Positions 1 to 64,000 of a stretch of 64,000 nt of DNA are shown here, in pieces. Origin of the DNA: Pantoea vagans (GTDB lineage Bacteria; Pseudomonadota; Gammaproteobacteria; Enterobacterales; Enterobacteriaceae). The notes beneath the pieces are model-generated. The model saw nothing but the letters and a program-made list of their open reading frames with translations, did not search any database and was not told where the DNA came from. The stretch spans positions 2,108,001 through 2,172,000 of the forward strand of contig NZ_CP038853.1 of NCBI RefSeq assembly GCF_004792415.1. The letters run 5' to 3'. The stretch's first letter is position 1, and each line of letters opens with the position of its first letter. The position numbers and the translations under genes are program-made.

Positions 1-2
1 CT

Positions 3-1109
3 GCGCTGGCGGTCGCCAATGTTTACTCGGCGCAGCCATTGCTGAAATCGATAGCCGCCAGCCTGAATGTTTCCCCTGGCACCATTGGCGCGGTGGTGAC
101 GGCCACGCAGGTCGGTTACGCCATCGGGCTGATCGTTCTGGTGCCGCTGGGCGACTGCGTGAATCGCAAAAAACTGGTGGTTATCCAGCTACTGCTTTCC
201 GTGCTGGCATTAACCGCCGCGGCTTTCGCGCCCGATCTGATGACGCTGCTGGGCGCGATGCTGCTGGTGGGGTTAATGGCGGTGGTCACACAGCTGATGG
301 TGGCCTGGGCCGCCATGCTGGCATCGCCCGCGCAGCGCGGGCGGGTGGTCGGCAGCGTGACCAGCGGCATCGTGATCGGCATCCTGCTGGCGCGCTTTGT
401 TTCGGGGATGATTGCCGATCTGGCGGGCTGGCGGACGGTCTTTCTGACAGCCGCCTGCCTGTTGCTGCTGATCTCGCTGGTACTCGTAAAAGTGCTGCCC
501 ACCTCAACCGGTCAGGCGCAGCGCACCGCTTACCCGCTGCTGTTACTGTCAGTTTTGCGGCTATTCCGTACAGAACCCCAACTGCGCAAACGTGGCATCC
601 TGGCGCTGCTGATTTTCGCGGCCTTCAGTATGCTCTGGTCCTCGATGGTGCTGCCGCTGACCGCCCTGTCGCTGTCACACACTCAGACCGGGATGTTCGG
701 ACTGGCGGGCCTGGCCGGTGCGCTGGCGGCCACCAGAGCAGGCGCATGGGCTGACCGTGGACGGGGCCAGCGTGCCACCGGCTTAGCCCTGGTGCTGCTG
801 ACCCTCTCCTGGCTGCCGATAGCCGCGCTTCAAAGTTCGCTACTGCTGCTGGTTTTCGGGGTGATCCTGCTCGATTTTGCTGTTCAGACAGTGCACGTGA
901 TTAATCAGAGCCTGCTCGTCACTGCCCGCCCCGAAGCGGCCAGTCGTCTGGTCGGTGCGTACATGTGCTTTTACTCGCTGGGCAGTGCGCTGGGTGCCAT
1001 CGCGGCAACTCAGCTTTACGCTCACTGGGGATGGCAGGCTGTCTGTTATGCTGGGGCAGCCGTCAGCGCCTCAGCCTTTCTTTACTGGTATGGAGCACGT
1101 CAATCATGA
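3..1109 (+). CDS. MFS transporter, 5' end beyond window
   Basis: The frame is open from base 3, so the true start lies outside the window. The protein is a chain of hydrophobic helices typical of a 12-TM major facilitator. The loop after the second visible helix carries GDCVNRKK, the family's conserved G-D-x(4)-R-[KR] type signature between TM2 and TM3. About 368 codons are present, so only roughly one helix is missing. It resembles the YnfM/AraJ-like drug or sugar efflux group, but the substrate cannot be read from the sequence. Its TGA overlaps the ATG of the next gene (ATGA), so the two are translationally coupled exporters. Confidence 0.85.
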   Translation, partial: ALAVANVYSAQPLLKSIAASLNVSPGTIGAVVTATQVGYAIGLIVLVPLGDCVNRKKLVVIQLLLSVLALTAAAFAPDLMTLLGAMLLVGLMAVVTQLMVAWAAMLASPAQRGRVVGSVTSGIVIGILLARFVSGMIADLAGWRTVFLTAACLLLLISLVLVKVLPTSTGQAQRTAYPLLLLSVLRLFRTEPQLRKRGILALLIFAAFSMLWSSMVLPLTALSLSHTQTGMFGLAGLAGALAATRAGAWADRGRGQRATGLALVLLTLSWLPIAALQSSLLLLVFGVILLDFAVQTVHVINQSLLVTARPEAASRLVGAYMCFYSLGSALGAIAATQLYAHWGWQAVCYAGAAVSASAFLYWYGARQS

Positions 1110-1990
1110 AATTATCGCATCTGCTACTCGCCGTGCTGATCACCGCCATCTGGGGCGTTAACTTTTCCGTTATCAAACTCGGGCTGCATGCGGTCGATCC
1201 CTTTATCCTGGCGGGCATCCGCTTTACGCTCTGCGCCCTGCCCGCGCTGTTCTTTATCCGGAAACCGGACGTGCCGTGGCGCTACCTGATCAGCTACGGC
1301 CTGGTCTTCGGCATCGGTCTGTGGGGACTGGTGAATCTGGGGATTAAAACCGGGCTGTCGGCGGGCATCGCCTCGCTGCTGTTGCAGTTCAGCGCCTTTT
1401 TCACCCTGCTGCTGGGTGGCTGGGTATTCAGAGAGCGTCTCAGCCGCTATCAGGTCGCCGGATGTCTGCTGGCCTGCGCCGGTCTGCTGAGCATTTTCTT
1501 TATTACCGATGGCTCGGTGACCTTCTCCGGCATGCTGCTGGTGCTGGCAGGCGCGATCGCCTGGAGCATTGCTAACATCATCAACAAAAAAGCGGCGACC
1601 CGGCAGGTATTTGCGTTTCTGGTCTGGTCGAGCGCCTTTGCACCCATCCCGCTCTTCCTGCTGGACGGTCTGGTCAATGGCAGCGCGGGCTACCATGCGC
1701 TGTTCACGCAGCTGGATATGAAAGCGGTGTTATCAATACTGTTTCAGGTCTATCCCAACACCCTGCTGGGCTACTGGGTATGGAACTGGCTGCTGAAACA
1801 GTACCCGGTCTCCACGGTGGCGCCACTGTCGCTGCTGGTGCCGGTGTTCGGCATTCTGGGCTCAGTGGCGATATTTGGCGAAACGGTTTCAGCTCAGAAA
1901 ATCGTCGCGCTGATGCTGATCGTCGCAGGGCTGGCAGTGGGACTTTATGGGCAGCGGATCGTGCGCTTTATCGGCGTGCGAACCGGCTGA
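1106..1990 (+). CDS. EamA/DMT-family exporter
   Basis: A 294-residue inner-membrane protein with ten predicted hydrophobic helices arranged as two EamA repeats. The opening MKLSHLLLAVLITAIWGVNF contains the W-G-x-N-F motif usual at the start of EamA repeat 1. The ATG overlaps the stop of the upstream MFS gene; a longer frame upstream runs through that gene and is unlikely. By eye it is similar to E. coli EamA (O-acetylserine/cysteine exporter), but many paralogues exist, so cysteine pathway export is only a possibility. It converges on the acetyltransferase gene with 11 bp between the stops. Confidence 0.85.
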   Translation: MKLSHLLLAVLITAIWGVNFSVIKLGLHAVDPFILAGIRFTLCALPALFFIRKPDVPWRYLISYGLVFGIGLWGLVNLGIKTGLSAGIASLLLQFSAFFTLLLGGWVFRERLSRYQVAGCLLACAGLLSIFFITDGSVTFSGMLLVLAGAIAWSIANIINKKAATRQVFAFLVWSSAFAPIPLFLLDGLVNGSAGYHALFTQLDMKAVLSILFQVYPNTLLGYWVWNWLLKQYPVSTVAPLSLLVPVFGILGSVAIFGETVSAQKIVALMLIVAGLAVGLYGQRIVRFIGVRTG

Positions 1991-2001
1991 CGTTGAGATA
2001 A

Positions 2002-2634
2002 TTATTCCCCGTGCCGCTGGCAGAACGCGTCGATGTCGCCGTGCTGAAAATCGGGCAGATTCGCGAGCAGTTTCTCCAGTGGCCAGTTCCACCAGGCAAT
2101 GCGCTGCAGGCGGGCGGCAATCGCAGGCGTAAACCGGACCCGCAATGGCCGGGCCGGAACACCGCCCACCACGCTGTAGGGCGCAACGTTTTTGGTTACG
2201 ACTGCGCCCGCGGCCAGCACCGCACCATCGCCAATAGTCACGCCGGGCAGCACAATCACGCCGTGCCCGATCCACACATCATTGCCTATCACCACCCGAT
2301 CGGCACGACGGGCAGCAAAGAAGCCCTGATCGCGCCGCGCGTCGGGATGGTAATACTCCGGGCAGTAGGTAAAGCGATGCTGCGAAGCGCGGTCCATCGG
2401 ATGATTCGGCGCACCAATCCGCACCTGATTGGCAATGGCGCAGAAACGTCCCACCTGGGTGTCGGCCAGACAGCAGTGCTCACCCACATAGGAGAAGTCA
2501 CCCAGCTCGCTGTATTCCAGCACGCTGTGCGCCAGGATCTCGCACTGCTGACCCACGGTGGTTTCCCGCATCCGTACACTGTCATCAATCCAGGTATCGG
2601 CTAATCGGGCGGGCATAACGGCGGCAATGGACAT
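2002..2634 (-). CDS. hexapeptide-repeat acetyltransferase, phosphonate-associated type
   Basis: A 210-residue left-handed beta-helix acyltransferase. Hexapeptide turns are visible in the first third ([18 protein letters not shown]) and again at [18 protein letters not shown], followed by the typical [17 protein letters not shown] trimer segment. The catalytic His is expected in [10 protein letters not shown]. The overall pattern, including FTYCPEYY, matches the hexapeptide family often found with phosphonate genes (phn_thr-fam). The start at 2634 has GGGAGTAAT just upstream; the longer frame to 2688 lacks a site. No phosphonate genes are present here, so the acceptor substrate is unknown. Confidence 0.85.
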
Positions 2635-2721
2635 ATTACTCCCTGTCAGGATAAGCAGCACCCCGGCGGCGTGCTTTTGCCGCACCACCTTACCCGCCTT
2701 TAATGACAGAGAATTGACACA

Positions 2722-2756
2722 GAAAAAAGGCGGAGTGGTTAGCTCCGCCTTGTTTC
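2722..2756 (-). terminator. Rho-independent terminator of the tisB-like mRNA
   Basis: A 9-bp stem AAGGCGGAG / CTCCGCCTT (2727-2735 with 2743-2751) is followed on the minus strand by a run of T. It lies 10-15 nt after the toxin stop and would end an mRNA of about 340 nt begun at the LexA-controlled promoter. Confidence 0.85.
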
Positions 2757-2765
2757 AAGTTCCGG

Positions 2766-2855
2766 TTAACCTGCGTGACCGGTCAGTTGCATAAGGGCAA
2801 CGATGATCTGCAAGATGACCCGGATAAGATCCAGAATCAGCTTAGTCAGTTCCAT
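2766..2855 (-). CDS. tisB: TisB-like small membrane toxin (29 aa)
   Basis: A 29-residue hydrophobic peptide, MELTKLILDLIRVILQIIVA then LMQLTGHAG. It has the same length as E. coli TisB and the same type of single amphipathic helix; the stretch ILQIIVALMQL lines up with the TisB segment ILKLIVAALQL. Such peptides insert in the inner membrane and collapse the proton motive force, giving SOS-dependent persistence. A strong AAGGAGAAGGA ribosome site precedes the ATG. The gene sits at the end of a transcript with a LexA box at its promoter, a long 5' leader of about 200 nt, a terminator, and a divergent sRNA complementary to the leader. This full context is what supports the call; ZorO-type toxins are the nearest alternative. 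Confidence 0.82.
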   Translation of the reverse strand: MELTKLILDLIRVILQIIVALMQLTGHAG

Positions 2856-2909
2856 CACTTTCCTTCTCCTTTTTCAGGAGCGCGCTATTCGGCAACCAGG
2901 GCTTTGACT

Positions 2910-2963
2910 CTACCCGCCGGGTGCCTGAGCACATCTTTGTGGAGAGGGCTGAGCGGCACTCAT
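2910..2963 (-). CDS. short leader ORF in the tisB-like mRNA (tisA analogue?)
   Basis: A 17-codon frame (MSAAQPSPQRCAQAPGG) lies in the toxin leader and overlaps the sRNA target at 2936-2954. In E. coli the tisAB leader also carries an upstream frame, tisA, which is not needed for toxicity. No good ribosome site is visible, so it may be merely leader RNA. Confidence 0.25.
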   Translation of the reverse strand: MSAAQPSPQRCAQAPGG

Positions 2964-3067
2964 GGTTAAAGCCACAGGCCAGCACCACCTGATGCCTGCC
3001 GGGATTTTTAAAACCGTGCCCCTGGGAGCGGCCAGTCGACAATGAGGCGATGCTCAACACTCAACAC

Positions 3068-3083
3068 ATGTATAAACATACAG
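3068..3083 (-). promoter_or_regulatory. LexA box over the tisB-like promoter
   Basis: The plus strand reads ATGTATAAACATACAG, against the consensus CTGTATATATATACAG. One arm is perfect (CAG) and the other has one change (ATG for CTG). It overlaps a plausible minus-strand promoter (TTTCGC, 16 bp, TATACA), with transcription expected to start near 3060. It predicts SOS induction of the toxin mRNA. Confidence 0.75.
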
Positions 3084-3097
3084 TATTTTGGCGAAAC

Positions 3098-3126
3098 TTG
3101 AAATCCTTAGCCGCACATTTTACAAT
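3098..3126 (+). promoter_or_regulatory. promoter of the IstR-like sRNA
   Basis: TTGAAA (3098-3103), a 17-bp spacer and TACAAT (3121-3126) form a near-consensus sigma70 promoter. It lies outside the LexA box, so expression should be constitutive, with a start near 3132. Confidence 0.75.
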
Positions 3127-3131
3127 CTTGT

Positions 3132-3228
3132 TTGTGGAGAGTGCTGAGCACCTCGTTCGTAGCGCGGTTACCAGCCGGGTAGCGAACAAAAAAATAAAGG
3201 ATTTGGCGCGATGCCAAATCCTTTTTTT
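3132..3228 (+). ncRNA. istR: IstR-like antitoxin sRNA
   Basis: Predicted RNA of about 97 nt running from the promoter at 3098-3126 to a terminator at 3196-3228. Its 5' end reads TTGTGGAGAGTGCTGAGC; bases 3131-3149 repeat 2936-2954 with one mismatch in 19, so the RNA is complementary to the toxin mRNA leader about 85-100 nt upstream of the toxin start. Between the pairing region and the terminator is a stem GTTCG/CGAAC (3155-3159 with 3183-3187). Position, divergent orientation, constitutive promoter and distant leader target all match IstR-1 action on tisB. The 5' end is predicted, not measured. Confidence 0.75.
3196..3228. terminator. bidirectional terminator
   Basis: A 12-bp stem AAAGGATTTGGC / GCCAAATCCTTT with a five-base loop is flanked by T runs on both strands. 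It ends the IstR-like RNA rightward and the dehydrogenase operon (stop at 3267) leftward. Confidence 0.9.
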
Positions 3229-3266
3229 ATGCCTGTTTTACGGCGATAACTCAATCCGCGCAGAAC

Positions 3267-4568
3267 TTATTTCGCGGCGCTGATACGCCAGATGGTGTTC
3301 CCTGCGTCGTCAGCAATCAGCACGCCGCCCTGTTTGTCGCTGGCGAGACCGACCGGCAAACCACGCACCTGCTTTTCATCGTCCGTCAGGAAGCCCGAAA
3401 CCACCGTCTGTGGCTGCCCCACCGGCTTGCCGTTCTCGAATTTCACCCACACCACTTTATAGCCATTGAGCGGCGTCCGGTTCCAGCTGCCATGCTCGCT
3501 GATAAACGCACCGCCACGGTACTGCGGCATGTTATCACCACCGTAGAACAGCAGGCCCAGCGGCGCGACATGCGAACTCAGGGCATAATCGGGCTTGATT
3601 GCCTTCTCAACCAGGTCGGGCCGCTGCGGTTCGGCACGGGTATCCACATGCTGACCAAAGTAGCTATAGGGCCAGCCGTAAAAGCCTTTATCCTGCACCG
3701 AGGTCAGGTAGTCTGGCACCAGATCGGAGCCGATTTCATCACGCTCGTTGACGATCGCCCACAGCTTGCCGCTCTGCGGTTCCCACTGCAGGCCGGTCGG
3801 ATTGCGCAGACCGCTGGCGTAGATACGGCTGGCACCGCTGGCCGCATCCACTTCCAGTACCGCTGCCCGGCGATACTCTGCGCCAATGCCGTTTTCGGTG
3901 ACGTTACTGTTAGAGCCAACGCCCACATAGAGCTTGCTGCCATCGGGGCTGGCTAACAGCGCCTTGGTCCAGTGGTGGTTAATCGGTCCGCCCGGCAGCT
4001 CCGTTACCTCTTCAGGAGCAGTACGGATCTCCGTGTCACCTTCGCGATAGGGGAACTTCACCAGGCTGTCAGCATTCGCCACGTAGAGCGTGTTGCCAAT
4101 CAGCTGAATACCAAACGGCGAGTGCAGATTCTCAATAAAGCGATGCTGCTCCCATTTGCCATTGACGTTGCGCAGCAGCGTAATCCGGTTGCCGCCTGCG
4201 CCGCCCTTGCCTGACGCTTTCTGGACGATGCCCATGATCAGCTGTTTAGGTCGGGTGGTCGGTTTGGGCGGGCCATTGGATTCGGCGACCAGTACATCAT
4301 TGTTTGGCAGCACGTAAACCTGACGCGGATGCTGCAGATTCTCAGCAATCTTCTCAATCTTCAGGCCATCAGCCACTTTTGGCATTTCACCGGCTTTCCA
4401 GGGCGTGCCTTCCGGCACCTGCATCGGCGGCATAAAGAAATTCTGCGCCTGCGGCAGTTCGGGATTGGGTCCGATCTGCTTTTGCGGATCGACCAGCGCA
4501 CCATCATCACAGCCTGCCAGCAACGTGGTCAGGGTCAGCGCGAGCAGCGTTTTATGCGGTATGTTCAT
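3267..4568 (-). CDS. lipoprotein sorbosone/aldose dehydrogenase, PQQ-type beta-propeller
   Basis: A 433-residue secreted protein. The N-terminus MNIPHKTLLALTLTTLLAGC is a lipoprotein signal with lipobox LLAGC and Cys20. The body has beta-propeller repeats of the glucose/sorbosone dehydrogenase family: LQHPRQVYVLPNNDVLVAES, NLHSPFGIQLIGNTLYVANA, ASGLRNPTGLQWEP and GAFISEHGSWNR. Family members oxidise sugars or sorbosone in the periplasm using PQQ and pass electrons to quinones or cytochromes. It lies 12 bp downstream of a four-helix membrane protein in one operon. A PQQ cluster in the same window makes PQQ use credible, but the substrate is unknown. Confidence 0.85.
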   Translation of the reverse strand: MNIPHKTLLALTLTTLLAGCDDGALVDPQKQIGPNPELPQAQNFFMPPMQVPEGTPWKAGEMPKVADGLKIEKIAENLQHPRQVYVLPNNDVLVAESNGPPKPTTRPKQLIMGIVQKASGKGGAGGNRITLLRNVNGKWEQHRFIENLHSPFGIQLIGNTLYVANADSLVKFPYREGDTEIRTAPEEVTELPGGPINHHWTKALLASPDGSKLYVGVGSNSNVTENGIGAEYRRAAVLEVDAASGASRIYASGLRNPTGLQWEPQSGKLWAIVNERDEIGSDLVPDYLTSVQDKGFYGWPYSYFGQHVDTRAEPQRPDLVEKAIKPDYALSSHVAPLGLLFYGGDNMPQYRGGAFISEHGSWNRTPLNGYKVVWVKFENGKPVGQPQTVVSGFLTDDEKQVRGLPVGLASDKQGGVLIADDAGNTIWRISAAK

Positions 4569-4580
4569 GGTGGCTCCTCC

Positions 4581-4988
4581 TTAAGCGCTACGCTGACGTA
4601 ACGCAAGTTGCACATTCGCCAGCAGCAGCAGCGCTACTACCAGCGTCGAGAGCGTTACGCCCAGCGGGATCACAGCGGCGGCATCACGGCTGTGAATAAA
4701 CGCATTGACGATAGCGATGATGATGGCCACCAGCCAGAGCCAGAAATGGCCCTTTTCCGCGCTGTCACTGCCGCGAAACAGATAAACCAGTGCAATAAGG
4801 CGTGGCACGATGGCCAGTATCAGTCCCAGCGCAATCAGCCAGCCTGCGGCATCCGTCCAGAACTGCACAAAGGTCTGCATGTAGAGAATGTCAAACAGCC
4901 AGGCCGCCACAAAAAAGCCCAGCGGCACCGGCTCCAGCAGAGCATACAGCGTCACGGCAAACGCCGATCTTCCCAGGGTATTGCGCAT
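4581..4988 (-). CDS. DUF2231-type membrane protein
   Basis: A 135-residue protein with four hydrophobic helices (around residues 18-35, 48-70, 80-100 and 110-128). It is of the DUF2231 kind, frequently encoded beside soluble sugar dehydrogenases. The start at 4988 is preceded by GGAGAG at a good distance; an in-frame ATG at 5000 has no site. It is the first gene of a two-gene operon with the dehydrogenase, so it may anchor or accept electrons from that lipoprotein. That role is inference from context only. Confidence 0.7.
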   Translation of the reverse strand: MRNTLGRSAFAVTLYALLEPVPLGFFVAAWLFDILYMQTFVQFWTDAAGWLIALGLILAIVPRLIALVYLFRGSDSAEKGHFWLWLVAIIIAIVNAFIHSRDAAAVIPLGVTLSTLVVALLLLANVQLALRQRSA

Positions 4989-5153
4989 GTTTCTCTCCAT
5001 TTTTAACGTGAATGCGGACCAGGTCAGATGTCGCGCTGCTCAGAGCAACCGACCCCGCGCCTGTAAAAGATTAGTAAATCTGAAGAGAAACAGAGGGTTT
5101 ATTCGGAGGGAATTGCAAATCAGGCGGATGACGTCCCTGTCATCGCCGGTCAG

Positions 5154-6269
5154 TCAGGGCTTATCGGCGGGTAAGGTGACCCAGTAGCCTGGCTGGTAAG
5201 GCAGCGGCAGGAACTTCTCGTGGAACGCGCGGAAGGTGGCATCCGGATCGACATCGGCAAACAGGTCAGGATGCAGCCATTTCGCCAGCGCCTGAATCGC
5301 CACAAACTGATACGGGCTGTCATAGAACTGATGCCAGATGGCGTGGACGTTGCCGTTATGCGCCACCGGCAGGGTTTTAAAGGCATCGCGCATCATCAGT
5401 GCCTTAAGACGCGCCGTCGCGTCGGTGACATTCGCACCCGGACCGACGCCGACCCATTTGCCCACGGTGTTGTAGTTCTTCCAGTTTGCGCCGGTCACCA
5501 CCACCACATCCGGCTGGCTGGCGATAATCTGCTCCGGGTTAACCGTGCCGAAGGTGCCAGGGATCAGGTCTTTCGCGATGTTGCGACCGCCTGCGATCTC
5601 CACCATCTGACCAAAGTTCTCATTGCCGAACGACATACAGCATTCGTCGCTGTAGCCGCCTGCGCGGTCGATCATCACTTTCGGGCGATAGCCGGTGAAG
5701 TTCTTCAGCCGCGAGGTGACAAGGTCAATCTGCTGCTGGCGGAAAGTGATGATCTCCTGCGCGCGTTCCGGTTTGTTCACCAGTTCGCCCATGATGCGGA
5801 TACTTTTCTCCGCGTTAACCATCGGCGCTTCACGGAAATCGATAAACACCACCGGCACACCCACGGCCTGCAGTTTTTCAATCAGCTTGCCTTCATCGGT
5901 CGCCGCTTTCGACTCCAGATTCATCAGCACCAGATCGGGCTTCAGGGTTAGCGCCTGCTCGACGTTAAAGGTGCCATCTTTTGCGCCGCCGAAGGTCGGT
6001 AATTTTTTAATTTCCGGATAACGCTTCTCATAGGCCTGATAACCGTCCCAGTCCGCCTTGTGAAGGTCATCACGCCAGCCAATCACCCGACTGAACGGGG
6101 CGTCGGTATCAAATGCGGCCAGCAGATAGATCTGACGGCCCTCACCCAGAATGATGCGCTTTGCCTCCTGCGGCACCTCGACCTGACGGCCTGCAACATC
6201 GGTAATCATTTTGGCCGAAGCCGTCCCTGCCAGCGTGAGCAGCCCCAGCGCTAAAAACCATTTTTTCAT
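5154..6269 (-). CDS. Fe(III)-chelate ABC transporter substrate-binding protein
   Basis: A 371-residue periplasmic binding protein (Peripla_BP_2 / FecB-BtuF fold). A signal peptide ends at TASA-K (residue 19-20), then ITDVAGRQVEVPQEAKRIIL is the usual first strand. Later landmarks are LTLKPDLVLMN, AVGVPVVFIDF and IASQPDVVVVTGAN. A Fur box covers the promoter, so it is probably iron-repressed. No permease or ATPase gene adjoins it, so it must work with a transporter encoded elsewhere or be a solitary receptor. Two adjacent Cys (DECCMSFG) are unusual for the family. Start chosen at MKKWFL; the upstream GTG-type extension adds no signal sequence. Confidence 0.85.
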   Translation of the reverse strand: MKKWFLALGLLTLAGTASAKMITDVAGRQVEVPQEAKRIILGEGRQIYLLAAFDTDAPFSRVIGWRDDLHKADWDGYQAYEKRYPEIKKLPTFGGAKDGTFNVEQALTLKPDLVLMNLESKAATDEGKLIEKLQAVGVPVVFIDFREAPMVNAEKSIRIMGELVNKPERAQEIITFRQQQIDLVTSRLKNFTGYRPKVMIDRAGGYSDECCMSFGNENFGQMVEIAGGRNIAKDLIPGTFGTVNPEQIIASQPDVVVVTGANWKNYNTVGKWVGVGPGANVTDATARLKALMMRDAFKTLPVAHNGNVHAIWHQFYDSPYQFVAIQALAKWLHPDLFADVDPDATFRAFHEKFLPLPYQPGYWVTLPADKP

Positions 6270-6288
6270 TATGAAAACCCGCACAAAT

Positions 6289-6307
6289 GATAATGAGAAT
6301 TATTAAT
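6289..6307 (-). promoter_or_regulatory. Fur box
   Basis: GATAATGAGAATTATTAAT matches 15 of 19 bases of the Fur consensus GATAATGATAATCATTATC. It lies 20 bp before the start of the iron-chelate binding protein. Confidence 0.75.
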
Positions 6308-6440
6308 GTAAAGCGGCGTTACTATCACCTAAAACAGCGTTCAGGGGAAGTCATGCGGTTAAATGTTTTTTGCGACGAGGTTAACGCGCTGAGCGGCCAT
6401 TAACAGCGAGCTTAATCAGGGAAAAAGCGCAGCGTGTTGC

Positions 6441-6554
6441 TGCTCACAAAACGGATAGCTTTCGTGAATATGCTCACAACACCCTGGGCGGCTGCACACA
6501 TATTAGCCGTTAATCGTATCAATTTGGCCAGTGCGTTAATGAATTGTGAGCGCT
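6441..6554. repeat. three TGCTCACAA elements upstream of the enolase-ABC operon
   Basis: TGCTCACAA occurs at 6441-6449 and 6471-6479, exactly 30 bp apart, and nearly as its complement (TTGTGAGCG) at 6544-6552. The last copy sits in AATTGTGAGCGCT, identical to half of a symmetric lac-type operator. The 310-bp region between the Fur box and the GTG at 6617 holds no gene; these repeats are its only structure and may bind the operon's regulator, which is not encoded next to it. Confidence 0.35.
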
Positions 6555-6616
6555 AGATTGAAAATGAAACAGCGTTTTAATAATTCATCAGGACAGCCAG
6601 CCACAGGAGCGTAACC

Positions 6617-7771
6617 GTGAAAATCAGCGCCATAGATGTCACCCTTTTTACCTATCCCACCCGGCGCGTTGCCGACAGCGCCGGCCACTCCCATCCCGGC
6701 CCGGAAAATGATGCGCAGATGGCGCTGTTGACCCTGACCAGCGAGGATGGCGATTGCGGCTACGCCTTTGCGCCGCCGGAAGTCGTGCGATCACATGTGG
6801 TTGATGCCTTCTTTCGCAAGGTGCTGATCGGTCAGAACGCCTTTGACCGCGAGCGTCTGTGGCAGGATCTGGTGCACTGGCAGCGCGGCAGCGCCCACCA
6901 GCTTACCGAGCGTGCCCTCTCCGCTGTTGAGCAGGCGCTGTGGGACCTGATTGGGCGCAGGCTGAAACAGCCGGTGCATAAACTGCTGGGCGGCTATCGC
7001 GAGAAGATCCCGGCTTACGGCAGCACCATGTGCGGCGACGAGCTGAGCGGTGGTTTATCGACGCCGGATGAGTATGCACAGTTCGCGGAAAAGCTGGTGG
7101 CACGGGGCTATCAGGCGATCAAGCTGCACACCTGGATGCCGCCGGTTGCCTTTGCGCCCAGCCCGGCCATGGACATTAAAGCCTGCGCAGCGGTGCGTGA
7201 AGCGGTTGGCCCGGATATCGCACTGATGCTGGATGGCTACCACTGGTACAGCCGCAGTGACGCGCTGACCATCGGCAAGGCGCTGGAGAAGCTTAACTTC
7301 ACCTGGTTCGAGGAGCCTATGGAGGAGGAGAGCATGGCCTCTTACGCCTGGCTGGCGGACAACCTCTCAATCGACGTGCTCGGCCCGGAGAGCCTGGGCG
7401 GCAAACATCACAGCCGCGCCGACTGGGTCCGTGCCGGTGCCTGCGACATTCTGCGTGCCGGGGCCAATGGCGTAGGCGGCATCTCCGCCACGATGAAAGT
7501 TGCCAGTCTGGCGGAGGCCTTCGGCATGGATTGCGAAGTCCACGGCAACGGCGCAGCCAGCCTGGCGGTGGTCGGGGCTATTCGTAACTGCCGCTGGTAT
7601 GAGCGCGGCCTGCTGCATCCCTTCCTGGATTATGAGACGCCGCCTGCGTATCTCAACAGCCTGATTGATCCGATGGACGATCGGGGCTTTGTCACCCTGC
7701 CCACCCGCAGCGGGCTGGGAGAGGATATCAACTTCAGCTGGATTGAGACCCACACGCTGAACCGCTGGTAA
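6617..7771 (+). CDS. mandelate racemase/muconate lactonizing-type enolase superfamily enzyme
   Basis: A 384-residue enolase-superfamily protein with the N-terminal capping domain and C-terminal barrel. The barrel shows a K-x-H acid-base motif (AIKLHTW, about residues 167-169), metal ligands Asp in LMLDGYHWY, Glu in WFEEPMEEE and Glu in LGPESLGG, then a His in CEVHGNG paired with Asp in CDILRAGANG. These residues fit a sugar-acid dehydratase or epimerase. It starts with GTG behind AGGAG. It heads an operon with a complete peptide/opine-type ABC importer, so it likely processes the imported compound. The reaction cannot be fixed from sequence; a dipeptide epimerase normally has K-x-K, which argues against that. 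Confidence 0.85.
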   Translation: MKISAIDVTLFTYPTRRVADSAGHSHPGPENDAQMALLTLTSEDGDCGYAFAPPEVVRSHVVDAFFRKVLIGQNAFDRERLWQDLVHWQRGSAHQLTERALSAVEQALWDLIGRRLKQPVHKLLGGYREKIPAYGSTMCGDELSGGLSTPDEYAQFAEKLVARGYQAIKLHTWMPPVAFAPSPAMDIKACAAVREAVGPDIALMLDGYHWYSRSDALTIGKALEKLNFTWFEEPMEEESMASYAWLADNLSIDVLGPESLGGKHHSRADWVRAGACDILRAGANGVGGISATMKVASLAEAFGMDCEVHGNGAASLAVVGAIRNCRWYERGLLHPFLDYETPPAYLNSLIDPMDDRGFVTLPTRSGLGEDINFSWIETHTLNRW

Positions 7772-7861
7772 TGAAGTACGGCAAACAATAATAACCCCGT
7801 TGCCGCGCAGCCCTGATGACGCGATAAACGGGAAAAACCTCTGACCTGCTGGACTTTACCT

Positions 7862-9490
7862 ATGACCCTGACACAACGATGTGGCGCGTGGCTGATCACG
7901 CTGCTGATGCTCACGAGCGCGTCAATCCAGGCAAAGACCCCGGATGACCAGCTGATCGTCGGCATGAATATGAACAACCTGCTCACCTTGGATCCGGCCG
8001 CGATGACCGGCAACGAGGTGGTCGGCATTGTGGTGAATCTCTATGACGGCCTGGTGGAGCTGAATCCGCAGCAGCTCACCGAAGTGCGCCCGGCGCTGGC
8101 GGAACGCTGGTCAGTCAGTCCGGATAACCGCACCCTGACCTTCCACCTGCGCAACAACGTCAGGTTTCACTCCGGCAATCCGCTCACCAGCGCTGATGCG
8201 GTCTGGTCGATGCGCCGGGTGCTGCATCTGAATCTGGCGCAGGCGTCGGTGTGGAAGTCCTACGGTTTCAGCCGCGAGAATGTGGACCAGATGATCACCG
8301 CCCCCGACGACCGCACGCTGGTGATCACCCTGCCTAAGCCTAACGATCCGCAACTGGTGATCTACTCGCTGGCGGCGCTGGGCAGCATGGTGGTGCTGGA
8401 CCGCAAAACCGTGCAGCAGCATGAGGTCGATGGCGACTGGGGCAACCGCTGGCTGACCACGCATGAAGCGGGTTCCGGCCCGTTCCTGCTGGATGTCTGG
8501 CAGGCAAAAGATGTGCTGCGGATGAGTCGCTCGGCAGACTACTGGCGGGGTGAGGCGAAGATGTCGCGGGTGGTGTTCCGCCATCTGCAGGAGTCGCAGA
8601 CCCTGCGGCTGATGATGCAGAAAGGCGATCTCGATATCGCCAGCAACATGGCAATCCCCGATGTGCGCGCCCTGCGTCACGATCCCGATCTCACCATCGA
8701 TGCCGTCAGAAAAGGGACAATCTACTACCTGGCGATGAGCATGAACGATCCGCGCTTTGACAATATTAAGGTGCGTGAGGCGGTCCGCTATCTGGTCGAT
8801 TATCAGGGCATCAATAAAAGCCTGATGACCGGCTATGGCGAACTGCACCAGCGCCCGATTCAGGCGGGGATGCCCGCCACGCTGCCCGACCCCGGTTACC
8901 GGCTCGATGTGCAGCGCGCCCGTGCGCTGCTGGCTGAAGCGGGTTATCCGGAGGGCTTTGACACTACGCTGCGGGTGCTGGCCGATCAGCCGTTCCTGAA
9001 TATCGCCATCGCCATTCAGTCAACGCTGCTGCAGGGCGGCATCCGGGCAAAAATCATTACCGGCACCGGCAACCAGATTTATGGTGCGATGCGCGATCGC
9101 CAGTTCAGCCTGCTGGTCGGACGCGGCGGCAGCGGCGTGGAGCCGCATCCCCACTCCAGCCTGCGTGCGCTGGTCTACAACCCGAACAATGCCGACAGCG
9201 CCCGGCTGACCAATTTCCAGGGCTGGCGTACCGGTTTCTACGACGCGCAGCTCAACCGCATGATCGATCAGGCGCTGGTGGAACGCGACAAAACCCGCCA
9301 GCAGCAGGCTTATTTCGCCATCCAGCAGCGCTATGACCAGCTGGTGCCTGCGCTGATGCCGATTTCACAAATGCTTGACTCCGTGGTGGTCAGTAACCGG
9401 GTACAGGCGTATCAGCCCCATCCTTCTGCGACCACCTTCCTGCGCGACGTCTGGAAAACGCCTGACAGCCTGGCGGGAGGCACACCATGA
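7862..9490 (+). CDS. ABC transporter substrate-binding protein, DppA/OppA family
   Basis: A 542-residue periplasmic binding protein of the SBP_bac_5 family. The signal peptide covers about residues 1-24 (cleavage near SIQA-K). The fold's first landmark is LDPAAMTGNEVVGIVVNLYD, and the conserved LAERWSVSPDNRTLTFHLR follows. Its 3' end overlaps the permease start by 4 bp. Family members bind di- or oligopeptides, but also nickel, haem, opines and oligosaccharides, so the ligand is open; the enolase-superfamily partner suggests an acid sugar or amino-acid derivative. Confidence 0.9.
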   Translation: MTLTQRCGAWLITLLMLTSASIQAKTPDDQLIVGMNMNNLLTLDPAAMTGNEVVGIVVNLYDGLVELNPQQLTEVRPALAERWSVSPDNRTLTFHLRNNVRFHSGNPLTSADAVWSMRRVLHLNLAQASVWKSYGFSRENVDQMITAPDDRTLVITLPKPNDPQLVIYSLAALGSMVVLDRKTVQQHEVDGDWGNRWLTTHEAGSGPFLLDVWQAKDVLRMSRSADYWRGEAKMSRVVFRHLQESQTLRLMMQKGDLDIASNMAIPDVRALRHDPDLTIDAVRKGTIYYLAMSMNDPRFDNIKVREAVRYLVDYQGINKSLMTGYGELHQRPIQAGMPATLPDPGYRLDVQRARALLAEAGYPEGFDTTLRVLADQPFLNIAIAIQSTLLQGGIRAKIITGTGNQIYGAMRDRQFSLLVGRGGSGVEPHPHSSLRALVYNPNNADSARLTNFQGWRTGFYDAQLNRMIDQALVERDKTRQQQAYFAIQQRYDQLVPALMPISQMLDSVVVSNRVQAYQPHPSATTFLRDVWKTPDSLAGGTP

Positions 9491-10518
9491 TGATGACCCT
9501 GACACGAAATCAGTGTCGCCGCATCAGCCATCGCGCGGTGCAGGTGCTGATCACGCTCTTCGGCCTGCTGCTGCTGACCTTTTTTATTGGCCGGGTAATG
9601 CCGCTGGATCCGGTGCTGGCGATAGTCGGCCCCGACGCCGATCAGGCCACTTATCAGCAGGTCTACCACCAGCTTGGCTTTGATAAACCGCTGTGGGTGC
9701 AGTTTGGCCTCTATCTTAATGCCCTGCTGCATGGCGACCTGGGCCACGCGCTGCTCACCGGCCAGCCGGTAGTGCATGACATCCTGCGCGTCTTTCCCGC
9801 CACGGTAGAGCTGGCCACGCTGGCAATTGTCATTGGCGCAGGGCTGGGCGTACCGCTGGGTGTGCTGGCGGCGGCGCGGCGTAACAGCGTCATCGACTAC
9901 GTGGTGCGGATGCTCAGCCTGGCCGGTTACTCCACGCCGATCTTCTGGGTCGGCATGATGGGCCTGCTGCTGTTCTATGCCCATCTCGGCTGGGTCGGCG
10001 GTGCTGGCCGGGTGGACTTCAGCCTTGATGGCATCGTGCCGCGTCGCACCGGCTTTATGCTGATTGATGCCCTGCTGGCGGGCAACGGTCAGGTGTTCCG
10101 GAATGCGCTGAATCATCTGGTACTGCCCGCCTCGCTGCTCGGCTTTCACTCCATGGCCTACATCAGCCGGATGACGCGCAGCTTTATGCTGGCGCAGCTG
10201 TCACAGGAGTTCATTCTGACCGCGCGTGTCAAAGGCCTGACCGAGTGGCAGGTGATCTGGCAGCACGCGTTTCGCAATATCCTGGTTCAGCTGCTGACCG
10301 TGGTGGCGCTGGCCTATGGCTCGCTGCTGGAGGGTGCCGTGCTGATTGAAACCGTCTTCTCCTGGCCCGGTTTTGGCTCCTATCTCACCAGCAGCCTGAT
10401 GCTGGGTGATATGAATGCGGTGATGGGCTGCGTGCTGGTAGTCGGCCTGATCTTTGTGCTGCTTAACCTGATCGCCGACCTGCTCTATCAGGTGTTCGAT
10501 CCGAGGACCAAAGTATGA
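9487..10518 (+). CDS. ABC transporter permease, DppB family
   Basis: A 343-residue inner-membrane permease with about six hydrophobic helices. The EAA-type cytoplasmic loop that docks to the ATPase is visible as EFILTARVKGLTEWQVIWQH, and the conserved SLLEGAVLIETVFSWPG follows. It begins at an ATG overlapping the binding-protein stop and ends overlapping the second permease by 4 bp, consistent with strict co-translation of the heterodimeric channel. Confidence 0.92.
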   Translation: MMMTLTRNQCRRISHRAVQVLITLFGLLLLTFFIGRVMPLDPVLAIVGPDADQATYQQVYHQLGFDKPLWVQFGLYLNALLHGDLGHALLTGQPVVHDILRVFPATVELATLAIVIGAGLGVPLGVLAAARRNSVIDYVVRMLSLAGYSTPIFWVGMMGLLLFYAHLGWVGGAGRVDFSLDGIVPRRTGFMLIDALLAGNGQVFRNALNHLVLPASLLGFHSMAYISRMTRSFMLAQLSQEFILTARVKGLTEWQVIWQHAFRNILVQLLTVVALAYGSLLEGAVLIETVFSWPGFGSYLTSSLMLGDMNAVMGCVLVVGLIFVLLNLIADLLYQVFDPRTKV

Positions 10519-11420
10519 CGATCTCCTTTGACACCCCTTCTGCCGGTCACACCCGCGAGCGGCTGGCGCGCTGCCGGCGATTCGCTGCCCGCTGCGGCAC
10601 TTTCCTGTGGCGCATGGCCTGTAATCCCCTGACCGCCATCGGCGGCGGCATTGTGCTGCTGCTCTGCATCGTGGCGCTGTTTGCGCCCTGGATCGCACCG
10701 TATCACCCGCTGATTCAGGATCTGGATAACGCCCTGACGCCGCCCGGTACAGCCCACTGGTTCGGCACCGATGAGTTTGGCCGGGATATCTTCAGCCGGC
10801 TGGTGTGGGGGGCGCGCATCACGCTCTACATCGTGCTGCTGGTCTCAGTGACCGTCGGGCCGCTGGGCCTGCTGCTGGGCGTTACCGCGGGTTACTTTGG
10901 CGGCAAAGTCGATGGCGTGCTGATGCGTGTCACCGATATCTTCATCTCCTTTCCCAGCCTGGTACTGGCGCTGGCATTTGTTGCGGCGCTGGGTCCGGGT
11001 CTGGAGCATGTGGTGATTGCCATTACCCTCACTGCCTGGCCGCCGATCGCCCGTCTGGCGCGTGCCGAAACGCTGTCGCTGCGTCAGGCGGACTTCATCT
11101 CAGCGGTGCGATTACAGGGCGCGTCGCCGCTGCGGGTGCTGTGGAAGCATATTATTCCGCTCTGCCTGCCCTCGGTGATTATCCGCATCACCATGAACAT
11201 GGCGGGCATAATCCTCACCGCTGCCGGGCTGGGTTTTCTCGGACTGGGCGCACAGCCGCCGGATCCGGAATGGGGCGCGATGATCGCCAGCGGCCGTACC
11301 TACATGCTGGAGTGCTGGTGGGTGGTTACCGTGCCCGGTCTGGCGATCCTGATTAACAGCCTGGCATTTAACTTCTTAGGAGATGGCCTACGTGACCTGC
11401 TCGATCCCCGCAGTGAGTAA
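10515..11420 (+). CDS. ABC transporter permease, DppC family
   Basis: A 301-residue permease with the N-terminal OppC region (NPLTAIGGGIVLLLCIVALF) and the family signature HWFGTDEFGRDIFSRLVWGA after the first helix. The EAA loop reads DFISAVRLQGASPLRVLWKH. The C-terminus GDGLRDLLDP is typical of DppC. It partners the DppB-type permease just upstream. Confidence 0.93.
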   Translation: MTISFDTPSAGHTRERLARCRRFAARCGTFLWRMACNPLTAIGGGIVLLLCIVALFAPWIAPYHPLIQDLDNALTPPGTAHWFGTDEFGRDIFSRLVWGARITLYIVLLVSVTVGPLGLLLGVTAGYFGGKVDGVLMRVTDIFISFPSLVLALAFVAALGPGLEHVVIAITLTAWPPIARLARAETLSLRQADFISAVRLQGASPLRVLWKHIIPLCLPSVIIRITMNMAGIILTAAGLGFLGLGAQPPDPEWGAMIASGRTYMLECWWVVTVPGLAILINSLAFNFLGDGLRDLLDPRSE

Positions 11421-12258
11421 CGCCTCGCCGTTGCTCGACGTGCGCGATTTGCACGTGAACTTTGTTAACGGACGCCAGATCACCCCGGCGGTGCGCGGCG
11501 TCTCCTTTCAGCTCGGTCAGGAGAAGCTGGCGATTGTCGGCGAGTCCGGCTCCGGTAAATCGACCGTGGGCCGCGCCCTGCTGCAGCTGCATCCGGCCAG
11601 GGCGCGCATCGAGGCGAGCCGGATGCAGTTTGGTGATATCGACCTGCTGCACGCCAGCCCGGCGCAGATGCGCGCCATTCGCGGCAAACGCATCTCCATG
11701 ATTATGCAGGACCCGAAATATTCCCTGAACCCGGTGATTCGGGTGGGCGAGCAGATCGCCGAAGCCTGGCGCAGTCATCATCGCGGTCAGAAAGCAGCGG
11801 CGCGTCAGCGGACGCTGGCGATGCTGGAGGAGGTGCAGATCCGCGATCCCGAACGGGTCTATCAGCTTTATCCGCATGAAATTTCCGGCGGTCAGGGGCA
11901 GCGCGTGATGATCGCTATGATGCTGATCACCGAGCCGGAACTGGTAATTGCCGATGAGCCGACTTCTGCGCTGGATGTCTCGGTTCGCCTGCAGGTGCTG
12001 GCGCTGCTGGACGATCTGGTGAAGGCGCGCGGGCTGGGACTGATTTTTATCAGCCACGATATCAGTCTGGTACGCAGCTTCTGCGATCGGGTGCTGGTGA
12101 TGTACGCCGGACGCGTAGTGGAGTCGCTGGCCGCCAGTGAGCTTGACCACGCGCAGCATCCCTATACCCAGGGATTGCTGGCGGCACTGCCCGACCTTGA
12201 TCACCGTCGTACACGCCTGCCGGTATTACAACGTCATGCCAGCTGGTTGACGGACTAA
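11413..12258 (+). CDS. ABC transporter ATPase, DppD family
   Basis: A 281-residue nucleotide-binding subunit. Walker A is GESGSGKST, the Q-loop follows at IMQDPKYSLNP, the signature is ISGGQGQRV, Walker B is LVIADEPTSALD and the switch His is in FISHD. The GTG at 11413 overlaps the permease stop by 8 bp (GTGAGTAA). An in-frame ATG at 11383 would add ten residues, but its AGGAG touches the start codon and that stretch lies over the conserved end of the permease gene. Both starts remain possible. Confidence 0.9.
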   Translation: MSNASPLLDVRDLHVNFVNGRQITPAVRGVSFQLGQEKLAIVGESGSGKSTVGRALLQLHPARARIEASRMQFGDIDLLHASPAQMRAIRGKRISMIMQDPKYSLNPVIRVGEQIAEAWRSHHRGQKAAARQRTLAMLEEVQIRDPERVYQLYPHEISGGQGQRVMIAMMLITEPELVIADEPTSALDVSVRLQVLALLDDLVKARGLGLIFISHDISLVRSFCDRVLVMYAGRVVESLAASELDHAQHPYTQGLLAALPDLDHRRTRLPVLQRHASWLTD

Positions 12259-12268
12259 GGAGTTCGCG

Positions 12269-13021
12269 ATGATTGATGTGAAAAATCTCAGCCTGAGTTT
12301 TGGTGACGACGATTGCCGGAATCAGGTGCTGTTCGACGTAAATCTGCAGGTGAAACAGGGTGAAGTTTTCGGGCTGGTGGGCGAGTCGGGCTCGGGTAAA
12401 ACCACGGTGCTGAAGTGCCTGGCGGGATTATTTACTCACTGGCAGGGAGAGCTGAGCATTGATAACCAGCCGCTGGCGCACCGCATCGATCGGGCGCGCT
12501 GTCGTCAGGTACAGATGGTGTTTCAGGACCCTTACGGTTCGCTGCATCCGCGTCACACGCTGGGCGACATCCTGGAAGAGCCGTTGCAGATTCAGGGTAT
12601 CGGGCAGCGCCAGCAGCGGGTGGTGGCGATGCTGGATAAGGTCGGGCTGAATCGCGCCTGGCAGACGCGCTATCCGCACCAGCTTTCAGGAGGCCAGCGT
12701 CAGCGCGTGGCGATTGCCAGGGCGCTGATACTGGAGCCGCGCGTACTGCTGCTGGATGAGCCCACTTCTGCTTTGGATGTTTCGGTTCAGGCGGAGATCC
12801 TGAACCTGCTCAGCGATCTGCAGCAGCAGGAGACCCTGACCTATCTGATGGTGACGCACGATCTCGGCGTGGTGGCGCATCTTTGCCATCGTGTGGCGGT
12901 GATGCAACAGGGCAAAGTGCTGGAGACGCTGGATGTGCCGACGCTGGTGGCGGATCGCGCTGCGATGCCCTATACGCGGATGCTGGTCGAGGCGAGTCGC
13001 CACACTCATGTGGCAGGCTGA
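12269..13021 (+). CDS. ABC transporter ATPase, DppF family
   Basis: A 250-residue second ATPase of the importer. Walker A GESGSGKTT, Q-loop VFQDPYGSLHPRH (the DppF/OppF hallmark), signature LSGGQRQRV, Walker B VLLLDEPTSALDV and His-switch in MVTHDLGVV are intact. A ribosome site AAGGAG lies 8 bp before the ATG. It closes the operon that starts at the enolase-superfamily gene. Confidence 0.93.
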   Translation: MIDVKNLSLSFGDDDCRNQVLFDVNLQVKQGEVFGLVGESGSGKTTVLKCLAGLFTHWQGELSIDNQPLAHRIDRARCRQVQMVFQDPYGSLHPRHTLGDILEEPLQIQGIGQRQQRVVAMLDKVGLNRAWQTRYPHQLSGGQRQRVAIARALILEPRVLLLDEPTSALDVSVQAEILNLLSDLQQQETLTYLMVTHDLGVVAHLCHRVAVMQQGKVLETLDVPTLVADRAAMPYTRMLVEASRHTHVAG

Positions 13022-13048
13022 AAGTCAGCGGAGGTCAGGAAAGAGAAT

Positions 13049-13073
13049 AAAAAAAGGCCGGTCAGACCGGCCT
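13049..13073 (-). terminator. terminator of the RpiB-type isomerase gene
   Basis: The stem GGCCGGTC/GACCGGCC is followed on the minus strand by TTTTTTTATT. It stands between the convergent ABC operon and isomerase gene and may serve both. Confidence 0.85.
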
Positions 13074-13089
13074 CGTGAAATCGGAGGAC

Positions 13090-13728
13090 TTAGTGCGTCA
13101 GCTGACGCACAAAGGCAACGATCTCCTGATTTTTGCCATGCTCAAACAGGCACTGCTGGAAACGCGGGCCGCTGACAGCGGTACGCACCAGTTCAGGATC
13201 AATAGCGCGCAGCGTGTCGAGATAGTTATCTTTGATCACTGCAGCCTTAACCTGGTTCAGCAGACCGGCATTGCGCACCTGCGGCTCTTTACGCTCTGGC
13301 GGATAGCCATTGCCCTTCTCGCCGGTGAACGCTTTTTCAAAGATAAAGCGCAGATTCAGTTCTGCACCCCAGCCAAACCCTTTGGCAAATGGCAGGGATA
13401 AGGCATTGCCGTTGTTGATCTGCGCAAACAGGTAAGCATCGGCAGGATCGATACAGTAGCCGCAGACCACGCCCGGATGGATGTTCAGCGACATCAGCGC
13501 GCCCTGTCCGGTGCCGCAGCCCGCGACCACGAAATCCACCGCCTGGCTGTTGAGCAGTATGCTGGCCTGAATACCGAGGTGAATGTAAGTCAGATGGTGA
13601 TCCTGCTCATCGCTCATCCCGACGTTGAAGACCTGATGGCCCAGCGGCTGTGCGACGCCTTCCAGTTCTTTCAGCACGGTAACGTTTTTAGCGGCCTGGC
13701 TGTTTTCCATCATTAATGCGATTTTCAT
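13090..13728 (-). CDS. RpiB/LacAB-family isomerase, probable unsaturated-uronate isomerase (DhuI-like)
   Basis: A 212-residue protein of the RpiB/LacA/LacB fold. The family core is VVAGCGTGQGALMSLN, where the Cys/Thr-Gly segment forms the catalytic and phosphate loop. It is about 60 residues longer than a true ribose-5-phosphate isomerase B, with a distinct C-terminal part. The start is ATG behind a GGGTA-type site. A KdgR palindrome separates it from divergent kdgF. LacAB-fold isomerases (DhuI) replace KduI in converting 4-deoxy-5-keto-uronate in some bacteria; regulon context suggests the same reaction here. A plain pentose or galactose phosphate isomerase is the alternative. Confidence 0.7.
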   Translation of the reverse strand: MKIALMMENSQAAKNVTVLKELEGVAQPLGHQVFNVGMSDEQDHHLTYIHLGIQASILLNSQAVDFVVAGCGTGQGALMSLNIHPGVVCGYCIDPADAYLFAQINNGNALSLPFAKGFGWGAELNLRFIFEKAFTGEKGNGYPPERKEPQVRNAGLLNQVKAAVIKDNYLDTLRAIDPELVRTAVSGPRFQQCLFEHGKNQEIVAFVRQLTH

Positions 13729-13749
13729 GATCTACCCTTATAAATTAAT

Positions 13750-13764
13750 TGAAACACTGTTTCA
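13750..13764. promoter_or_regulatory. KdgR-type operator
   Basis: TGAAACACTGTTTCA is a perfect 7-1-7 palindrome in an AT-rich setting (AATTGAAACACTGTTTCATT). It closely follows the KdgR consensus AATGAAACATTGTTTCATT. It lies between the divergent isomerase and kdgF genes and could repress both until a pectin or uronate intermediate is present. Confidence 0.8.
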
Positions 13765-13867
13765 TTTTAATGAAAAAGCACTAAAGTGCATGGGCTAATT
13801 CACCTGCGCGCTGTGAGAGCCATCACAAAACGGCCATTGCAGTGCCTGTTACCGCATGAGGATTCCG

Positions 13868-14197
13868 ATGTTTATCTATCATAAAGACCAGCCACTGGAC
13901 GATTTGGGTGATGGCGTGACCCGCCGCGTGCTGGCACATGGCGGCACCATGATGGCGGTTGAAGTCCGTTTTGAAAAAGGGGCGACTGGCCCGCTGCATC
14001 ACCATCCCCATGAGCAGCTAACCTATGTACTGAGCGGACGCTTTGCCTTCACCATTGACGGTGAAACGCGGGAAGTCGGCGCAGGAGATACACTCTACAA
14101 AGCACCTGATGTGGTTCATGGCTGCGTCTGTCTTGAGGCGGGTGTGCTGCTGGATACCTTTACGCCGCAACGCGAAGATTTCCTCGCTGCTAAATAA
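13868..14197 (+). CDS. kdgF: KdgF-like cupin, unsaturated uronate linearisation
   Basis: A 109-residue single-domain cupin. The metal-binding motif is GPLHHHPHEQLTYVLSG in the first half and a second His is in APDVVHGCV. Length and layout fit KdgF, which opens 4,5-unsaturated galacturonate or mannuronate to the linear keto form in pectin and alginate catabolism. The start is at 13868 with GAGGAT upstream; the earlier in-frame ATG at 13856 lacks a site. The KdgR palindrome in the promoter supports the assignment. Generic cupins look alike, so the call rests partly on context. Confidence 0.75.
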   Translation: MFIYHKDQPLDDLGDGVTRRVLAHGGTMMAVEVRFEKGATGPLHHHPHEQLTYVLSGRFAFTIDGETREVGAGDTLYKAPDVVHGCVCLEAGVLLDTFTPQREDFLAAK

Positions 14198-14203
14198 CCG
14201 ACG

Positions 14204-14224
14204 CGGCCCGATGGGCCGTTTGTT
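14204..14224 (+). terminator. weak terminator after kdgF
   Basis: CGGCCC-GAT-GGGCCG followed by TTTGTTG. The stem is strong and the T run is interrupted. Confidence 0.55.
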
Positions 14225-14462
14225 GAACTGACCTGATGTTGTCTCTTTTCCCTGCCCGCCGGATTTGACTTAAAACCGGTGCAATTTTTCTGAATTTCTC
14301 TTCACTGCTAACTGAATGATTAGCCAGCACTTCCTCTGCAGCCGCGCTACGCTTAGCGCCGGCTTAAAAATCATTCAGGCAGATTTCTGTACAAAATAAG
14401 GATCGTTGTATAAGTTTAATAGCAACACCAGTGCGTTTTTTAACCCGAAACAGGACAATAAT

Positions 14463-14702
14463 ATGCCAATGCAAAACACCCTGACCCTGCCGGTGAACCA
14501 TACCATCCCGGTCAAAAATGAGTTCACATCATCCTTTGCCGCCTCTGAGCAGGACAAACTTAATTTTCTGATTGAGGAGTTACTGGAAGCAGGCAAAGAA
14601 AAAAGCTGCATGGAACTGCTGCGTCATCTGGCCTCTGCGGACAGCGCAGAAGAAGAAGCGTGCTGCCGTGAACTGCTGACGCTGCTGATGGCACAAAAAT
14701 GA
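14463..14702 (+). CDS. small helical protein, possibly YmgB/AriR-like
   Basis: A 79-residue acidic protein starting at an ATG with ACAGGA upstream. The first 25 residues look disordered; the rest (EQDKLNFLIEELLEAGKEKS onward) is predicted as two or three amphipathic helices with three Cys. The layout E-x-L...L-x-x-G-x-x-x-S...LL-x-x-L loosely recalls the YmgB/AriR biofilm and acid-resistance family, but similarity is weak. It is flanked by long non-coding stretches and has no operon partner. Function unknown. Confidence 0.6.
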   Translation: MPMQNTLTLPVNHTIPVKNEFTSSFAASEQDKLNFLIEELLEAGKEKSCMELLRHLASADSAEEEACCRELLTLLMAQK

Positions 14703-15017
14703 AGCCTGTGGCTGGCGGTTTAGCGCAGATTCACTACGCTTCAGGACCTTTATTACTACTCCGGACATTCGCCTGACCGCACGTCGCCGTTCAGGCGTAT
14801 TCATTTTCATGTAAACATTGCCTGTTGTTCCCAACGCCAGATTGCCCACAGCAGCGGATGCTGTTTCGGGCGGTTAATCCGGGGTTACTCACCAGCCCTC
14901 CCCGCCTCTGATTGCTTATCCCTCCCTGCGTTTGTTAGCCTGAATCGCGCATCGGCGAGACGCGCCTTACACCGGCCGTACGGTTTATTACCCACCTGTT
15001 AAAGGAGTGACACGATC
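14703..15017. other. intergenic region, no gene seen
   Basis: About 315 bp without a supported frame. The stretch CGCCTGAACGGCGAC-like pairs around 14772-14800 (cgcctgaccg / cggcgt...cgttcaggcg) form an imperfect stem, possibly a terminator for the 79-residue gene. The ribosome site AAAGGAG of the next gene is at 15000-15006. Nothing else is recognisable. Confidence 0.4.
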
Positions 15018-15506
15018 ATGACTTCTGCACCTGCCACACTGCATCTGCTGTGTGGAAAAATTGCCTCCGGGAAATCGACGCTGGCAGCGGAACTGGGCGC
15101 TTTACCGGGTTGCGTGGTCATCAGCGAGGATCAGTGGCTGGCCGCGCTCTGGCAGGACGAGATGCATTCAGTGGCCGACTACGTGCGCGTTGCGGCAAAA
15201 CTCAGGAAGGCGATAACGCCCCACCTGGTGGCGCTGCTTAACGCGGGTGTCTCGGTGGTACTCGATTTTCCGGCCAACACCCGGGCGAATCGTGACTGGA
15301 TGCGCTCAGTGATAGAGGCGTCCTCTGCCGATCATCGCCTGCATTATCTGGACGTGCCGGACGCACTGTGTAAATCGCGTCTGCACGCCCGTAATCAGGG
15401 CGGCGAACACGCCTTTGCCGCCACGGACGAGCAGTTTGCGCTGATTACCCGCTATTTTGAACCGCCGCAGGAGGAAGAAGGCTTTCACCTGGTGCGCCAC
15501 GGTTAA
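15018..15506 (+). CDS. P-loop AAA-type ATP-binding protein (zeta/kinase-like)
   Basis: A 162-residue nucleotide kinase fold. Walker A reads GKIASGKST at residues 13-21; ISEDQWL follows as the acceptor-site strand, and VVLDFPANTRANRDWMR is the second core strand. A short lid Arg region is at LCKSRLHARNQ. Small proteins of this type phosphorylate small molecules such as antibiotics, sugars or nucleosides; the substrate is not evident. A good AAGGAG precedes the ATG. It converges on the DapA-family gene with 12 bp between stops. Confidence 0.75.
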   Translation: MTSAPATLHLLCGKIASGKSTLAAELGALPGCVVISEDQWLAALWQDEMHSVADYVRVAAKLRKAITPHLVALLNAGVSVVLDFPANTRANRDWMRSVIEASSADHRLHYLDVPDALCKSRLHARNQGGEHAFAATDEQFALITRYFEPPQEEEGFHLVRHG

Positions 15507-15518
15507 CGTCTTCTGCTA

Positions 15519-16412
15519 TCAGGAGAGATCGAGAGCGGCAAGCACGTCAGCAATCTCCCGACAATCGGCAGCGGAAAGCGGCAATAGCGGACGCGGCAGG
15601 CAGTCGCGTTCGGTCAGCCCCAGCAGCCCTGCCGCAGCGCTGATTACCCGGAAACTTCCGCCGTGCTGGCGGAACAGTGTCCACAACGGCTCAAGACGAT
15701 CGGACTGTGCTCTGACGCTCGCAAAATCACCTGCGGCTGCCGCCCCGGTCATCGCTTTTGCAACGCGCGGAAACAGCCCGCCGCACACCGAATACCAGCC
15801 ATCACAGCCTGCAATCAACCCGTTGCCGGCAGAGGCATCACCGCTAACGCCAATCGATACGGAAGCAGGCAGCGTGTTGCGCAGTTGCGCGAGGCGATCA
15901 TTCGCTGCGGACTGCTCCGCCGGTACACCCGGAATTTTCACTGAACCCACGCCACGCAGTTGAGCGATCCGGCCCAGCAGCGCATCAGAAAACGTAAAAT
16001 GAGTCGTGCCCGGATTGTCATAGACACAGATTGGCACCGAGGCGTGACGCGTCACGGTCTCATAAAGCGCGAACACTTCCTCCTCTTTCAATGCCTGATA
16101 ACCCAGCGGCGGCAGCAGTAATGCGGCAGCACCCGCCTGCTGCGCATCTTCAGTCAGCGCCAGCACCTCATCGGTGCTCACCGCACCTACGCAGATCATC
16201 ACCGGAATCGAATCTGCATGTTCAACCGCCAGCGTTGCGATGCGCCTGCGCTGCGTGCGGGTCAGATACGCATAGCTGCCGGTTGAACCCAGCACGCCAA
16301 GGGAGTCAACTTTTGCCTCCGTCAGCCTGCTCAGCAGCCGCAGAAAGGCGGCTTCATCGGGTCTGCCCTCTGCAAAGGGAGTAAGGGGAAAGGCGCTGAG
16401 TCCACTGAACAT
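15519..16412 (-). CDS. DapA-family class I aldolase/dehydratase
   Basis: A 297-residue (beta/alpha)8 protein of the dihydrodipicolinate synthase/N-acetylneuraminate lyase family. The phosphate or carboxylate site is GVLGSTGSYAYLT (G-[ST]-T-G-E-like, with Ser-Tyr for Glu), the conserved Tyr is in VYDNPGTTHF, and the Schiff-base Lys is in GVGSVKIPG. The departure from GTTGE argues against a true DapA; a 2-keto-3-deoxy acid aldolase or related lyase is likelier. Start at 16412 (MFSGLSAFPLTPF) agrees with the family; a 68-residue upstream extension has no similarity. It is divergent from the small monooxygenase-ACT-ArsR operon. Confidence 0.85.
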   Translation of the reverse strand: MFSGLSAFPLTPFAEGRPDEAAFLRLLSRLTEAKVDSLGVLGSTGSYAYLTRTQRRRIATLAVEHADSIPVMICVGAVSTDEVLALTEDAQQAGAAALLLPPLGYQALKEEEVFALYETVTRHASVPICVYDNPGTTHFTFSDALLGRIAQLRGVGSVKIPGVPAEQSAANDRLAQLRNTLPASVSIGVSGDASAGNGLIAGCDGWYSVCGGLFPRVAKAMTGAAAAGDFASVRAQSDRLEPLWTLFRQHGGSFRVISAAAGLLGLTERDCLPRPLLPLSAADCREIADVLAALDLS

Positions 16413-16556
16413 ATCGTCTGCTCCATTGTAAGAATGCGTTGCCTGGCTGACGTTCGTCCGTACAGCCATATTTCGGTTCCGGCCGAAGCATCGGTTCGCT
16501 CCGCCCGCTATTTTTGTGCCATCACCCTCTTTACTCTCGTTTAAAGGAAGATAGCG

Positions 16557-16871
16557 ATGATTGCCGTACTGTTTGAAGCTGAAGCCCGCCCCGAACACCA
16601 GATGCGTTATCTGCAACTGGCCGCCGACCTGAGTCCGCTGTTAAAGGACATTGATGGATTTATCTCTATTGAGCGCTTTCAGAGTTTGGGTGATGAGAAA
16701 AAAATCCTCTCGCTCTCCTGGTGGCGCGATGACGCCGCGGTGCAGTCCTGGAAACGTAACCTCTGCCACCAGGCTGCGCAGCGTGAAGGTCGTGAAACCC
16801 TCTTTGCCGGTTATCGCATTCGCATCGCCGCGCTGGTCAGAGAATATGCCTCACAACAGGGAGTAAATTAA
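16557..16871 (+). CDS. antibiotic biosynthesis monooxygenase-domain protein
   Basis: A 104-residue ABM-domain protein. It shows the dimeric ferredoxin-like pattern: MIAVLFEAEARPEHQ, then a helix, DIDGFISIERFQSLGDEKKI, LSLSWWRDDAAVQSWKRN and a C-terminal strand. Family members are cofactor-free oxygenases or haem-degrading enzymes; those with W-x-D-x-A-A-V-x-x-W near this spot are mostly uncharacterised. It leads a three-gene operon with an ACT-domain protein (2-bp gap) and an ArsR regulator. Confidence 0.85.
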   Translation: MIAVLFEAEARPEHQMRYLQLAADLSPLLKDIDGFISIERFQSLGDEKKILSLSWWRDDAAVQSWKRNLCHQAAQREGRETLFAGYRIRIAALVREYASQQGVN

Positions 16872-16872
16872 C

Positions 16873-17256
16873 ATGTTCGATATTCATGTGATCCTGCAAA
16901 ATAGTCCAGGCACCCTTTCCCGACTCACCACGCTGCTGGGCCGTCATGCAATCGGGCTGGAAGGCGGCGGCCTGTTCTCGTCTGGTGCGCAGAGCCATGC
17001 CCATTTTCTGGTTGCGGAAGGTGAACGGGCGCGTGCCGTGCTGGAAGCGGAGGGGATCACCGTCGAGGCTGTAAATGTCCCATTAATTCGCAGGCTACCG
17101 CAGCAGCGTCCTGGCGAACTGGGGGCGATCACGACACGCCTGGCCGATGCCGGGATCAACATTCTGGTGCAATACAGCGATCACGCTAACCAGCTAATCC
17201 TGATCACCGATAACAATCAATCAGCCGCCGGGCTGACCACAGAATGGGCTCCATAA
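16873..17256 (+). CDS. tandem ACT-domain protein
   Basis: A 127-residue protein with two short ACT-like units. The first starts at MFDIHVILQNSPGTLSRLTTL with the N-x-P-G-x-L ligand loop; the second starts near QQRPGELGAITTRLADAGIN with P-G-E-L. Such stand-alone ACT proteins sense amino acids or related metabolites. Its place between an ABM monooxygenase and an ArsR-type regulator suggests a small sensing or detoxification operon. Confidence 0.8.
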   Translation: MFDIHVILQNSPGTLSRLTTLLGRHAIGLEGGGLFSSGAQSHAHFLVAEGERARAVLEAEGITVEAVNVPLIRRLPQQRPGELGAITTRLADAGINILVQYSDHANQLILITDNNQSAAGLTTEWAP

Positions 17257-17260
17257 TCTG

Positions 17261-17971
17261 ATGACGACACAGCAACACCATCACGCAACGGACGACAGCG
17301 ACGCGCTTGAGCACGCAATTGTGAGCGTCGCCGCCGCGATGGCCGATTCGTCTCGGGTAAAGATGCTGTCAGCGCTGATGGATGGACGCGCCTGGACGGC
17401 TACGGAACTTAGCGCCGTCACCGATGTTGCCCCCTCCACCGCCAGCGCGCATCTGAACCGGTTGATTAACAGCGGCCTGATCGTCTGTCTGGCACAGGGC
17501 CGTCACCGCTATTACCGGCTGACCGGCAGTGACATCGCAACGCTGATTGAGAACATGATGGGGGTGTCGTGGCGACGGATCGCCGCGCCGCAGAGCACGA
17601 CGCCGACATCACTGCGCACTGCCCGCACCTGTTATGACCATCTGGCGGGTGAAGTCGCGGTGCAGATCTACGCCGCAATGGCACAGCAGGGCTGGATCAC
17701 GCCGGAGGGCAGCGCGCTCACCCTTTATGGACAACAGCAGTTTGCGGCGTTGCAAATTGATCTGTCGCAGCCCGGACGCCGCAAAGCGTGCTGTGGCTGT
17801 CTCGACTGGAGTGAGCGCCGGTTTCATCTCGGCAGCTACGCAGGCGCAGCGCTGTTAACCGCCTTTGAGGTGCAGGGCTGGCTCACCCGACAGCCTGGCT
17901 ACCGTGAAGTGACGTTTACTGCGGTGGGCGCCAGGCATTTACGTCAGGTTTTCGATATCACACTTCGCTGA
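17261..17971 (+). CDS. ArsR-family winged-helix regulator with Cys-rich C-terminal domain
   Basis: A 236-residue regulator. The ArsR winged helix spans about residues 20-95, with recognition helix APSTASAHLNRLINSGLIVC and wing AQGRHRYYRLT. A second domain contains RKACCGCLDWSERRFHLG, a CCxC cluster found in this subgroup and possibly a metal or oxidant sensor, then another winged-helix-like segment. It ends the operon behind the ABM and ACT genes and so probably controls them. The His-rich N-terminus (QQHHHATDD) is notable. Confidence 0.8.
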   Translation: MTTQQHHHATDDSDALEHAIVSVAAAMADSSRVKMLSALMDGRAWTATELSAVTDVAPSTASAHLNRLINSGLIVCLAQGRHRYYRLTGSDIATLIENMMGVSWRRIAAPQSTTPTSLRTARTCYDHLAGEVAVQIYAAMAQQGWITPEGSALTLYGQQQFAALQIDLSQPGRRKACCGCLDWSERRFHLGSYAGAALLTAFEVQGWLTRQPGYREVTFTAVGARHLRQVFDITLR

Positions 17972-18295
17972 CACATCACGCCTGAGTTCAGAGACCCTTT
18001 GCTGCCAGGCTCTGCGCGGGCGGCCTCAGACTGCCTGGAATCCCCTTATCAGCCCGTAACAGGCTTATGAATTCTGTCACATTTCCGCAAACTCACCTCA
18101 GAGTCGATAACACGCCGACAAAATCGACAGGTGCATATAACCTTATGAATCATAATGCTTTTAAATGGTAACGCCAGGCAATCATGCAGCGAACACATTA
18201 ATCATTGTCATTTTTGCACTTATTCAGCGCCGGGCGCTGATCCACTCTTCAGTCACAGGCGCGGCAAAAAGCGTCATACCTTACTGGAGTTACTG
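17972..18295. other. intergenic region upstream of the citrate-type carrier
   Basis: About 324 bp with no supported gene. AT-rich tracts near 18130-18170 (tgcatataacctt, aatcataatgc) may hold the promoter of the carrier gene. No clear operator was found. Confidence 0.3.
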
Positions 18296-19600
18296 ATGCA
18301 GACAACCTCACCCATGACTCACCGCGCCAGGATTGGCGCTATATTTCGTGTTACCTCGGGCAACTTCCTCGAACAGTTTGATTTCTTCCTGTTCGGTTTT
18401 TATGCCACCTATATCGCCCATACCTTTTTCCCGGCCAGCAGTGAGTTTGCCTCACTGATGATGACCTTTGCCGTGTTTGGTGCAGGCTTCCTGATGCGCC
18501 CCATCGGCGCAGTGGTGCTGGGGGCGTACATCGATAAGGTCGGCCGTCGCAAGGGGCTGATCGTAACGCTCTCCATCATGGCGGCGGGCACCTTTATGAT
18601 CGTGCTCATCCCCTCTTACCAGAGCATTGGCCTGTGGGCACCGCTGCTGGTGCTGATCGGCCGGCTGCTGCAGGGCTTCTCCGCCGGTGCAGAGCTGGGC
18701 GGCGTGTCGGTTTATCTGGCCGAGATCGCGACGCCGGGCCGCAAAGGCTTCTACACCAGCTGGCAGTCGGGTAGTCAGCAGGTCGCGATTATGGTGGCGG
18801 CGGCGATGGGCTTTATTCTCAACGCCGTGCTGGAAGAGAGCGCTATCCGCGAATGGGGCTGGCGTATTCCGTTCCTGTTTGGCTGCCTGATTGTGCCGTT
18901 TATCTTCGTGCTGCGTCGCAAGCTGGAAGAGACGCAGGAGTTCAGCAATCGCCGCAGTCATCCTGATGTGAAACAGGTGTTCCGCATCCTGCTCAGTAAC
19001 TGGCAGGTGGTGATTGCCGGGATGCTGATGGTCGCGATGACCACCACGGCGTTTTACCTGATTACGGTTTATGCCCCGACCTTTGGCAAGAAAGTCCTGC
19101 TGCTGAGCGCCTCGGACAGCCTGCTGGTGACGCTGCTGGTGGCGGTGTCGAACTTCATCTGGCTGCCGATTGGCGGCGCGATCTCCGACCGCTTTGGCCG
19201 TAAACCTGTCCTGATTGCCATGACCCTGCTGGCGATCGCCACCAGCTATCCGGCCCTGAGCCTGCTGGCAGCGGCACCGGGCTTCTCTATGATGCTGGGC
19301 GTGCTGCTATGGCTTTCGATGATTTACGGTCTCTACAACGGCGCGATGATCCCGGCGCTGACCGAAATCATGCCAGGGGAAGTCCGCGTGGCAGGCTTCT
19401 CGCTGGCCTACAGCCTGGCAACCGCGGTGTTTGGTGGCTTTACCCCGGTAATGTCGACCGGCCTGATCGAACTGACCGGCGACAAAGCCTCGCCTGGCTA
19501 CTGGATGAGTTTTGCGGCTGTCTGTGCGCTGGGCGCGACACTTTATCTCTATCGTCGCACCCGTAGTGTCGTATCGCCTGCCCATAAAACCGTTAGCTGA
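18296..19600 (+). CDS. citrate/tricarballylate-type MFS proton symporter
   Basis: A 434-residue metabolite:proton symporter. Signs of the CitA/TcuC branch are [19 protein letters not shown] in TM1, the loop DKVGRRKGL after TM2 and [20 protein letters not shown] in TM4-5. Length equals that of CitA. Start chosen at 18296, preceded by TGGAG; the longer frame has no membrane features. Downstream are a periplasmic binding protein (10-bp gap) and a convergent LysR regulator. TcuA/TcuB dehydrogenase genes are absent, so citrate or a related tricarboxylate is more likely than tricarballylate. Confidence 0.8.
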
Positions 19601-19610
19601 GGAACTGAAG

Positions 19611-20420
19611 ATGAAACTGAAAACGATGTCGCTCTACGCTGCCCTGCTGTTCAGCGTGGCGGGCAGCACCACGGCGCAGGCAAAAGAGCTGACGGTAATG
19701 ATTTCCGGCGGATTTAAAGCGGCATGGGATACGCTTTCGCCACGCTTTGCCCAGCGTGAAGGGATCACCATAAACACGGTTGCCGGCCCGTCGATGGGCA
19801 AGACGCCACAGGCGATTCCGGCGCGGCTGGCGCGTGGTGAACCGGCTGATGTGGTGATTATGGTTGGCGATGCGTTAAGCGATCTGCAAAAAAAGGGCGC
19901 AACGCTGCCGGGTTCACGGGTTGAGCTGGCGGACTCGCGCATCGGTGCAGTGATAAAACAGGGTGCCACGCCGGTGAAAATCGGCAGCGAGAGCGAGCTG
20001 CGTACTGCCCTGCTGAACGCCTCTTCCATCGCCTACTCCGACAGCGCCAGCGGCAAATATGTCAGCAGCCAGCTGTTCAGCCGACTGGGCATTGAGAATC
20101 AGGTGAAGGCGAAAGCGGTGAAGGTTGAGCGCATCCCGGTGGCCTCCGAGGTCGCGGCGGGTAAATACGCTATCGGCTTTCAGCAGGTCAGTGAACTGCT
20201 GCCGGTCTCCGGCGTAACGTTCATTGGCGAACTGCCGGACACGCTGCAGTACACCACCCGCTTCGCCGGTGCCGTAGTACGCAGGTCAGCGCAGCCGGAC
20301 GAGGCGGCGAAGCTGCTGCACTGGCTCGCCTCGCCTGAGGCACAGCAGGCCGTGCACGCCAGCGGCCTGCACAGCGTGAAGGCGTCAAAACCGGCTAAAG
20401 TCGCTGATACTGTTCAATAA
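19611..20420 (+). CDS. periplasmic solute-binding protein, ModA-like fold
   Basis: A 269-residue secreted protein. The signal peptide ends near TAQA-K (residue 25). KELTVMISGGFKAAWDTLSP and the following AGPSMG...GEPADVVIM match the type II periplasmic binding fold used by ModA. AYSDSASGKYVSSQLFSRLG is the family's ligand loop. It follows the citrate-type carrier with a 10-bp gap and a GAGGAA site. An MFS carrier does not need a binding protein, so it may be a chemosensory or accessory receptor for the same acid. Confidence 0.8.
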   Translation: MKLKTMSLYAALLFSVAGSTTAQAKELTVMISGGFKAAWDTLSPRFAQREGITINTVAGPSMGKTPQAIPARLARGEPADVVIMVGDALSDLQKKGATLPGSRVELADSRIGAVIKQGATPVKIGSESELRTALLNASSIAYSDSASGKYVSSQLFSRLGIENQVKAKAVKVERIPVASEVAAGKYAIGFQQVSELLPVSGVTFIGELPDTLQYTTRFAGAVVRRSAQPDEAAKLLHWLASPEAQQAVHASGLHSVKASKPAKVADTVQ

Positions 20421-21294
20421 TCAGGTTTTCCAGTTCGCTCGCGATGTGCGAGAGCACCCGGCCATTTTTACGCAGCAGTCCGACGGTGCGTTTCACCTGC
20501 GGATCGGTTAACGGCACCGCCATCAGAAGGGCGTGATCGTAGCCGGGCATCGACATAGCGGGGACGGCAGCAATGCCAAGCCCCGCCTCAACCATCCCCA
20601 GCATGGTGGTGACGTGTCGGGTTTCACAGACACAGGGCTTCTCCGGCATGATCGCCTGCAACGCCTGGTCCAGCAGGTTGCGATTGCCGGAGGTTTTATC
20701 CAGTCCGACCCATTCATACTGATAAAACGCCTGCCAGCTCAGACTCTTTTTGCCTGCTATCGGATGGTCACGCCGACAGGCCGCCACATAAGGGTCGTCC
20801 ATAAGCGGCTGGAAGTGCACATCCGGCTGCGAGCGGCTGGAAAAGCTGATGCCGAAATCGGCCTGACCGCCAATCACCGCGTCATAGACGTTGGCCGCAC
20901 TGCTGTCGACCAGTTTGACTCGTACGCGGGGATAGCGCGCCTGAAACAGCCGGATGATGTTGGGCATAAAGTAGTAAGCGGCTGACGGCACGCAGGCGAC
21001 GGTAATCAGGCCGGTGCGGGCTAAGCTCACTTCACTGAGATCGGCCATCACCTCTTCAAAATCGGCCAGCAGCTTTTCCGAACGCTGCGCAAACGCATGT
21101 CCTTTCAGCGTCAGCGTGACACGGCGCGTGGTCCGCTCAAACAGTTTGATCCCCAGCGTGGTTTCCAGCTTATCGATGCGGCGGCTCAGTGCCGACTGTG
21201 AAAGGCAGATCGATTCCGCCGCCAGACGAAAATTGCCAAACTCCACCAGCGCGCGAAACGCGTAGAGATCGTTGAGATCGAAATTAACCGGCAT
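20395..21294 (-). CDS. LysR-family regulator
   Basis: A 299-residue LysR protein. The helix-turn-helix is at about residues 18-45 (FRLAAESICLSQSALSRRID), followed by the linker helix and a PBP-like effector domain with VACVPSAAYYFMPNIIRLF. Its last 26 bp overlap the 3' end of the binding-protein gene in the opposite strand. It is the only regulator next to the tricarboxylate carrier and binding protein, so probably controls them, although their promoter is 3 kb away. Confidence 0.88.
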   Translation of the reverse strand: MPVNFDLNDLYAFRALVEFGNFRLAAESICLSQSALSRRIDKLETTLGIKLFERTTRRVTLTLKGHAFAQRSEKLLADFEEVMADLSEVSLARTGLITVACVPSAAYYFMPNIIRLFQARYPRVRVKLVDSSAANVYDAVIGGQADFGISFSSRSQPDVHFQPLMDDPYVAACRRDHPIAGKKSLSWQAFYQYEWVGLDKTSGNRNLLDQALQAIMPEKPCVCETRHVTTMLGMVEAGLGIAAVPAMSMPGYDHALLMAVPLTDPQVKRTVGLLRKNGRVLSHIASELENLIIEQYQRL

Positions 21295-21308
21295 ACATTC
21301 CTCTTCCC

Positions 21309-21803
21309 CTAAACCGCATCAGGCTTGTCATCATCATTTTCATCGCCTTCCGTCTGGCTGAAATCGCTAACGAATTTACTGAGCAACTGTTCCAGCGTCT
21401 CGCGGTCGCTCTCTGGCCAGTGGAGGAAAATGCGCTGATAAACCTGCACCCGTTGCGCATCGATTTTATCGGTCATCGCCCTGCCAGCCGCAGTGATTGC
21501 GGCTTCGTTGATCCTTTTGTCCTGCCGGTTTTTCTGCCGCACGACCAGCCCGGTCTCCTCTAATTTCGCTACCTGACGGCTGACCGTGCTGTAATCACGA
21601 CCCACCCGATCGGCGAGCTCGCCCACGCCGATCGGCCCGAACCGGCTGACCTGAACCAGCAGTGGAAACAGTGCCCGATCCAGCTCAATACCCGCCGCTT
21701 TAATCATCGCCATATCGCGCTGAGGCCGGTTAAGCGCGCCCGCAATTGTCAGCAGACAATCATGCAGTGCATCGTATTTATGTGTATTTTGCACGCTTTT
21801 CAT
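21309..21803 (-). CDS. MarR-family regulator
   Basis: A 164-residue MarR protein. The winged helix reads IGVGELADRVGRDYSTVSRQ with wing RQKNRQDKRINEAAITAAG. The C-terminus is very acidic (EGDENDDDKPDAV). Start taken at MKSVQNTH (21803), with GGATGG upstream; an ATG nine bases earlier is the alternative. It is divergent from the quinone oxidoreductase gene across two copies of a palindrome, so likely represses that gene and itself. Confidence 0.85.
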   Translation of the reverse strand: MKSVQNTHKYDALHDCLLTIAGALNRPQRDMAMIKAAGIELDRALFPLLVQVSRFGPIGVGELADRVGRDYSTVSRQVAKLEETGLVVRQKNRQDKRINEAAITAAGRAMTDKIDAQRVQVYQRIFLHWPESDRETLEQLLSKFVSDFSQTEGDENDDDKPDAV

Positions 21804-21844
21804 TGACGCCATCCAGAGGCAGGAATAATGTGTGTACTTTACAC
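21782..21844. promoter_or_regulatory. pair of MarR-type operators
   Basis: GTGTACTTTACAC (21832-21844) is a perfect 5-3-5 inverted repeat. A second copy, GTGTATTTTGCAC (21782-21794), differs at two bases and lies 50 bp away inside the first codons of the marR gene. Fifty bp is near five helical turns, so two dimers could bind one face. Confidence 0.6.
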
Positions 21845-21876
21845 CTATTAACTCCTGAACAGAAGGATAATAAACA

Positions 21877-22818
21877 ATGAAAGCAGCAATAATCGGGCAG
21901 GCAGGCGCACAACCCTACTACGGCGACATGCCGGAACCCCAGCCCGGTGAGCATCAGCAGCGGGTGACGGTCAACGCTGCGGCACTCAGCCAGCTGGCAA
22001 AGGCCCGCGCGGCAGGCACCCACTACAGCTCTGTAGCGCACTATCCGTTTATTCCCGGCATTGACGGTACCGGATATCTCGATACTGGCGAGCCGGTCTA
22101 TTTTCTGACGTTTAACGCCGCGACAGGCAGCATGGCCGAGCGAACTGTGGTCAACAGTGAACATATTATTCCACTGCCTGCCGGTCTGGATCTGGTACTG
22201 GCTGCCGCTCTCGCGAATCCGGGCATGTCCTCCTGGGCGGCGCTGACCCGTCGGGCGGCACTGCGTCCTGGCGAGACCGTGCTGATCAATGGAGCCACCG
22301 GCACCTCGGGACGTCTGGCGATCCGCATTGCCCGTGCGCTGGGCGCAGGCAGAATCATTGCCACAGGCCGTAACCGGGAGACTCTGGAACAGCTACAGAG
22401 TGAGGGTGCTGATATCACCCTGACGCTGGATGCATTATCGGCAGAGCTTCCTTCTCTGATGGCGGAAGGCGTTGATGTGGTGCTGGATTATCTGTGGGGT
22501 GAGAGTGCACTGGCGATCATGACGGCGGCGGTACGCGGTGGTGACAAGGTGGTTCGCTTTGTCCAGATTGGTTCACTGAGCGGACAGGAGATTTCTCTGC
22601 ACAGTAAACTGCTGCGTTCATCCGGCTTAACGCTGATGGGGAGCGGGCTGGGCAGCGTGCCAGACCGTGAGCTGATCGCCTCAATAGGGGAAATGCTTCA
22701 GGCCGCCGCATCACATGGATTTGCCATCCCCTTCCAGTCGCGGCCACTCAGTGAGGTCGCTGAGGCCTGGCAGAGCGACGACAGCCGCTACCGCACGGTC
22801 TTTACCCTTCCGATGTAA
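21877..22818 (+). CDS. zinc-free quinone oxidoreductase / alcohol dehydrogenase family
   Basis: A 313-residue medium-chain reductase. The N-terminal GroES-like domain ends near residue 110; the nucleotide domain carries VLINGATGTSGRLAIRIARA, an A-x-G-x(2)-G variant of the NADPH motif. The catalytic-zinc Cys and His are missing, as in quinone oxidoreductases. The N-terminus is shortened by comparison with the usual 325 residues. Divergent from marR, so probably induced by a phenolic or quinone-like compound. Its last 17 bp overlap the convergent DUF393 gene. Confidence 0.82.
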   Translation: MKAAIIGQAGAQPYYGDMPEPQPGEHQQRVTVNAAALSQLAKARAAGTHYSSVAHYPFIPGIDGTGYLDTGEPVYFLTFNAATGSMAERTVVNSEHIIPLPAGLDLVLAAALANPGMSSWAALTRRAALRPGETVLINGATGTSGRLAIRIARALGAGRIIATGRNRETLEQLQSEGADITLTLDALSAELPSLMAEGVDVVLDYLWGESALAIMTAAVRGGDKVVRFVQIGSLSGQEISLHSKLLRSSGLTLMGSGLGSVPDRELIASIGEMLQAAASHGFAIPFQSRPLSEVAEAWQSDDSRYRTVFTLPM

Positions 22819-23254
22819 CGGACGGCTCCACCTTATGCAGAAAGCGTCCTGGATAATCGGGTTGGATGGCGTGCTGACTGCTGTAGCGGCCAAACAGTTT
22901 GTAGCGGTTTAACGCGATGCGGTCATAAGCAAAATTACCGATGGCATCCGGAAAGTGGCGCAGCACCGCCAGCCCGCGCCACGGGGCTGGCAGATGCTGC
23001 ATCACGCGGAATACCGCCTGCGCCCGTAGCCAGTGCTGATTGCCAGCGATATAGACAATGGTGCTGACGTTTTCTTCCGGCAGTCCGGCCCAGCGCAGCA
23101 GCGCTTTGCCCTGCTCGCTCTGCACCGAGGCAAAACGAACCTGCCGCGCCAGATGGTGACGCAGCAGAAACTGAACCCAGCCGTTGCACAGTTTACAGAC
23201 GCCGTCATAGAGCACGGCGCTTTCACCGGTTTGCAGATACGGGGGTGATGACAT
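22802..23254 (-). CDS. DCC-family (DUF393) thiol-disulfide oxidoreductase-like protein
   Basis: A 150-residue protein with the DUF393 hallmark AVLYDGVCKLCNGWVQFLL: D-G-x-C-x-x-C near the start, in a thioredoxin-like fold. The next conserved parts are VRFASVQSEQGKALL and HWLRAQAVFRVMQHLP. Start taken at MSSPPYLQ (23254) with AGGATG upstream; it overlaps the preceding gene by 32 bp. Family members are probable redox proteins with no settled substrate. It is the last gene of a chain that includes a P-loop kinase and PTS EIIA. Confidence 0.8.
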   Translation of the reverse strand: MSSPPYLQTGESAVLYDGVCKLCNGWVQFLLRHHLARQVRFASVQSEQGKALLRWAGLPEENVSTIVYIAGNQHWLRAQAVFRVMQHLPAPWRGLAVLRHFPDAIGNFAYDRIALNRYKLFGRYSSQHAIQPDYPGRFLHKVEPSVTSEG

Positions 23255-23846
23255 CCTGCAACTCCTCACTCATCTGATGATGAGCTGAAGTGTAGCGGGT
23301 TCTGGTCAGTTGCTGGTGCAGCCAGTGGATAACGGCCGCGTGATCCTGGTTGCAGGCATTCACTTCGCACACCGGCCCCAGCGCCATCGGCCGGGCCTGT
23401 TGCGCCAGCTGGCGCAGCTCCGGCAGATACTCAGCGCCCGGATGGCCAGGCAGCCGCTGCGACAGCCGCGCCTGATAGCGCGCCACCGCCACCTCCGGCG
23501 CGATCTTCAGCCACAGCTCCAGCGCCTCTTCGACGCCCGCCTGTTTCAGACCCTGCTCAAGCAGCGTGCGCGGCTGAAAGCCAAACCAGGCGTCGATCAG
23601 CCAGATCTGACTGGCGGGTGCCTGGCCGACAATGTTCCAGATCGCCTGATAAGCCGCGCAGCCCAGTTGCCGGTTACGCTGGCGATCGACGGGCGCAAAA
23701 GCGTGCATAAACGGCTCTTTCAGGCTGTCGAGGGTCAGCACCGGCCAGCCAAAGTGCTGTGACAGCGCGTGCGTCAGAGTGCTTTTACCCGATGCCGGAA
23801 TACCGTTAACCAGTACCACACGTTTGGGGGGGATGTTTTGCGTCAT
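23223..23846 (-). CDS. P-loop small-molecule kinase
   Basis: A 207-residue kinase-like protein with Walker A NGIPASGKSTL at residues 14-24, then the acceptor strand VLTLDSLKEPFM and core strand IWLIDAWFGFQP. A lid-like Arg-rich helix is VARYQARLSQRLPGHPG. Its ATG overlaps the stop of the PTS IIA gene by 4 bp, so it is co-translated with the sugar system. Phosphorylation of a sugar or derivative is possible; no family name is secure. It resembles the 162-residue protein at 15 kb only in fold. Confidence 0.72.
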   Translation of the reverse strand: MTQNIPPKRVVLVNGIPASGKSTLTHALSQHFGWPVLTLDSLKEPFMHAFAPVDRQRNRQLGCAAYQAIWNIVGQAPASQIWLIDAWFGFQPRTLLEQGLKQAGVEEALELWLKIAPEVAVARYQARLSQRLPGHPGAEYLPELRQLAQQARPMALGPVCEVNACNQDHAAVIHWLHQQLTRTRYTSAHHQMSEELQDVITPVSANR

Positions 23847-24280
23847 AGAATGTCGATGACCTCCGCCACGCTGCTGGCCTGACGTAACCGGACCAGCGTC
23901 TCCTCATCCTCCAGCAGCGACACAATCGCGCGGATCCCCTCTTCGATATGCGCGTTGCTGTCGCGTGCGCCAAACATAATCACGATGTCCGCCTTATCAC
24001 TGCCTTCAAATGAGATCGGCTCATTCAGCAGGATCAGACTAAAACAGTCGCGGAGCACCCCCGCTTCCGGTCGCGCATGAGGAATGGCGATCCCCTCCTC
24101 AAACACATAATAAGCGCCGTGAGCCAGCGTATTGGCGATCACGGCATCAGGATAGGTGGCATCAAGATAACCGCCGCTGACCAGCGGTTCGGCGGCCAGC
24201 GCGATAACCTGACGCCAGTCCGTGGCGTCGATGCCAATCTGAATGGCGTTGGCCTCCTGCAATAACTGCTTAATCGTCAT
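23843..24280 (-). CDS. PTS EIIA component, mannitol/fructose (UlaC) type
   Basis: A 145-residue PTS_EIIA_2 domain. The phosphorylated His lies in GIAIPHARPEAGV at about residue 68. ALINNTLAHGAYYVFEE-like spacing before it and IVIMFGARDSNAHIEEGIRA after it follow the family. It takes phosphate from HPr and passes it to the EIIB encoded upstream in the same operon. It is separated from IIB/IIC by the aldolase and a small protein, an unusual gene order. Confidence 0.88.
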   Translation of the reverse strand: MTIKQLLQEANAIQIGIDATDWRQVIALAAEPLVSGGYLDATYPDAVIANTLAHGAYYVFEEGIAIPHARPEAGVLRDCFSLILLNEPISFEGSDKADIVIMFGARDSNAHIEEGIRAIVSLLEDEETLVRLRQASSVAEVIDIL

Positions 24281-24289
24281 CAGCTCTCC

Positions 24290-24559
24290 TTAAATCGACT
24301 GGCGAACCACATTGCGTAATTCATCGATTTTGACAAACAGCGCATCAATTTCATTGCGGTAGCGGCGGCTTTTCGCAAATAAGCTTAATGCCCGGTTATA
24401 TTCCAGCATTAATTGTTTTTGCGTTTCGCCATCACGCGGATTAATCGCCAGCTGCTGCTCCAGCTGCGTTATTTTCTCGCGACTTAATTCCGCCAGATGA
24501 TCCTGCTGCTGCTCGCTGGGTGGTTCCACAGCCGGAGACTTTTTGAGGAATCCAAACAT
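24290..24559 (-). CDS. small coiled-coil protein in the PTS operon
   Basis: An 89-residue charged protein, MFGFLKKSPAVEPPSEQQQD at its start and then two long helices with heptad character (LSREKITQLEQQLAI; YRNEIDALFVKIDELRNVV). No catalytic motif is visible. It lies 9 bp before the EIIA gene and has a proper AGGAGAG-type site. The N-terminus with two Phe and two Lys could bind membrane. Function unknown; the position suggests a structural or regulatory partner of the PTS enzymes. Confidence 0.7.
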   Translation of the reverse strand: MFGFLKKSPAVEPPSEQQQDHLAELSREKITQLEQQLAINPRDGETQKQLMLEYNRALSLFAKSRRYRNEIDALFVKIDELRNVVRQSI

Positions 24560-24653
24560 AGGCTCTCCTGCCCCGCATAATATTGGGGTGGCTAATATAA
24601 ACAGAGAATAAAAGATCGTTAACGCATTAACCCGGTGATGGCGGCGCGGGTAA

Positions 24654-25496
24654 TTACCGGAATAACTGCATTTTCTCTACCAGCACATTCGTGACCGCAT
24701 CATTGGCTGGCACCAGGAAATTACGCACGCTGTCATTGACCTTGCCTTTCTCAAAGGTTGATTTGCACTGCGCTACCCACTGCACATTCATTTCAGTGCC
24801 GACATTCACCTTCTCGATACCGCTGCTGACCGCCAGCCGCATATCCTCATCGCTGACGCCGGTGCCGCCGTGCAGCACCAGTGGCGTGTGCGTTGCCGCC
24901 GTAATATCCGCCAGGCGCTGATGCTGTATGTGCGCTTTACCGGTGTAAAGCCCATGCACGGTGCCGATGGAGATCGCCAGCATATCGACGCCGGTCTCTT
25001 CGACGAAGCGGCGTGCATCTTCCACGGGCGTGAACGCTATCGCCTCCATCTCTACGCATTTGCCATCTTCCGACCCGCCGATGGCACCCAGCTCCGCCTC
25101 TACCGAGACATGATGTGGTCGCGCCATATCAATCACCCGACGGGTATTCGCAATATTCTCATCAATGGGCAGATGTGAGCCGTCGTACATGACAGAACTG
25201 AATCCTGCATCAATCGCCGTCTGTATCGCCGCTAAATCGGAACAGTGATCGAGATGCAGGCAGGTCGGCACATTCGTACTTTCGGACAGCGATTTAATCG
25301 CATCGACCAGCAGTTTATGGCCAAGATATTTCGCCGTGCCGGTGGAAATCTGAATCATTAACGGGCTGTTGGTTTTCTCTGCCGCTTTAAAATAGGCGGG
25401 CAGCATCTCCAGACAGTGAAGATTAAACGAACCGACCGCTTTGAAGTCACGCTGTTTAGCCAGCTGTAACAGATCGGCGAAGTTATAAAGTTTCAT
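24654..25496 (-). CDS. class II ketose-bisphosphate aldolase (GatY/KbaY/Fba type)
   Basis: A 280-residue zinc aldolase. The conserved sites are THL-like CLHLDHCSDLAAIQTAIDAG (catalytic Asp, zinc His), SVMYDGSHLPIDENI, VSVEAELGAIGGSEDG (zinc Glu), IGTVHGLY (zinc His) and LVLHGGTG (zinc His and phosphate). It cleaves a ketohexose 1,6-bisphosphate to dihydroxyacetone phosphate and glyceraldehyde 3-phosphate; fructose or tagatose epimers cannot be told apart here. Start at MKLYNFADLL overlaps the IIC gene by 14 bp. Confidence 0.9.
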   Translation of the reverse strand: MKLYNFADLLQLAKQRDFKAVGSFNLHCLEMLPAYFKAAEKTNSPLMIQISTGTAKYLGHKLLVDAIKSLSESTNVPTCLHLDHCSDLAAIQTAIDAGFSSVMYDGSHLPIDENIANTRRVIDMARPHHVSVEAELGAIGGSEDGKCVEMEAIAFTPVEDARRFVEETGVDMLAISIGTVHGLYTGKAHIQHQRLADITAATHTPLVLHGGTGVSDEDMRLAVSSGIEKVNVGTEMNVQWVAQCKSTFEKGKVNDSVRNFLVPANDAVTNVLVEKMQLFR

Positions 25497-26850
25497 GGAT
25501 TTTTTCCTCCTGAGGTTTGGTCGATTTGCCATTAACAAACCAGGCAAGCGCGGTAATAAAGGCGATAAACAGGGCGACAAACAGCCAGTTATTCTGGAAG
25601 GCGTGGCCGAGCACCAGGCCGGTACTGATCACGTCGGAATCGCTGAAGGTAACCCCGGTGAAGCCGTAGCTCTCCAGCATCGGTACCAGGATGGCGGGCA
25701 GAATGGTGATAAAGAGTCCGTGGACGAAGCCGCCGATCATCGCGCCGCGCCGTCCGCCCATGGCATTACCAAATACGCCGGCGGTGCCACCGGCAAAGAA
25801 GTTGGTCAGCAGGCCAGGCAGGATCATCGCCAGACCAAACATCGGGAAGACCAGCATGCCGACGATGGAACCCAGCGTGGTGGCGAGGAAGCCGACAATT
25901 ACCGCGTTCGGGGCGTACGGAAACATCACCGGGCAGTCCAGCGCCGGTTTCGCATCCGGCACCACACGCATCGCGATACCCCGGAAGGCTGGCACCAGTT
26001 CGTTCAGCAGCAGGCGTACGCCGCTGTAGAGCACGAAGACCCCGGCCACGAACTGAATCGACTGCATAAAGGCGTACATCAGGTAGTTCATGCCGTTGCT
26101 GTACTGGGCGATAAACGCCGGGCCGGCTGCCACAGCGGGGATCAGGTACATCGGCACCATCACCAGCGCCATCGACAGATAGGTATCCTGCAGAAACTTG
26201 AAGTTATCGGGCAGCTTCAGGTCTTCGGTGGAGCGCGAGCCTTTGCCGACGACTTTGGCGACCGCCGCCGTGACCAGATAACCGATGGTGCAGAAGTGAC
26301 CCAGCGCCACGTCGTCCGAGTCGGTGATCCGCCGCACCACCGGCTGCGCCAGCGCAGGCATGACCACCGCCATGATCCCGCCAAAGATGCCGCCGGTCAG
26401 AATCAGCGGCAGGCCGGTCAGCCCTGCTTTGTAGCCGATGACTGCGCCAATGGTCGCCATCCACAGCAACGCCTGGCCGGTCAGGAAGATGTACTTAAAT
26501 GGCGTCAGTCGCGCGATGATGATGTTGACGATAAAGATCACCAGCAGCGTCAGCGCCACTTCAGACCCCAGTTCACGATTAGCCAGCCCGGCAATGGCAG
26601 CCACATCGGTGATATAGCCGCGCATGCCAAAGCCATGGGTAAAAATGGTATTGAGGAACGTCAGTGTGCCCACAATAATATTGATACCCGCCATCATAAT
26701 TAAAAAGCCAAGCAGGGTTTTAAAGGTGCCTTCCACCACCTTACCTGCCGATTTTTTTTGCAGCAGCAGACCAATCAGGGCAATAAAGGCGATCAGAATC
26801 GATGCCTGCCCCAGCAGATCTTTTACCAGGAAGTCGATCACACTATTCAT
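25483..26850 (-). CDS. PTS EIIC permease, UlaA/ascorbate-galactitol type
   Basis: A 455-residue membrane permease with about eleven hydrophobic segments. It starts MNSVIDFLVKDLLGQASILI, typical of UlaA-like EIIC, and contains GFVHGLFITILPAILVPMLE and SDVISTGLVLGHAF in the transport core. It works with the IIB just upstream and IIA downstream to import and phosphorylate one sugar. UlaA homologues transport ascorbate, but ulaD/E/F are absent and a kinase plus aldolase take their place, so a ketose or polyol-derived sugar is likelier. Confidence 0.85.
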   Translation of the reverse strand: MNSVIDFLVKDLLGQASILIAFIALIGLLLQKKSAGKVVEGTFKTLLGFLIMMAGINIIVGTLTFLNTIFTHGFGMRGYITDVAAIAGLANRELGSEVALTLLVIFIVNIIIARLTPFKYIFLTGQALLWMATIGAVIGYKAGLTGLPLILTGGIFGGIMAVVMPALAQPVVRRITDSDDVALGHFCTIGYLVTAAVAKVVGKGSRSTEDLKLPDNFKFLQDTYLSMALVMVPMYLIPAVAAGPAFIAQYSNGMNYLMYAFMQSIQFVAGVFVLYSGVRLLLNELVPAFRGIAMRVVPDAKPALDCPVMFPYAPNAVIVGFLATTLGSIVGMLVFPMFGLAMILPGLLTNFFAGGTAGVFGNAMGGRRGAMIGGFVHGLFITILPAILVPMLESYGFTGVTFSDSDVISTGLVLGHAFQNNWLFVALFIAFITALAWFVNGKSTKPQEEKIHETL

Positions 26851-27157
26851 GGGCGGCGACCTTCTGGTTGCGTTCTTTTAAAAAGGCCAGGATCTTCTGC
26901 TCTATTTCCGCTTTATCGGTGAGCCGGTTAAGAATAATGACCCGTTTAATCTGTTCCGGACTGGCGTCGGCGTTTAAAACATCGGCGAAGGCTTTTTGCG
27001 TCAGGATCATATCTGACTTAAACGCATTCGCTTCTGAAATGGTGGTGTGATCGATGTCGGCCTCAATCTCCAGTTTTTTTAATACCGCTTTTGCGCTCAT
27101 CTCAATCGCAAAACTGGAACCTAATCCACAACCACAGACACATAATATTTTCAGCAT
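26843..27157 (-). CDS. PTS EIIB component, UlaB/GatB type
   Basis: A 104-residue EIIB. The phosphocysteine loop is KILCVCGCGLGSSFAIEM, with the active Cys being the one followed by GLGSS. The remainder has the alternating strand-helix pattern of the fold. It overlaps the IIC start by 8 bp and follows the PFK-like gene by 10 bp. Confidence 0.9.
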   Translation of the reverse strand: MLKILCVCGCGLGSSFAIEMSAKAVLKKLEIEADIDHTTISEANAFKSDMILTQKAFADVLNADASPEQIKRVIILNRLTDKAEIEQKILAFLKERNQKVAAHE

Positions 27158-27167
27158 GGTTTTTTCC

Positions 27168-28148
27168 TCACACTATATTGAGTTGTTTAGCGAGTTTGTA
27201 ATGGTGCCCGTCAATATCGACCAGGCGTTTTTGCATGCTTATTAAATCAATCGGGATCGGTTTATTGCTGCCATTAATAATGACCGCTTTATTCCGCATG
27301 CCTGACTGAATACAACGCACCACTTCACTGGCCATAATGGTGCCCTGAAAGATCTCTTCGCAGGTGGGATCACCATTGCGCAGCCCGTAACCCAGAATGG
27401 TTTTACGGATGCGCACGCCAATAAGGGGTTCAAGCTGTTTGATTAAGGTGTCGATCGCCCCCTGAAAACCGGGCGAATATTCACGGGTGTAGCCTTCCGA
27501 ACAGAGGATGACCACGCTGTTCTGCTCAGCCAGTCGCCCGGTGATGCGCTGCGCCAGTTGTGGCAGCGGGATCTGGCACTCAGGAATTAACGCAATATCT
27601 GCGTTAGATTTAATCGCGGACTGCAGCGTTAATTCGCCGCAATAGCCGCCGAGTAATTCCAGCATAAAAACCCGGCCCGGTAAGGCGCGGCCGGTATTAC
27701 GCAGTTTCGCCACCTCTTTTAATACCTGCTCGCAGGCGGTGGAAAATCCCAGCGTGTAGTCGCTGCCGAAAACATCATTATCAATGGTCATGCCGACGCC
27801 GAAACAATTCACGCCATACGCCGACAGGGTATGGAGAAATTGCAGCGACCCGTCTCCGCCCGCCATAATTAATATGTCAATCCGGGCGTTTTTCAGCTGG
27901 CGCGCAATTAACTCATATTCGCTGCGCACCAGTTTCTTTTCAGTGCGTCCCGATTGCATAACCGGAATAGAGGCGATGGAAAAATCGAGCAGATCGCGCT
28001 GGCCTATCTCACGATGATTATTTTCCAGCAGGCCGGGAATACCGCCGTCAAATATCACCATCTCCGCCTGTGCCATGCGTCCAATCTGGAAGACAAAATT
28101 ATTAATGCCGGTAACGTCACCGCCACTGATCACCATTCCAATTCGCAT
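27168..28148 (-). CDS. divergent phosphofructokinase-like sugar-phosphate kinase
   Basis: A 326-residue PfkA-fold kinase. The ATP loop GGDGS and catalytic TIDNDVFGSDYTLGF (T-I-D-N-D) are intact, and SGGDVTGIN replaces the usual SGGDAPGMN. Three fructose-6-phosphate contact motifs differ: MGRYCG is LGGYCG (Arg lost), GHIQRGG is GYGLRNG (His lost), and the allosteric/ATP R72 region is QSGRTEKKLVR. It should therefore phosphorylate a sugar phosphate, but perhaps not fructose 6-phosphate. The start is the ATG at 28148 with GAGG upstream. First gene of the PTS-aldolase operon. Confidence 0.82.
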   Translation of the reverse strand: MRIGMVISGGDVTGINNFVFQIGRMAQAEMVIFDGGIPGLLENNHREIGQRDLLDFSIASIPVMQSGRTEKKLVRSEYELIARQLKNARIDILIMAGGDGSLQFLHTLSAYGVNCFGVGMTIDNDVFGSDYTLGFSTACEQVLKEVAKLRNTGRALPGRVFMLELLGGYCGELTLQSAIKSNADIALIPECQIPLPQLAQRITGRLAEQNSVVILCSEGYTREYSPGFQGAIDTLIKQLEPLIGVRIRKTILGYGLRNGDPTCEEIFQGTIMASEVVRCIQSGMRNKAVIINGSNKPIPIDLISMQKRLVDIDGHHYKLAKQLNIV

Positions 28149-28284
28149 CACCCTCACCTCGCTGGCTTATTCTGCTGAAGGGTATTCTTCCGGTTAGCGG
28201 GGTTGCTATTTGCAGAGGAGATCACAGTTACGCGCGGTTTTTCTCAGGCGGGAATATTGACAGTGCTCTTAACATCGCTTTATT

Positions 28285-28300
28285 TGTGATTTACCTCACA
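28285..28300 (-). promoter_or_regulatory. CRP-cAMP site for the PTS operon
   Basis: TGTGATTTACCTCACA has both half-sites of the CRP consensus (TGTGA-N6-TCACA) perfect. It lies about 137 bp upstream of the first gene of the PTS operon and predicts catabolite control. Confidence 0.85.
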
Positions 28301-28736
28301 CTATTCCAACTTATTGCGCTTAAGGCGAATCGATATAAATCATTGGGTTAGCAGATGGCGCGGGTGAACTGGCCAGAAAGCGGGAGGAGGTAAAATCGGC
28401 CATCAGAGCGGCGTTGCAGATTTGTGACTTTCACCTCATTTTTCCCGGTTTCGCAGAGCAGAAACCGCAATTAAGGTGCAGAAAGAAAATCCGCAGGCAG
28501 ATGTTAATCAGATTCAGCATCTCTGTTGCGAACGAGTAGCATTCTTCGGTATAACCTTTCAATGCCCAAAGAAAACACAGCCTGACGATAATGATTTCTA
28601 AGGAAAAACCTTCACGCTCTTTGTGAGGGGTGACTTTCTCTTCTGCATCCGACGCCGCTATTCCGCACGGCAAAACCAATGTTCTCCGTGATGACAAACC
28701 GGTTCCCTGTGACCACATTTGACCAGGATCATACGC
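28301..28736. other. intergenic region before the dehydratase gene
   Basis: About 436 bp between the PTS operon promoter and the dehydratase start. A minus-strand frame (28431-28946) crosses it but has no start with a ribosome site and overlaps the dehydratase gene. No other gene, RNA or clear operator was recognised. Confidence 0.35.
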
Positions 28737-29639
28737 ATGGAAATAGCTATCCGTACCCCTCTCGTTCACTCCCTGCCACTGAGTCAGCTCAGCGGCAGCA
28801 ACGTCTGGCTGAAAATGGAATCGGCGCAGCCAACCGGATCGTTTAAACTCAGAAGCGCAGGCCATATCTGTCAATACTACGCGGCACAAGGCGCTAAGGC
28901 GTTTGTCAGCTCCTCTGGCGGTAATGCGGGTATTGCCGTGGCGCACAGCGGCCGCAGACTGGGGCTACCGGTCACGGTGGTGGTGCCTGAAACGACATCG
29001 GCGCGCGCCAGACAGCTTATCGAACAGGAAGGTGCGAGACTGATCGTACACGGCAACGTCTGGAGTGAGGCTAATGCGTACGCGTTATCGCTGGCGTCGC
29101 ACGAACATATCTACATCCATCCCTTTGACAATCCGCTGCTGTGGGACGGCATCAGCACGCTGGTTGATGAAGTGATCAGTGAGGGGTTGCGGCCGGATGC
29201 GGTAATCCTCTCCGTGGGCGGCGGCAGTCTGCTCTCCGGCATTGTCCTGGGTCTGGAAAGGCATCAGCTCAGCCATATCCCCATTTATGCGGTTGAAACT
29301 GAGGGAACCGCGTCGCTTAACGCCGCGCTGGAAGCCGGTGAGCGGGTCACGCTGGACCGGGTCAGCGGTATCGCCACCACGCTGGCAGCCAGTCAGGTGT
29401 GTGAAAATGCGTTTAACGTGGCATGCCGGGCAGATGTCAGGGGAAAGGTTGTGACAGATGAAGAGGCTGTTAATGCCTGCCGCCGCTTCCTGGACGATCA
29501 TCGTGTTCTGACCGAACCAGCCTGTGGCGTCTCATTATCGATGCTGTATGACGGGAAAATTGGCTTTAAACCGGATGATAACGTGCTGGTTATCGTCTGT
29601 GGCGGGGCGTCCGTCACCCTGGCGAGCCTGCAGGGCTGA
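28737..29639 (+). CDS. PLP-dependent serine/threonine dehydratase-like enzyme
   Basis: A 300-residue fold-type II PLP enzyme. The PLP Lys is in QPTGSFKLRSA, the phosphate-side loop is SSSGGNAGIAVA, the glycine loop is LSVGGGSLLSGI and a Cys near the PLP pyridine is in VIVCGGASV. Its length and the absence of an ACT domain fit mammalian-type L-serine dehydratase (SdsL/Sds) rather than biosynthetic IlvA. It would deaminate serine or threonine to a keto acid. Start at 28737 has AGGATC upstream. It stands alone, convergent with the YceI gene. Confidence 0.85.
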   Translation: MEIAIRTPLVHSLPLSQLSGSNVWLKMESAQPTGSFKLRSAGHICQYYAAQGAKAFVSSSGGNAGIAVAHSGRRLGLPVTVVVPETTSARARQLIEQEGARLIVHGNVWSEANAYALSLASHEHIYIHPFDNPLLWDGISTLVDEVISEGLRPDAVILSVGGGSLLSGIVLGLERHQLSHIPIYAVETEGTASLNAALEAGERVTLDRVSGIATTLAASQVCENAFNVACRADVRGKVVTDEEAVNACRRFLDDHRVLTEPACGVSLSMLYDGKIGFKPDDNVLVIVCGGASVTLASLQG

Positions 29640-29660
29640 GGGATTAAAGGGAAAAGCGAT

Positions 29661-29683
29661 GGCGCAGCCAGAGGGGCTGCGCC
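29661..29683. terminator. hairpin between convergent genes
   Basis: GGCGCAGCC-AGAGG-GGCTGCGCC, a 9-bp perfect stem placed 21 bp after the dehydratase stop and just after the YceI gene end. The following T-rich run is short (CCGTTTGTT). Confidence 0.6.
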
Positions 29684-29692
29684 AGCCGTTTG

Positions 29693-30277
29693 TTACTTCG
29701 CGTAAGCTTCAGTAGACAGCGTCAGCGTAACGTCGTCGCTGACTGCAGGGACATATTTGTCCAGCTTGAAGTCAGAACGCTTGATGGTGCCGGTGGCGTC
29801 AAAACCAATCGCCTGCTTCTTGACCATCGGATGCTCGCCCTGCTTGTTCAGCGTCGCGTGCAGCGTCACTGGCTTAGTGATGCCTTTCAGGGTCAGGTTA
29901 CCTTCAACGTCAAATTTGTTGTCGCCCTTCGCAACGACTTTGGTGCTGTGGAAGGTCGCAGTCGGGTATTTGGCGGTATCGAAGTATTCAGCACCTTTGA
30001 ACTCTTTGGTCAGCGCGGCAACGTGGCTGTCGATTTTGCTGACTGGCAGGGTCACGTCAACGCGTGAGGCCTCAGGATGATCTTTATCAAACACCAGCGT
30101 ACCGGTTGCATCCGGGATATCCGCGGTAGGATTGGAGAAGCCAAAGTGGTTCCAGGCAACAATTACCGACGTATGCTCAGGGTTCAGCTGGTAGTGCATC
30201 GCCTCGGCCTGAGATAACGGAGCGTAGAGGGTAGCAGCGGCTAACAGGGGCAGTGCAATACGTTTGAAGTTCTTCAC
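29693..30277 (-). CDS. YceI-family periplasmic lipid-binding protein
   Basis: A 194-residue secreted lipocalin-like protein. The signal peptide ends near SQA-E (about residue 25). The domain opens with MHYQLNPEHTSVIVAWNHFG and contains the family patterns KGAEYFDTAKYPTATFHST and NLTLKGITKPVTL. YceI proteins bind isoprenoid chains in the periplasm. Start taken as GTG at 30277 with AAGGAAT; a TTG two codons earlier is weaker. It lies downstream of pqqF with 116 bp between, so perhaps separately expressed. Confidence 0.9.
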   Translation of the reverse strand: MKNFKRIALPLLAAATLYAPLSQAEAMHYQLNPEHTSVIVAWNHFGFSNPTADIPDATGTLVFDKDHPEASRVDVTLPVSKIDSHVAALTKEFKGAEYFDTAKYPTATFHSTKVVAKGDNKFDVEGNLTLKGITKPVTLHATLNKQGEHPMVKKQAIGFDATGTIKRSDFKLDKYVPAVSDDVTLTLSTEAYAK

Positions 30278-30393
30278 GGTCAATTCCTTATGCGGACAAA
30301 AGTGAATTGAGTGTGGTCCAGTTTTCCCGGAATAGACAGTGAAGAGATTTGTCGGTAATTTTCAAATAAATTCAGCAACCTTAAAACCGGTCA

Positions 30394-32664
30394 TTACGCA
30401 TTCGCGCCGGTGAACAGCACCCGCCAGCGGCGGCGATCCTGAATCAGCGTGCGGTGCAATTGCTGTAAATCTGCAAGGGTCAGCGCCGCAATCTGCGCCG
30501 CATCCGGTTCTGCCAGGCCATTTTCACGGCGCAACAGGGCCAGTGGCTGCTCAGCCTGCTGGCTCAGCAGTCGCGCTTTCAGGGCCACCAGATCACATCC
30601 CGCCAGCGTCTCGTTCAGTGACCGCAGGAAGTTACGGCAGTAGCGCAGCAGTGACAGTGCACTGTAGTCGGGCGACTGCAGCGCAAATAACACCCCATCT
30701 TCATCGGCACAGCGCATATAGCGACTGCTGACCACATAACCTATCGGCTGCTCAACGCGGTAGCGCTGGAAAAAGCGTGGCTCGTAGATCAGTGCCAGCG
30801 CGCGCAATGCCGCCAGCTGTTCAGGACGCTGCAGCGGAATAAACAGCAGCAGCGCGTTGTCTGCACTAGCGTGCGGCAGGCGCGTCATGCCGGTCTGCGT
30901 GGTCATACGCGTGGGCGGCGTAACAGGGTTAACCGGCAGCGACAGCGCGCTCAGCCGCCGGGCAATCACTGAGTGCAGCATCGCATCGCCGCCCTTCAGC
31001 GCCGCCCGCCAGCATCCTAGCGTAACGTTGGCTGCCAGCTGATAAGGCAACTGTCGCAGCAGCGCGCGGATAGCGATGCTCTCCACAGGCGCGGGCCGGT
31101 TTGCCTCAATGGGTAATGTCAGGGCGGAGACAATCTGGCTCAGCGCCTGGTCAGCGACCGCCTGATCCGATAGCCGGACCGTCAGTTGCCACACACCTTC
31201 CACTTCCTGCCAGCTGCCGTGACCGCCCTGATGACGCAGCGCCGCAAACAGCGGACGCAAGCGCCGGCCCAGCGCTTCGCCCGCCTCCGCAGTAAAGGTT
31301 GACCAGAACTCCGGTCGCAGGATCAGCGTTGCCTGCGGGTCGTCTGACGGATGATGCGGCAATGCCACCGCCTGAGCGGGCAGCGGCGCAGGCGTCGCAG
31401 TGATGTCGAGCGGATAGAAGGTGAAACCGGCAGCGGGCAGCGCCTCCGCCGGGGCGGGCTCACAGGCCGTCAGCGCCACAGTGAAGCCCTGTGTGACGAT
31501 GTGTTCCATTGCCGGTTGCGACGAACAGAACAGCAGTGTGCCAGGCGCACTGGCGAGGTTTTCCAGCAGCGGCTGCAACGCAGGCAGGTTTTTGTCAGGT
31601 GCGAAACCGATAGCACGCTGACGCAACTGCTCCATCGGTGACAACGTCACAAATTGCTGCTGTGCCAGCTGATAATAGTGCTGATGCTGCTGTTCATTCG
31701 TCTGGCGCAGCGCAGCGATGTAACCGTTAACCAGTTGATTTACCTTCGCAGGCTCACTGGTTTCGATACCCAGCGCCAGCCAGTACGCATCTTCAGCCTG
31801 ATAAATCCATTTCAGCTCCAGCGCCTCGGCCAGCCCCTGCTCACGCAGGGTTGCCAGCAACGAGCCGGGCGCTTCATCCAATAAAAACTCACGCCACAAC
31901 GTGACACCGTCACTGCTATCGAGCAGCCAGCTGCGCCATAGCGCTGCCTGAGCTGTTTCCGCCAGCTGCCAGCAGGTATCGCTATTGAGCTGCGGCGGTG
32001 CCAGCTCCTGCCGCCACTGACCGGCAGGCAGTGCGTCAGCAAACTGACGCGCCAGCTGTTCCAGCTCATCCAGCGAATGCGGTCCCTGCAGCCAGAGCCG
32101 CATATTGCTGGCAACGTAGTAGCGCTGGTGGAACTGCCGCAATGCCCGTTGCAGCGCAGAGAGCTCGTCGCCAAAGCTCGCCCGGCTGCCAATATGGAAG
32201 CGCTGAAATTCAGCGGGGGTGGCAGCTGCGTGCAGTAATGCCGCTTCGATGCGGGATGGCTCATGACGCTGCAACAGCTGATATTCCGCGTCGATGACCG
32301 CCACTTCCTGAGCGATCGCCTGATTATCGAGCAGCGGAGAGACCAGCATATCCTGCAGTCTTGCCAGCCCGTCTGCCAGCAGCGACGGCGTGACCTCGAA
32401 AAAGTACGCGCTACGCCGGGCCAGCGTGGTGGCGTTAACCTTCCCGCCCTGCGTCTGGATCCAGCTCATTAGCCGGCCCTCATCGGGCCAGCCGCTGCTG
32501 CCGGTGAACAACAGATGCTCCAGCAGATGGGCCAGTCCGGGCCAGCGATCCGGCTCGTCGTGACTTCCGGCCCCTACCTGAATCAGGGCGGCGGCCTGGC
32601 TGGCATCGGGCTGATGCACCAGTTCAACCGTCAGACCGTTTATCTGCAGGCCGCGCGTGCTCAT
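30394..32664 (-). CDS. pqqF: PqqF, PQQ-biosynthesis M16 peptidase
   Basis: A 756-residue insulinase-family metallopeptidase. The inverted zinc motif is GLAHLLEHLLFTG (HxxEH) near residue 45, with the third ligand Glu in EVAVIDAEYQL. Its length is near the 761 residues of Klebsiella PqqF. It trims the PqqA peptide to release the cross-linked Glu-Tyr. It is the last gene of the pqq operon; its ATG overlaps the pqqE stop (ATGA). The C-terminal half is low in conserved residues, as usual for the family. Confidence 0.92.
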   Translation of the reverse strand: MSTRGLQINGLTVELVHQPDASQAAALIQVGAGSHDEPDRWPGLAHLLEHLLFTGSSGWPDEGRLMSWIQTQGGKVNATTLARRSAYFFEVTPSLLADGLARLQDMLVSPLLDNQAIAQEVAVIDAEYQLLQRHEPSRIEAALLHAAATPAEFQRFHIGSRASFGDELSALQRALRQFHQRYYVASNMRLWLQGPHSLDELEQLARQFADALPAGQWRQELAPPQLNSDTCWQLAETAQAALWRSWLLDSSDGVTLWREFLLDEAPGSLLATLREQGLAEALELKWIYQAEDAYWLALGIETSEPAKVNQLVNGYIAALRQTNEQQHQHYYQLAQQQFVTLSPMEQLRQRAIGFAPDKNLPALQPLLENLASAPGTLLFCSSQPAMEHIVTQGFTVALTACEPAPAEALPAAGFTFYPLDITATPAPLPAQAVALPHHPSDDPQATLILRPEFWSTFTAEAGEALGRRLRPLFAALRHQGGHGSWQEVEGVWQLTVRLSDQAVADQALSQIVSALTLPIEANRPAPVESIAIRALLRQLPYQLAANVTLGCWRAALKGGDAMLHSVIARRLSALSLPVNPVTPPTRMTTQTGMTRLPHASADNALLLFIPLQRPEQLAALRALALIYEPRFFQRYRVEQPIGYVVSSRYMRCADEDGVLFALQSPDYSALSLLRYCRNFLRSLNETLAGCDLVALKARLLSQQAEQPLALLRRENGLAEPDAAQIAALTLADLQQLHRTLIQDRRRWRVLFTGANA

Positions 32665-33806
32665 CAGAGGTTCCGGGTTTTATAAATCAGTTGCGAGTTG
32701 CTGCGATTGCGGAACTGCAGCTGACCAATTTTAATGTCGCTGCAATCCGCCTCCCGCCGGGCTTCGAGAATTTTGCCGTGATGAGGTGATTTACTGCACA
32801 CCGGATCGGTGTTGTCAGCATTGCCGGTCAGCATAAAGGCCTGACAGCGACAGCCGCCAAAATCTTTCTCTTTCTCATCACAGGAGCGGCACGGCTCCGG
32901 CATCCAGTCAAAACCGCGATAGCGGTTGAAGCCGAACGAGTTGTACCAGATATCGTCCAGGCGCTGCGTCAGTACCGACGGAAACTCGACCGGCAGCTGG
33001 CGCGCACTGTGGCACGGCAGCGCGGTGCCCTCTGGTGTGACGCTCAGGAAGATCGCCCCCCAGCCGCCCATACAGGGCTTAGGTCGCTCTTCGTAATAGT
33101 CAGGCGTCACGAACAGCAGGTTGGTGAGATTGCCGCTGTCGCTCATCCGCTCACGATAGCGGCTGACCACCGCTTCCGCCTGAGCGATCTGCTCACGCGT
33201 CGGCAGCAGGCCTTCGCGGTTGAGCTGCGCCCAGCCGTAGAACTGACAGGTCGCCAGCTCTACGTCATCCGCTTCCAGCTCAATGCAGAGGTCGATGATC
33301 TTATCAATCTGGTCGATGTTATGGCGATGCAGCACAAAGTTCAGCACCATCGGATAGCCGTGCGCTTTTACCGCTTTCGCCATCTCCAGCTTCTGCTGAA
33401 ACGCTTTCTTTGACCCGGCCAGCGCCGCATTCAGGGTTTCGTCACTCGCCTGGAAACTGATCTGGATATGATCCAGACCCGCCTCGCTGAACGCATCCAG
33501 CTTCTTCTCCGTCAGGCCGATGCCCGAAGTGATCAGGTTGGTGTAAAAGCCGAGATCGCGCGCCGCTTTGATCAGCTCCGGCAGATCTTTACGTACCAGC
33601 GGCTCGCCGCCGGAGAATCCAAGCTGGACGCTGCCCATGGCGCGCGCCTGACGAAACACCTCAATCCACTGCTCCGTGCTCAGCTCCTTCTCCTGCTGCG
33701 CGAAATCCAGCGGGTTGGAGCAGTAGGGACACTGCAGCGGACAGCGATAGGTCAGCTCGGCCAGCAGCCAGAGCGGCGGATTCACGCCAGGTTTAAGCGG
33801 GGTCAC
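32664..33806 (-). CDS. pqqE: PqqE, radical SAM PqqA crosslinking enzyme
   Basis: A 380-residue radical SAM/SPASM enzyme, the exact usual length. The CxxxCxxC cluster is [14 protein letters not shown] near residue 20. C-terminal SPASM cysteines are visible in [29 protein letters not shown] and VCSKSP. It joins Glu and Tyr of PqqA by a carbon-carbon bond, with PqqD presenting the peptide. GTG start at 33806, overlapping pqqD by 14 bp; a longer frame upstream lies wholly in pqqD. Confidence 0.95.
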
Positions 33807-34071
33807 GGAACTGTATCCACTTCTGTTCATAGGCTGACTGCAGGAACTCCAAAACGTCCGGCCCCACGCCGCCCGCCTCCGGGAAACGGCTATCCAGCGT
33901 TGCGATAATCGCGGCGATATCCTGTTTGCCATCCACCAGCTCAAGAATGGCGGCGGCAGTTTCGTTCAGCTTCGCCATGCCTTCGGGATAGAGCACCACA
34001 TGGGTATCCTGGGCGGCTTCCCACTGCATACGGTAGCCGCGACGAAACGCGGCAATCGAGTTTTCATTCAT
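33793..34071 (-). CDS. pqqD: PqqD, PqqA peptide chaperone
   Basis: A 92-residue RRE-type protein, a normal PqqD length. It shows [20 protein letters not shown], then [20 protein letters not shown] and the C-terminal helix [14 protein letters not shown]. It binds PqqA and delivers it to PqqE. The gene is separated from pqqC by 3 bp and overlaps pqqE. Confidence 0.95.
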
Positions 34072-34074
34072 CTG

Positions 34075-34830
34075 TTATACCAGTCGGGTGGTGTGCCACG
34101 CCGCCTTGTCGGTGACGGTGTGATAAGGCGGACGTTTCAGCTCATAAGCCATGGTCATGGCGTCCAGCATGCTCCATAAAATATCGAGCTTAAACTGCAA
34201 AATTTCCAGCATCCGGTTCTGCGTTTCCGCGGTGGTGAAGTACTCCAGCGCCAGCGCCAGGCCATGCTCTACATCGCGGTTTGCCTGACCCAGGCGACTG
34301 CGGAAGTAGAAATAGCCCTCTTCTTTGATCCACGGATAGTGCTGCGGCCAGCTGTCGAGCCGCGACTGGTGGATCTGCGGCGCGAACAGCTCGGTGAGTG
34401 AGCTGCAGGCCGCCTCCTGCCAGTTGGCACGGCGGGCGAAGTTGATATAGGCATCGACGGCAAAACGCACGCCCGGCAGCACATGCTGCTCTGACAATAA
34501 TTCTTCGCGCGTCAGCCCGACCGCCTCGCCCAGCCGCAGCCAGGCCTCAATGCCGCCCTCTTCGCCGTTGCTGCCGTCGTGGTCGAGGATGCGCTGCACC
34601 CATTTACGTCGGGTGGCGGGATCCGGGCAGTTAGCCATAATCGCCGCATCTTTCAGCGGAATGGTGGTCTGGTAATAGAAGCGGTTCGCCACCCAGCCCT
34701 GAATCTGCTCCCGCGTGGCCTGACCGTTATGCATCGCGATGTGATACGGGTGATGAATGTGGTAGTAAGCGCCTTTGTCGCGCAGGGCCTGTTCAAAAGC
34801 CTGCGGCGACAGCGTGTCAGTAATCTGCAT
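34075..34830 (-). CDS. pqqC: PqqC, pyrroloquinoline quinone synthase
   Basis: A 251-residue all-helical, cofactor-less oxidase of the TENA/THI-4 fold. Key segments are [20 protein letters not shown] (substrate-binding His residues), [34 protein letters not shown] and [20 protein letters not shown]. It catalyses the last ring closure and eight-electron oxidation to PQQ. It is 3 bp from both neighbours in the operon. Confidence 0.96.
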
Positions 34831-34833
34831 GAT

Positions 34834-35751
34834 TTAGCCCTGAAGATGAATCGCCATTCCGTCCCAGCTCACCTCTATTCCCTGCTCCGTCAGAAACTGA
34901 CGCTGGGGTGACTGCTCATTAAGGATCGGATTGGTGTTGTTAATGTGGATCAGAATTTTGCGTTTAGCCGGCAGCGACGCCAGCAGCGCCATCAGCCCCT
35001 GCTCTTCCGCCAGCGCCAGATGGCCCATCGCCTTGCCGGTGTTGTGACCCACGCCGGTAGTCAGCAGCTCATCATCCTGCCAGACGGTGCCGTCAATCAG
35101 CAGGCAATCCGCTTTTTGCAGCCAGGGCAGGATCACCGCATCCGGCTCGCCCAGACCTGGCGCGTAGAGCAGCGTCTGGCCATTCGCCCGGTTTTCAATA
35201 AACAGCGCCACGTTATGGCCCGGCAGCGGCCGGTCGCGATAGGGCGAGTAAGGCGGTGCATTACTGATGATAGGAATCGCGGTGAACTGCAAATCGGTGC
35301 AGACATCGACGCTGAACGGCGTCAGGGGCGCAATTGGCCGGTGCTGTAAACCGCCGTTCCAGTGAGTCAGCATTGGAAAGATCGGGAAGCCGGTACTAAG
35401 GTCAGCATGCACTTCCGGCGTGCACCAGACCTGATGCGGACAGCCCTCACGCAGGCTCAGCAGCCCGGTGGTGTGATCGATCTGGCTGTCGGTGAGGATA
35501 ATTCCCCCGATCGCCGTGCCGCGCAGTACGCCCTTGCGGGTCAGTTCTGGCGTGTGCAGGATCTGCTGGCCGATGTCGGGTGATGCGTTACATAACACCC
35601 AGTCTTCACCGTTATCGCTGAGGATAATCGACGATTGCGTGCGTGCCTGAGCCTGAATGGTGCCATTACGCACGCCGTGGCAGTTGGCGCAGTTACAGTT
35701 CCACTGCGGAAACCCGCCACCCGCGGCTGAGCCGAGGATTTTGATAAACAT
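34834..35751 (-). CDS. pqqB: PqqB, metallo-beta-lactamase-fold PQQ biosynthesis protein
   Basis: A 305-residue protein beginning [20 protein letters not shown] with the cysteine cluster [11 protein letters not shown] that is standard in PqqB. The metal-binding region is [18 protein letters not shown] and the end has [13 protein letters not shown]. PqqB hydroxylates the Glu-Tyr intermediate. It starts 54 bp after pqqA, behind an intergenic hairpin that should lower its expression relative to pqqA. Confidence 0.96.
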
Positions 35752-35770
35752 AGAGGAAAACCAGAAGTTG

Positions 35771-35799
35771 AAAAAAAATGCCCGCTCAGAGGGCGGGCA
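35771..35799 (-). terminator. terminator/attenuator between pqqA and pqqB
   Basis: On the minus strand GCCCGC-CCTCTGA-GCGGGC is followed by ATTTTTTTT, only 7 bp after the pqqA stop. It should release most transcripts after pqqA and leave fewer full-length ones, giving excess PqqA substrate peptide over the enzymes. Confidence 0.88.
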
Positions 35800-35805
35800 G
35801 AACGA

Positions 35806-35877
35806 TTAACGGTTGGAGATGTAAAGAGTCACTTCCAGACCGAGACGCATATCAACGAAAGTTGGTTTTTTCCACAT
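35806..35877 (-). CDS. pqqA: PqqA, PQQ precursor peptide
   Basis: A 23-residue peptide, MWKKPTFVDMRLGLEVTLYI then SNR. Glu15 and Tyr19 in E-V-T-L-Y are the residues fused into PQQ. The ATG is preceded by AAGAGG-type sequence. It is the first gene of the pqq operon and is followed at once by a strong hairpin. Too short for ordinary ORF lists, but unambiguous from sequence and position. Confidence 0.97.
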   Translation of the reverse strand: MWKKPTFVDMRLGLEVTLYISNR

Positions 35878-36020
35878 GAGTTAATTCCTCTTGGTTAACA
35901 GTAAATGTGCTGTCTGAAATCGGCGTGACGGCTGTTAAATGAGAGCACCGTCACAATTTCCAGGCAGATGTTGCGCCAATGGCGCGTCGGGATCAAGCCC
36001 GGAACGTAAGGAAATTGTTA

Positions 36021-37037
36021 TCACAGCCCGGTCAGATGTAAAACCCGCTGCCAGTTTCCCCATGCCAGCTTCTCTGTCAGTCTCTGATCATAGCCCGCTT
36101 CCTGAAAAGCGGCGAGCAATCGCGGCATTCCGCTGACATCGCCCAGCGCGGCCGGAGGGGTAATCCCGTCGAAATCAGAGCCAAAGGCCACATGGTCGCT
36201 GCCCATTATCTTCAACAGGTGATCACAATGCTTAACAATTTCTGTTAATGGCGTGTCAGCGTCGCGTTTTCCATCGGCGCGCAGAAACGCATTGCCGAAA
36301 TTAATGCCAACCAGACCGCCGCTGTCGCGGATCGCCACCAGCTGGTCGTCGGTCAGATTGCGCGGCTGCGGGCAGAGCGCGTGCGCGTTGGAGTGGCTGG
36401 CGACCAGCGGCGCAGGGGAAAGCCGGGCGGTCTCCCGGAACGTCTTACTGTTCATGTGCGACACGTCGATCATCATCTTCAGCTCACCCGCCTGCTGAAT
36501 CAGTTTTTCACCGGCCGCGGTCAGCCCCGGTCCGGTATCGGGCGTGCCGGGAAAGGAGCCGCTGACGCCTTCACCAAAGCGGCTGCGCAGATTCCAGAAT
36601 GGCCCGATACTGCGCACCCCCGCCTGCCAGAAGGCGCGCAGTTGTTCGCCCTCTTCGTCCAGCGCGTCGGCACCTTCAATGTGCGCCACCATCGCCAGCA
36701 CGCCTTCCGCGCGGCAGGCGGCAATCTCGTCACTGCTGCGGCAGAGTCGCGCCCGTCCGCCTGACGCATCGGCCAGCTGCTGCAGGATATCGAGCTGCTG
36801 CCACATGATTTGCAGCGGTTCATACGGCTCATCAGCGCGGGCCGGTACAGCGCTGGCGATGTACGCCTGCGGCGGTACAAAGATCGCAAACAGCCCGCCG
36901 CCCATTTTGCCCTGCTGAATGCGCGGAAAGTCGAGATGACCCCGTTCAATCCCCTGATAAAATGCCTGCGCGGGCGCATCGCGATGATGCAGCCAGAGGT
37001 TGAGCAGCAGGTCGTTGTGGCCGTCAAAAATCAGCAT
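36021..37037 (-). CDS. membrane dipeptidase (peptidase M19)
   Basis: A 338-residue zinc dipeptidase of the renal dipeptidase family. The first metal motif is FDGHNDLLLNLW (H-x-D), the bridging Glu is in AHIEGADAL, metal His residues follow in MMIDVSHMNSKTF and ASHSNAHAL, and DHVAFGSDFDG closes the active site. It sits directly upstream of pqqA on the same strand, 143 bp away. M19 dipeptidases are common neighbours of pqq genes, so it might clear PqqA-derived dipeptide or fragments; that is inference. Confidence 0.88.
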   Translation of the reverse strand: MLIFDGHNDLLLNLWLHHRDAPAQAFYQGIERGHLDFPRIQQGKMGGGLFAIFVPPQAYIASAVPARADEPYEPLQIMWQQLDILQQLADASGGRARLCRSSDEIAACRAEGVLAMVAHIEGADALDEEGEQLRAFWQAGVRSIGPFWNLRSRFGEGVSGSFPGTPDTGPGLTAAGEKLIQQAGELKMMIDVSHMNSKTFRETARLSPAPLVASHSNAHALCPQPRNLTDDQLVAIRDSGGLVGINFGNAFLRADGKRDADTPLTEIVKHCDHLLKIMGSDHVAFGSDFDGITPPAALGDVSGMPRLLAAFQEAGYDQRLTEKLAWGNWQRVLHLTGL

Positions 37038-37204
37038 AAGTGTTCACCCGGATAAACAGGCGACCATGCTAACCCTGCCTGGCGGATTCATCAAACAGGA
37101 GCGCACGCAGGGTGTTGTCACTTTTGCGCGTCAGGTTGTCAGCATTGCGCGCGCGGCCCACAGAGCGTGTCGGCAGACTGGTAAGAAAACACAAGGAGAT
37201 TCCT

Positions 37205-38920
37205 ATGCTGACCCAACCTGCTGATAAATATCGTTCCTCCCCGGTCGTCACCCTGCCCGACCGCCAGTGGCCGTCGCGCCAGCTGACGCAGGCTCCGCGC
37301 TGGCTCTCGACAGATTTGCGTGATGGCAATCAGGCGCTGGCAGAGCCGATGGATCGGGAGCGGAAGATGGCCTTCTGGGACCTGCTGCTGCGCTGCGGGT
37401 TCCGCGAGATTGAGGTCGCCTTTCCCTCGGCGTCACAGACAGATTTCGATTTCGTGCGTGATCTGATTGAGCAGCAGCGCATCCAGGATGAGGTGACGTT
37501 ACAGGTGCTGACTCAGGCGCGCGAGGATCTGATTGCCCGTACGTTTGTGTCATTACAGGGTGTGCCGCGCGCCATCGTACATCTTTACAACGCCACCGCA
37601 CCGCTGTTTCGCGAGCGGGTGTTTAAACAGAGCAAAGCGGAAATCGTGGCGCTGGCGACGGCCGGTGCCCGGCAGATCCGCGCGGAATGCGAGGCGCAGC
37701 CGGAGACCCACTGGACCTTTGAATATTCGCCTGAGACCTTCTGCTTTACCGAGCCGGAGTTTGTGCTGGAGATCTGCGAGGCGGTGGCCGATGTCTGGCA
37801 GCCTGACGCGCAGCGGCCAATGATCATTAACCTGCCCGCCACCGTGGAGGTGAATACCCCCAACGTCTATGCCGATCAGATTGAGTTTTTCTGCCGTCAC
37901 TTCAGCCGTCGCGACGCCGTCTGCATCAGCGTACATCCGCACAACGATCGCGGCACCGGCGTCGCCTGTGCAGAGCTGGCGCTGCTGGCGGGCGCTGACC
38001 GGGTCGAAGGCTGCCTGTTTGGCAACGGCGAACGCACCGGCAATGTGGACCTGATAACGCTGGCGCTCAATCTCTATACCCAGGGCGTTTCGCCGCAGCT
38101 CGATTTCAGCCAGATGCATGAGGTGATTGAGGTCGTGACCCGCTGCAACCAGCTGCCGGTTCATCCCCGTCACCCCTATGCAGGCGAACTGGTCTTCACT
38201 GCCTTCTCCGGCTCTCATCAGGATGCGATTAAAAAAGGATTCGCCATCCGTGCCGAACAGCAGGAGAAAGAGTGGCAGATGCCCTACCTGCCTTTGGATC
38301 CAGCCGACATTGGCTGCAGCTATGAGGCGGTGATCCGCGTGAACAGTCAGTCCGGAAAAAGTGGTGCCGCCTGGCTGCTGGAGCAGAATCACGGGTTGCA
38401 GATGCCGCGTGCGCTGCAGCAGGATTTCAGCCGCTGTGTTCAGCTGGAGACGGACCGGCACGGCGGCGAAATGACGCACTATGCACTATGGCAGCTCTTC
38501 TGCCGCCAGTATGGCGTGACGCAGCCTGCGGTGGCATTGCAGCGGGCTGACAGTCAGAGTGACAGCGGCGGACAGACGCAGATCATCGCCAGCGTGCTGG
38601 TTCAGGACCGCTCGCTGACACTGACCGGCAGCGGCAACGGTTGGTTGTCGGCGGCGGTGAATGCCCTGCGCAGCGCGTTTGACCTGCAACTGACCATTGA
38701 GGATTATCATGAGCATGCGCTGGGACGGCGCAGCGACAGCCGTTCTGTGGCCTATATCAGCTGCGTGGATGCCCGGGGTGTACGGGTCTGGGGAGTGAGT
38801 ATCGACAACGATACGGCCCGCGCCGCGTTGCAGGCGCTGCTCAGCGCGGCAGGCCAGATTCTGCAGGCGGGAAGTAGTCAGTGGGCGCAACGCCCAGCAG
38901 ACGACGAAACATCGCACTAA
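37205..38920 (+). CDS. leuA: 2-isopropylmalate synthase, LeuA2 type
   Basis: A 571-residue synthase of the long LeuA2 type. The catalytic barrel begins LSTDLRDGNQALAEPMDRER (metal Asp, catalytic Arg) and has SVHPHNDRGTGVACAE (metal His pair) and LFGNGERTGNVDL. The C-terminal allosteric domain follows near residue 440, with LTLTGSGNGWLSAAVNALRS. It condenses acetyl-CoA with 2-oxoisovalerate or a related keto acid. It stands away from any leuBCD genes, so a second LeuA for a side pathway, such as a keto-acid elongation, is possible. AGGAG precedes the ATG. Confidence 0.88.
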   Translation: MLTQPADKYRSSPVVTLPDRQWPSRQLTQAPRWLSTDLRDGNQALAEPMDRERKMAFWDLLLRCGFREIEVAFPSASQTDFDFVRDLIEQQRIQDEVTLQVLTQAREDLIARTFVSLQGVPRAIVHLYNATAPLFRERVFKQSKAEIVALATAGARQIRAECEAQPETHWTFEYSPETFCFTEPEFVLEICEAVADVWQPDAQRPMIINLPATVEVNTPNVYADQIEFFCRHFSRRDAVCISVHPHNDRGTGVACAELALLAGADRVEGCLFGNGERTGNVDLITLALNLYTQGVSPQLDFSQMHEVIEVVTRCNQLPVHPRHPYAGELVFTAFSGSHQDAIKKGFAIRAEQQEKEWQMPYLPLDPADIGCSYEAVIRVNSQSGKSGAAWLLEQNHGLQMPRALQQDFSRCVQLETDRHGGEMTHYALWQLFCRQYGVTQPAVALQRADSQSDSGGQTQIIASVLVQDRSLTLTGSGNGWLSAAVNALRSAFDLQLTIEDYHEHALGRRSDSRSVAYISCVDARGVRVWGVSIDNDTARAALQALLSAAGQILQAGSSQWAQRPADDETSH

Positions 38921-39620
38921 ATGCGCTGGGGCTTTCATAGCCCAGTTCCAGCGCCACCCGCAACACGGAGTCGCCCTGCGCCAGCCGCGTCAGAGCGATT
39001 GCCAGGCGGGCACGTCGCACCCAGTCGCTGAACTGCAGTCCGGTTTCGCGTATGAAATGACGGGCCAGCGTGCGGCCCGAGACATTCATCTGAGCGCTGG
39101 CACGCTCCAGCGTCCAGCTTTCACCGGGCGTCTGCTGGATCTGCTCGCACAGCGACTGTAACCGTGGGCTGTCGGGCGTCGGCAGCGCAAACGGCAGCAC
39201 ATCCATGCCCCGAACCTCATCCAGAATCAACTCCATCACCCGCTCGGCCCGGCTCCCGGCGCTGTACTGCTCCGGCAGGCTCAGCGCCGTGACAATCAGC
39301 TCACGCAGCAGCGGCTAGATCTGCACCACCTGACAACTGGCGGGCAGATCGGCGCGCGCCAGCGGATCGATAAACAGCGTACGCGCCGCGACGCTGCCGG
39401 TAATGTGCAGCGCATGGCGGGTAAACGCGGGCAGCCAGACGCCGCGACTCGGCGGCACTATCCAGCTGCCGAACTCCGTCTCGACCCGCACCACGCCGCT
39501 CAGCGTGTGGATCAACTGGGCGCAGGCGTGATGATGCCAGGGTTCACTGGCACCGTGCAGGTAGTCGTGCGCCAGTGGCACCAGCGGGCGCGTGCTGAAG
39601 TCAAAATGCTGCTGACTCAT
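38841..39620 (-). pseudogene. AraC-family regulator split by an in-frame amber codon
   Basis: The same reading frame holds a cupin sensor part (39318-39620, MSQQHFDFSTRPLVPLAHDY, with WHHHACAQLIHTLSG) and an AraC DNA-binding part (38841-39239, with SGRTLARHFIRETGLQFSDW and ALELGYESPSAFSAMFRRLL). A single TAG at 39315-39317 separates them; the sequence right after it (PLLRELIVTALSLPEQY) continues the family pattern without a frame change. Read through, it would be a normal 259-residue regulator. The 3' end overlaps the leuA 3' end by 80 bp, and its ATG overlaps the dehydrogenase stop. Probably a recent nonsense allele, or a sequencing error. Confidence 0.8.
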
Positions 39621-40477
39621 TGCGCCTTCAGATAGCGGTAGATGACCGCCAGATCCTCTTCACCGTGGCCGGCGTCCACCGCCTGCTGCCAGAGCTGCGC
39701 GATGTTCTCCAGCGCCGGTAAGGGTGTTTCAGCCGCATCCAGCGCCAGGCGGGCATCTTTCAGCGCCCAGATCAGATGCATCTGCGGCGTGTAGTCGTCG
39801 CTGGCGATCATCCCAAGCTTCATCTTCGCATACGGCGCGGCCAGCGGACCGCCCTCCAGCACCTGCCAGAGATCGTCGGTTGAAAAGCCGAAATCCTCTG
39901 CCAGCCGGGTGCTCTCCGCCAGGCTCTGCATCATGCCGATCAGCCAACTGTTAATGACCAGCTTCATCCGGGTGCTTTTGCCCGCCTCGCCCAGCCACTT
40001 TGTCCCTTTGCTGATGGCGGCAAACACCGCCTCTGCCGCCTGGGCACGGCTCTGATCGCCGCTGGCCAGCACCAGAATCTGTGCGTTTTCTGCGGGTGCT
40101 TTGGTGCCGGAAACCGGCGCGTCAATGAACAGCAAATCCGGTCGTTCCGCTGCGAAAAAGCCGATCAGCGCATCGGTTTTTTCCACGCCGATGGTGCCCA
40201 TCTGACACAGCGTTGCACCCTGCTTCAATGCCGCTTTAGCCTGATGCAGCACCTGCTCTGTGGTGTCGCCGTCGGAGAGCATGGCGATGACCACATCGGC
40301 TTCACGCACCGCCTCTTCCGGTGAATCAGCCAGCTGCAATCCGGCGTCCAGCAAATCTTCGCCGCGCGCGCGGGTGCGGTTCCAGCCGTGTACGCGAAAG
40401 CCTTTTTTCAGCAGGTTGGCGGCAAATGCGTGCCCCATTGCGCCTAATCCCAGAACCGCCACTTCAGGTTGTTTCAT
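39617..40477 (-). CDS. NAD(P)-dependent beta-hydroxyacid dehydrogenase
   Basis: A 286-residue 3-hydroxyisobutyrate dehydrogenase-family protein. The dinucleotide loop is VLGLGAMGHAFAANLLKKG, the substrate loop is FIDAPVSGTKAPAEN and the catalytic Lys is in STRMKLVINSW. The NADP-preferring NRTRAR after the second strand suggests NADPH. Such proteins reduce small aldehydes or succinic semialdehyde. Start at 40477 behind GGGAG; an ATG 12 bp earlier is less likely. The stop overlaps the start of the broken AraC regulator, which may once have been co-expressed. Confidence 0.88.
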   Translation of the reverse strand: MKQPEVAVLGLGAMGHAFAANLLKKGFRVHGWNRTRARGEDLLDAGLQLADSPEEAVREADVVIAMLSDGDTTEQVLHQAKAALKQGATLCQMGTIGVEKTDALIGFFAAERPDLLFIDAPVSGTKAPAENAQILVLASGDQSRAQAAEAVFAAISKGTKWLGEAGKSTRMKLVINSWLIGMMQSLAESTRLAEDFGFSTDDLWQVLEGGPLAAPYAKMKLGMIASDDYTPQMHLIWALKDARLALDAAETPLPALENIAQLWQQAVDAGHGEEDLAVIYRYLKAQ

Positions 40478-40671
40478 GCTGACTCCCATAAGTTTGTGTC
40501 TGCATCCGTCAACGCTGGATGCCTTATTACTGCAAAAGATGGATTCCAGCCTGGCGGTAAACAGCGAAAAAATCCAGCGTGAAACGGTGTACCCCGGCAC
40601 CCCGAAGCCTTACCATATGCGGCAATTGTTCCACCTGGTTCATTTACGCTTCTTTTTTCAGGCCTCTGATA

Positions 40672-42792
40672 ATGAAAATACTCTCTCTGCGTCAGGCGAC
40701 GCTGCTGATGTTGCCTGCCATTTTGCCGCTGCCGCTGCTGGCGGCAGACAATGACAATACCCTGGTCGTGACGGCTGCCCCGCCGGAAACGGGCCTTAAC
40801 GAGCTTGATACCCCCGCCGCCCTGAGTGTGGTCAGCGGCGACGATATGCGTCAGGCGGCACCGCGCGTGAACCTGTCGGAAAATCTCAGCAGCGTGCCGG
40901 GTCTGCAAATCCAAAACAGACAGAACTACGCACAGGATCTGCAGCTGTCGATGCGCGGCTTTGGCTCCCGCTCAACCTACGGCGTGCGCGGTCTGCGCAT
41001 CTATGTGGATGGGATCCCGGCCACCATGCCGGACGGTCAGGCACAGACCTCCAACATTGATATCGGCTCGATTGATCATGTCGAGGTACTGCGTGGCCCC
41101 TTTTCTGCGCTCTACGGCAACGCCTCGGGCGGCGTGATCAACGTGACCACTCAGCAGGGTCAGCAGCCGACCACGCTGGAAGCAGGCAGCTGGTACGGCA
41201 GTTACGGCAGCTGGCGCAACAGCGTCAAAGCCAGTGGCGCGACCGGTGATGGCACGCACGCCGGGGATGTGAACTACACCGTCTCCGCCTCCCGCTTTAC
41301 CACCCATGGCTATCGCGATCACAGTTCTGCGCAGAAGAACCTCGGCAACGCCCGGCTTGGCGTGCGTATCGATGATGTCAGCACCCTGACGCTGCTGTTT
41401 AACAGCGTGCACATCGACGCTCAGGATCCCGGCGGCTTAACCGAGGCACAGTGGCGTGACAATCCGCGCCAGGTGGTCAGCAACGTTACGCTCTACAACA
41501 CCCGTAAAACGGTGGATCAGACCCAGGGCGGCCTGCGTTATCAGCGCCAGATGAGTGAAAACGATGACCTCAGCGTAATGCTCTATGCGGGAGTGCGCGA
41601 AACCACGCAGTTTCAGTCCATTCCCGCCGCCGTTCAGCGTAATCCGTCCCATCCAGGAGGCGTGATCGACCTGACCCGCCACTATCAGGGCGTCGATACC
41701 CGCTGGACCCATCGCGACACGCTGCTGTCGATTCCGGTGGCGGTGACCGGTGGACTCGACTACGAAACCATGACCGAGCGCCGCAAAGGCTATGAAAACT
41801 TCACGGTCAGCAACGGCGTCACGCAGCTGGGCGAACAGGGCAATCTGCGCCGCAACGAGCGCAACCTGATGTGGACGCTCGATCCTTATGTGCAGACCAA
41901 CTGGCAGCTCACCGATAAACTGTCGCTGGATGCAGGCGTGCGCTTCAGCACCGTCAACTTTGACTCCAATGACTTCTATATCCGGCCCGGTAACGGCGAC
42001 GACAGCGGTGAGGCGCGCTATCACAAGTGGCTGCCCGCGGCGGCGCTGAAGTACGCCTTTGATCCCAGCTGGAACGCGTGGATCTCGGCCGGACGCGGCT
42101 TTGAAACTCCAACTATTAATGAGCTTTCATACCGTTCAGATGGCGCAACCGGCCTGAATCTGGGGCTGAAACCGGCCACCAGTGACACGCTGGAGATCGG
42201 CAGCAAAAAACGCATCGGCAATGGCCTGATCAGCGCGGCGCTGTTCCAGACCGATACCCGCGATGAGATTGTCGCGGATGCCAGCAGTGGCGGACGCACC
42301 ACCTATAAAAATGCCGGTCAGACCCGCCGTCGCGGTCTGGAGTTAAGCCTGGACCAGCAGTTTGCCTGGGACTGGCGGCTGAAGATGGCCTATACGCTGC
42401 TGGATGCGCGCTATCGCAGCAACGCCTGTGGCAGCGACAGCTGTGACGGCAACCGCATTCCTGGCATTGCGCGAAACATGGCGTACGCCGGACTCGGCTA
42501 TCTGCCGGAACAGGGCTTTTACGCAGGCAGTGAAGTGCGTTATCTGAGCCAGATCGCCGCTGAAGATCAGAACAACGTGAATACGCCGTCCTACACCGTG
42601 GCGGCGGTAAATAGTGGCTATAAGTGGCTGGTGGATAACTGGACGCTGGATCTGTTTGGCCGGGTCGATAACCTGTTTGACCGGCACTATGTGGGTTCAG
42701 TGATTGTGAATGAGAGCAATGGTCGCTACTTCGAATCGGCACCGGGCCGCAACTACAGCGTCGGCGTGACGCTGGGTTACGCCTTCCGCTAA
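40672..42792 (+). CDS. pqqU: PqqU (YncD), TonB-dependent PQQ receptor
   Basis: A 706-residue outer-membrane receptor. The signal peptide ends near LLAA-D (residue 25), the TonB box is about TLVVTAAP, and the plug shows SMRGFGSRSTYGVRGLRIYV and EVLRGPFSALYGNASGGVIN. Large parts match E. coli YncD (recalled), for example LDTPAALSVV, VPGLQIQNRQNYAQDLQLS and FGRVDNLFDRHYVGSVIVNE. YncD has been shown to import PQQ and was renamed PqqU. It is divergent from the hydroxyacid dehydrogenase and only 5 kb from the pqq biosynthesis operon. No Fur box was seen upstream, as expected for a non-iron receptor. Confidence 0.9.
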   Translation: MKILSLRQATLLMLPAILPLPLLAADNDNTLVVTAAPPETGLNELDTPAALSVVSGDDMRQAAPRVNLSENLSSVPGLQIQNRQNYAQDLQLSMRGFGSRSTYGVRGLRIYVDGIPATMPDGQAQTSNIDIGSIDHVEVLRGPFSALYGNASGGVINVTTQQGQQPTTLEAGSWYGSYGSWRNSVKASGATGDGTHAGDVNYTVSASRFTTHGYRDHSSAQKNLGNARLGVRIDDVSTLTLLFNSVHIDAQDPGGLTEAQWRDNPRQVVSNVTLYNTRKTVDQTQGGLRYQRQMSENDDLSVMLYAGVRETTQFQSIPAAVQRNPSHPGGVIDLTRHYQGVDTRWTHRDTLLSIPVAVTGGLDYETMTERRKGYENFTVSNGVTQLGEQGNLRRNERNLMWTLDPYVQTNWQLTDKLSLDAGVRFSTVNFDSNDFYIRPGNGDDSGEARYHKWLPAAALKYAFDPSWNAWISAGRGFETPTINELSYRSDGATGLNLGLKPATSDTLEIGSKKRIGNGLISAALFQTDTRDEIVADASSGGRTTYKNAGQTRRRGLELSLDQQFAWDWRLKMAYTLLDARYRSNACGSDSCDGNRIPGIARNMAYAGLGYLPEQGFYAGSEVRYLSQIAAEDQNNVNTPSYTVAAVNSGYKWLVDNWTLDLFGRVDNLFDRHYVGSVIVNESNGRYFESAPGRNYSVGVTLGYAFR

Positions 42793-42799
42793 ACCTATC

Positions 42800-42822
42800 C
42801 GGGCCACCCTTGCGGTGGCCCG
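42800..42822 (+). terminator. hairpin after pqqU
   Basis: CGGGCCACC-CTTG-CGGTGGCCCG-type stem eight bases after the stop. It lacks a long T run (AATCTTACTG), so efficiency is uncertain. Confidence 0.55.
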
Positions 42823-42843
42823 AATCTTACTGTCACCCGTTTA

Positions 42844-43404
42844 TCAGGCGCGGGATTTCAGCTGCGTCACAATATCCTCACAGCTGCCGGTTTCACCCAG
42901 GCGCGGGAAGATCAACTTCACACTATTGTTGTGCGTATCCATATTGAGATCGGTCATCGCATCGGTCGCCAGCGTGACGTTGTAACCCAATTCATACGCC
43001 TGGCGCGCAGTAGACTCCACGCCGATGCTGGTCGCGATACCGCAGATCACCACCTGAGTAATGCCGCGCTTTTGCAGTTCCTCATGCAGTGACGTGTTAT
43101 GAAACGCGCCCCAGGTTTTCTTGGTGACGGTTAGATCATTCTGCTGCGGCGTCATCGCCGGCACCAGCGTGGCCCAGTCGGCAGGCAGGTCGCCGCTGTG
43201 ACGCGCCTGCTCGTTACGGCCCGGTGCCCCACCGGCCACGTTAACCAGCACCACCGGCAGGTCGTGCGCGCGAAACGCCTCAGCCAGAACGGCACAGCGT
43301 TCGATAACCGGCTGCGGTTCATGAACCAGCGGCAGCGCTACGATGCCGTGTTGCAGGTCGATAACAATCAGCGCAGTTTTTGCATCAAGTGTGGTTACAG
43401 CCAT
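42844..43404 (-). CDS. isochorismatase-family hydrolase lacking the catalytic Cys
   Basis: A 186-residue cysteine-hydrolase fold protein. Asp of the triad is in ALIVIDLQHGIV and Lys in VTKKTWGAFHNT. The usual nucleophile motif G-x-x-T-x-x-C-V is GIATSIGVESTAR here, with Gly at the Cys position, as in the true isochorismatase EntB, which works without the thiol. So it may hydrolyse an isochorismate-like ether rather than an amide. A MarR gene lies 15 bp upstream on the same strand; the two probably form one operon. Confidence 0.85.
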   Translation of the reverse strand: MAVTTLDAKTALIVIDLQHGIVALPLVHEPQPVIERCAVLAEAFRAHDLPVVLVNVAGGAPGRNEQARHSGDLPADWATLVPAMTPQQNDLTVTKKTWGAFHNTSLHEELQKRGITQVVICGIATSIGVESTARQAYELGYNVTLATDAMTDLNMDTHNNSVKLIFPRLGETGSCEDIVTQLKSRA

Positions 43405-43419
43405 GTTGGATCCTCGGGT

Positions 43420-43845
43420 TTAATATTCAGTGAGTCGTTTCAGAAGAGGGAGAACGTCGGTCAGTTGCTGCTGCTCTGCCGGGCTGAGCCGCGCGTCGAG
43501 CGTCCGGACCAGCCAGTCATCGCGCATTGCGCGACTCGACGTAATCACCGCCAGACTCGACGCGGTGGGCAGATAGCGGGTTTTACGGCCATCATGGGGA
43601 TCGGGCTCGCCCGTGATTAATTCTGCCGCCACTAATCCGGCGACGGTTGTCCCCATCGACTGGGTGCGTACGCCCTCGGCGGCGGCCAGTTGCGTCACCG
43701 TCATCGCCCCGTCGCGCACCAGATGCCCCAGCACCGCCACCTGCGACCAGGTGAGTTCGCCAGGCGGTGCCGACTCGCGCAGCCGGCGGCCCAGCTTGCC
43801 CACCAGCATGCGCAGCGTGGCAGCAGATTCAGTCAGATCGCGCAT
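43420..43845 (-). CDS. MarR-family regulator
   Basis: A 141-residue MarR protein with winged helix GELTWSQVAVLGHLVRDGAM, recognition part VTQLAAAEGVRTQSMGTTVA and wing PDPHDGRKTRYLPTASS. It precedes the isochorismatase-like hydrolase gene by 15 bp on the same strand, so it likely regulates that gene and itself in response to an aromatic compound. Confidence 0.85.
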   Translation of the reverse strand: MRDLTESAATLRMLVGKLGRRLRESAPPGELTWSQVAVLGHLVRDGAMTVTQLAAAEGVRTQSMGTTVAGLVAAELITGEPDPHDGRKTRYLPTASSLAVITSSRAMRDDWLVRTLDARLSPAEQQQLTDVLPLLKRLTEY

Positions 43846-43911
43846 TTCCCGTCTCCATCGATAAGCAAAAGTATAAAGATACGAAGGTAAACTGTGTAGT
43901 TTGCTGCGGTA

Positions 43912-44469
43912 TCAATTTGTAACGTCCGGACGCTGCAGATAGTGAATCAGGCTGTGAAAGCGCAGCGGCGTGCTGAGCGGGTTGCGGTAGCTGTGCGGCA
44001 CGTCGGCACTGAACTGAAACGCCTCGCCTTTTAGCAGACGCCGCCAGCGATCATTGACCCCCAGCAGCAGTTCACCCTCGATAACCACCACCTGCTCCAC
44101 GCAGCCCGCTTCATGGGGCGAGGAATGGCTCTGAGCGCCCGGCGCCAGCTCCACTGCCAGCAGATCAAACCGCAGTTGCGGATCGTAAGGCAGCACGGAG
44201 CGCACCGACATGTCAGCGTTGGGCTGACTGAATCCGGGTAGGGTGCCGGCAGGTAACGCGCTCCCGTCGATAAAAAAGGAAAAGGGAACGTTGAACCCGG
44301 TAGCAATCTTCCACAGCGTCGCCACTGTCGGACTGGATTCACCCCGCTCAATCTGCCCCAGCATCGCTTTACTGACGCCAGTGCGCTCCGCCGTCAGCGT
44401 CAGGCTCCAGCCGTTGGCCTGGCGCAACTGTCTGAGCGCACCGCTCAGGTGTTGCTGTAAATCTGCCAT
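43912..44469 (-). CDS. sutR: SutR (YdcN)-like XRE-cupin regulator
   Basis: A 185-residue protein with an XRE helix-turn-helix at residues 12-66 (RTGVSKAMLGQIERGESSPT, VATLWKIATGFNVPF) and a cupin C-terminus (PHEAGCVEQVVVIEGELLLG; HSLIHYLQRP). These features match E. coli YdcN, named SutR for a role in sulfur utilisation. Start at 44469, preceded by CAGGAGAAAA. It is divergent from a BenE/YdcO-type carrier exactly as in E. coli, with a double palindromic operator between them. Confidence 0.87.
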   Translation of the reverse strand: MADLQQHLSGALRQLRQANGWSLTLTAERTGVSKAMLGQIERGESSPTVATLWKIATGFNVPFSFFIDGSALPAGTLPGFSQPNADMSVRSVLPYDPQLRFDLLAVELAPGAQSHSSPHEAGCVEQVVVIEGELLLGVNDRWRRLLKGEAFQFSADVPHSYRNPLSTPLRFHSLIHYLQRPDVTN

Positions 44470-44526
44470 TTTTTCTCCTGCGTTCTCGTCACCCTGGCAG
44501 GTGACGTTATGCCGACAGTGTAACAC

Positions 44527-44573
44527 TTGTGCGTTATAGCGCACTATGCGAACATGTGCGCTATAACGCACAA
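44527..44573. promoter_or_regulatory. double operator between sutR and ydcO
   Basis: TTGTGCGTTATAGCGCAC (44527-44544) and its exact complement GTGCGCTATAACGCACAA (44556-44573) form an 18-bp perfect inverted repeat with 11 bp between. Each arm is itself a near palindrome, GTGCG-N6-CGCAC, so two regulator dimers could bind, centres 29 bp apart (about three turns). The most likely ligand is the neighbouring SutR-like protein. Confidence 0.8.
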
Positions 44574-44592
44574 CCTCATTAAGAGTCTGACC

Positions 44593-45765
44593 ATGACGAG
44601 AGCCGAACCGTCCCGTTTTACCCTGCCGATGCTGGTCTCCGGCTTTGTTGCCGTGCTGGTGGGCTACAGCAGCAGCGGCGCGATTATTTATCAGATGTTT
44701 CAGGCGGCAGGCGCCTCACCGGCGCAGATTGGCGGCTGGCTGTCAGTGCTGGGTCTGGCGCAGGGGATGGTCTCGCTGGGTCTGTCATTGCGCTACCGCA
44801 TGCCAGTGCTGGCCGCCTGGTCCACGCCGGGTGCCGCGCTGCTGGCAACCAGCTTTCACGGCGTTTCGCTGAATGAAGCGGTGGGCGTGTTTGTTTTCGC
44901 CAACCTGCTGATTGTGGTGTGCGGCGTCACCGGCCTGTTTGCCCGGCTGATGAACCACATTCCCGCCTCGCTGGCGGCGGCGATGCTGGCGGGGATTCTG
45001 CTGCGCTTCGGGCTGCAGACCTTTGCCGATTTGCAGAGCAATTTTGTGCTGTGTGGCAGCATGTGCCTCGCCTGGCTGCTGGCCCGTCGCTGGCTGGCAC
45101 GCTATGCCATTCTGGTGACGCTGATGGTGGGGATTGCCGTGGCAATGGCCCAGCATGCCATCCACTTTCCGCCGCAGTCGATGATGCTGGCGCTGCCGGA
45201 ACCGGTAATGCCGCACTTTACCCTGACCACGCTGCTGGGGATCGGTGTGCCCTATTTCCTGGTGACCATGGCGTCGCAGAATGCCCCCGGTATCGCGACG
45301 TTACAGGCACATGGCTATCGTCCGCCGGTCTCTTCTCTGATGAGCTGGACCGGTGTTACGGCACTGCTGTTGTCGCCGTTTGGCGGCTTTTCGGTCTGCG
45401 TGGCGGCGATTACGGCGGCGATCTGCATGAGCGATGAGGTCGACGCAAATCCTCAGCAACGCTGGCGTGCCGCAGCGCTGGCCGGGGTCTTTTATCTGCT
45501 GGCGGGCGCGTCCGGTGCGCTGATCGCCGTGCTGTTCAGTGCCCTGCCCGCCGTGCTGATTGAGGCGCTGGCGGGTCTGGCTCTGCTGGCCACGCTGGGC
45601 GGCAGCCTGCATCGCGCACTCGATGTGCCTGCCGAACGCGACAGCGCACTGATCACGTTTCTGCTCACCGCATCAGGCGTCTCTTTACTTGGCATTGGCC
45701 CTGCCTTCTGGGGACTGATCGGCGGCGTTATCGCTCACCTGCTGCTGGTGCGTAAATCCACCTGA
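44593..45765 (+). CDS. ydcO: BenE-family benzoate/H+ symporter-like carrier (YdcO)
   Basis: A 390-residue carrier with about eleven helices. Strong landmarks shared with E. coli YdcO are SLAAAMLAGILLRFGLQTFA, LVTMASQNAPGI and SPFGGFSVCVAAITAAICMS. Start at 44593; the longer frame runs through the operator. The name BenE comes from benzoate transport, but neither benzoate catabolic genes nor a direct demonstration exist here, so the substrate is open. The control by a SutR-like regulator would suggest a link with sulfur supply. Confidence 0.87.
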   Translation: MTRAEPSRFTLPMLVSGFVAVLVGYSSSGAIIYQMFQAAGASPAQIGGWLSVLGLAQGMVSLGLSLRYRMPVLAAWSTPGAALLATSFHGVSLNEAVGVFVFANLLIVVCGVTGLFARLMNHIPASLAAAMLAGILLRFGLQTFADLQSNFVLCGSMCLAWLLARRWLARYAILVTLMVGIAVAMAQHAIHFPPQSMMLALPEPVMPHFTLTTLLGIGVPYFLVTMASQNAPGIATLQAHGYRPPVSSLMSWTGVTALLLSPFGGFSVCVAAITAAICMSDEVDANPQQRWRAAALAGVFYLLAGASGALIAVLFSALPAVLIEALAGLALLATLGGSLHRALDVPAERDSALITFLLTASGVSLLGIGPAFWGLIGGVIAHLLLVRKST

Positions 45766-45936
45766 TTGCGTGATAGCTGCTGAAATATCGGTTATTTTTC
45801 CGCCCGCCGGTGAAAAAAACACTGGATTTACCTCCTTTTCTGCCGTTTGATTTGTCATTGCCCCGCGTAAAATCAACCTAATCGTCGATAACACGCGATT
45901 TTCTGCCTCAGACAACGACCGATAAGGGCCCAACAG

Positions 45937-47337
45937 GTGGCAAAAACTTTTCTGCGCAGCGGTAATTTAGATGCAGTTCTGGCATTAGGTGAAAATGGCC
46001 AGCCGGTCTACGCCTCAGCACTGCAAATTCGTGAAACCCTGCGCCTGCGCCGTCAGAGCGGACTGGCAGATTGCCTGGCCATTCCTCAGGCCAATGAACG
46101 GGGCGATCGCCTCGACTGGTATGCCCCTTTCAGCGGCCGGGTAAAATCCTGGCTGGGCGCCAGCGATCATGAACGTCGGGTGGCGCTGCAGCAACTCACC
46201 GCCTGCCAGCAGGATATGCAGGATCTCAGTACGCGCGCGCGCGCGGCAGAGAACCCATCGATGCGGCTGTTTGGTGCGCTGCTGAGCAAAACCCTGCAAT
46301 TTCCCGACCAGCAGTATGTTTATCTGGTTGATGGCAAACCGGTCATTACCTTCTGGGGCTTTGTCGATGCCCAGGCACGCAGCCGCGACGATGCGCTGGC
46401 CTGCCTGCGTGACACGCTGGAGGAGAATCTGCCGGTGGCGCTGGTTGAACCACTGCCAGAGCTGCCTGCCGCACCTGTTGCCGCCGAGCCGGTCATCGTC
46501 GCTGAGCCTGAACCTGCACCTGAACCTGAAGAGGAGCCGCTGCCGGTCGCGGCAGCCGCTGAGCCTGAGCCGGTTGCACCCGTGGCGGCTCGTCGCCGTT
46601 TCCGCGTCTGGTATCTGTTACCGCCGGTGGCGATTGCTGCCGCCGTAACGGTGGCCGTGCTGCTGCATCGTCCTGAGCCTGTCGCCACGCCAGTGGCATC
46701 AACGAAGCCAGCAGCAGCCCCTGCGACTCTTTCCGCGCCCGCCGCGGTTTCCACCCCAATACCTGCGGCGAGTCAGGCCCCGGCGGCGGCCACACCTGTT
46801 GCTACACCGTCAGCGACGACACCGGCGGAGACAGCCACAGCCGAGAAACAACCTGAGTCGCAGCCGCAGAAACCAGCCAGCACTGGCACTCCCGAAGCCG
46901 CACCTGCCGCTTCATCTGCTACCCTTGCCAGTGTGGTAACCCCGCCGGTTCCGGCTAAACCTGATGATTTGATTGTCACGCCGGACGCCGTCCGCGAAGG
47001 TCAGGTACAGGTAATTGATGGCCGCTGGCGCGTGACTATCGACCAGATGCCGACGCCAACCGGTAAGCCGCCGGTGATGCGCTTCCAGTTCAAAAATGGT
47101 AAAGGCAGCGTGCAGGTCGCGCAGGGTAATACCAGCTGTAAAGCGGATGTCAGCGCCGCTATGACCAGCGCCGGTAACCTGGTGATTGAGAGCCGCTACA
47201 CGGCGAAGTGCCAGAACAATTCGCGCTACCGTATGCCACTGCTGGTCTGCCATGCGAGTATGGGCGCCGCCGTGTGTGAAGCACAGTATGCTGAAGACCG
47301 GGTCTTCCCGATGACGATTAAGCGTGAGAGTAAATAA
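45937..47337 (+). CDS. srfA: SrfA-family membrane protein
   Basis: A 466-residue protein in three parts: a soluble N-terminus (1-160), a Pro/Ala/Glu-rich stretch with an RRRFRVW anchor and one transmembrane helix at about residues 224-243, then a long Pro/Ala/Thr linker and a C-terminal globular domain from about residue 345. That domain contains RWRVTIDQMPTPTGKPPVMR and four Cys (TSCKAD, AKCQNN, VCHAS, VCEAQ) that could form disulfides, so it is probably periplasmic. GTG start with a weak site. Stop is 2 bp before the srfB start. Family recognised mainly by its order before srfB and srfC. Confidence 0.78.
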   Translation: MAKTFLRSGNLDAVLALGENGQPVYASALQIRETLRLRRQSGLADCLAIPQANERGDRLDWYAPFSGRVKSWLGASDHERRVALQQLTACQQDMQDLSTRARAAENPSMRLFGALLSKTLQFPDQQYVYLVDGKPVITFWGFVDAQARSRDDALACLRDTLEENLPVALVEPLPELPAAPVAAEPVIVAEPEPAPEPEEEPLPVAAAAEPEPVAPVAARRRFRVWYLLPPVAIAAAVTVAVLLHRPEPVATPVASTKPAAAPATLSAPAAVSTPIPAASQAPAAATPVATPSATTPAETATAEKQPESQPQKPASTGTPEAAPAASSATLASVVTPPVPAKPDDLIVTPDAVREGQVQVIDGRWRVTIDQMPTPTGKPPVMRFQFKNGKGSVQVAQGNTSCKADVSAAMTSAGNLVIESRYTAKCQNNSRYRMPLLVCHASMGAAVCEAQYAEDRVFPMTIKRESK

Positions 47338-47339
47338 CG

Positions 47340-50303
47340 ATGCTGGCTCCCCTGATCGATGACAAACAAAAAATTTCGCTGATTGAAAATAGCGGTGTGC
47401 AGTTTCTGGATTTTGGCCTGCAACTCTCAGCTACCCAGGCGCGCCGTCAGTTTGTGCGCCAGACCGCTAACGGCCCGCTGCTGCGCCTGAACGTCGATGG
47501 CAACAGCGGTAAATTCATGCTCTACCCGGAAGATGGGGGTGCTGCTGAAGTGGTGCGCCCGGAGTCCGATATCGCCCTGGCAGACTCGCTCACTCTGCTG
47601 GCTGCCTGCTGGCTGCCGCTGCCGATGCTGCGCTGCGCCAGCGGCCGTCGTTTTATCGGCGGCCCGGAAAACTGGGCGCGGATGCGTCTGGTGGCCCTGC
47701 CCGCGCCCGATGCGGCAGGCAATACCCATCGCGTCACCCTGGCCTTTGATACCCGCTGTGTCGCGGAACAGGATGGCGGTGAACAGCTCGGCCTCAGCGC
47801 TGCCGATGCACAGAACGGCGTGACCTTTGCGCTGGCCTGGCACAACTACGAGCTGGGTGATTTTCTTGACCTGACCTGGGTTGACGGCTGGCTGCGTGAA
47901 TCCTTTACCGACCGCGTTTCCGATCGCCGCGAACAGGCGATTAATCAGGCCCTGCGCGAGTTTGAGTATCAGGCGCACTACCTCAATCTGCTTGAGCTGC
48001 TGGGCGAGCAGCTCGACCTCAGCGAGATCCACATCCAGGCCGCCACGCTGCAGACCCCGGCGGTCAACGTCGATATCATTCTGGATGTCGGCAACTCCCA
48101 TACCTGCGGCATTCTGGTGGAAGATCATCCGGAAGAGAGCAATGGCCTGAAGCAGACCTATGAGCTGCAGCTGCGCGATCTCTCACAGCCGCATCAGGTT
48201 TACAACGAGCTGTTTGACAGCCGTCTGGAGTTTGCTGAGACGCGTTTCGGCAAAGCGAACTTCTCGCTGGAGAGCGGGCGTGAGCAGGCCTTTATGTGGC
48301 CGTCTCTGACGCGCGTGGGACGCGAAGCAAGCCGTCTGGCCCTGCAGCGTGTGGGTCTGGAAGGCAGCACCGGCCTCTCCAGTCCGCGTCGTTACCTGTG
48401 GGATGAAGCCCGTTATCAGCCAGGCTGGCGTTTTAACACGCCTGGCGATCAGGCGGAACCCCTGGCCTATGCCGCCCCCTTTACGACCCTGCTGAACGAC
48501 GAAGGCCAGCCGCTCTCTTCGCTGGCACCCGACGATCGTCTGCCGGTCTTTTCACCGCACTACAGCCGCAGTTCGCTGATGACCTTTATGCTGTGTGAGC
48601 TACTGGCGCAGGCGCTGATGCAGATGAACAGTGCAGCACAGCGTCAGCGTATGCCGCAGAGCCACGCGCCGCGTCAGTTGCGCCATGTGATCCTGACGCT
48701 GCCGTCAGCGATGCCGAAGCCGGAGCGCGAAATTTTCCGCCGCCGGATGCAGGAAGCGCTGGCGCTGGTCTGGAAAGCGGAAGGCTGGCTGGCGGACGAC
48801 GATGATCTGTCACCTTCGCTGCCGCGCCAGAACCCGAAACCGCTGCCGGATGTGCAGATGGAGTGGGATGAAGCGACCTGTGGTCAGATGGTCTGGCTGT
48901 TCAATGAAACCCAGGTCAACTTTGCCGGTCGCGCCGAAGACTTTTTCAGCAGCATGGCCCGTCCCGATCGTCCGCGCGAGGCCGACGAACTGCCAGGCAA
49001 AAGCCTGCGGATCGCCTCGATTGATATCGGCGGCGGCACCACCGACCTCGCCATCACGCAGTATCGTCTGGATGATGGTCAGGGCAACAACGTCAAAATC
49101 ACCCCGCGGCTGCTGTTCCGTGAAGGCTTTAAAGTGGCGGGCGACGACATTCTGCTGGATGTGATTCAGCTGTGGATTTTACCGGCGCTGCAACAGCATC
49201 TGCAGAAAGCGGGCCTGACCCTGGCGGAACCGCTGATGAACAAGCTGTTTGGTCACGACAGTCGTATGGACGGTCAGGCGACCCTGCGTCAGCAGGTCAC
49301 CTTACAGCTGTTTATTCCGCTGGCGCAGGCGGTGCTTGAGCGTTATGAAAACTGGGATCCGCTGGAGAGTCACGCCGAGATCAACGCCCTGTTTGGCGAG
49401 CTGGTCGATCAGCCACCGGGCGAGGCGGTGCTGGCGTTTGTTAACGGCGAAATTCAGCGCGAACTGGGTGGTAACAGCCGCTTTGACCTGCTGCAGGTGC
49501 CGCTGGTGGTGAGCCTGTCGCAGCTGCACGGCGAATTTATGCAGCACCGCATGGCGATTATTCCGGCGCTGCGCTCCATGTGTGAAGTGGTGTCGCTCTA
49601 TCAGTGCGACGTGCTGCTGCTGACCGGTCGTCCGTCGCGCTTCCCTGGCATTCAGGCGCTGGTGCGCCATCTGCAGCCGCTGCCGGGCAGCCGTATTCTG
49701 TCGCTGGAGGGCTATCACACTAGCGACTGGTATCCGTTTAACAAACATGGCCGCATCGATAACCCGAAATCCACTGCGGCGGTCGGCGCGATGCTCTGCC
49801 TGCTGGCGCTGGACCTGCGACTCAGCAGCTTCTGGTTCCGTGCCGGGGATTTTGAACCCTATTCGACCATTCGCTACCTTGGCATGCTCGATGAAAACCA
49901 GGCGCTGACGGACGAGAATCTTTGCTACAGCGAAATTGACCTCGACGATCCCGGCTATGCGCTGGATAAAAAGAGCAGTTTCCGTATTCGCGGCAACGTC
50001 TGTCTCGGTTTCCGTCAGCTGGATAATGAACGCTGGCCCGCCTCGCCGCTCTACAGCCTGACGCTGAACGACGCCACGCTGGCGCGCAAAGTAGCCGGTG
50101 AAAGCGTGCTGCGCATCCGTCTGGCCGTCAAAGCCGGTCCCGACGCCGCCGGCCCGGAAAGTCTGGTGCTGAGCGATGCGCGCCTGGACGATGGCACCCG
50201 CGTGCCGCTGGAGCAGTTAAGTCTGAAGCTGAATACCCTGTCGGCGACCGGCAATGCCAATGCGCAATACTGGATTGACAGCGGGAGCGTGTGTAAACGA
50301 TGA
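47340..50303 (+). CDS. srfB: SrfB-family Hsp70/actin-like ATPase
   Basis: A 987-residue cytoplasmic protein of the virulence factor SrfB family, named from a SsrB-regulated Salmonella gene. Three parts of an actin/Hsp70 ATPase site are visible: phosphate 1 in IILDVGNSHTCGILVE (about residue 245), phosphate 2 in IASIDIGGGTTDLAITQY (about 557) and an adenosine-type loop in LLLTGRPSRFPGIQALV (about 757). The stop overlaps the srfC start by 4 bp. The first 240 residues are a separate domain. Its action is unknown; an ATP-driven chaperone or assembly factor for the SrfA/SrfC complex is inferred. Confidence 0.85.
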   Translation: MLAPLIDDKQKISLIENSGVQFLDFGLQLSATQARRQFVRQTANGPLLRLNVDGNSGKFMLYPEDGGAAEVVRPESDIALADSLTLLAACWLPLPMLRCASGRRFIGGPENWARMRLVALPAPDAAGNTHRVTLAFDTRCVAEQDGGEQLGLSAADAQNGVTFALAWHNYELGDFLDLTWVDGWLRESFTDRVSDRREQAINQALREFEYQAHYLNLLELLGEQLDLSEIHIQAATLQTPAVNVDIILDVGNSHTCGILVEDHPEESNGLKQTYELQLRDLSQPHQVYNELFDSRLEFAETRFGKANFSLESGREQAFMWPSLTRVGREASRLALQRVGLEGSTGLSSPRRYLWDEARYQPGWRFNTPGDQAEPLAYAAPFTTLLNDEGQPLSSLAPDDRLPVFSPHYSRSSLMTFMLCELLAQALMQMNSAAQRQRMPQSHAPRQLRHVILTLPSAMPKPEREIFRRRMQEALALVWKAEGWLADDDDLSPSLPRQNPKPLPDVQMEWDEATCGQMVWLFNETQVNFAGRAEDFFSSMARPDRPREADELPGKSLRIASIDIGGGTTDLAITQYRLDDGQGNNVKITPRLLFREGFKVAGDDILLDVIQLWILPALQQHLQKAGLTLAEPLMNKLFGHDSRMDGQATLRQQVTLQLFIPLAQAVLERYENWDPLESHAEINALFGELVDQPPGEAVLAFVNGEIQRELGGNSRFDLLQVPLVVSLSQLHGEFMQHRMAIIPALRSMCEVVSLYQCDVLLLTGRPSRFPGIQALVRHLQPLPGSRILSLEGYHTSDWYPFNKHGRIDNPKSTAAVGAMLCLLALDLRLSSFWFRAGDFEPYSTIRYLGMLDENQALTDENLCYSEIDLDDPGYALDKKSSFRIRGNVCLGFRQLDNERWPASPLYSLTLNDATLARKVAGESVLRIRLAVKAGPDAAGPESLVLSDARLDDGTRVPLEQLSLKLNTLSATGNANAQYWIDSGSVCKR

Positions 50304-52666
50304 AAGCGTTAAAACCCCGTCAGCCGCAAACGCTGGCAAAACGTCTCAGCCTGCTGCAGGACGCACTGAATAACAGCCTGAACTGGATTGAGACCACCCG
50401 TGAGCAGTCGCCGCGTCTGGCGCTGGAAGCAGAAACCCTGACGCTGCAACTGCGCCAGGCGCGCGTGCAGACTCAGGCGCTGGCGCAGCAGGTGGCGCGT
50501 CCGGTCACGCTGGCGCTGTTTGGTCAGTCCCAGGCGGGTAAAGCCTGGCTGCTGAACGAAATGGTGGCCGATGCCCAGGGCCAGTTAGTGACCCGGATGG
50601 GCGATAAACAGCTGAGCTGGTTCCAGCATATCAATCCCGGCAACCTCGATTTTGCGACCGCCACCCGCTTCAGCCATCAGCGCGAGCCGCTGTCAGGCGA
50701 ATGGCCGGTTGAACTGACGCTGCTGAGCGAAGCGGAACTGGTGCGGCTGATGGTCGCCTGTGCCAGAGCGTCCACGCCCGACACCGCACAGATCGACAGC
50801 ACACTGCAGCGCCTGCAGCGTCATCGCCTCGCCACGCCGCTGGCCGGTCTGGAAGGCGACGCGCTGGTCACCCTCTGGTCCTGGAGCCGCCGCCGCCCGC
50901 ACCACGATGCGCGGCTGGATCGCCATTTCTGGCCGCAGGCCGTTGAGCTGGCGCCCTGGCTCAGCGTTGACGATCGGGTGCAGCTCTTTTCATTGCTGTG
51001 GCCTGCTCAGCCTGCCCTGAATGAAATGCTGCGTACCCTGCTGCACCTGCGTCATCAGCTGCGTAACAGCAGCCGGGTGCTCGCCCCGCTGAGCCTGCTG
51101 ACCGACGCATCACTGTTGCCCGCCGAGCAGCTGATTGTGCCAGGCAGTGAACAGGATCAGCAGCAGTCAGTGGAAGTCTGCCCGATGAACGGTAATCGCA
51201 TCGGCAAGGCGCAGAACGTGCCGCTGGGATTACTGGCGCTGCTGACGCTGGAGGTGCTGGTCCCGCTGAGTTCCACACCGCGAACCGCGCTTTATGATGA
51301 TGCCGATATGCTGGAGCTGCCCGCGCCGGGCCAGTCCAGTGATGCAGCAACGCAGGAAGATCGCCAGCGCCTGCAGCAGCAGGATCCGCTGCGTGCTCAG
51401 CTGCTGGAACAGAAACGCGCCCTGCTGCCTGGCTTCTACGCCGCGCGGCAGGCGATTGATTTGCTGCTGGTCTGCACTGCCGCCAGCCACCGTCAGGATG
51501 CCGATCTTGCCAGCGAAACGCTGCGCGAATGGCAGCGTCACCAGCCTGCCCAGGAATCCGCAGAGAAACCGCGTCTGATCTGGGCGATTACCCCTTTTGA
51601 TGCCCGTCATCAGCAGGTCAACGTAGATGAGGCGGTTCAGCGTCAGATGGGACAGCCCGGTCAGCACTGGGGATCGATGCTGGCGCTGGATCGCGCAGGC
51701 GTCGACCGCATGGCGAGCTGGTTGCTGGAGGAGATGCAGCCGGAAGCCCGCCGTGACATGTTGCTGGCTCAGCTGGCGCAGATTCAGCACACCGTGGTGG
51801 AGCGGCGCCTGCTGCCCTGGACCGAAGCGGGTGCCAGCCCGGAGCAGGCGGCACGCAAACAGAATATCGCCGATACGCTGCTGAAGTGTTTACAGCATCG
51901 CACCGGCCTGCATGGCGAGCTGCTGGAGCGCCTGCAGCCGCCGCGTGAAGCGCTGCGCCAGCTCTGGCTCAATCAGTCAGCCCTGCCAGGCAGCAAGCCG
52001 GCCACGATTCAGGCACCGGAAAATCAGTTTGGTATCGGCTTTGAATTTGACCTGTTCAGCGAGAGTCCGGCGGAAGCGCCGGTTCAGCCGCGTCAGAGTC
52101 TGCAGAGCACCCAGCAGTATCCGCGTCAGGTGCTGCTGCTGTGGCTGGATCATCTGCGTCAGCTGCCGGAAAACCGCAGCCTGCTGGCGTTGCTGAATGT
52201 GGACAAGGCGACGATGGAGTGGCTGGTTGAAGAGTTAATCACAGCCGGTTTCCGCACTGATATCGCGCAGAAACTGCAGCAGGCGCTGCATGAGCCGGAT
52301 ACCCAGAGCGTCAGCCATGAATCCCGCGCCGATCGTCAGGTGACGCGGGCGATGACGGTTCTGGGGGATTTTGTGGCCTGGCTCGGCTTTTTACAGCGGC
52401 CTGAATCGGAACGCCCTGCCAGCCGGGTTAACCGGGGTCAGGTGATTTTCTCCCGTCCGCCGGCGCCCAGCGTGAGCTTCAGTGCCGGTCAGCGCCTGAC
52501 CAAACTCTCTGCTGCGCCGGCCAACCACACCGCCTACTATATCTACGACTGGCTGGTGGGGCTGAATCAGGTGATCATTGAGAATAATGGTTACACCGGC
52601 GGCGGCGACCTGCCGCTGGCGGCCCGCGAAGCGCTGATTGCGCTCCTTAAGCCCCTGCGTACTTAA
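50300..52666 (+). CDS. srfC: SrfC-family protein with degenerate P-loop
   Basis: A 788-residue protein of the SrfC virulence effector family. After an N-terminal coiled coil (LALEAETLTLQLRQARVQTQ) comes TLALFGQSQAGKAWLLNEMV at about residue 68, a Walker A-like loop GQSQAGKAW in which the final Ser/Thr is Ala. Later strands AIDLLLVCTAASHRQDAD and PRLIWAITPFDARHQ look like the third and fourth motifs of a dynamin-like GTPase. The protein may therefore be a dynamin-like GTPase relic. Its stop overlaps the convergent barstar gene by 4 bp. Confidence 0.82.
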   Translation: MKALKPRQPQTLAKRLSLLQDALNNSLNWIETTREQSPRLALEAETLTLQLRQARVQTQALAQQVARPVTLALFGQSQAGKAWLLNEMVADAQGQLVTRMGDKQLSWFQHINPGNLDFATATRFSHQREPLSGEWPVELTLLSEAELVRLMVACARASTPDTAQIDSTLQRLQRHRLATPLAGLEGDALVTLWSWSRRRPHHDARLDRHFWPQAVELAPWLSVDDRVQLFSLLWPAQPALNEMLRTLLHLRHQLRNSSRVLAPLSLLTDASLLPAEQLIVPGSEQDQQQSVEVCPMNGNRIGKAQNVPLGLLALLTLEVLVPLSSTPRTALYDDADMLELPAPGQSSDAATQEDRQRLQQQDPLRAQLLEQKRALLPGFYAARQAIDLLLVCTAASHRQDADLASETLREWQRHQPAQESAEKPRLIWAITPFDARHQQVNVDEAVQRQMGQPGQHWGSMLALDRAGVDRMASWLLEEMQPEARRDMLLAQLAQIQHTVVERRLLPWTEAGASPEQAARKQNIADTLLKCLQHRTGLHGELLERLQPPREALRQLWLNQSALPGSKPATIQAPENQFGIGFEFDLFSESPAEAPVQPRQSLQSTQQYPRQVLLLWLDHLRQLPENRSLLALLNVDKATMEWLVEELITAGFRTDIAQKLQQALHEPDTQSVSHESRADRQVTRAMTVLGDFVAWLGFLQRPESERPASRVNRGQVIFSRPPAPSVSFSAGQRLTKLSAAPANHTAYYIYDWLVGLNQVIIENNGYTGGGDLPLAAREALIALLKPLRT

Positions 52667-52926
52667 TCGATAATCAGGCGCAGTTCGCCCTCCAGCGACT
52701 GCGCCGCCTCTTCCAGCAGCGCCAGCACCGGCGCTAAATCGGCCTGATGCGCAGCATAGTGCTGCAGCCACATCGTGGCAGGCAGCGCCATACCGCCCGT
52801 CAGCCAGTCCCACAACGCATCCAGATTATGTCCGAAGCTCTGCGGGCAGCCGCTCTGCTCAGCAAACTGCTGATAAAAGGCCGCACGCGTGGTGAGCTGA
52901 CGCAGGTCAAAGGTCAGGTTAAGCAT
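52663..52926 (-). CDS. barstar-family RNase inhibitor
   Basis: An 87-residue barstar-fold protein. It shows the pattern LTFDLRQLTTRAAFYQQFAE, then QSFGHNLDALWDWLTGGM, where the acidic helix after G-x-N-x-D-A-L-W blocks the barnase active site, and a C-terminal strand ELRLIID. It lies 2 bp downstream of the barnase-like gene, forming a toxin-immunity pair. Its 3' end overlaps srfC by 4 bp on the other strand. Confidence 0.9.
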   Translation of the reverse strand: MLNLTFDLRQLTTRAAFYQQFAEQSGCPQSFGHNLDALWDWLTGGMALPATMWLQHYAAHQADLAPVLALLEEAAQSLEGELRLIID

Positions 52927-52928
52927 GT

Positions 52929-53363
52929 TCAGGGTACCTGTCTGAAGCTGCGGTAGTGATCGGTGGAGAGGAATACCAGCCCGTCAGAGGAGTAAACCAG
53001 GCGATCGGCGTCGCGGTGACCGCAGCGATAATTCACATCCGCTTCATACCACTGACGGCCCGCACGCGCGGGCAGCCGCTTTTCACGGTTGCTAAAGCGA
53101 TCGCCGCCGATAGCTCTGCCCGGCAGCACCTCGCACAGATTGCCTGTGGCCGGATTCCAGCCACGCTTACGCGCATCACTTTTAGTGAGGTAGTAGTCCG
53201 GCAATTGCTGATGCTGCAGCACCCAGCGCGCCACGGTATGGGCGTCAGTCAGGGTGGCGATATCCGCCTGCGCAGGGGCTGAAACGGTATTCAGATATGG
53301 TTTAAGGCCGTAGAAACAGGCCGCGAGGACAAGAAAAAGTCCAATCCAGAGTTTTTTTGACAT
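52929..53363 (-). CDS. barnase-like secreted ribonuclease
   Basis: A 144-residue protein with an N-terminal signal or anchor helix (residues 5-20) and a C-terminal barnase domain. Catalytic residues are all in place: Glu107 in WYEADVNY, Arg121 in ADRLVYSSDG and His136 in STDHYRSF; the whole stretch closely follows barnase. A guanyl-preferring RNA cleavage is expected. The inhibitor gene is immediately downstream. Export suggests use against neighbours or for scavenging, or that the enzyme is kept out of the cytosol; no dedicated secretion gene is nearby apart from srfABC in convergent orientation. Confidence 0.88.
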   Translation of the reverse strand: MSKKLWIGLFLVLAACFYGLKPYLNTVSAPAQADIATLTDAHTVARWVLQHQQLPDYYLTKSDARKRGWNPATGNLCEVLPGRAIGGDRFSNREKRLPARAGRQWYEADVNYRCGHRDADRLVYSSDGLVFLSTDHYRSFRQVP

Positions 53364-53449
53364 GATGGCATCCGTGACGACAGGATGCAGATGATACCAG
53401 TTTTGCGCCCGGAGAAAAGCGCGGGCCAGACAAGCTGGCCCTGGCGAGG

Positions 53450-53791
53450 TTATGCGGCGTGCGATTCCCCGCTATGACGACGCCATGCACCCGGCGCGAC
53501 ACCATACTGACGTTTGAAGCTGCGGTTGAAAGATTGCTGAGAGTCGAAGCCTAACGAGATCGCCACATTGAGAATCGGTTCATCGGTGCTGGTCAGACGA
53601 TCGGCTGATTTCTTCAGCTTCTTAACCCGGATGTATTCACCCAGTGGGTAGCCGGTATGTTCTTTGAACATACGCTGCAGGTGCCATTTGGAGTAACCGG
53701 CGCGTTCTGAAACCGTATCCAGGTCCAGACGTGCTTCAATGTTGTTATCAATCCAGTCGATTAAATCGTGAATAAAAGCGTCACTCATCAT
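53450..53791 (-). CDS. rarA: RarA-like AraC/MarA-type activator
   Basis: A 113-residue stand-alone double helix-turn-helix activator of the MarA/SoxS/RamA group. Landmarks are LDTVSERAGYSKWHLQRMFK in the first and GFDSQQSFNRSFKRQYGVAP in the second motif. It is divergent from oqxAB, as rarA is in Klebsiella, and is therefore named by context. It should raise oqxAB expression and other efflux genes. Two ATG codons in tandem (53791 and 53788) are possible starts. Confidence 0.82.
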   Translation of the reverse strand: MMSDAFIHDLIDWIDNNIEARLDLDTVSERAGYSKWHLQRMFKEHTGYPLGEYIRVKKLKKSADRLTSTDEPILNVAISLGFDSQQSFNRSFKRQYGVAPGAWRRHSGESHAA

Positions 53792-54092
53792 TCCAGTCTC
53801 TCCCGTCGCTGTAGCGAAAAGTATTAGTATCAGTTGCAGTTACACTTAAGGGTGGCTGACTATGCCATTTAATGCAAGTTTTATTAGTACATTAAATGCC
53901 GCACTGTTTGTAGGGTTTTAACGCAACGGGTCAGGCTTTCAACGCTCTGCCCAAAACCGCACATAAAGTGTATCTGTTATTCTTGCAGTTGCCCGCGACG
54001 CAAGCCTACACTCCCTGCGATTAATTGCAATATTAAAAGTTGCAAATATTGGCCTGCAGGTCGTCTTTTATATCTATCGCGGAATAACAACA
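53792..54092. promoter_or_regulatory. rarA-oqxA divergent control region
   Basis: A 301-bp AT-rich region with no gene. It contains a perfect 9-bp inverted repeat CATTTAATG (53866-53874) / CATTAAATG (53890-53898) with 15 bp between, and tandem TTGCAATATT (54025-54034) and TTGCAAATATT (54040-54050) just upstream of oqxA, spaced 15 bp. Either may be an operator; no clear marbox was recognised. An oqxR-type GntR/Rrf2 repressor gene does not adjoin, although an Rrf2 gene lies 4 kb downstream of oqxB's end region. Confidence 0.45.
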
Positions 54093-55247
54093 ATGATTAC
54101 GAACCGGGTTCGTCAGGGTTTAACCCTCTTAGGGATGGTACTGCTCATCACGCAACTGAGCGGCTGCGATAAAGGTGTGGCGCAAAACGCCCCGCCGCCA
54201 CCGCCTGAGGTGAGTGCCGCGCCGGTGCTGATCAAGCCGGTCAGCCAGTGGGACAATTTCAATGGCCGGGTGGAAGCGGTGCAGAGCGTTCAGCTGCGGC
54301 CGCGCGTCTCGGGCTATATCGACGCCGTTAACTATCGCGAAGGCGATGAGGTCAGAAAAGGTCAGGTGCTGTTTACCATTGATGACCGGAGCTACCGCGC
54401 GGCGCTGGAGCAGGCCAAAGCGGAACTGGCTCGGGCGCGCAGTCAGGCCAGTCTGGCCCGCAGCGAATCGGGCCGCAGCGAGAAACTGATTGGCACCCAG
54501 GCGATTTCCCGCGAGGCGTGGGAACAGCGTCGCTCTGCTGCCAGCCAGGCGCAGGCCGATGTGCTGGCTGCCGAAGCCGCGGTCGATATGGCGCAGCTGA
54601 ACCTCGATTTCACGCGCGTCACTGCGCCGATCGATGGCCGCGCCAGCCGGGCGATGATCACCGCCGGTAACCTGGTGACCGCTGGCGACAGCGCCAGTGT
54701 GCTGACCACGCTGGTGTCGCAGCAGCAGATGTATGTCTACTTCGATGTCGATGAAAACACCTTCCTCAACTATCAGGCGATGGCGCGTCAGGGCCAGCAG
54801 CGCCATGCCCTGCCCGCTGAGATTGGGCTGGTCGGCGAACAGGGTTTTCCGCATCAGGGCAGGATCGACTTCATGGATAACCAGCTGACCGCCAGTACCG
54901 GCACCATTCGTATGCGTGCCCTGCTCGACAATCAGCAGCGTCAGTTCACGCCGGGTCTGTTTGCCCGTGTGCGTCTGCCAGGCAGCGCGCAGTTTGAAGC
55001 GGTGCTGATTGACGATAAAGCAGTCCTGACCGATCAGGATCGCAAATATGTCTATGTCGTAGACGGTGAAGGTAAAGCGCAGCGGCGCGATATCCAGCCC
55101 GGCGCAATGGTGGATGGCCTGCGTATCGTTAAATCGGGTCTGCAAGCCGGTGACAAGGTCATCATTGCCGGTCTGCAAAAAGTATTTATGCCCGGCATGC
55201 CGGTCACTGCTCAGCAGGTCGCCATGCGTGCGGCAGCCGCTCAATAA
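54093..55247 (+). CDS. oqxA: OqxA-like RND efflux periplasmic adaptor
   Basis: A 384-residue lipoprotein adaptor. The lipobox LSGC puts the acylated Cys at about residue 25. The barrel-lipoyl part is SVQLRPRVSGYIDAVNYREG and EVRKGQVLFTIDDRSYRAAL; the hairpin and second half follow with FTRVTAPIDGRASRAMITAG and RMRALLDNQQRQFTPGLFAR. These stretches are nearly those recalled for Klebsiella OqxA. It links the OqxB pump to an outer-membrane channel, probably TolC, since no channel gene follows. Confidence 0.9.
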   Translation: MITNRVRQGLTLLGMVLLITQLSGCDKGVAQNAPPPPPEVSAAPVLIKPVSQWDNFNGRVEAVQSVQLRPRVSGYIDAVNYREGDEVRKGQVLFTIDDRSYRAALEQAKAELARARSQASLARSESGRSEKLIGTQAISREAWEQRRSAASQAQADVLAAEAAVDMAQLNLDFTRVTAPIDGRASRAMITAGNLVTAGDSASVLTTLVSQQQMYVYFDVDENTFLNYQAMARQGQQRHALPAEIGLVGEQGFPHQGRIDFMDNQLTASTGTIRMRALLDNQQRQFTPGLFARVRLPGSAQFEAVLIDDKAVLTDQDRKYVYVVDGEGKAQRRDIQPGAMVDGLRIVKSGLQAGDKVIIAGLQKVFMPGMPVTAQQVAMRAAAAQ

Positions 55248-55259
55248 TTCGAGGCCGCT

Positions 55260-58200
55260 ATGGACTTTTCCCGCTTTTTTATCGACCGGCCTATTTTTGC
55301 TGCGGTGCTGTCGATTCTGATTTTCGTCACCGGCATGATTGCCATCCCGCTGCTGCCGATCAGTGAATATCCCGACGTTGTGCCACCCAGCGTGCAGGTG
55401 CGCGCCGAGTACCCAGGCGCTAACCCGAAAGTGATTGCGGATTCCGTGGCGACGCCGCTGGAAGAGGCGATCAACGGCGTCGAAAACATGATGTACATGA
55501 AGTCAGTGGCCGGTTCGGACGGCGTGCTGGTGACGACCGTGACTTTCCGTCCGGGCACCGATCCCGATCAGGCACAGGTGCAGGTGCAGAACCGCGTGGC
55601 ACAGGCGGAAGCCCGTCTGCCGGAAGATGTGCGTCGGCTGGGTGTTACCACCCAGAAGATGTCGCCCACGCTGACGCTGGTCGTGCACATGTTCTCACCG
55701 AACAATACCTACGATTCGCTCTATCTGCGTAACTACGCCACGCTTAAGGTGAAAGATGAGCTGGCGCGCCTGCCGGGTGTCGGTCAGATCCAGATTTTTG
55801 GCGCAGGTGAATATGCGATGCGCGTCTGGCTTGATCCCAACAAAGTCGCGGCGCGTGGTCTCACTGCCTCGGACGTGGTGACGGCGATGCAGGAGCAGAA
55901 CGTGCAGGTCTCTGCCGGTCAGCTGGGCGCGGAGCCGCTGAAAAAGCAGAGCGACTTCCTGCTGTCGATCAACACTCAGGGCCGACTGGAGAGCGAGCAG
56001 CAGTTTGGCGATATCATCCTGAAAACCTCTGAAGATGGTTCGCTGGTGCGGTTGCGCGATGTGGCGCGGATTGAGATGGGATCAGGCAGCTATGCCCTGC
56101 GCTCTCAGCTGAATAACAAAGATGCGGTCGGTATCGGTATCTTCCAGGCGCCGGGCGCTAACGCCATCGACCTCTCCAATGCGGTGCGCGCCAAAATGGA
56201 TGAACTGGCAACCCGCTTCCCTAACGATGTGAAATGGGCTGCGCCTTACGACCCGACCGTGTTTGTCCGCGACTCCATTAAAGCGGTAGTACAGACCCTG
56301 CTGGAGGCGGTGATTCTGGTGGTGCTGGTGGTGATTCTGTTCCTGCAGACCTGGCGTGCCTCGATTATTCCGCTGCTGGCGGTGCCGGTTTCGGTGGTCG
56401 GTACCTTTAGCGTGCTCTATCTGCTTGGCTTCTCGCTTAACACGCTGAGCCTGTTCGGGCTGGTGCTGGCGATCGGTATCGTGGTGGATGACGCCATTGT
56501 GGTGGTGGAGAACGTCGAACGTAACATCGAGATGGGGCTGTCGCCGCGCGCCGCCGCGCATCAGGCGATGCGCGAGGTCTCCGGACCGATCATCGCCATT
56601 GCGCTGGTGCTGTGCGCGGTGTTTGTGCCGATGGCGTTTCTCTCTGGCGTGACCGGGCAATTCTACAAGCAGTTCGCCACCACGATCGCGATCTCCACGG
56701 TGATCTCGGCGATTAACTCGCTGACGCTCTCGCCCGCGCTGGCGGCGATGCTGCTAAAAGGACATGATGCGCCGAAAGATCGTCTGACGCGCATCATTGA
56801 TGCGCTGTTTGGCTGGCTGTTCCGTCCGTTTAACCGCTTTTTCCAGCGCAGTGCGCACGGCTATGAATCGCTGGTCGGCCGCACGCTGCGTCGCCGTGGC
56901 GCGGTATTTGGTGTCTATATACTGCTGCTGGCCGGTGCCGGCTTTATGTTCCACACCGTGCCGGGTGGTTTTATCCCGACCCAGGATAAGCTCTATCTGA
57001 TTGGCGGCGTGAAGATGCCGGAAGGCTCCTCACTGGCGCGCACCGATGAAGTGATTCGTAAGATGAGCGAAATCGGTATGCAGACCGATGGCGTCGCCTA
57101 TGCGGTGGCCTTCCCCGGCCTGAATGCGCTGCAGTTCACCAACACCCCGAACAGCGGAACGGTGTTCTTCGGCCTGAAGCCGTTTAATGAGCGCAAGCAC
57201 ACAGCAGCGGAGATTAACGCAGAGATCAACGCGAAAATCGCGCAGATCCAGCAGGGCTTTGGCTTCTCGATTATGCCGCCGCCGATTCTGGGGCTGGGTC
57301 AGGGTTCGGGCTATTCGCTCTATGTGCAGGATCGTGCCGGTCTGGGCTATGGCGCATTGCAGACGGCGATTAATACGCTGTCGGGCAGCATCATGCAGAC
57401 GCCCGGCATGCACTTCCCTATCTCCTCCTATCAGGCCAACGTTCCACAGCTTGATGTGCAGGTTGACCGGGATAAAGCCAAAGCTCAGGGCGTGTCGCTG
57501 ACCGCGCTGTTCAGCACGCTGCAGACCTATCTCGGCTCGTCGTACGTGAATGATTTTAACCGCTTTGGGCGCACCTGGCGCGTCATGGCGCAGGCGGATG
57601 GGGAGTTCCGCGACAGCGTCGAGGATATTGCCAACCTGCGTACCCGCAACGACCGCGGTGAGATGGTGCCGATTGGCAGCATGGTGAACATCACCACTAC
57701 CTACGGCCCCGATCCGGTGATCCGCTATAACGGCTATCCGGCGGCGGATTTGATTGGCGATGCCGACCCGCGCGTGCTCTCTTCGGCGCAGGCGATGAGT
57801 CAGCTGGAAGCGATGTCCGGTCAGCTGTTGCCTAACGGTATGAACATCGAGTGGACCGACCTGAGTTATCAGCAGTCAACCCAGGGTAATACGGCGCTGA
57901 TTGTCTTCCCGATGGCCGTCCTGCTGGCGTTCCTGGTGCTGGCGGCGCTGTATGAGAGCTGGACGCTGCCGCTGGCGGTGATCCTGATTGTGCCGATGAC
58001 GATGCTCTCTGCGCTGTTTGGCGTCTGGCTGACTGGCGGAGACAACAACGTCTTCGTGCAGGTCGGACTGGTGGTGCTGATGGGCCTCGCCTGTAAGAAC
58101 GCGATTCTTATCGTCGAGTTTGCGCGCGAGCTGGAGATCCAGGGCAAAGGGATTATCGAAGCGGCACTGGAAGCGTGTCGCCTGCGTCTGCGTCCGATTG

Positions 58201-58412
58201 TGATGACCTCCATCGCCTTTATCGCCGGTACCATCCCGTTGATTCTGGGTGAAGGCGCGGGTGCAGAAGTGCGCGGCGTAACCGGTATTACCGTCTTCTC
58301 CGGCATGCTTGGCGTAACGCTGTTCGGCCTGTTCCTGACACCGGTGTTCTACGTCGCCCTGCGTAAGCTGGTGACGCGCCGGTCAGGTAACGCGGAATCA
58401 GTGACGGCGTAA
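55260..58412 (+). CDS. oqxB: OqxB-like RND multidrug efflux pump
   Basis: A 1050-residue inner-membrane pump, normal length for OqxB. It starts MDFSRFFIDRPIFAAVLSIL and contains VLAIGIVVDDAIVVVENVER in TM4, with the two Asp of the proton relay, and the matching C-terminal Lys segment GLVVLMGLACKNAILIVEFA. Long stretches match recalled OqxB from Klebsiella, where the pump exports quinolones, olaquindox, nitrofurantoin and other drugs. It follows oqxA by 12 bp and ends at a strong terminator. Confidence 0.93.
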   Translation: MDFSRFFIDRPIFAAVLSILIFVTGMIAIPLLPISEYPDVVPPSVQVRAEYPGANPKVIADSVATPLEEAINGVENMMYMKSVAGSDGVLVTTVTFRPGTDPDQAQVQVQNRVAQAEARLPEDVRRLGVTTQKMSPTLTLVVHMFSPNNTYDSLYLRNYATLKVKDELARLPGVGQIQIFGAGEYAMRVWLDPNKVAARGLTASDVVTAMQEQNVQVSAGQLGAEPLKKQSDFLLSINTQGRLESEQQFGDIILKTSEDGSLVRLRDVARIEMGSGSYALRSQLNNKDAVGIGIFQAPGANAIDLSNAVRAKMDELATRFPNDVKWAAPYDPTVFVRDSIKAVVQTLLEAVILVVLVVILFLQTWRASIIPLLAVPVSVVGTFSVLYLLGFSLNTLSLFGLVLAIGIVVDDAIVVVENVERNIEMGLSPRAAAHQAMREVSGPIIAIALVLCAVFVPMAFLSGVTGQFYKQFATTIAISTVISAINSLTLSPALAAMLLKGHDAPKDRLTRIIDALFGWLFRPFNRFFQRSAHGYESLVGRTLRRRGAVFGVYILLLAGAGFMFHTVPGGFIPTQDKLYLIGGVKMPEGSSLARTDEVIRKMSEIGMQTDGVAYAVAFPGLNALQFTNTPNSGTVFFGLKPFNERKHTAAEINAEINAKIAQIQQGFGFSIMPPPILGLGQGSGYSLYVQDRAGLGYGALQTAINTLSGSIMQTPGMHFPISSYQANVPQLDVQVDRDKAKAQGVSLTALFSTLQTYLGSSYVNDFNRFGRTWRVMAQADGEFRDSVEDIANLRTRNDRGEMVPIGSMVNITTTYGPDPVIRYNGYPAADLIGDADPRVLSSAQAMSQLEAMSGQLLPNGMNIEWTDLSYQQSTQGNTALIVFPMAVLLAFLVLAALYESWTLPLAVILIVPMTMLSALFGVWLTGGDNNVFVQVGLVVLMGLACKNAILIVEFARELEIQGKGIIEAALEACRLRLRPIVMTSIAFIAGTIPLILGEGAGAEVRGVTGITVFSGMLGVTLFGLFLTPVFYVALRKLVTRRSGNAESVTA

Positions 58413-58428
58413 ACCGTAAACGTTAACA

Positions 58429-58458
58429 GGGGCGATCGGCTGATCGCCCCTTTTTTTT
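58429..58458 (+). terminator. terminator of oqxAB
   Basis: GGGGCGATC-GGCT-GATCGCCCC followed by eight T. A textbook Rho-independent terminator 16 bp after the oqxB stop. Confidence 0.95.
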
Positions 58459-58481
58459 GTCTGAGATTGGCAGCATGTTGA

Positions 58482-58836
58482 TTAACGCTGCCTTAATTTT
58501 TCATTGAGCGTTTCAATGATAAACGCATTCAGCGAGGTTTCATTTTGGGCCGCAGCCTGCGACAGCCGCACGCCCAGCGATTCAGGATAGCGCAGCGTAA
58601 AGGTCTTGATTTTTTCCTGCTCGGCATAGGGATGAATGCCGGAGGCAGCGCAGTCTTCCAGGTACTCGCGCAGCGAAATCTCCCCCTTCTTTGTGCAGAC
58701 CCTGCACGCTGTCAGAGACAAAATCACAGTAGCCTGACAGGCCGGTAAAGCGTCCACGGAACAGGTTGATTTCGGGAACGTAAGTGATGACTGCGGGTTG
58801 CCCTGCGACATTAGCCAGATCAGAATAATTATCCAT
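58482..58836 (-). pseudogene. second HicB-family protein, frameshifted
   Basis: Two overlapping frames make one HicB-type protein. The first half starts at 58836 (MDNYSDLANVAGQPAVITYV, good GGAG site) and reads NLFRGRFTGLSGYCDF...SVQGLHKEG; the second half, one frame over, continues ISLREYLEDCAASGIHPYAE and ends in an Arc/MetJ-like part YPESLGVRLSQAAAQNETSL. Removing one G from the G5 run at 58682-58686 (plus strand C5) restores a 117-residue protein. It follows hicAB by 34 bp. A pseudogene, a phase-variable homopolymer or a base-calling error are the options. Confidence 0.75.
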
Positions 58837-58870
58837 CTTAAACTCCTGCATTCTGCTTGCGGGCAGATAA

Positions 58871-59296
58871 TCAGGTGCGAATCTCAATTCGGGCTTTTCG
58901 TCCCAGTTGCGCCAGCGCCATCTCCACTTTTTCAACTTTCGATGAGTGCTCAACATCCAGCAGTCGATCAACCTGTGGGCCATTCACGCCCAGCTGGCGT
59001 GCCAGATCGACTTTACGAGTGCCGGTTTCAATCATTGCGTTATAAAGTGCCGCTTTCATCGCCACCAACACAGGTACGGAGACAATGTATTCACCTTCCA
59101 GCGGTTTACTGGCGACCGGAATCGGACGACGGGTATCCATCTCAAGAGAGATAGCCGTCACCAGTCCATCTTCGGCTTCTGACAGTGCTTCCTCAACGGT
59201 GGCGCCGACGGAATGCAGTAACGGCAAATCACGACACGAGACCTCATAGGTATCGGTTCTGGCGTCATGGGTTAAGCTGACGGCATAATTAAACAT
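58871..59296 (-). CDS. hicB: HicB antitoxin with HTH domain
   Basis: A 141-residue antitoxin. The N-terminal HicB fold begins MFNYAVSLTHDARTDTYEVS with LPLLHSVGATVEEALSEAED; the C-terminal helix-turn-helix is about residues 105-135 (KVDLARQLGVNGPQVDRLLD). It neutralises HicA and represses the operon. It starts 22 bp after the hicA stop, in toxin-first order as in E. coli hicAB. Confidence 0.92.
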   Translation of the reverse strand: MFNYAVSLTHDARTDTYEVSCRDLPLLHSVGATVEEALSEAEDGLVTAISLEMDTRRPIPVASKPLEGEYIVSVPVLVAMKAALYNAMIETGTRKVDLARQLGVNGPQVDRLLDVEHSSKVEKVEMALAQLGRKARIEIRT

Positions 59297-59318
59297 AGGG
59301 TTACCTCTCTGATCGGGC

Positions 59319-59501
59319 TCACAGGCCCAGATCTTTTAAAATTTTTCTGCGCGTACCTTCAGGCATTTCTTTCGCTCCATGATCCGGAAAAATGGATTGC
59401 CTGTCGCCCAGGAAGACCTTGAAATGGCTGCTTCCACTGCGGTGCTTAGTAAAAATAGCGCCCTGCTGAATGAGCCAGCGTCTGAATTCACTGTACTTCA
59501 T
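59319..59501 (-). CDS. hicA: HicA toxin, mRNA interferase
   Basis: A 60-residue dsRBD-like toxin. The catalytic His is in SGSSHFKVFLGDRQS; the start MKYSEFRRWLIQQGAIF and end EGTRRKILKDLGL are typical of HicA. It cleaves mRNA independently of ribosomes unless bound by HicB. Preceded by GAGGG and an AT-rich promoter region upstream. Confidence 0.93.
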   Translation of the reverse strand: MKYSEFRRWLIQQGAIFTKHRSGSSHFKVFLGDRQSIFPDHGAKEMPEGTRRKILKDLGL

Positions 59502-59681
59502 CGCGTTCCCTCGCTGTGTATAGCAACAATGATAACATTATTGATAACTAATAAAACATTAATGTTGTATTTTATTACTGGTTTTCAAGCGCCCATTATG
59601 TTCCGTGCGATGACCAAAATCAGAAAGATGGGTATTAATCTAAGGCGGATTTGAGGCAGGACGTCACTGATCAGCACGCAT

Positions 59682-59710
59682 AAAAAAAGCCGCAATCAGC
59701 GGCTTTTTTT
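59682..59710. terminator. bidirectional terminator
   Basis: GCCGC-AATCA-GCGGC with A7 on the left and T7-8 on the right. On the minus strand it ends the Rrf2 gene, whose TGA lies within the stem itself. Confidence 0.88.
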
Positions 59711-60190
59711 GCAGAGTTCTTCACTCTCTTCGGGTTCAGGTTCCGGTACGGCGGTGCAGTTGCTGGTGTCGCGTTTCTTCAGCTCGTTCAGCGCGTCGGC
59801 CACGGTGCGTTTTGCCAGCACATCCAGCGACGCCTGCTCGGCTTCGTCGGCTATCGACTTGAAGTACCAGCAGAGGTTGGCACTGACCAGACAGCGCGGC
59901 GCGACATCAGGACGCGCGGCCCAGATCTTTTTGTCTTCGATCACGGAGACATAGATATCCCGCAGGGTAATGTCCGCAGCAGGACGGCCGAGATGAATCG
60001 AACCGGTACGGCCCAGCGTGGAGACGATAATGCCGTCACGGGTCAGCGGGACCATTAATTTTCGGATGAAACTGGGATTCGCTTCCAGCCCGTAGGCCAG
60101 AATCGCGCTGGTAGAGCGTTTACCCATTTGCTCCGCCATCGCTACGCTCAGAACCATTTGCAAAGCTGTCGGGAAGCGGTAATCAAGCAT
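59696..60190 (-). CDS. Rrf2-family regulator
   Basis: A 164-residue Rrf2 winged-helix protein. The DNA-binding part is FPTALQMVLSVAMAEQMGKR then SAILAYGLEANPSFIRKLMV and the wing LGRTGSIHLGRPAADITL. Cys residues in RCLVSANLCWY could bind an iron-sulfur cluster, but the classic three-Cys set of IscR/NsrR is incomplete. A Glu-rich C-terminus (PEPEPEESEE) is unusual. Start at 60190 with AGGATAAAG. It resembles the YwnA-like branch; target unknown. Confidence 0.82.
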   Translation of the reverse strand: MLDYRFPTALQMVLSVAMAEQMGKRSTSAILAYGLEANPSFIRKLMVPLTRDGIIVSTLGRTGSIHLGRPAADITLRDIYVSVIEDKKIWAARPDVAPRCLVSANLCWYFKSIADEAEQASLDVLAKRTVADALNELKKRDTSNCTAVPEPEPEESEELCKKSR

Positions 60191-60403
60191 TTCTTTATCC
60201 TGAGTTGCGGTGCATCTTATTGTTTTATTGCCGCATAAGTGAACAATCAATGAGCAATAAATATAACAAACACTGTTGCTTTTTTGAAGCAAACCGGCAA
60301 TGACAAGGCACGTATTCACCAAAGGCGGAGGCCTGATAGCACAAGGTGCTTACCCTGCTCCTCATCCTCATCCTTATCCTGCCGCACACGGTGAGCAGTT
60401 CGG

Positions 60404-61603
60404 TCATACCGTGGTGACCGCTGCCGCCGGTAATCGCTGCTTCAGCGCCATAACCAGCACCACGTTAAAGACTGCTAAAGCGCAAAGCAACCACAGCGTC
60501 GCCGATGCCCCCATCTTTTCAAACACATATCCGCCAATCAGCGGCGTCAGTGCCTGTCCCATTAGCGCCGGGCGGGCCATTTTCCCCACCACAATCGCGT
60601 AAGACTCTGGTTTGACCATCGCCAGCGGTAAAGTTCCACGCACGATGGCGCGTAAACCATTTCCTGCGCCATACAGCACCATGCTCAGCAGCGCCATCTG
60701 CGGAAAGAGAGCCAGCAGTAGCAGGCCCAGCGCCACCAGTCCGACAGAAAAAAAGGTGGTGCGGATCGGATGACTGCGTTTGAAAACAATATCGACGATG
60801 CGCGAACCTACCTGACACGGGCCGAGCACAGCGCTGATCGCCAGCGCCGACGTCAGCGTATGGCCACTCGCCTGTAACAGGGCGATAAGCTGCACGGAAA
60901 TCGCCGTCATGATCACCGACGCCAGGGTAAAAATGGCGCACAGCAGCCAGAACAGCGCAGGTTCAATCTCCGGCGTAGTAGAGTGTTTAACCGCCCTTTT
61001 CGCAGGCGGTTTAGCATGAGTTGCCGGTAAGGCAAACAGATAGGCAGGAAGCACGCAGACCACCATCATTGCCGCAATAATCAGTGACGCATCCCGCCAG
61101 CCAAATCCATGAATCAGCAACGCCGTTCCCGGCCAGACCAGCGTGGTGCAGAAGCCTGAAATCAGCGTAATACCGGTGATCGCCGAACGCGCCTGACTGC
61201 CATAACATGTACCGAGTGTGGCAAACAGGGCATCGTAGAGGCCCATCGCCATCCCTGTGCCGATGATCACCCAGGCAAACAGAAACAGCGGCAGCGAATC
61301 GCTGACCGCCATCATCACCAGCCCTACTGCCATTACCAGACCGCTCAGCGCCAGCAGCAGACGACCACCGGTACGGGCGATAATCCTGCCGGCCAGCGGT
61401 GACAGCAGGCCTGACACCAGTATCCCCGTCGAGAGCGCGCCGTAGATCCACTGCTGCGACCAGCCCGTCTCAGTTGCAATCGGGTTCGCCATCACCGCCA
61501 TCAGGTAGAACGACCCTCCCCAGGAGAGGATCTGCACCAGGCCCAGGGTGAAAATGGCGGCGATACCGGGTTTATTGTTCTGACTCACAGGCGATCTCTT
61601 CAT
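60404..61603 (-). CDS. MFS transporter
   Basis: A 399-residue carrier with twelve hydrophobic helices. The opening GLVQILSWGGSFYLMAVMAN, SGLLSPLAGRIIARTGGRLL (loop 2-3 signature) and GTGMAMGLYDALFATLG place it in the MFS_1 group related to oxalate/formate-like or BCCT-unrelated exporters. The substrate is unknown. The Rrf2 regulator gene lies 213 bp downstream on the same strand, so the two may be functionally linked. Confidence 0.85.
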   Translation of the reverse strand: MKRSPVSQNNKPGIAAIFTLGLVQILSWGGSFYLMAVMANPIATETGWSQQWIYGALSTGILVSGLLSPLAGRIIARTGGRLLLALSGLVMAVGLVMMAVSDSLPLFLFAWVIIGTGMAMGLYDALFATLGTCYGSQARSAITGITLISGFCTTLVWPGTALLIHGFGWRDASLIIAAMMVVCVLPAYLFALPATHAKPPAKRAVKHSTTPEIEPALFWLLCAIFTLASVIMTAISVQLIALLQASGHTLTSALAISAVLGPCQVGSRIVDIVFKRSHPIRTTFFSVGLVALGLLLLALFPQMALLSMVLYGAGNGLRAIVRGTLPLAMVKPESYAIVVGKMARPALMGQALTPLIGGYVFEKMGASATLWLLCALAVFNVVLVMALKQRLPAAAVTTV

Positions 61604-61709
61604 TAGCAGGCGAACCGTTTTTATAACATGTTCTGTCAGAAGCCAGAATGCGGGACGCTCTTTTCACTGGATAGGCAGGCAGGCCGCACGTTTTTAATGG
61701 CATATTTAT

Positions 61710-61727
61710 AGTATGTTGTAACTATAA
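61710..61727 (+). other. replication terminator site (Ter) upstream of tus
   Basis: AGTATGTTGTAACTATAA matches the enterobacterial Ter core AGnATGTTGTAACTAAA at all but one or two positions. It lies 63 bp before the tus start, like TerB in E. coli. The G of AGTATG marks the non-permissive end, so forks moving toward higher coordinates should be arrested and those moving left should pass. It should also let Tus repress its own gene. Confidence 0.88.
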
Positions 61728-61767
61728 AGTACTTGCATCCCTGACAGGCATCTGCCACATTGTGGAC

Positions 61768-61778
61768 GTTGTAACTAT
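61768..61778 (+). promoter_or_regulatory. second Ter-core copy at the tus ribosome site
   Basis: GTTGTAACTAT recurs here exactly as at 61715-61725, 53 bp downstream, and runs into the GGAGG ribosome site of tus. It lacks the AGnAT end needed for fork arrest. It could be a weak Tus contact helping autorepression, or chance. Confidence 0.4.
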
Positions 61779-61789
61779 GGAGGCACAAC

Positions 61790-62719
61790 ATGACGCGCTA
61801 CGATTTAGTGGCTGATATGCATCAGTGTGTAAACGACCTGGAACTGGCGCTGGGCGAGCTGCGTCAGCAGATTGAGGCTCAGCCTTTGCTCATCACCCGC
61901 GTCTTCAGCCTGCCGCCGGTAGTGAAAGGCCGCGAACATGAAGCGATTACGCAGATCACCGTCGAGCAGCATCTGGGCGACAGCGCGTTAAAAATGGCGC
62001 TGGACCACTACTGCCGTCTGTTTATGCAGCATCAGTCTGAACAGCTGAGCACTAAGGCAGCCGTGCGCCTGCCTGGCGCACTCTGTATCGAATGTGATGA
62101 GCAGCGCGAAGCGGAGATCCGTTCGCTGGTCGACCTCATTAATCAGCTTAAGGCCCGGCTGGAGCAGTTGATTACGGTGGACTCCGGCCTGCCGAGCGAA
62201 GCGCGTTTTGAGTTCGTCCACCAGCATTTACGCGGCCTGATTACCCTGAATGCCTACCGCACGATCACCCTGCTCAGCGCCCCTGACAGCCTGCGTTTCG
62301 GCTGGGCCAACAAGCACATTATTAAGAATCTCAAGCGCGAAGAGGTGATCGCCCAGCTGGAAAAAAGCCTGAAGGCGGGACGCGCGCAGGCACCGTGGTC
62401 ACGTGAACAGTGGGCGGAAAAAGTGCAGGAGGAGCTGGCAAGCGTGCGCGCCCTGCCCGCCTCGGCACGGCTGAAAATCAAGCGTCCGGTGAAAGTCCAG
62501 CCGGTCGCACGCGTCTGGCGCGCGGACGAAAAAAAACAGACCCAGCTGGCCTGCCCGTCACCGATACTGGTGATCTGCCGCGATCGCAGTCAGGTTCCGG
62601 TACTGGGCGAGCTGCTTAATTATGACGCGGATAACATTACGCACCGGCATAAGCCCGCTGCTGAACCACTGAATCTGCTGATACCCCGACTGCATCTGTG
62701 GGTCGATTGCCCGATATAA
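61790..62719 (+). CDS. tus: Tus, DNA replication terminus site-binding protein
   Basis: A 309-residue Tus protein, the normal length. It starts MTRYDLVADMHQCVNDLELA and contains the conserved central part FGWANKHIIKNLKREEVIAQ and LKIKRPVKVQPVARVW, which hold the basic residues entering the DNA grooves. It binds Ter sites as a monomer and stops DnaB helicase from one side. GGAGG precedes the ATG. A Ter site in the promoter and fumC convergent downstream reproduce the E. coli arrangement. Confidence 0.96.
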   Translation: MTRYDLVADMHQCVNDLELALGELRQQIEAQPLLITRVFSLPPVVKGREHEAITQITVEQHLGDSALKMALDHYCRLFMQHQSEQLSTKAAVRLPGALCIECDEQREAEIRSLVDLINQLKARLEQLITVDSGLPSEARFEFVHQHLRGLITLNAYRTITLLSAPDSLRFGWANKHIIKNLKREEVIAQLEKSLKAGRAQAPWSREQWAEKVQEELASVRALPASARLKIKRPVKVQPVARVWRADEKKQTQLACPSPILVICRDRSQVPVLGELLNYDADNITHRHKPAAEPLNLLIPRLHLWVDCPI

Positions 62720-62742
62720 AAAAAGGCCAGCGCATGCTGGCC
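62718..62742. terminator. terminator between tus and fumC
   Basis: GGCCAGC-GCAT-GCTGGCC preceded by A7 on the plus strand, giving a T7 run for fumC transcripts on the minus strand. The tus stop is immediately before it. Confidence 0.88.
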
Positions 62743-62760
62743 TCTGACGTCTCTCTGACT

Positions 62761-64000
62761 TTATGACTTCATGCTGCCGACCATCTCTTCCGGACGGACC
62801 CAGGCATCAAACTCCTCTTCAGTGAGATAACCCAGTTTCAGCGCTGAGCCCTTCAACGTCAGCCCCTCTTTATGCGCCTTCTTGGCAATTTCAGCCGCTT
62901 TGTCATAGCCGATGTGAGTGTTCAGCGCCGTCACCAGCATCAGCGATTCGTTCAGCAGTTGATCGATGCGCTCACGCACCGGCTCAATGCCGACGGCGCA
63001 ATGATGATTAAAGCTGTCCATGCCATCCGCCAGCAGGCGAATTGATTGCAGGAAGTTATGGATCACCATCGGACGGAAGACATTCAGCTCAAAGTTACCC
63101 GACGCGCCGCCCATGTTGATCGCCACGTCGTTACCCATCACCTGACAGCAGAGCATGGTCATCGCTTCGCACTGCGTTGGGTTAACTTTACCCGGCATAA
63201 TGGAGCTGCCGGGTTCGTTTTCCGGAATGGCGATTTCGCCAATGCCGCAGCGCGGGCCGGAAGAGAGCCAGCGCACGTCGTTGGCGATTTTCATCAGTGA
63301 AGCAGCCAGCCCTTTCAGCGCGCCATGCGCATGCACCAGCGCATCACAGGTTGCCAGTGCCTCAAACTTGTTTGGCGCAGTGACAAATGGCTGCTGCGTC
63401 AGATCGGCCAGCGCCTTCGCCACGCGCACCGCATATTCCGGATGGGTGTTCAGACCGGTGCCCACTGCGGTTCCTCCCAGCGCCAGCTCCGCCACGTGCG
63501 GAATGCTCTGTTCGATATGCTTGAGGTTGTGCTCCAGCATTGCCACCCAGCCGGAAATCTCCTGGCCCAGCGTCAGCGGCGTCGCATCCTGCAGGTGAGT
63601 ACGGCCAATCTTAACGATGTCTTTAAAAGCGTCAGACTTCTGGCTAAGCGTCTTTTTCAGTACCTGGATCTGAGGGATTAACTGTTCGCGCAGCGCGATA
63701 ACGGCGGCAACATGCATCGCCGTCGGGAAGACGTCGTTGGAGCTCTGGCTCTTGTTCACATCGTCGTTGGGATGGACCAGGCGCGACATCCCGCGCTCAC
63801 CGCCAAGAATTTCACTCGCGCGGTTTGCCAGCACCTCATTCATGTTCATATTGGTCTGGGTGCCGGAGCCGGTCTGCCAGATCGCCAGCGGGAACTCATC
63901 CGCATGTTTATCCGCCAGCACTTCATCCGCCGCGCTGACAATCGCATCGGCACGATCGGCGGGCAGCAGTCCCAAATCGCGGTTTACGCTGGCCGCGGCG
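62761..64000 (-). CDS. fumC: class II fumarase FumC, N-terminus beyond window
   Basis: About 413 codons of a 465-residue fumarase; the frame is open to the last base, so the start lies outside. The window part begins within [17 protein letters not shown]. Active-site segments are [40 protein letters not shown] (catalytic His), and the signature [18 protein letters not shown], followed by the [14 protein letters not shown] turn. It interconverts fumarate and malate in the TCA cycle without iron. Next to tus as in E. coli. Confidence 0.96.

Follow-up and report, generated by a model that had tools for sequence, protein, structure and literature searches.

In the 64-kb window of Pantoea vagans DNA analysed here (the window being the whole stretch, not the locus), a gene for a short hydrophobic peptide, preceded by a strong ribosome site, lies back to back with a gene for a predicted small RNA (sRNA), and a LexA-type box overlies the presumed promoter of the peptide gene (Table 1). 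The initial annotation had described this arrangement as a TisB/IstR-type toxin-antitoxin locus, and its parts were confirmed at base level. From their predicted ends, the leader would measure about 200 nt, the toxin mRNA about 340 nt and the divergent sRNA about 97 nt. The near-consensus promoter and the terminator that had been assigned to the sRNA were both recovered, as was the terminator of the toxin mRNA, with 0.7 promoter sites of the same quality (10 of 12 positions) expected by chance per 1.2 kb. The open reading frame of 29 residues also stands, although its start is probably the GTG at 2858 rather than the ATG at 2855, since the next codon is ATT instead of ATG in two of 60 Pantoea sequences and since plasmid relatives and dinQ use GTG at the same place; the motif GTGAT is present in 59 of the 60.

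Table 1. Features of the locus in the window (sRNA, small RNA; positions in nucleotides).
Feature	Position	Strand	Evidence
Toxin ORF	2766..2858	-	30 residues from GTG 2858 (29 from ATG 2855), stop included
Toxin mRNA terminator hairpin, then T run	2727..2751	-	Found by search; conserved in 22 aligned loci
CTCCT...AGGAG hairpin, predicted to sequester the ribosome site	2866..2880	-	CTCC...GGAGA motif in 59/60 Pantoea rows
Antitoxin target in leader, candidate standby site	2936..2954	-	18/19 pairing; changes coordinated with sRNA in 11 distinct duplexes
Two-stem leader hairpin, hexaloop GUGGUG 2983-2988	2975..2998	-	Model R1 match and covariation (20 loci)
LexA-type box CTGTATGTTTATACAT over presumed toxin promoter	3068..3083	-	Kept in 60/60 Pantoea rows
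Antitoxin sRNA promoter TTGAAA-17-TACAAT	3098..3126	+	10/12 consensus positions
sRNA 5' pairing tail	3131..3149	+	18/19 match to 2936-2954; covariation; duplex energy
Internal sRNA hairpin, loop UUACCAG 3168-3174	3165..3177	+	Loop complementary to leader hexaloop
sRNA terminator	3196..3228	+	Found by search

The locus is widespread in the genus. A close copy of a 561-base stretch was found in 22 of 24 Pantoea genomes, G010 and G014 being the two that lack it, and in none of 16 genomes from other families of the order. A conserved 32-mer occurs on 38 named contigs, 33 of which are labelled Pantoea in the records, and the remaining labels read Erwinia sp. S63, [Erwinia] mediterraneensis, two Enterobacter records and one unnamed Enterobacteriaceae. 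Of these 38 named contigs, L176 (at a contig end) and L173 (truncated) are not among the 60 rows used below, which contain some genomes twice. When 22 loci were aligned, the ribosome site, the peptide, the LexA-type box, both terminators and both pairing regions stood out. The 60 rows hold 22 distinct peptides from 31 distinct coding sequences, with a crude dN/dS of 0.235, and the toxin peptide thus looks to be under constraint in Pantoea; the stop codon is lost in two rows, which lengthens the peptide by nine residues. A gene that from its translation resembles a sorbosone dehydrogenase adjoins the locus in 54 of 62 cases, some of the 62 sequences ending too early on that side, and from this mostly constant neighbourhood the locus seems to be an old chromosomal resident. 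Further copies of the leader element were seen in a few genomes (G002, G007, G012).

Our results show that the two RNAs are matched to each other. The complementarity that had been proposed between the 5' end of the sRNA and the toxin leader was recovered in full, and the predicted duplex reaches -37.5 kcal/mol, against a mean of -26.6 (sd 3.2, lowest -37.1) for 500 shuffled sRNA ends. The 60 rows yield 11 different duplexes, each 17 columns long (counting from 0). Coordinated changes of target and sRNA occur at columns 8, 11, 12 and 16 and, in one instance, at column 7, where the remaining variation is confined to the target; column 3 has one G-U type change and column 16 is mismatched in one duplex. 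Pairing amounts to 97.9%, against 91.7% when partners are shuffled, and none of 5000 shuffles was as high, a figure that is not a true probability as the rows are related. As read from these alignments, the antitoxin 5' end and its target do change together. Likewise, when 26 antitoxin 5' ends were set against their 26 leaders, every end bound its own leader most strongly, a comparison that is partly circular because the tails were chosen by their match to their own leader. The target was said to be as distant from the toxin gene as in Escherichia coli; it does lie far upstream, but ends about 80 nt from the start, compared with about 100 nt in tisB.

Is the locus under SOS control? The pattern CTGTATN4ATACAK, with one mismatch allowed, has a single place in the window, the box of Table 1 (listed once per strand), where 0.18 matches are expected by chance and at least two matches were seen in 6 of 100 shuffles. 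In the 4.79-Mb genome the pattern has six places: this locus, three that adjoin RecA-, UmuD- and SulA-like translations, and two beside other ORFs, these names being read from translations. The last two (G000:C1:2603847-2603862 and 627686-627701) have as neighbours one ORF of unknown kind and one that is GGDEF-like. Full CTGT-N8-ACAG is found in 45 of the rows and ACAT in the other 15, as in the window copy. It could be argued that the box matches by chance or is a relict, and that the locus is not SOS-controlled, since one core base deviates in the window (ACAT for ACAG) and SOS control is deduced here from sequence; with a LexA-type box kept in every row, full in most, and the pattern so rare in the genome and so often beside recA-, umuD- and sulA-like genes, we consider this highly improbable, and the proposal of a LexA box over the toxin promoter is borne out. 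The initial annotation had further expected that the peptide would be kept together with the box and the sRNA. Within Pantoea this holds in 60 of 60 rows, whereas plasmid relatives outside the genus keep peptide and sRNA with no clear LexA box.

How close is this locus to tisB/istR-1? As in E. coli, there are a short hydrophobic peptide, a LexA box, a ribosome site that is sequestered as judged by the sequence motif, a divergent sRNA that pairs through its 5' end with a leader segment well ahead of the ribosome site, GUGGUG in the loop of a leader hairpin and ACCA in that of an sRNA hairpin; the 5' structure element beside the candidate standby site corresponds here to the shared covarying hairpin described below and not to the published pseudoknot. 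Unlike in tisB/istR-1, the pairing tail is different, the peptide is only 38% identical over the alignment, and the gene neighbours, named from translations, differ from those in K-12, where tisB lies between ilvB/ivbL and emrD. By database tests the locus is not a member of the TisB or IstR family: the window peptide matched neither Pfam PF13939 nor the NCBIfam TisB model up to E 10, the K-12 controls matching, and the antitoxin had no match to Rfam istR RF01400 up to E 5, where the K-12 control scored 150.1 bits. In the control genomes of the genome-wide searches, RF01400 matched Synechococcus only and PF13939 nothing. The NCBIfam models NF041472 and NF041473 (DinQ/DqlB) did not match the window peptide either; among 17 aligned peptides, three match Pfam TisB and three match each of these two models. 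Rfam, Pfam and NCBIfam gave no name to any part of the locus.

The nearest relatives by peptide include loci on plasmids that lack a clear LexA box. While tblastn of the window peptide against plasmids gave no match, a DNA search with L023, the second copy in genome G007, matched 30 plasmid records, and the same query matched no phage record. Sixteen of the 30 have no annotated feature under the match; the other 14, mainly Providencia plus Rts1, show a hypothetical protein and PsiA. These unannotated plasmid loci comprise the Rts1 type beside psiA and loci on Klebsiella, Mixta, Serratia, Erwinia and Pantoea plasmids, and they share with the window the leader hairpin, the divergent sRNA, 39-54% peptide identity (four plasmid peptides aligned) and QLT after the hydrophobic core. 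They differ from the Pantoea locus in their positively charged C terminus, their mostly different pairing tails and, again, the box. The Rts1 relative (L043:4001-4295) adjoins psiA and a parB-like region, where nothing is annotated as a toxin-antitoxin system; 11 plasmid records from Providencia, and three other records, have a match of this kind. Further relatives (L044, L045, L046, L050, L051, L053, L054), carried by Klebsiella, Pantoea, Mixta, Serratia and Erwinia plasmids and unannotated at the match, are possible addiction modules. The dinQ/agrB locus and plasmid dqlB/agrB resemble the Pantoea locus in layout, leader hairpin and GTG start, and dinQ has a LexA-type box; in dinQ/agrB, the peptide (26% identity), the longer pairing and the tandem sRNAs of K-12 are different. 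In shoB/ohsC the leader hairpin carries the same hexaloop on a changed inner stem (ACGA/UCGU) and ACCA lies in the OhsC terminator loop, but there is no clear LexA box and the peptide is another one. A 2017 review (PMC5668327), in the part covered, already states that dinQ/agrB regulation resembles that of tisB/istR-1.

We propose that Pantoea carries here, on its chromosome, a type I toxin-antitoxin locus under LexA control, TisB/IstR-like in the way it works, a reading that we hold with considerable confidence. The design put forward in the initial annotation is supported by the covariation, the LexA-type box, the constraint on the peptide, the sequestration and the hairpin, its parts and their conservation being legible in the DNA itself; membership of the TisB/IstR family is what the databases did not return. 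The lack of a Pfam TisB or Rfam istR match, the ACAT of the window box, the two lost stops and the two genomes without the locus weigh against the proposal. By analogy with TisB/IstR, LexA would repress the promoter of the mRNA for the hydrophobic peptide of about 30 residues; with its ribosome site folded away, translation would need a standby (landing) site far upstream in the leader, and the constitutively made sRNA would pair with that site through its 5' end and block translation. Upon DNA damage, we infer, the toxin mRNA would outrun the sRNA, and the peptide would be made and act on the inner membrane as TisB does. The module could instead be a domesticated one of the addiction type, its peptide now a mild SOS-induced membrane regulator whose level the sRNA merely tunes, with a role other than toxicity. 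Plasmid-borne relatives exist, the neighbourhood in Pantoea is mostly constant, and dqlB/agrB, of similar design, has been shown, in the parts of the reports covered, to be an addiction module on pOXA-48 and pOXA-484 (PMC12365149, PMC12317039). Against this, antitoxin and target keep covarying and sequestration of the ribosome site is maintained, both of which point to a cost of escape, and we regard domestication as unlikely.

A hairpin is common to the leaders of tisB, dinQ and shoB of E. coli K-12, of the Pantoea locus and of the plasmid loci. It consists of an outer stem, a short bulge on the 5' side (of two bases in most loci, and replaced in dinQ by a larger internal loop), a 4-bp inner stem and, with few exceptions, the hexaloop GUGGUG, and the antitoxin target begins some 20-40 nt downstream of it. 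In 20 aligned loci, 93.9% of the hairpin cells pair, against 76.6% in shuffled alignments, and seven of nine pairs have changed on both sides; the covariation score is 0.514, against 0.208 when shuffled (none of 500 shuffles reached it, and slid controls gave at most 0.136), while the number of further pair types, 14, was not above the 12.4 of the shuffles. The model built on it (R1) matches the window at 2953-3006 with E 1.1e-14, the window itself being a model member; it is the one strong match in this genome, the next having E 0.26. At E 0.05 the model matches 126 of 392 genomes of the GTDB family, but many listed matches near E 0.02 span model positions 12-29 only and may be due to chance; 30 loci and 80 regions, from the stronger listed matches, were analysed. 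In an order-wide sample it matches 18 of 394 genomes, all within the GTDB family, with no match outside it at E 0.002. Two partners for the hexaloop within the mRNA were considered and rejected: the window mRNA 5' end, which pairs with the hexaloop region in one fold, varies in the 22-locus alignment, and base pairing between the loop and leader stretches further upstream did not, by eye, hold generally. L158 and L164 (genus g143) are DinQ-like loci with 7 of 8 core bases in a LexA-type box, perhaps a further SOS-controlled case.

The core bases of the hexaloop, UGGU, have ACCA as their complement. This word lies in a possible antitoxin hairpin loop outside the pairing tail in 111 of 119 loci when a stem of at least three pairs is required, and in 104 of 119 when at least four are; the search takes in possible local hairpins, not the best fold alone, and ACCA was sought in the loci after it had been noticed in a few antitoxins. 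As controls, 1200 random 66-nt windows were taken from flanking DNA, and 107 of them have ACCA in a loop, as do 10 of 245 terminator-like hairpins. IstR-1, the Pantoea sRNA and the plasmid sRNAs carry ACCA in an internal hairpin; OhsC and several further antitoxins have it in the loop of the terminator. The eight loci without it are five with GUGGAG in the mRNA loop, two Pantoea loci with ACCC, and Rts1, which has CACCA in a larger loop. The 119 loci, 67 of which share the tisB tail, include seven from Pantoea (L001, L008, L010, L012, L014, L019, L021), most Pantoea loci being left out. Also set aside were L149, L159, L160, L169 and L171 (by eye, chance or coding), L161 (no sRNA repeat found), L111 (a CRISPR spacer), L040 and L052 (no hairpin found), L058-L064 and L067 (places of earlier loci or further Pantoea) and L036 (the same place as L062).

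On this basis we propose a second, loop-loop contact between the antitoxin ACCA loop and the hexaloop. A rival reading, to which we give somewhat less than an even chance, is that the hexaloop acts inside the mRNA only, by a pseudoknot or by S1 or 30S binding, and that the ACCA loop serves protein binding, stability or the like. In the part of Romilly et al. 2020 covered (PMC7708055), the tisB 5' element is needed for translation and matters for 30S and S1 binding even without the antitoxin; 14 of the 60 Pantoea rows have ACCC with the mRNA loop core unchanged; and L148 (GUGCUG) and L154 (GGGGUG) have deviant mRNA loops without a matching change in the antitoxin, all of which counts against the contact. 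L148 has a toxin ORF of 17 residues and is possibly decaying. Against the rival reading stands the recurrence of the word: with the antitoxins grouped into 22 types, ACCA scores 20.1, the top of 256 words with a mean of 1.27 per word, whether in internal or terminator loops. The types are approximate, as grouping by shared 9-mers merges a few unlike loci, and a seven-locus Pantoea group seems to hold one that is DinQ-like. In the GUGGAG clade (six loci), moreover, UCCA lies in a loop of all six antitoxins, one of which also has ACCA, a joint change that amounts, on these sequences, to one compensatory event; the upstream leader has CUCC in most members, which could pair within the mRNA and would fit the rival reading. 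Finally, seven loci on viral contigs of IMG/VR (L210, L212, L222, L223, L235, L238, L240), with the tail repeat and a ShoB-like peptide, all carry ACCA in the terminator loop, and they stand against that reading as the sole set found after ACCA had been noticed. They were found by the mRNA pattern and judged by eye: 20 of 34 viral hits were inspected, the seven full-length model matches being loci and the 13 without a full-length match none.

Taking these observations together, we hypothesize that TisB/IstR, DinQ/AgrB, ShoB/OhsC, the plasmid loci, the viral ShoB-like loci and the Pantoea locus form one superfamily of RNA-controlled toxins with a GUGGUG hairpin by the standby site. Each antitoxin would make two contacts with its mRNA. 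Its 5' tail, fast-evolving and specific to the locus, would sit on the standby site and give specificity; its ACCA loop, conserved and fixed, would kiss the hexaloop, a contact common to all that would serve docking or break a pseudoknot. The Pantoea locus would be of the plasmid type, having become chromosomal and gained its SOS control separately from tisB. We give the hypothesis as a whole an even chance; its hairpin part is well supported, the two-point contact less well. Romilly et al. (PMC7708055), in the same part, describe tisB, zor and shoB as not homologous and predict differently shaped pseudoknots, and their stem 2 falls within the outer stem of the shared hairpin. Shore et al. 2024 (PMC11264685), as far as covered, worked on E. 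coli only and describe a GGAGTG element in zor, which resembles the GAGTG before the Pantoea target. Wen et al. (PMC3919570), in the part covered, discuss a kissing start at the OrzO 5' end and report chimera experiments with the IstR and OhsC sRNA bodies as scaffolds, and both of these bodies carry an ACCA loop. In the literature covered, which takes in subscription journals in part and includes portions of PMC4147584, PMC11228461, PMC8145889 and PMC8309996, we found no report of the Pantoea locus or of an ACCA/GUGGUG contact.

What does this mean for the organisms and for the known systems? The plant-associated genus Pantoea gains a genus-wide and probably SOS-controlled toxin locus without a name in the curated Pfam, Rfam and NCBIfam collections. 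A common hairpin and a common antitoxin loop would offer a testable reason why one leader design recurs despite unrelated pairing tails. If the contact is true, the antitoxin of the best-studied SOS toxin recognises its mRNA by a second element as well, for which we found no description in the literature covered, and the chimera experiments, as seen in part (PMC3919570), could be re-read. The leader element also turned up in a CRISPR array: the hairpin-model match at L111:502-533 (G100, contig 10) is a 32-nt spacer in an array of 61-nt period, and by eye the same 32 letters stand in the leaders of the ShoB-like viral-contig loci L212, L223 and L235. A bacterium seems to hold a CRISPR spacer against a phage-borne copy of the element.
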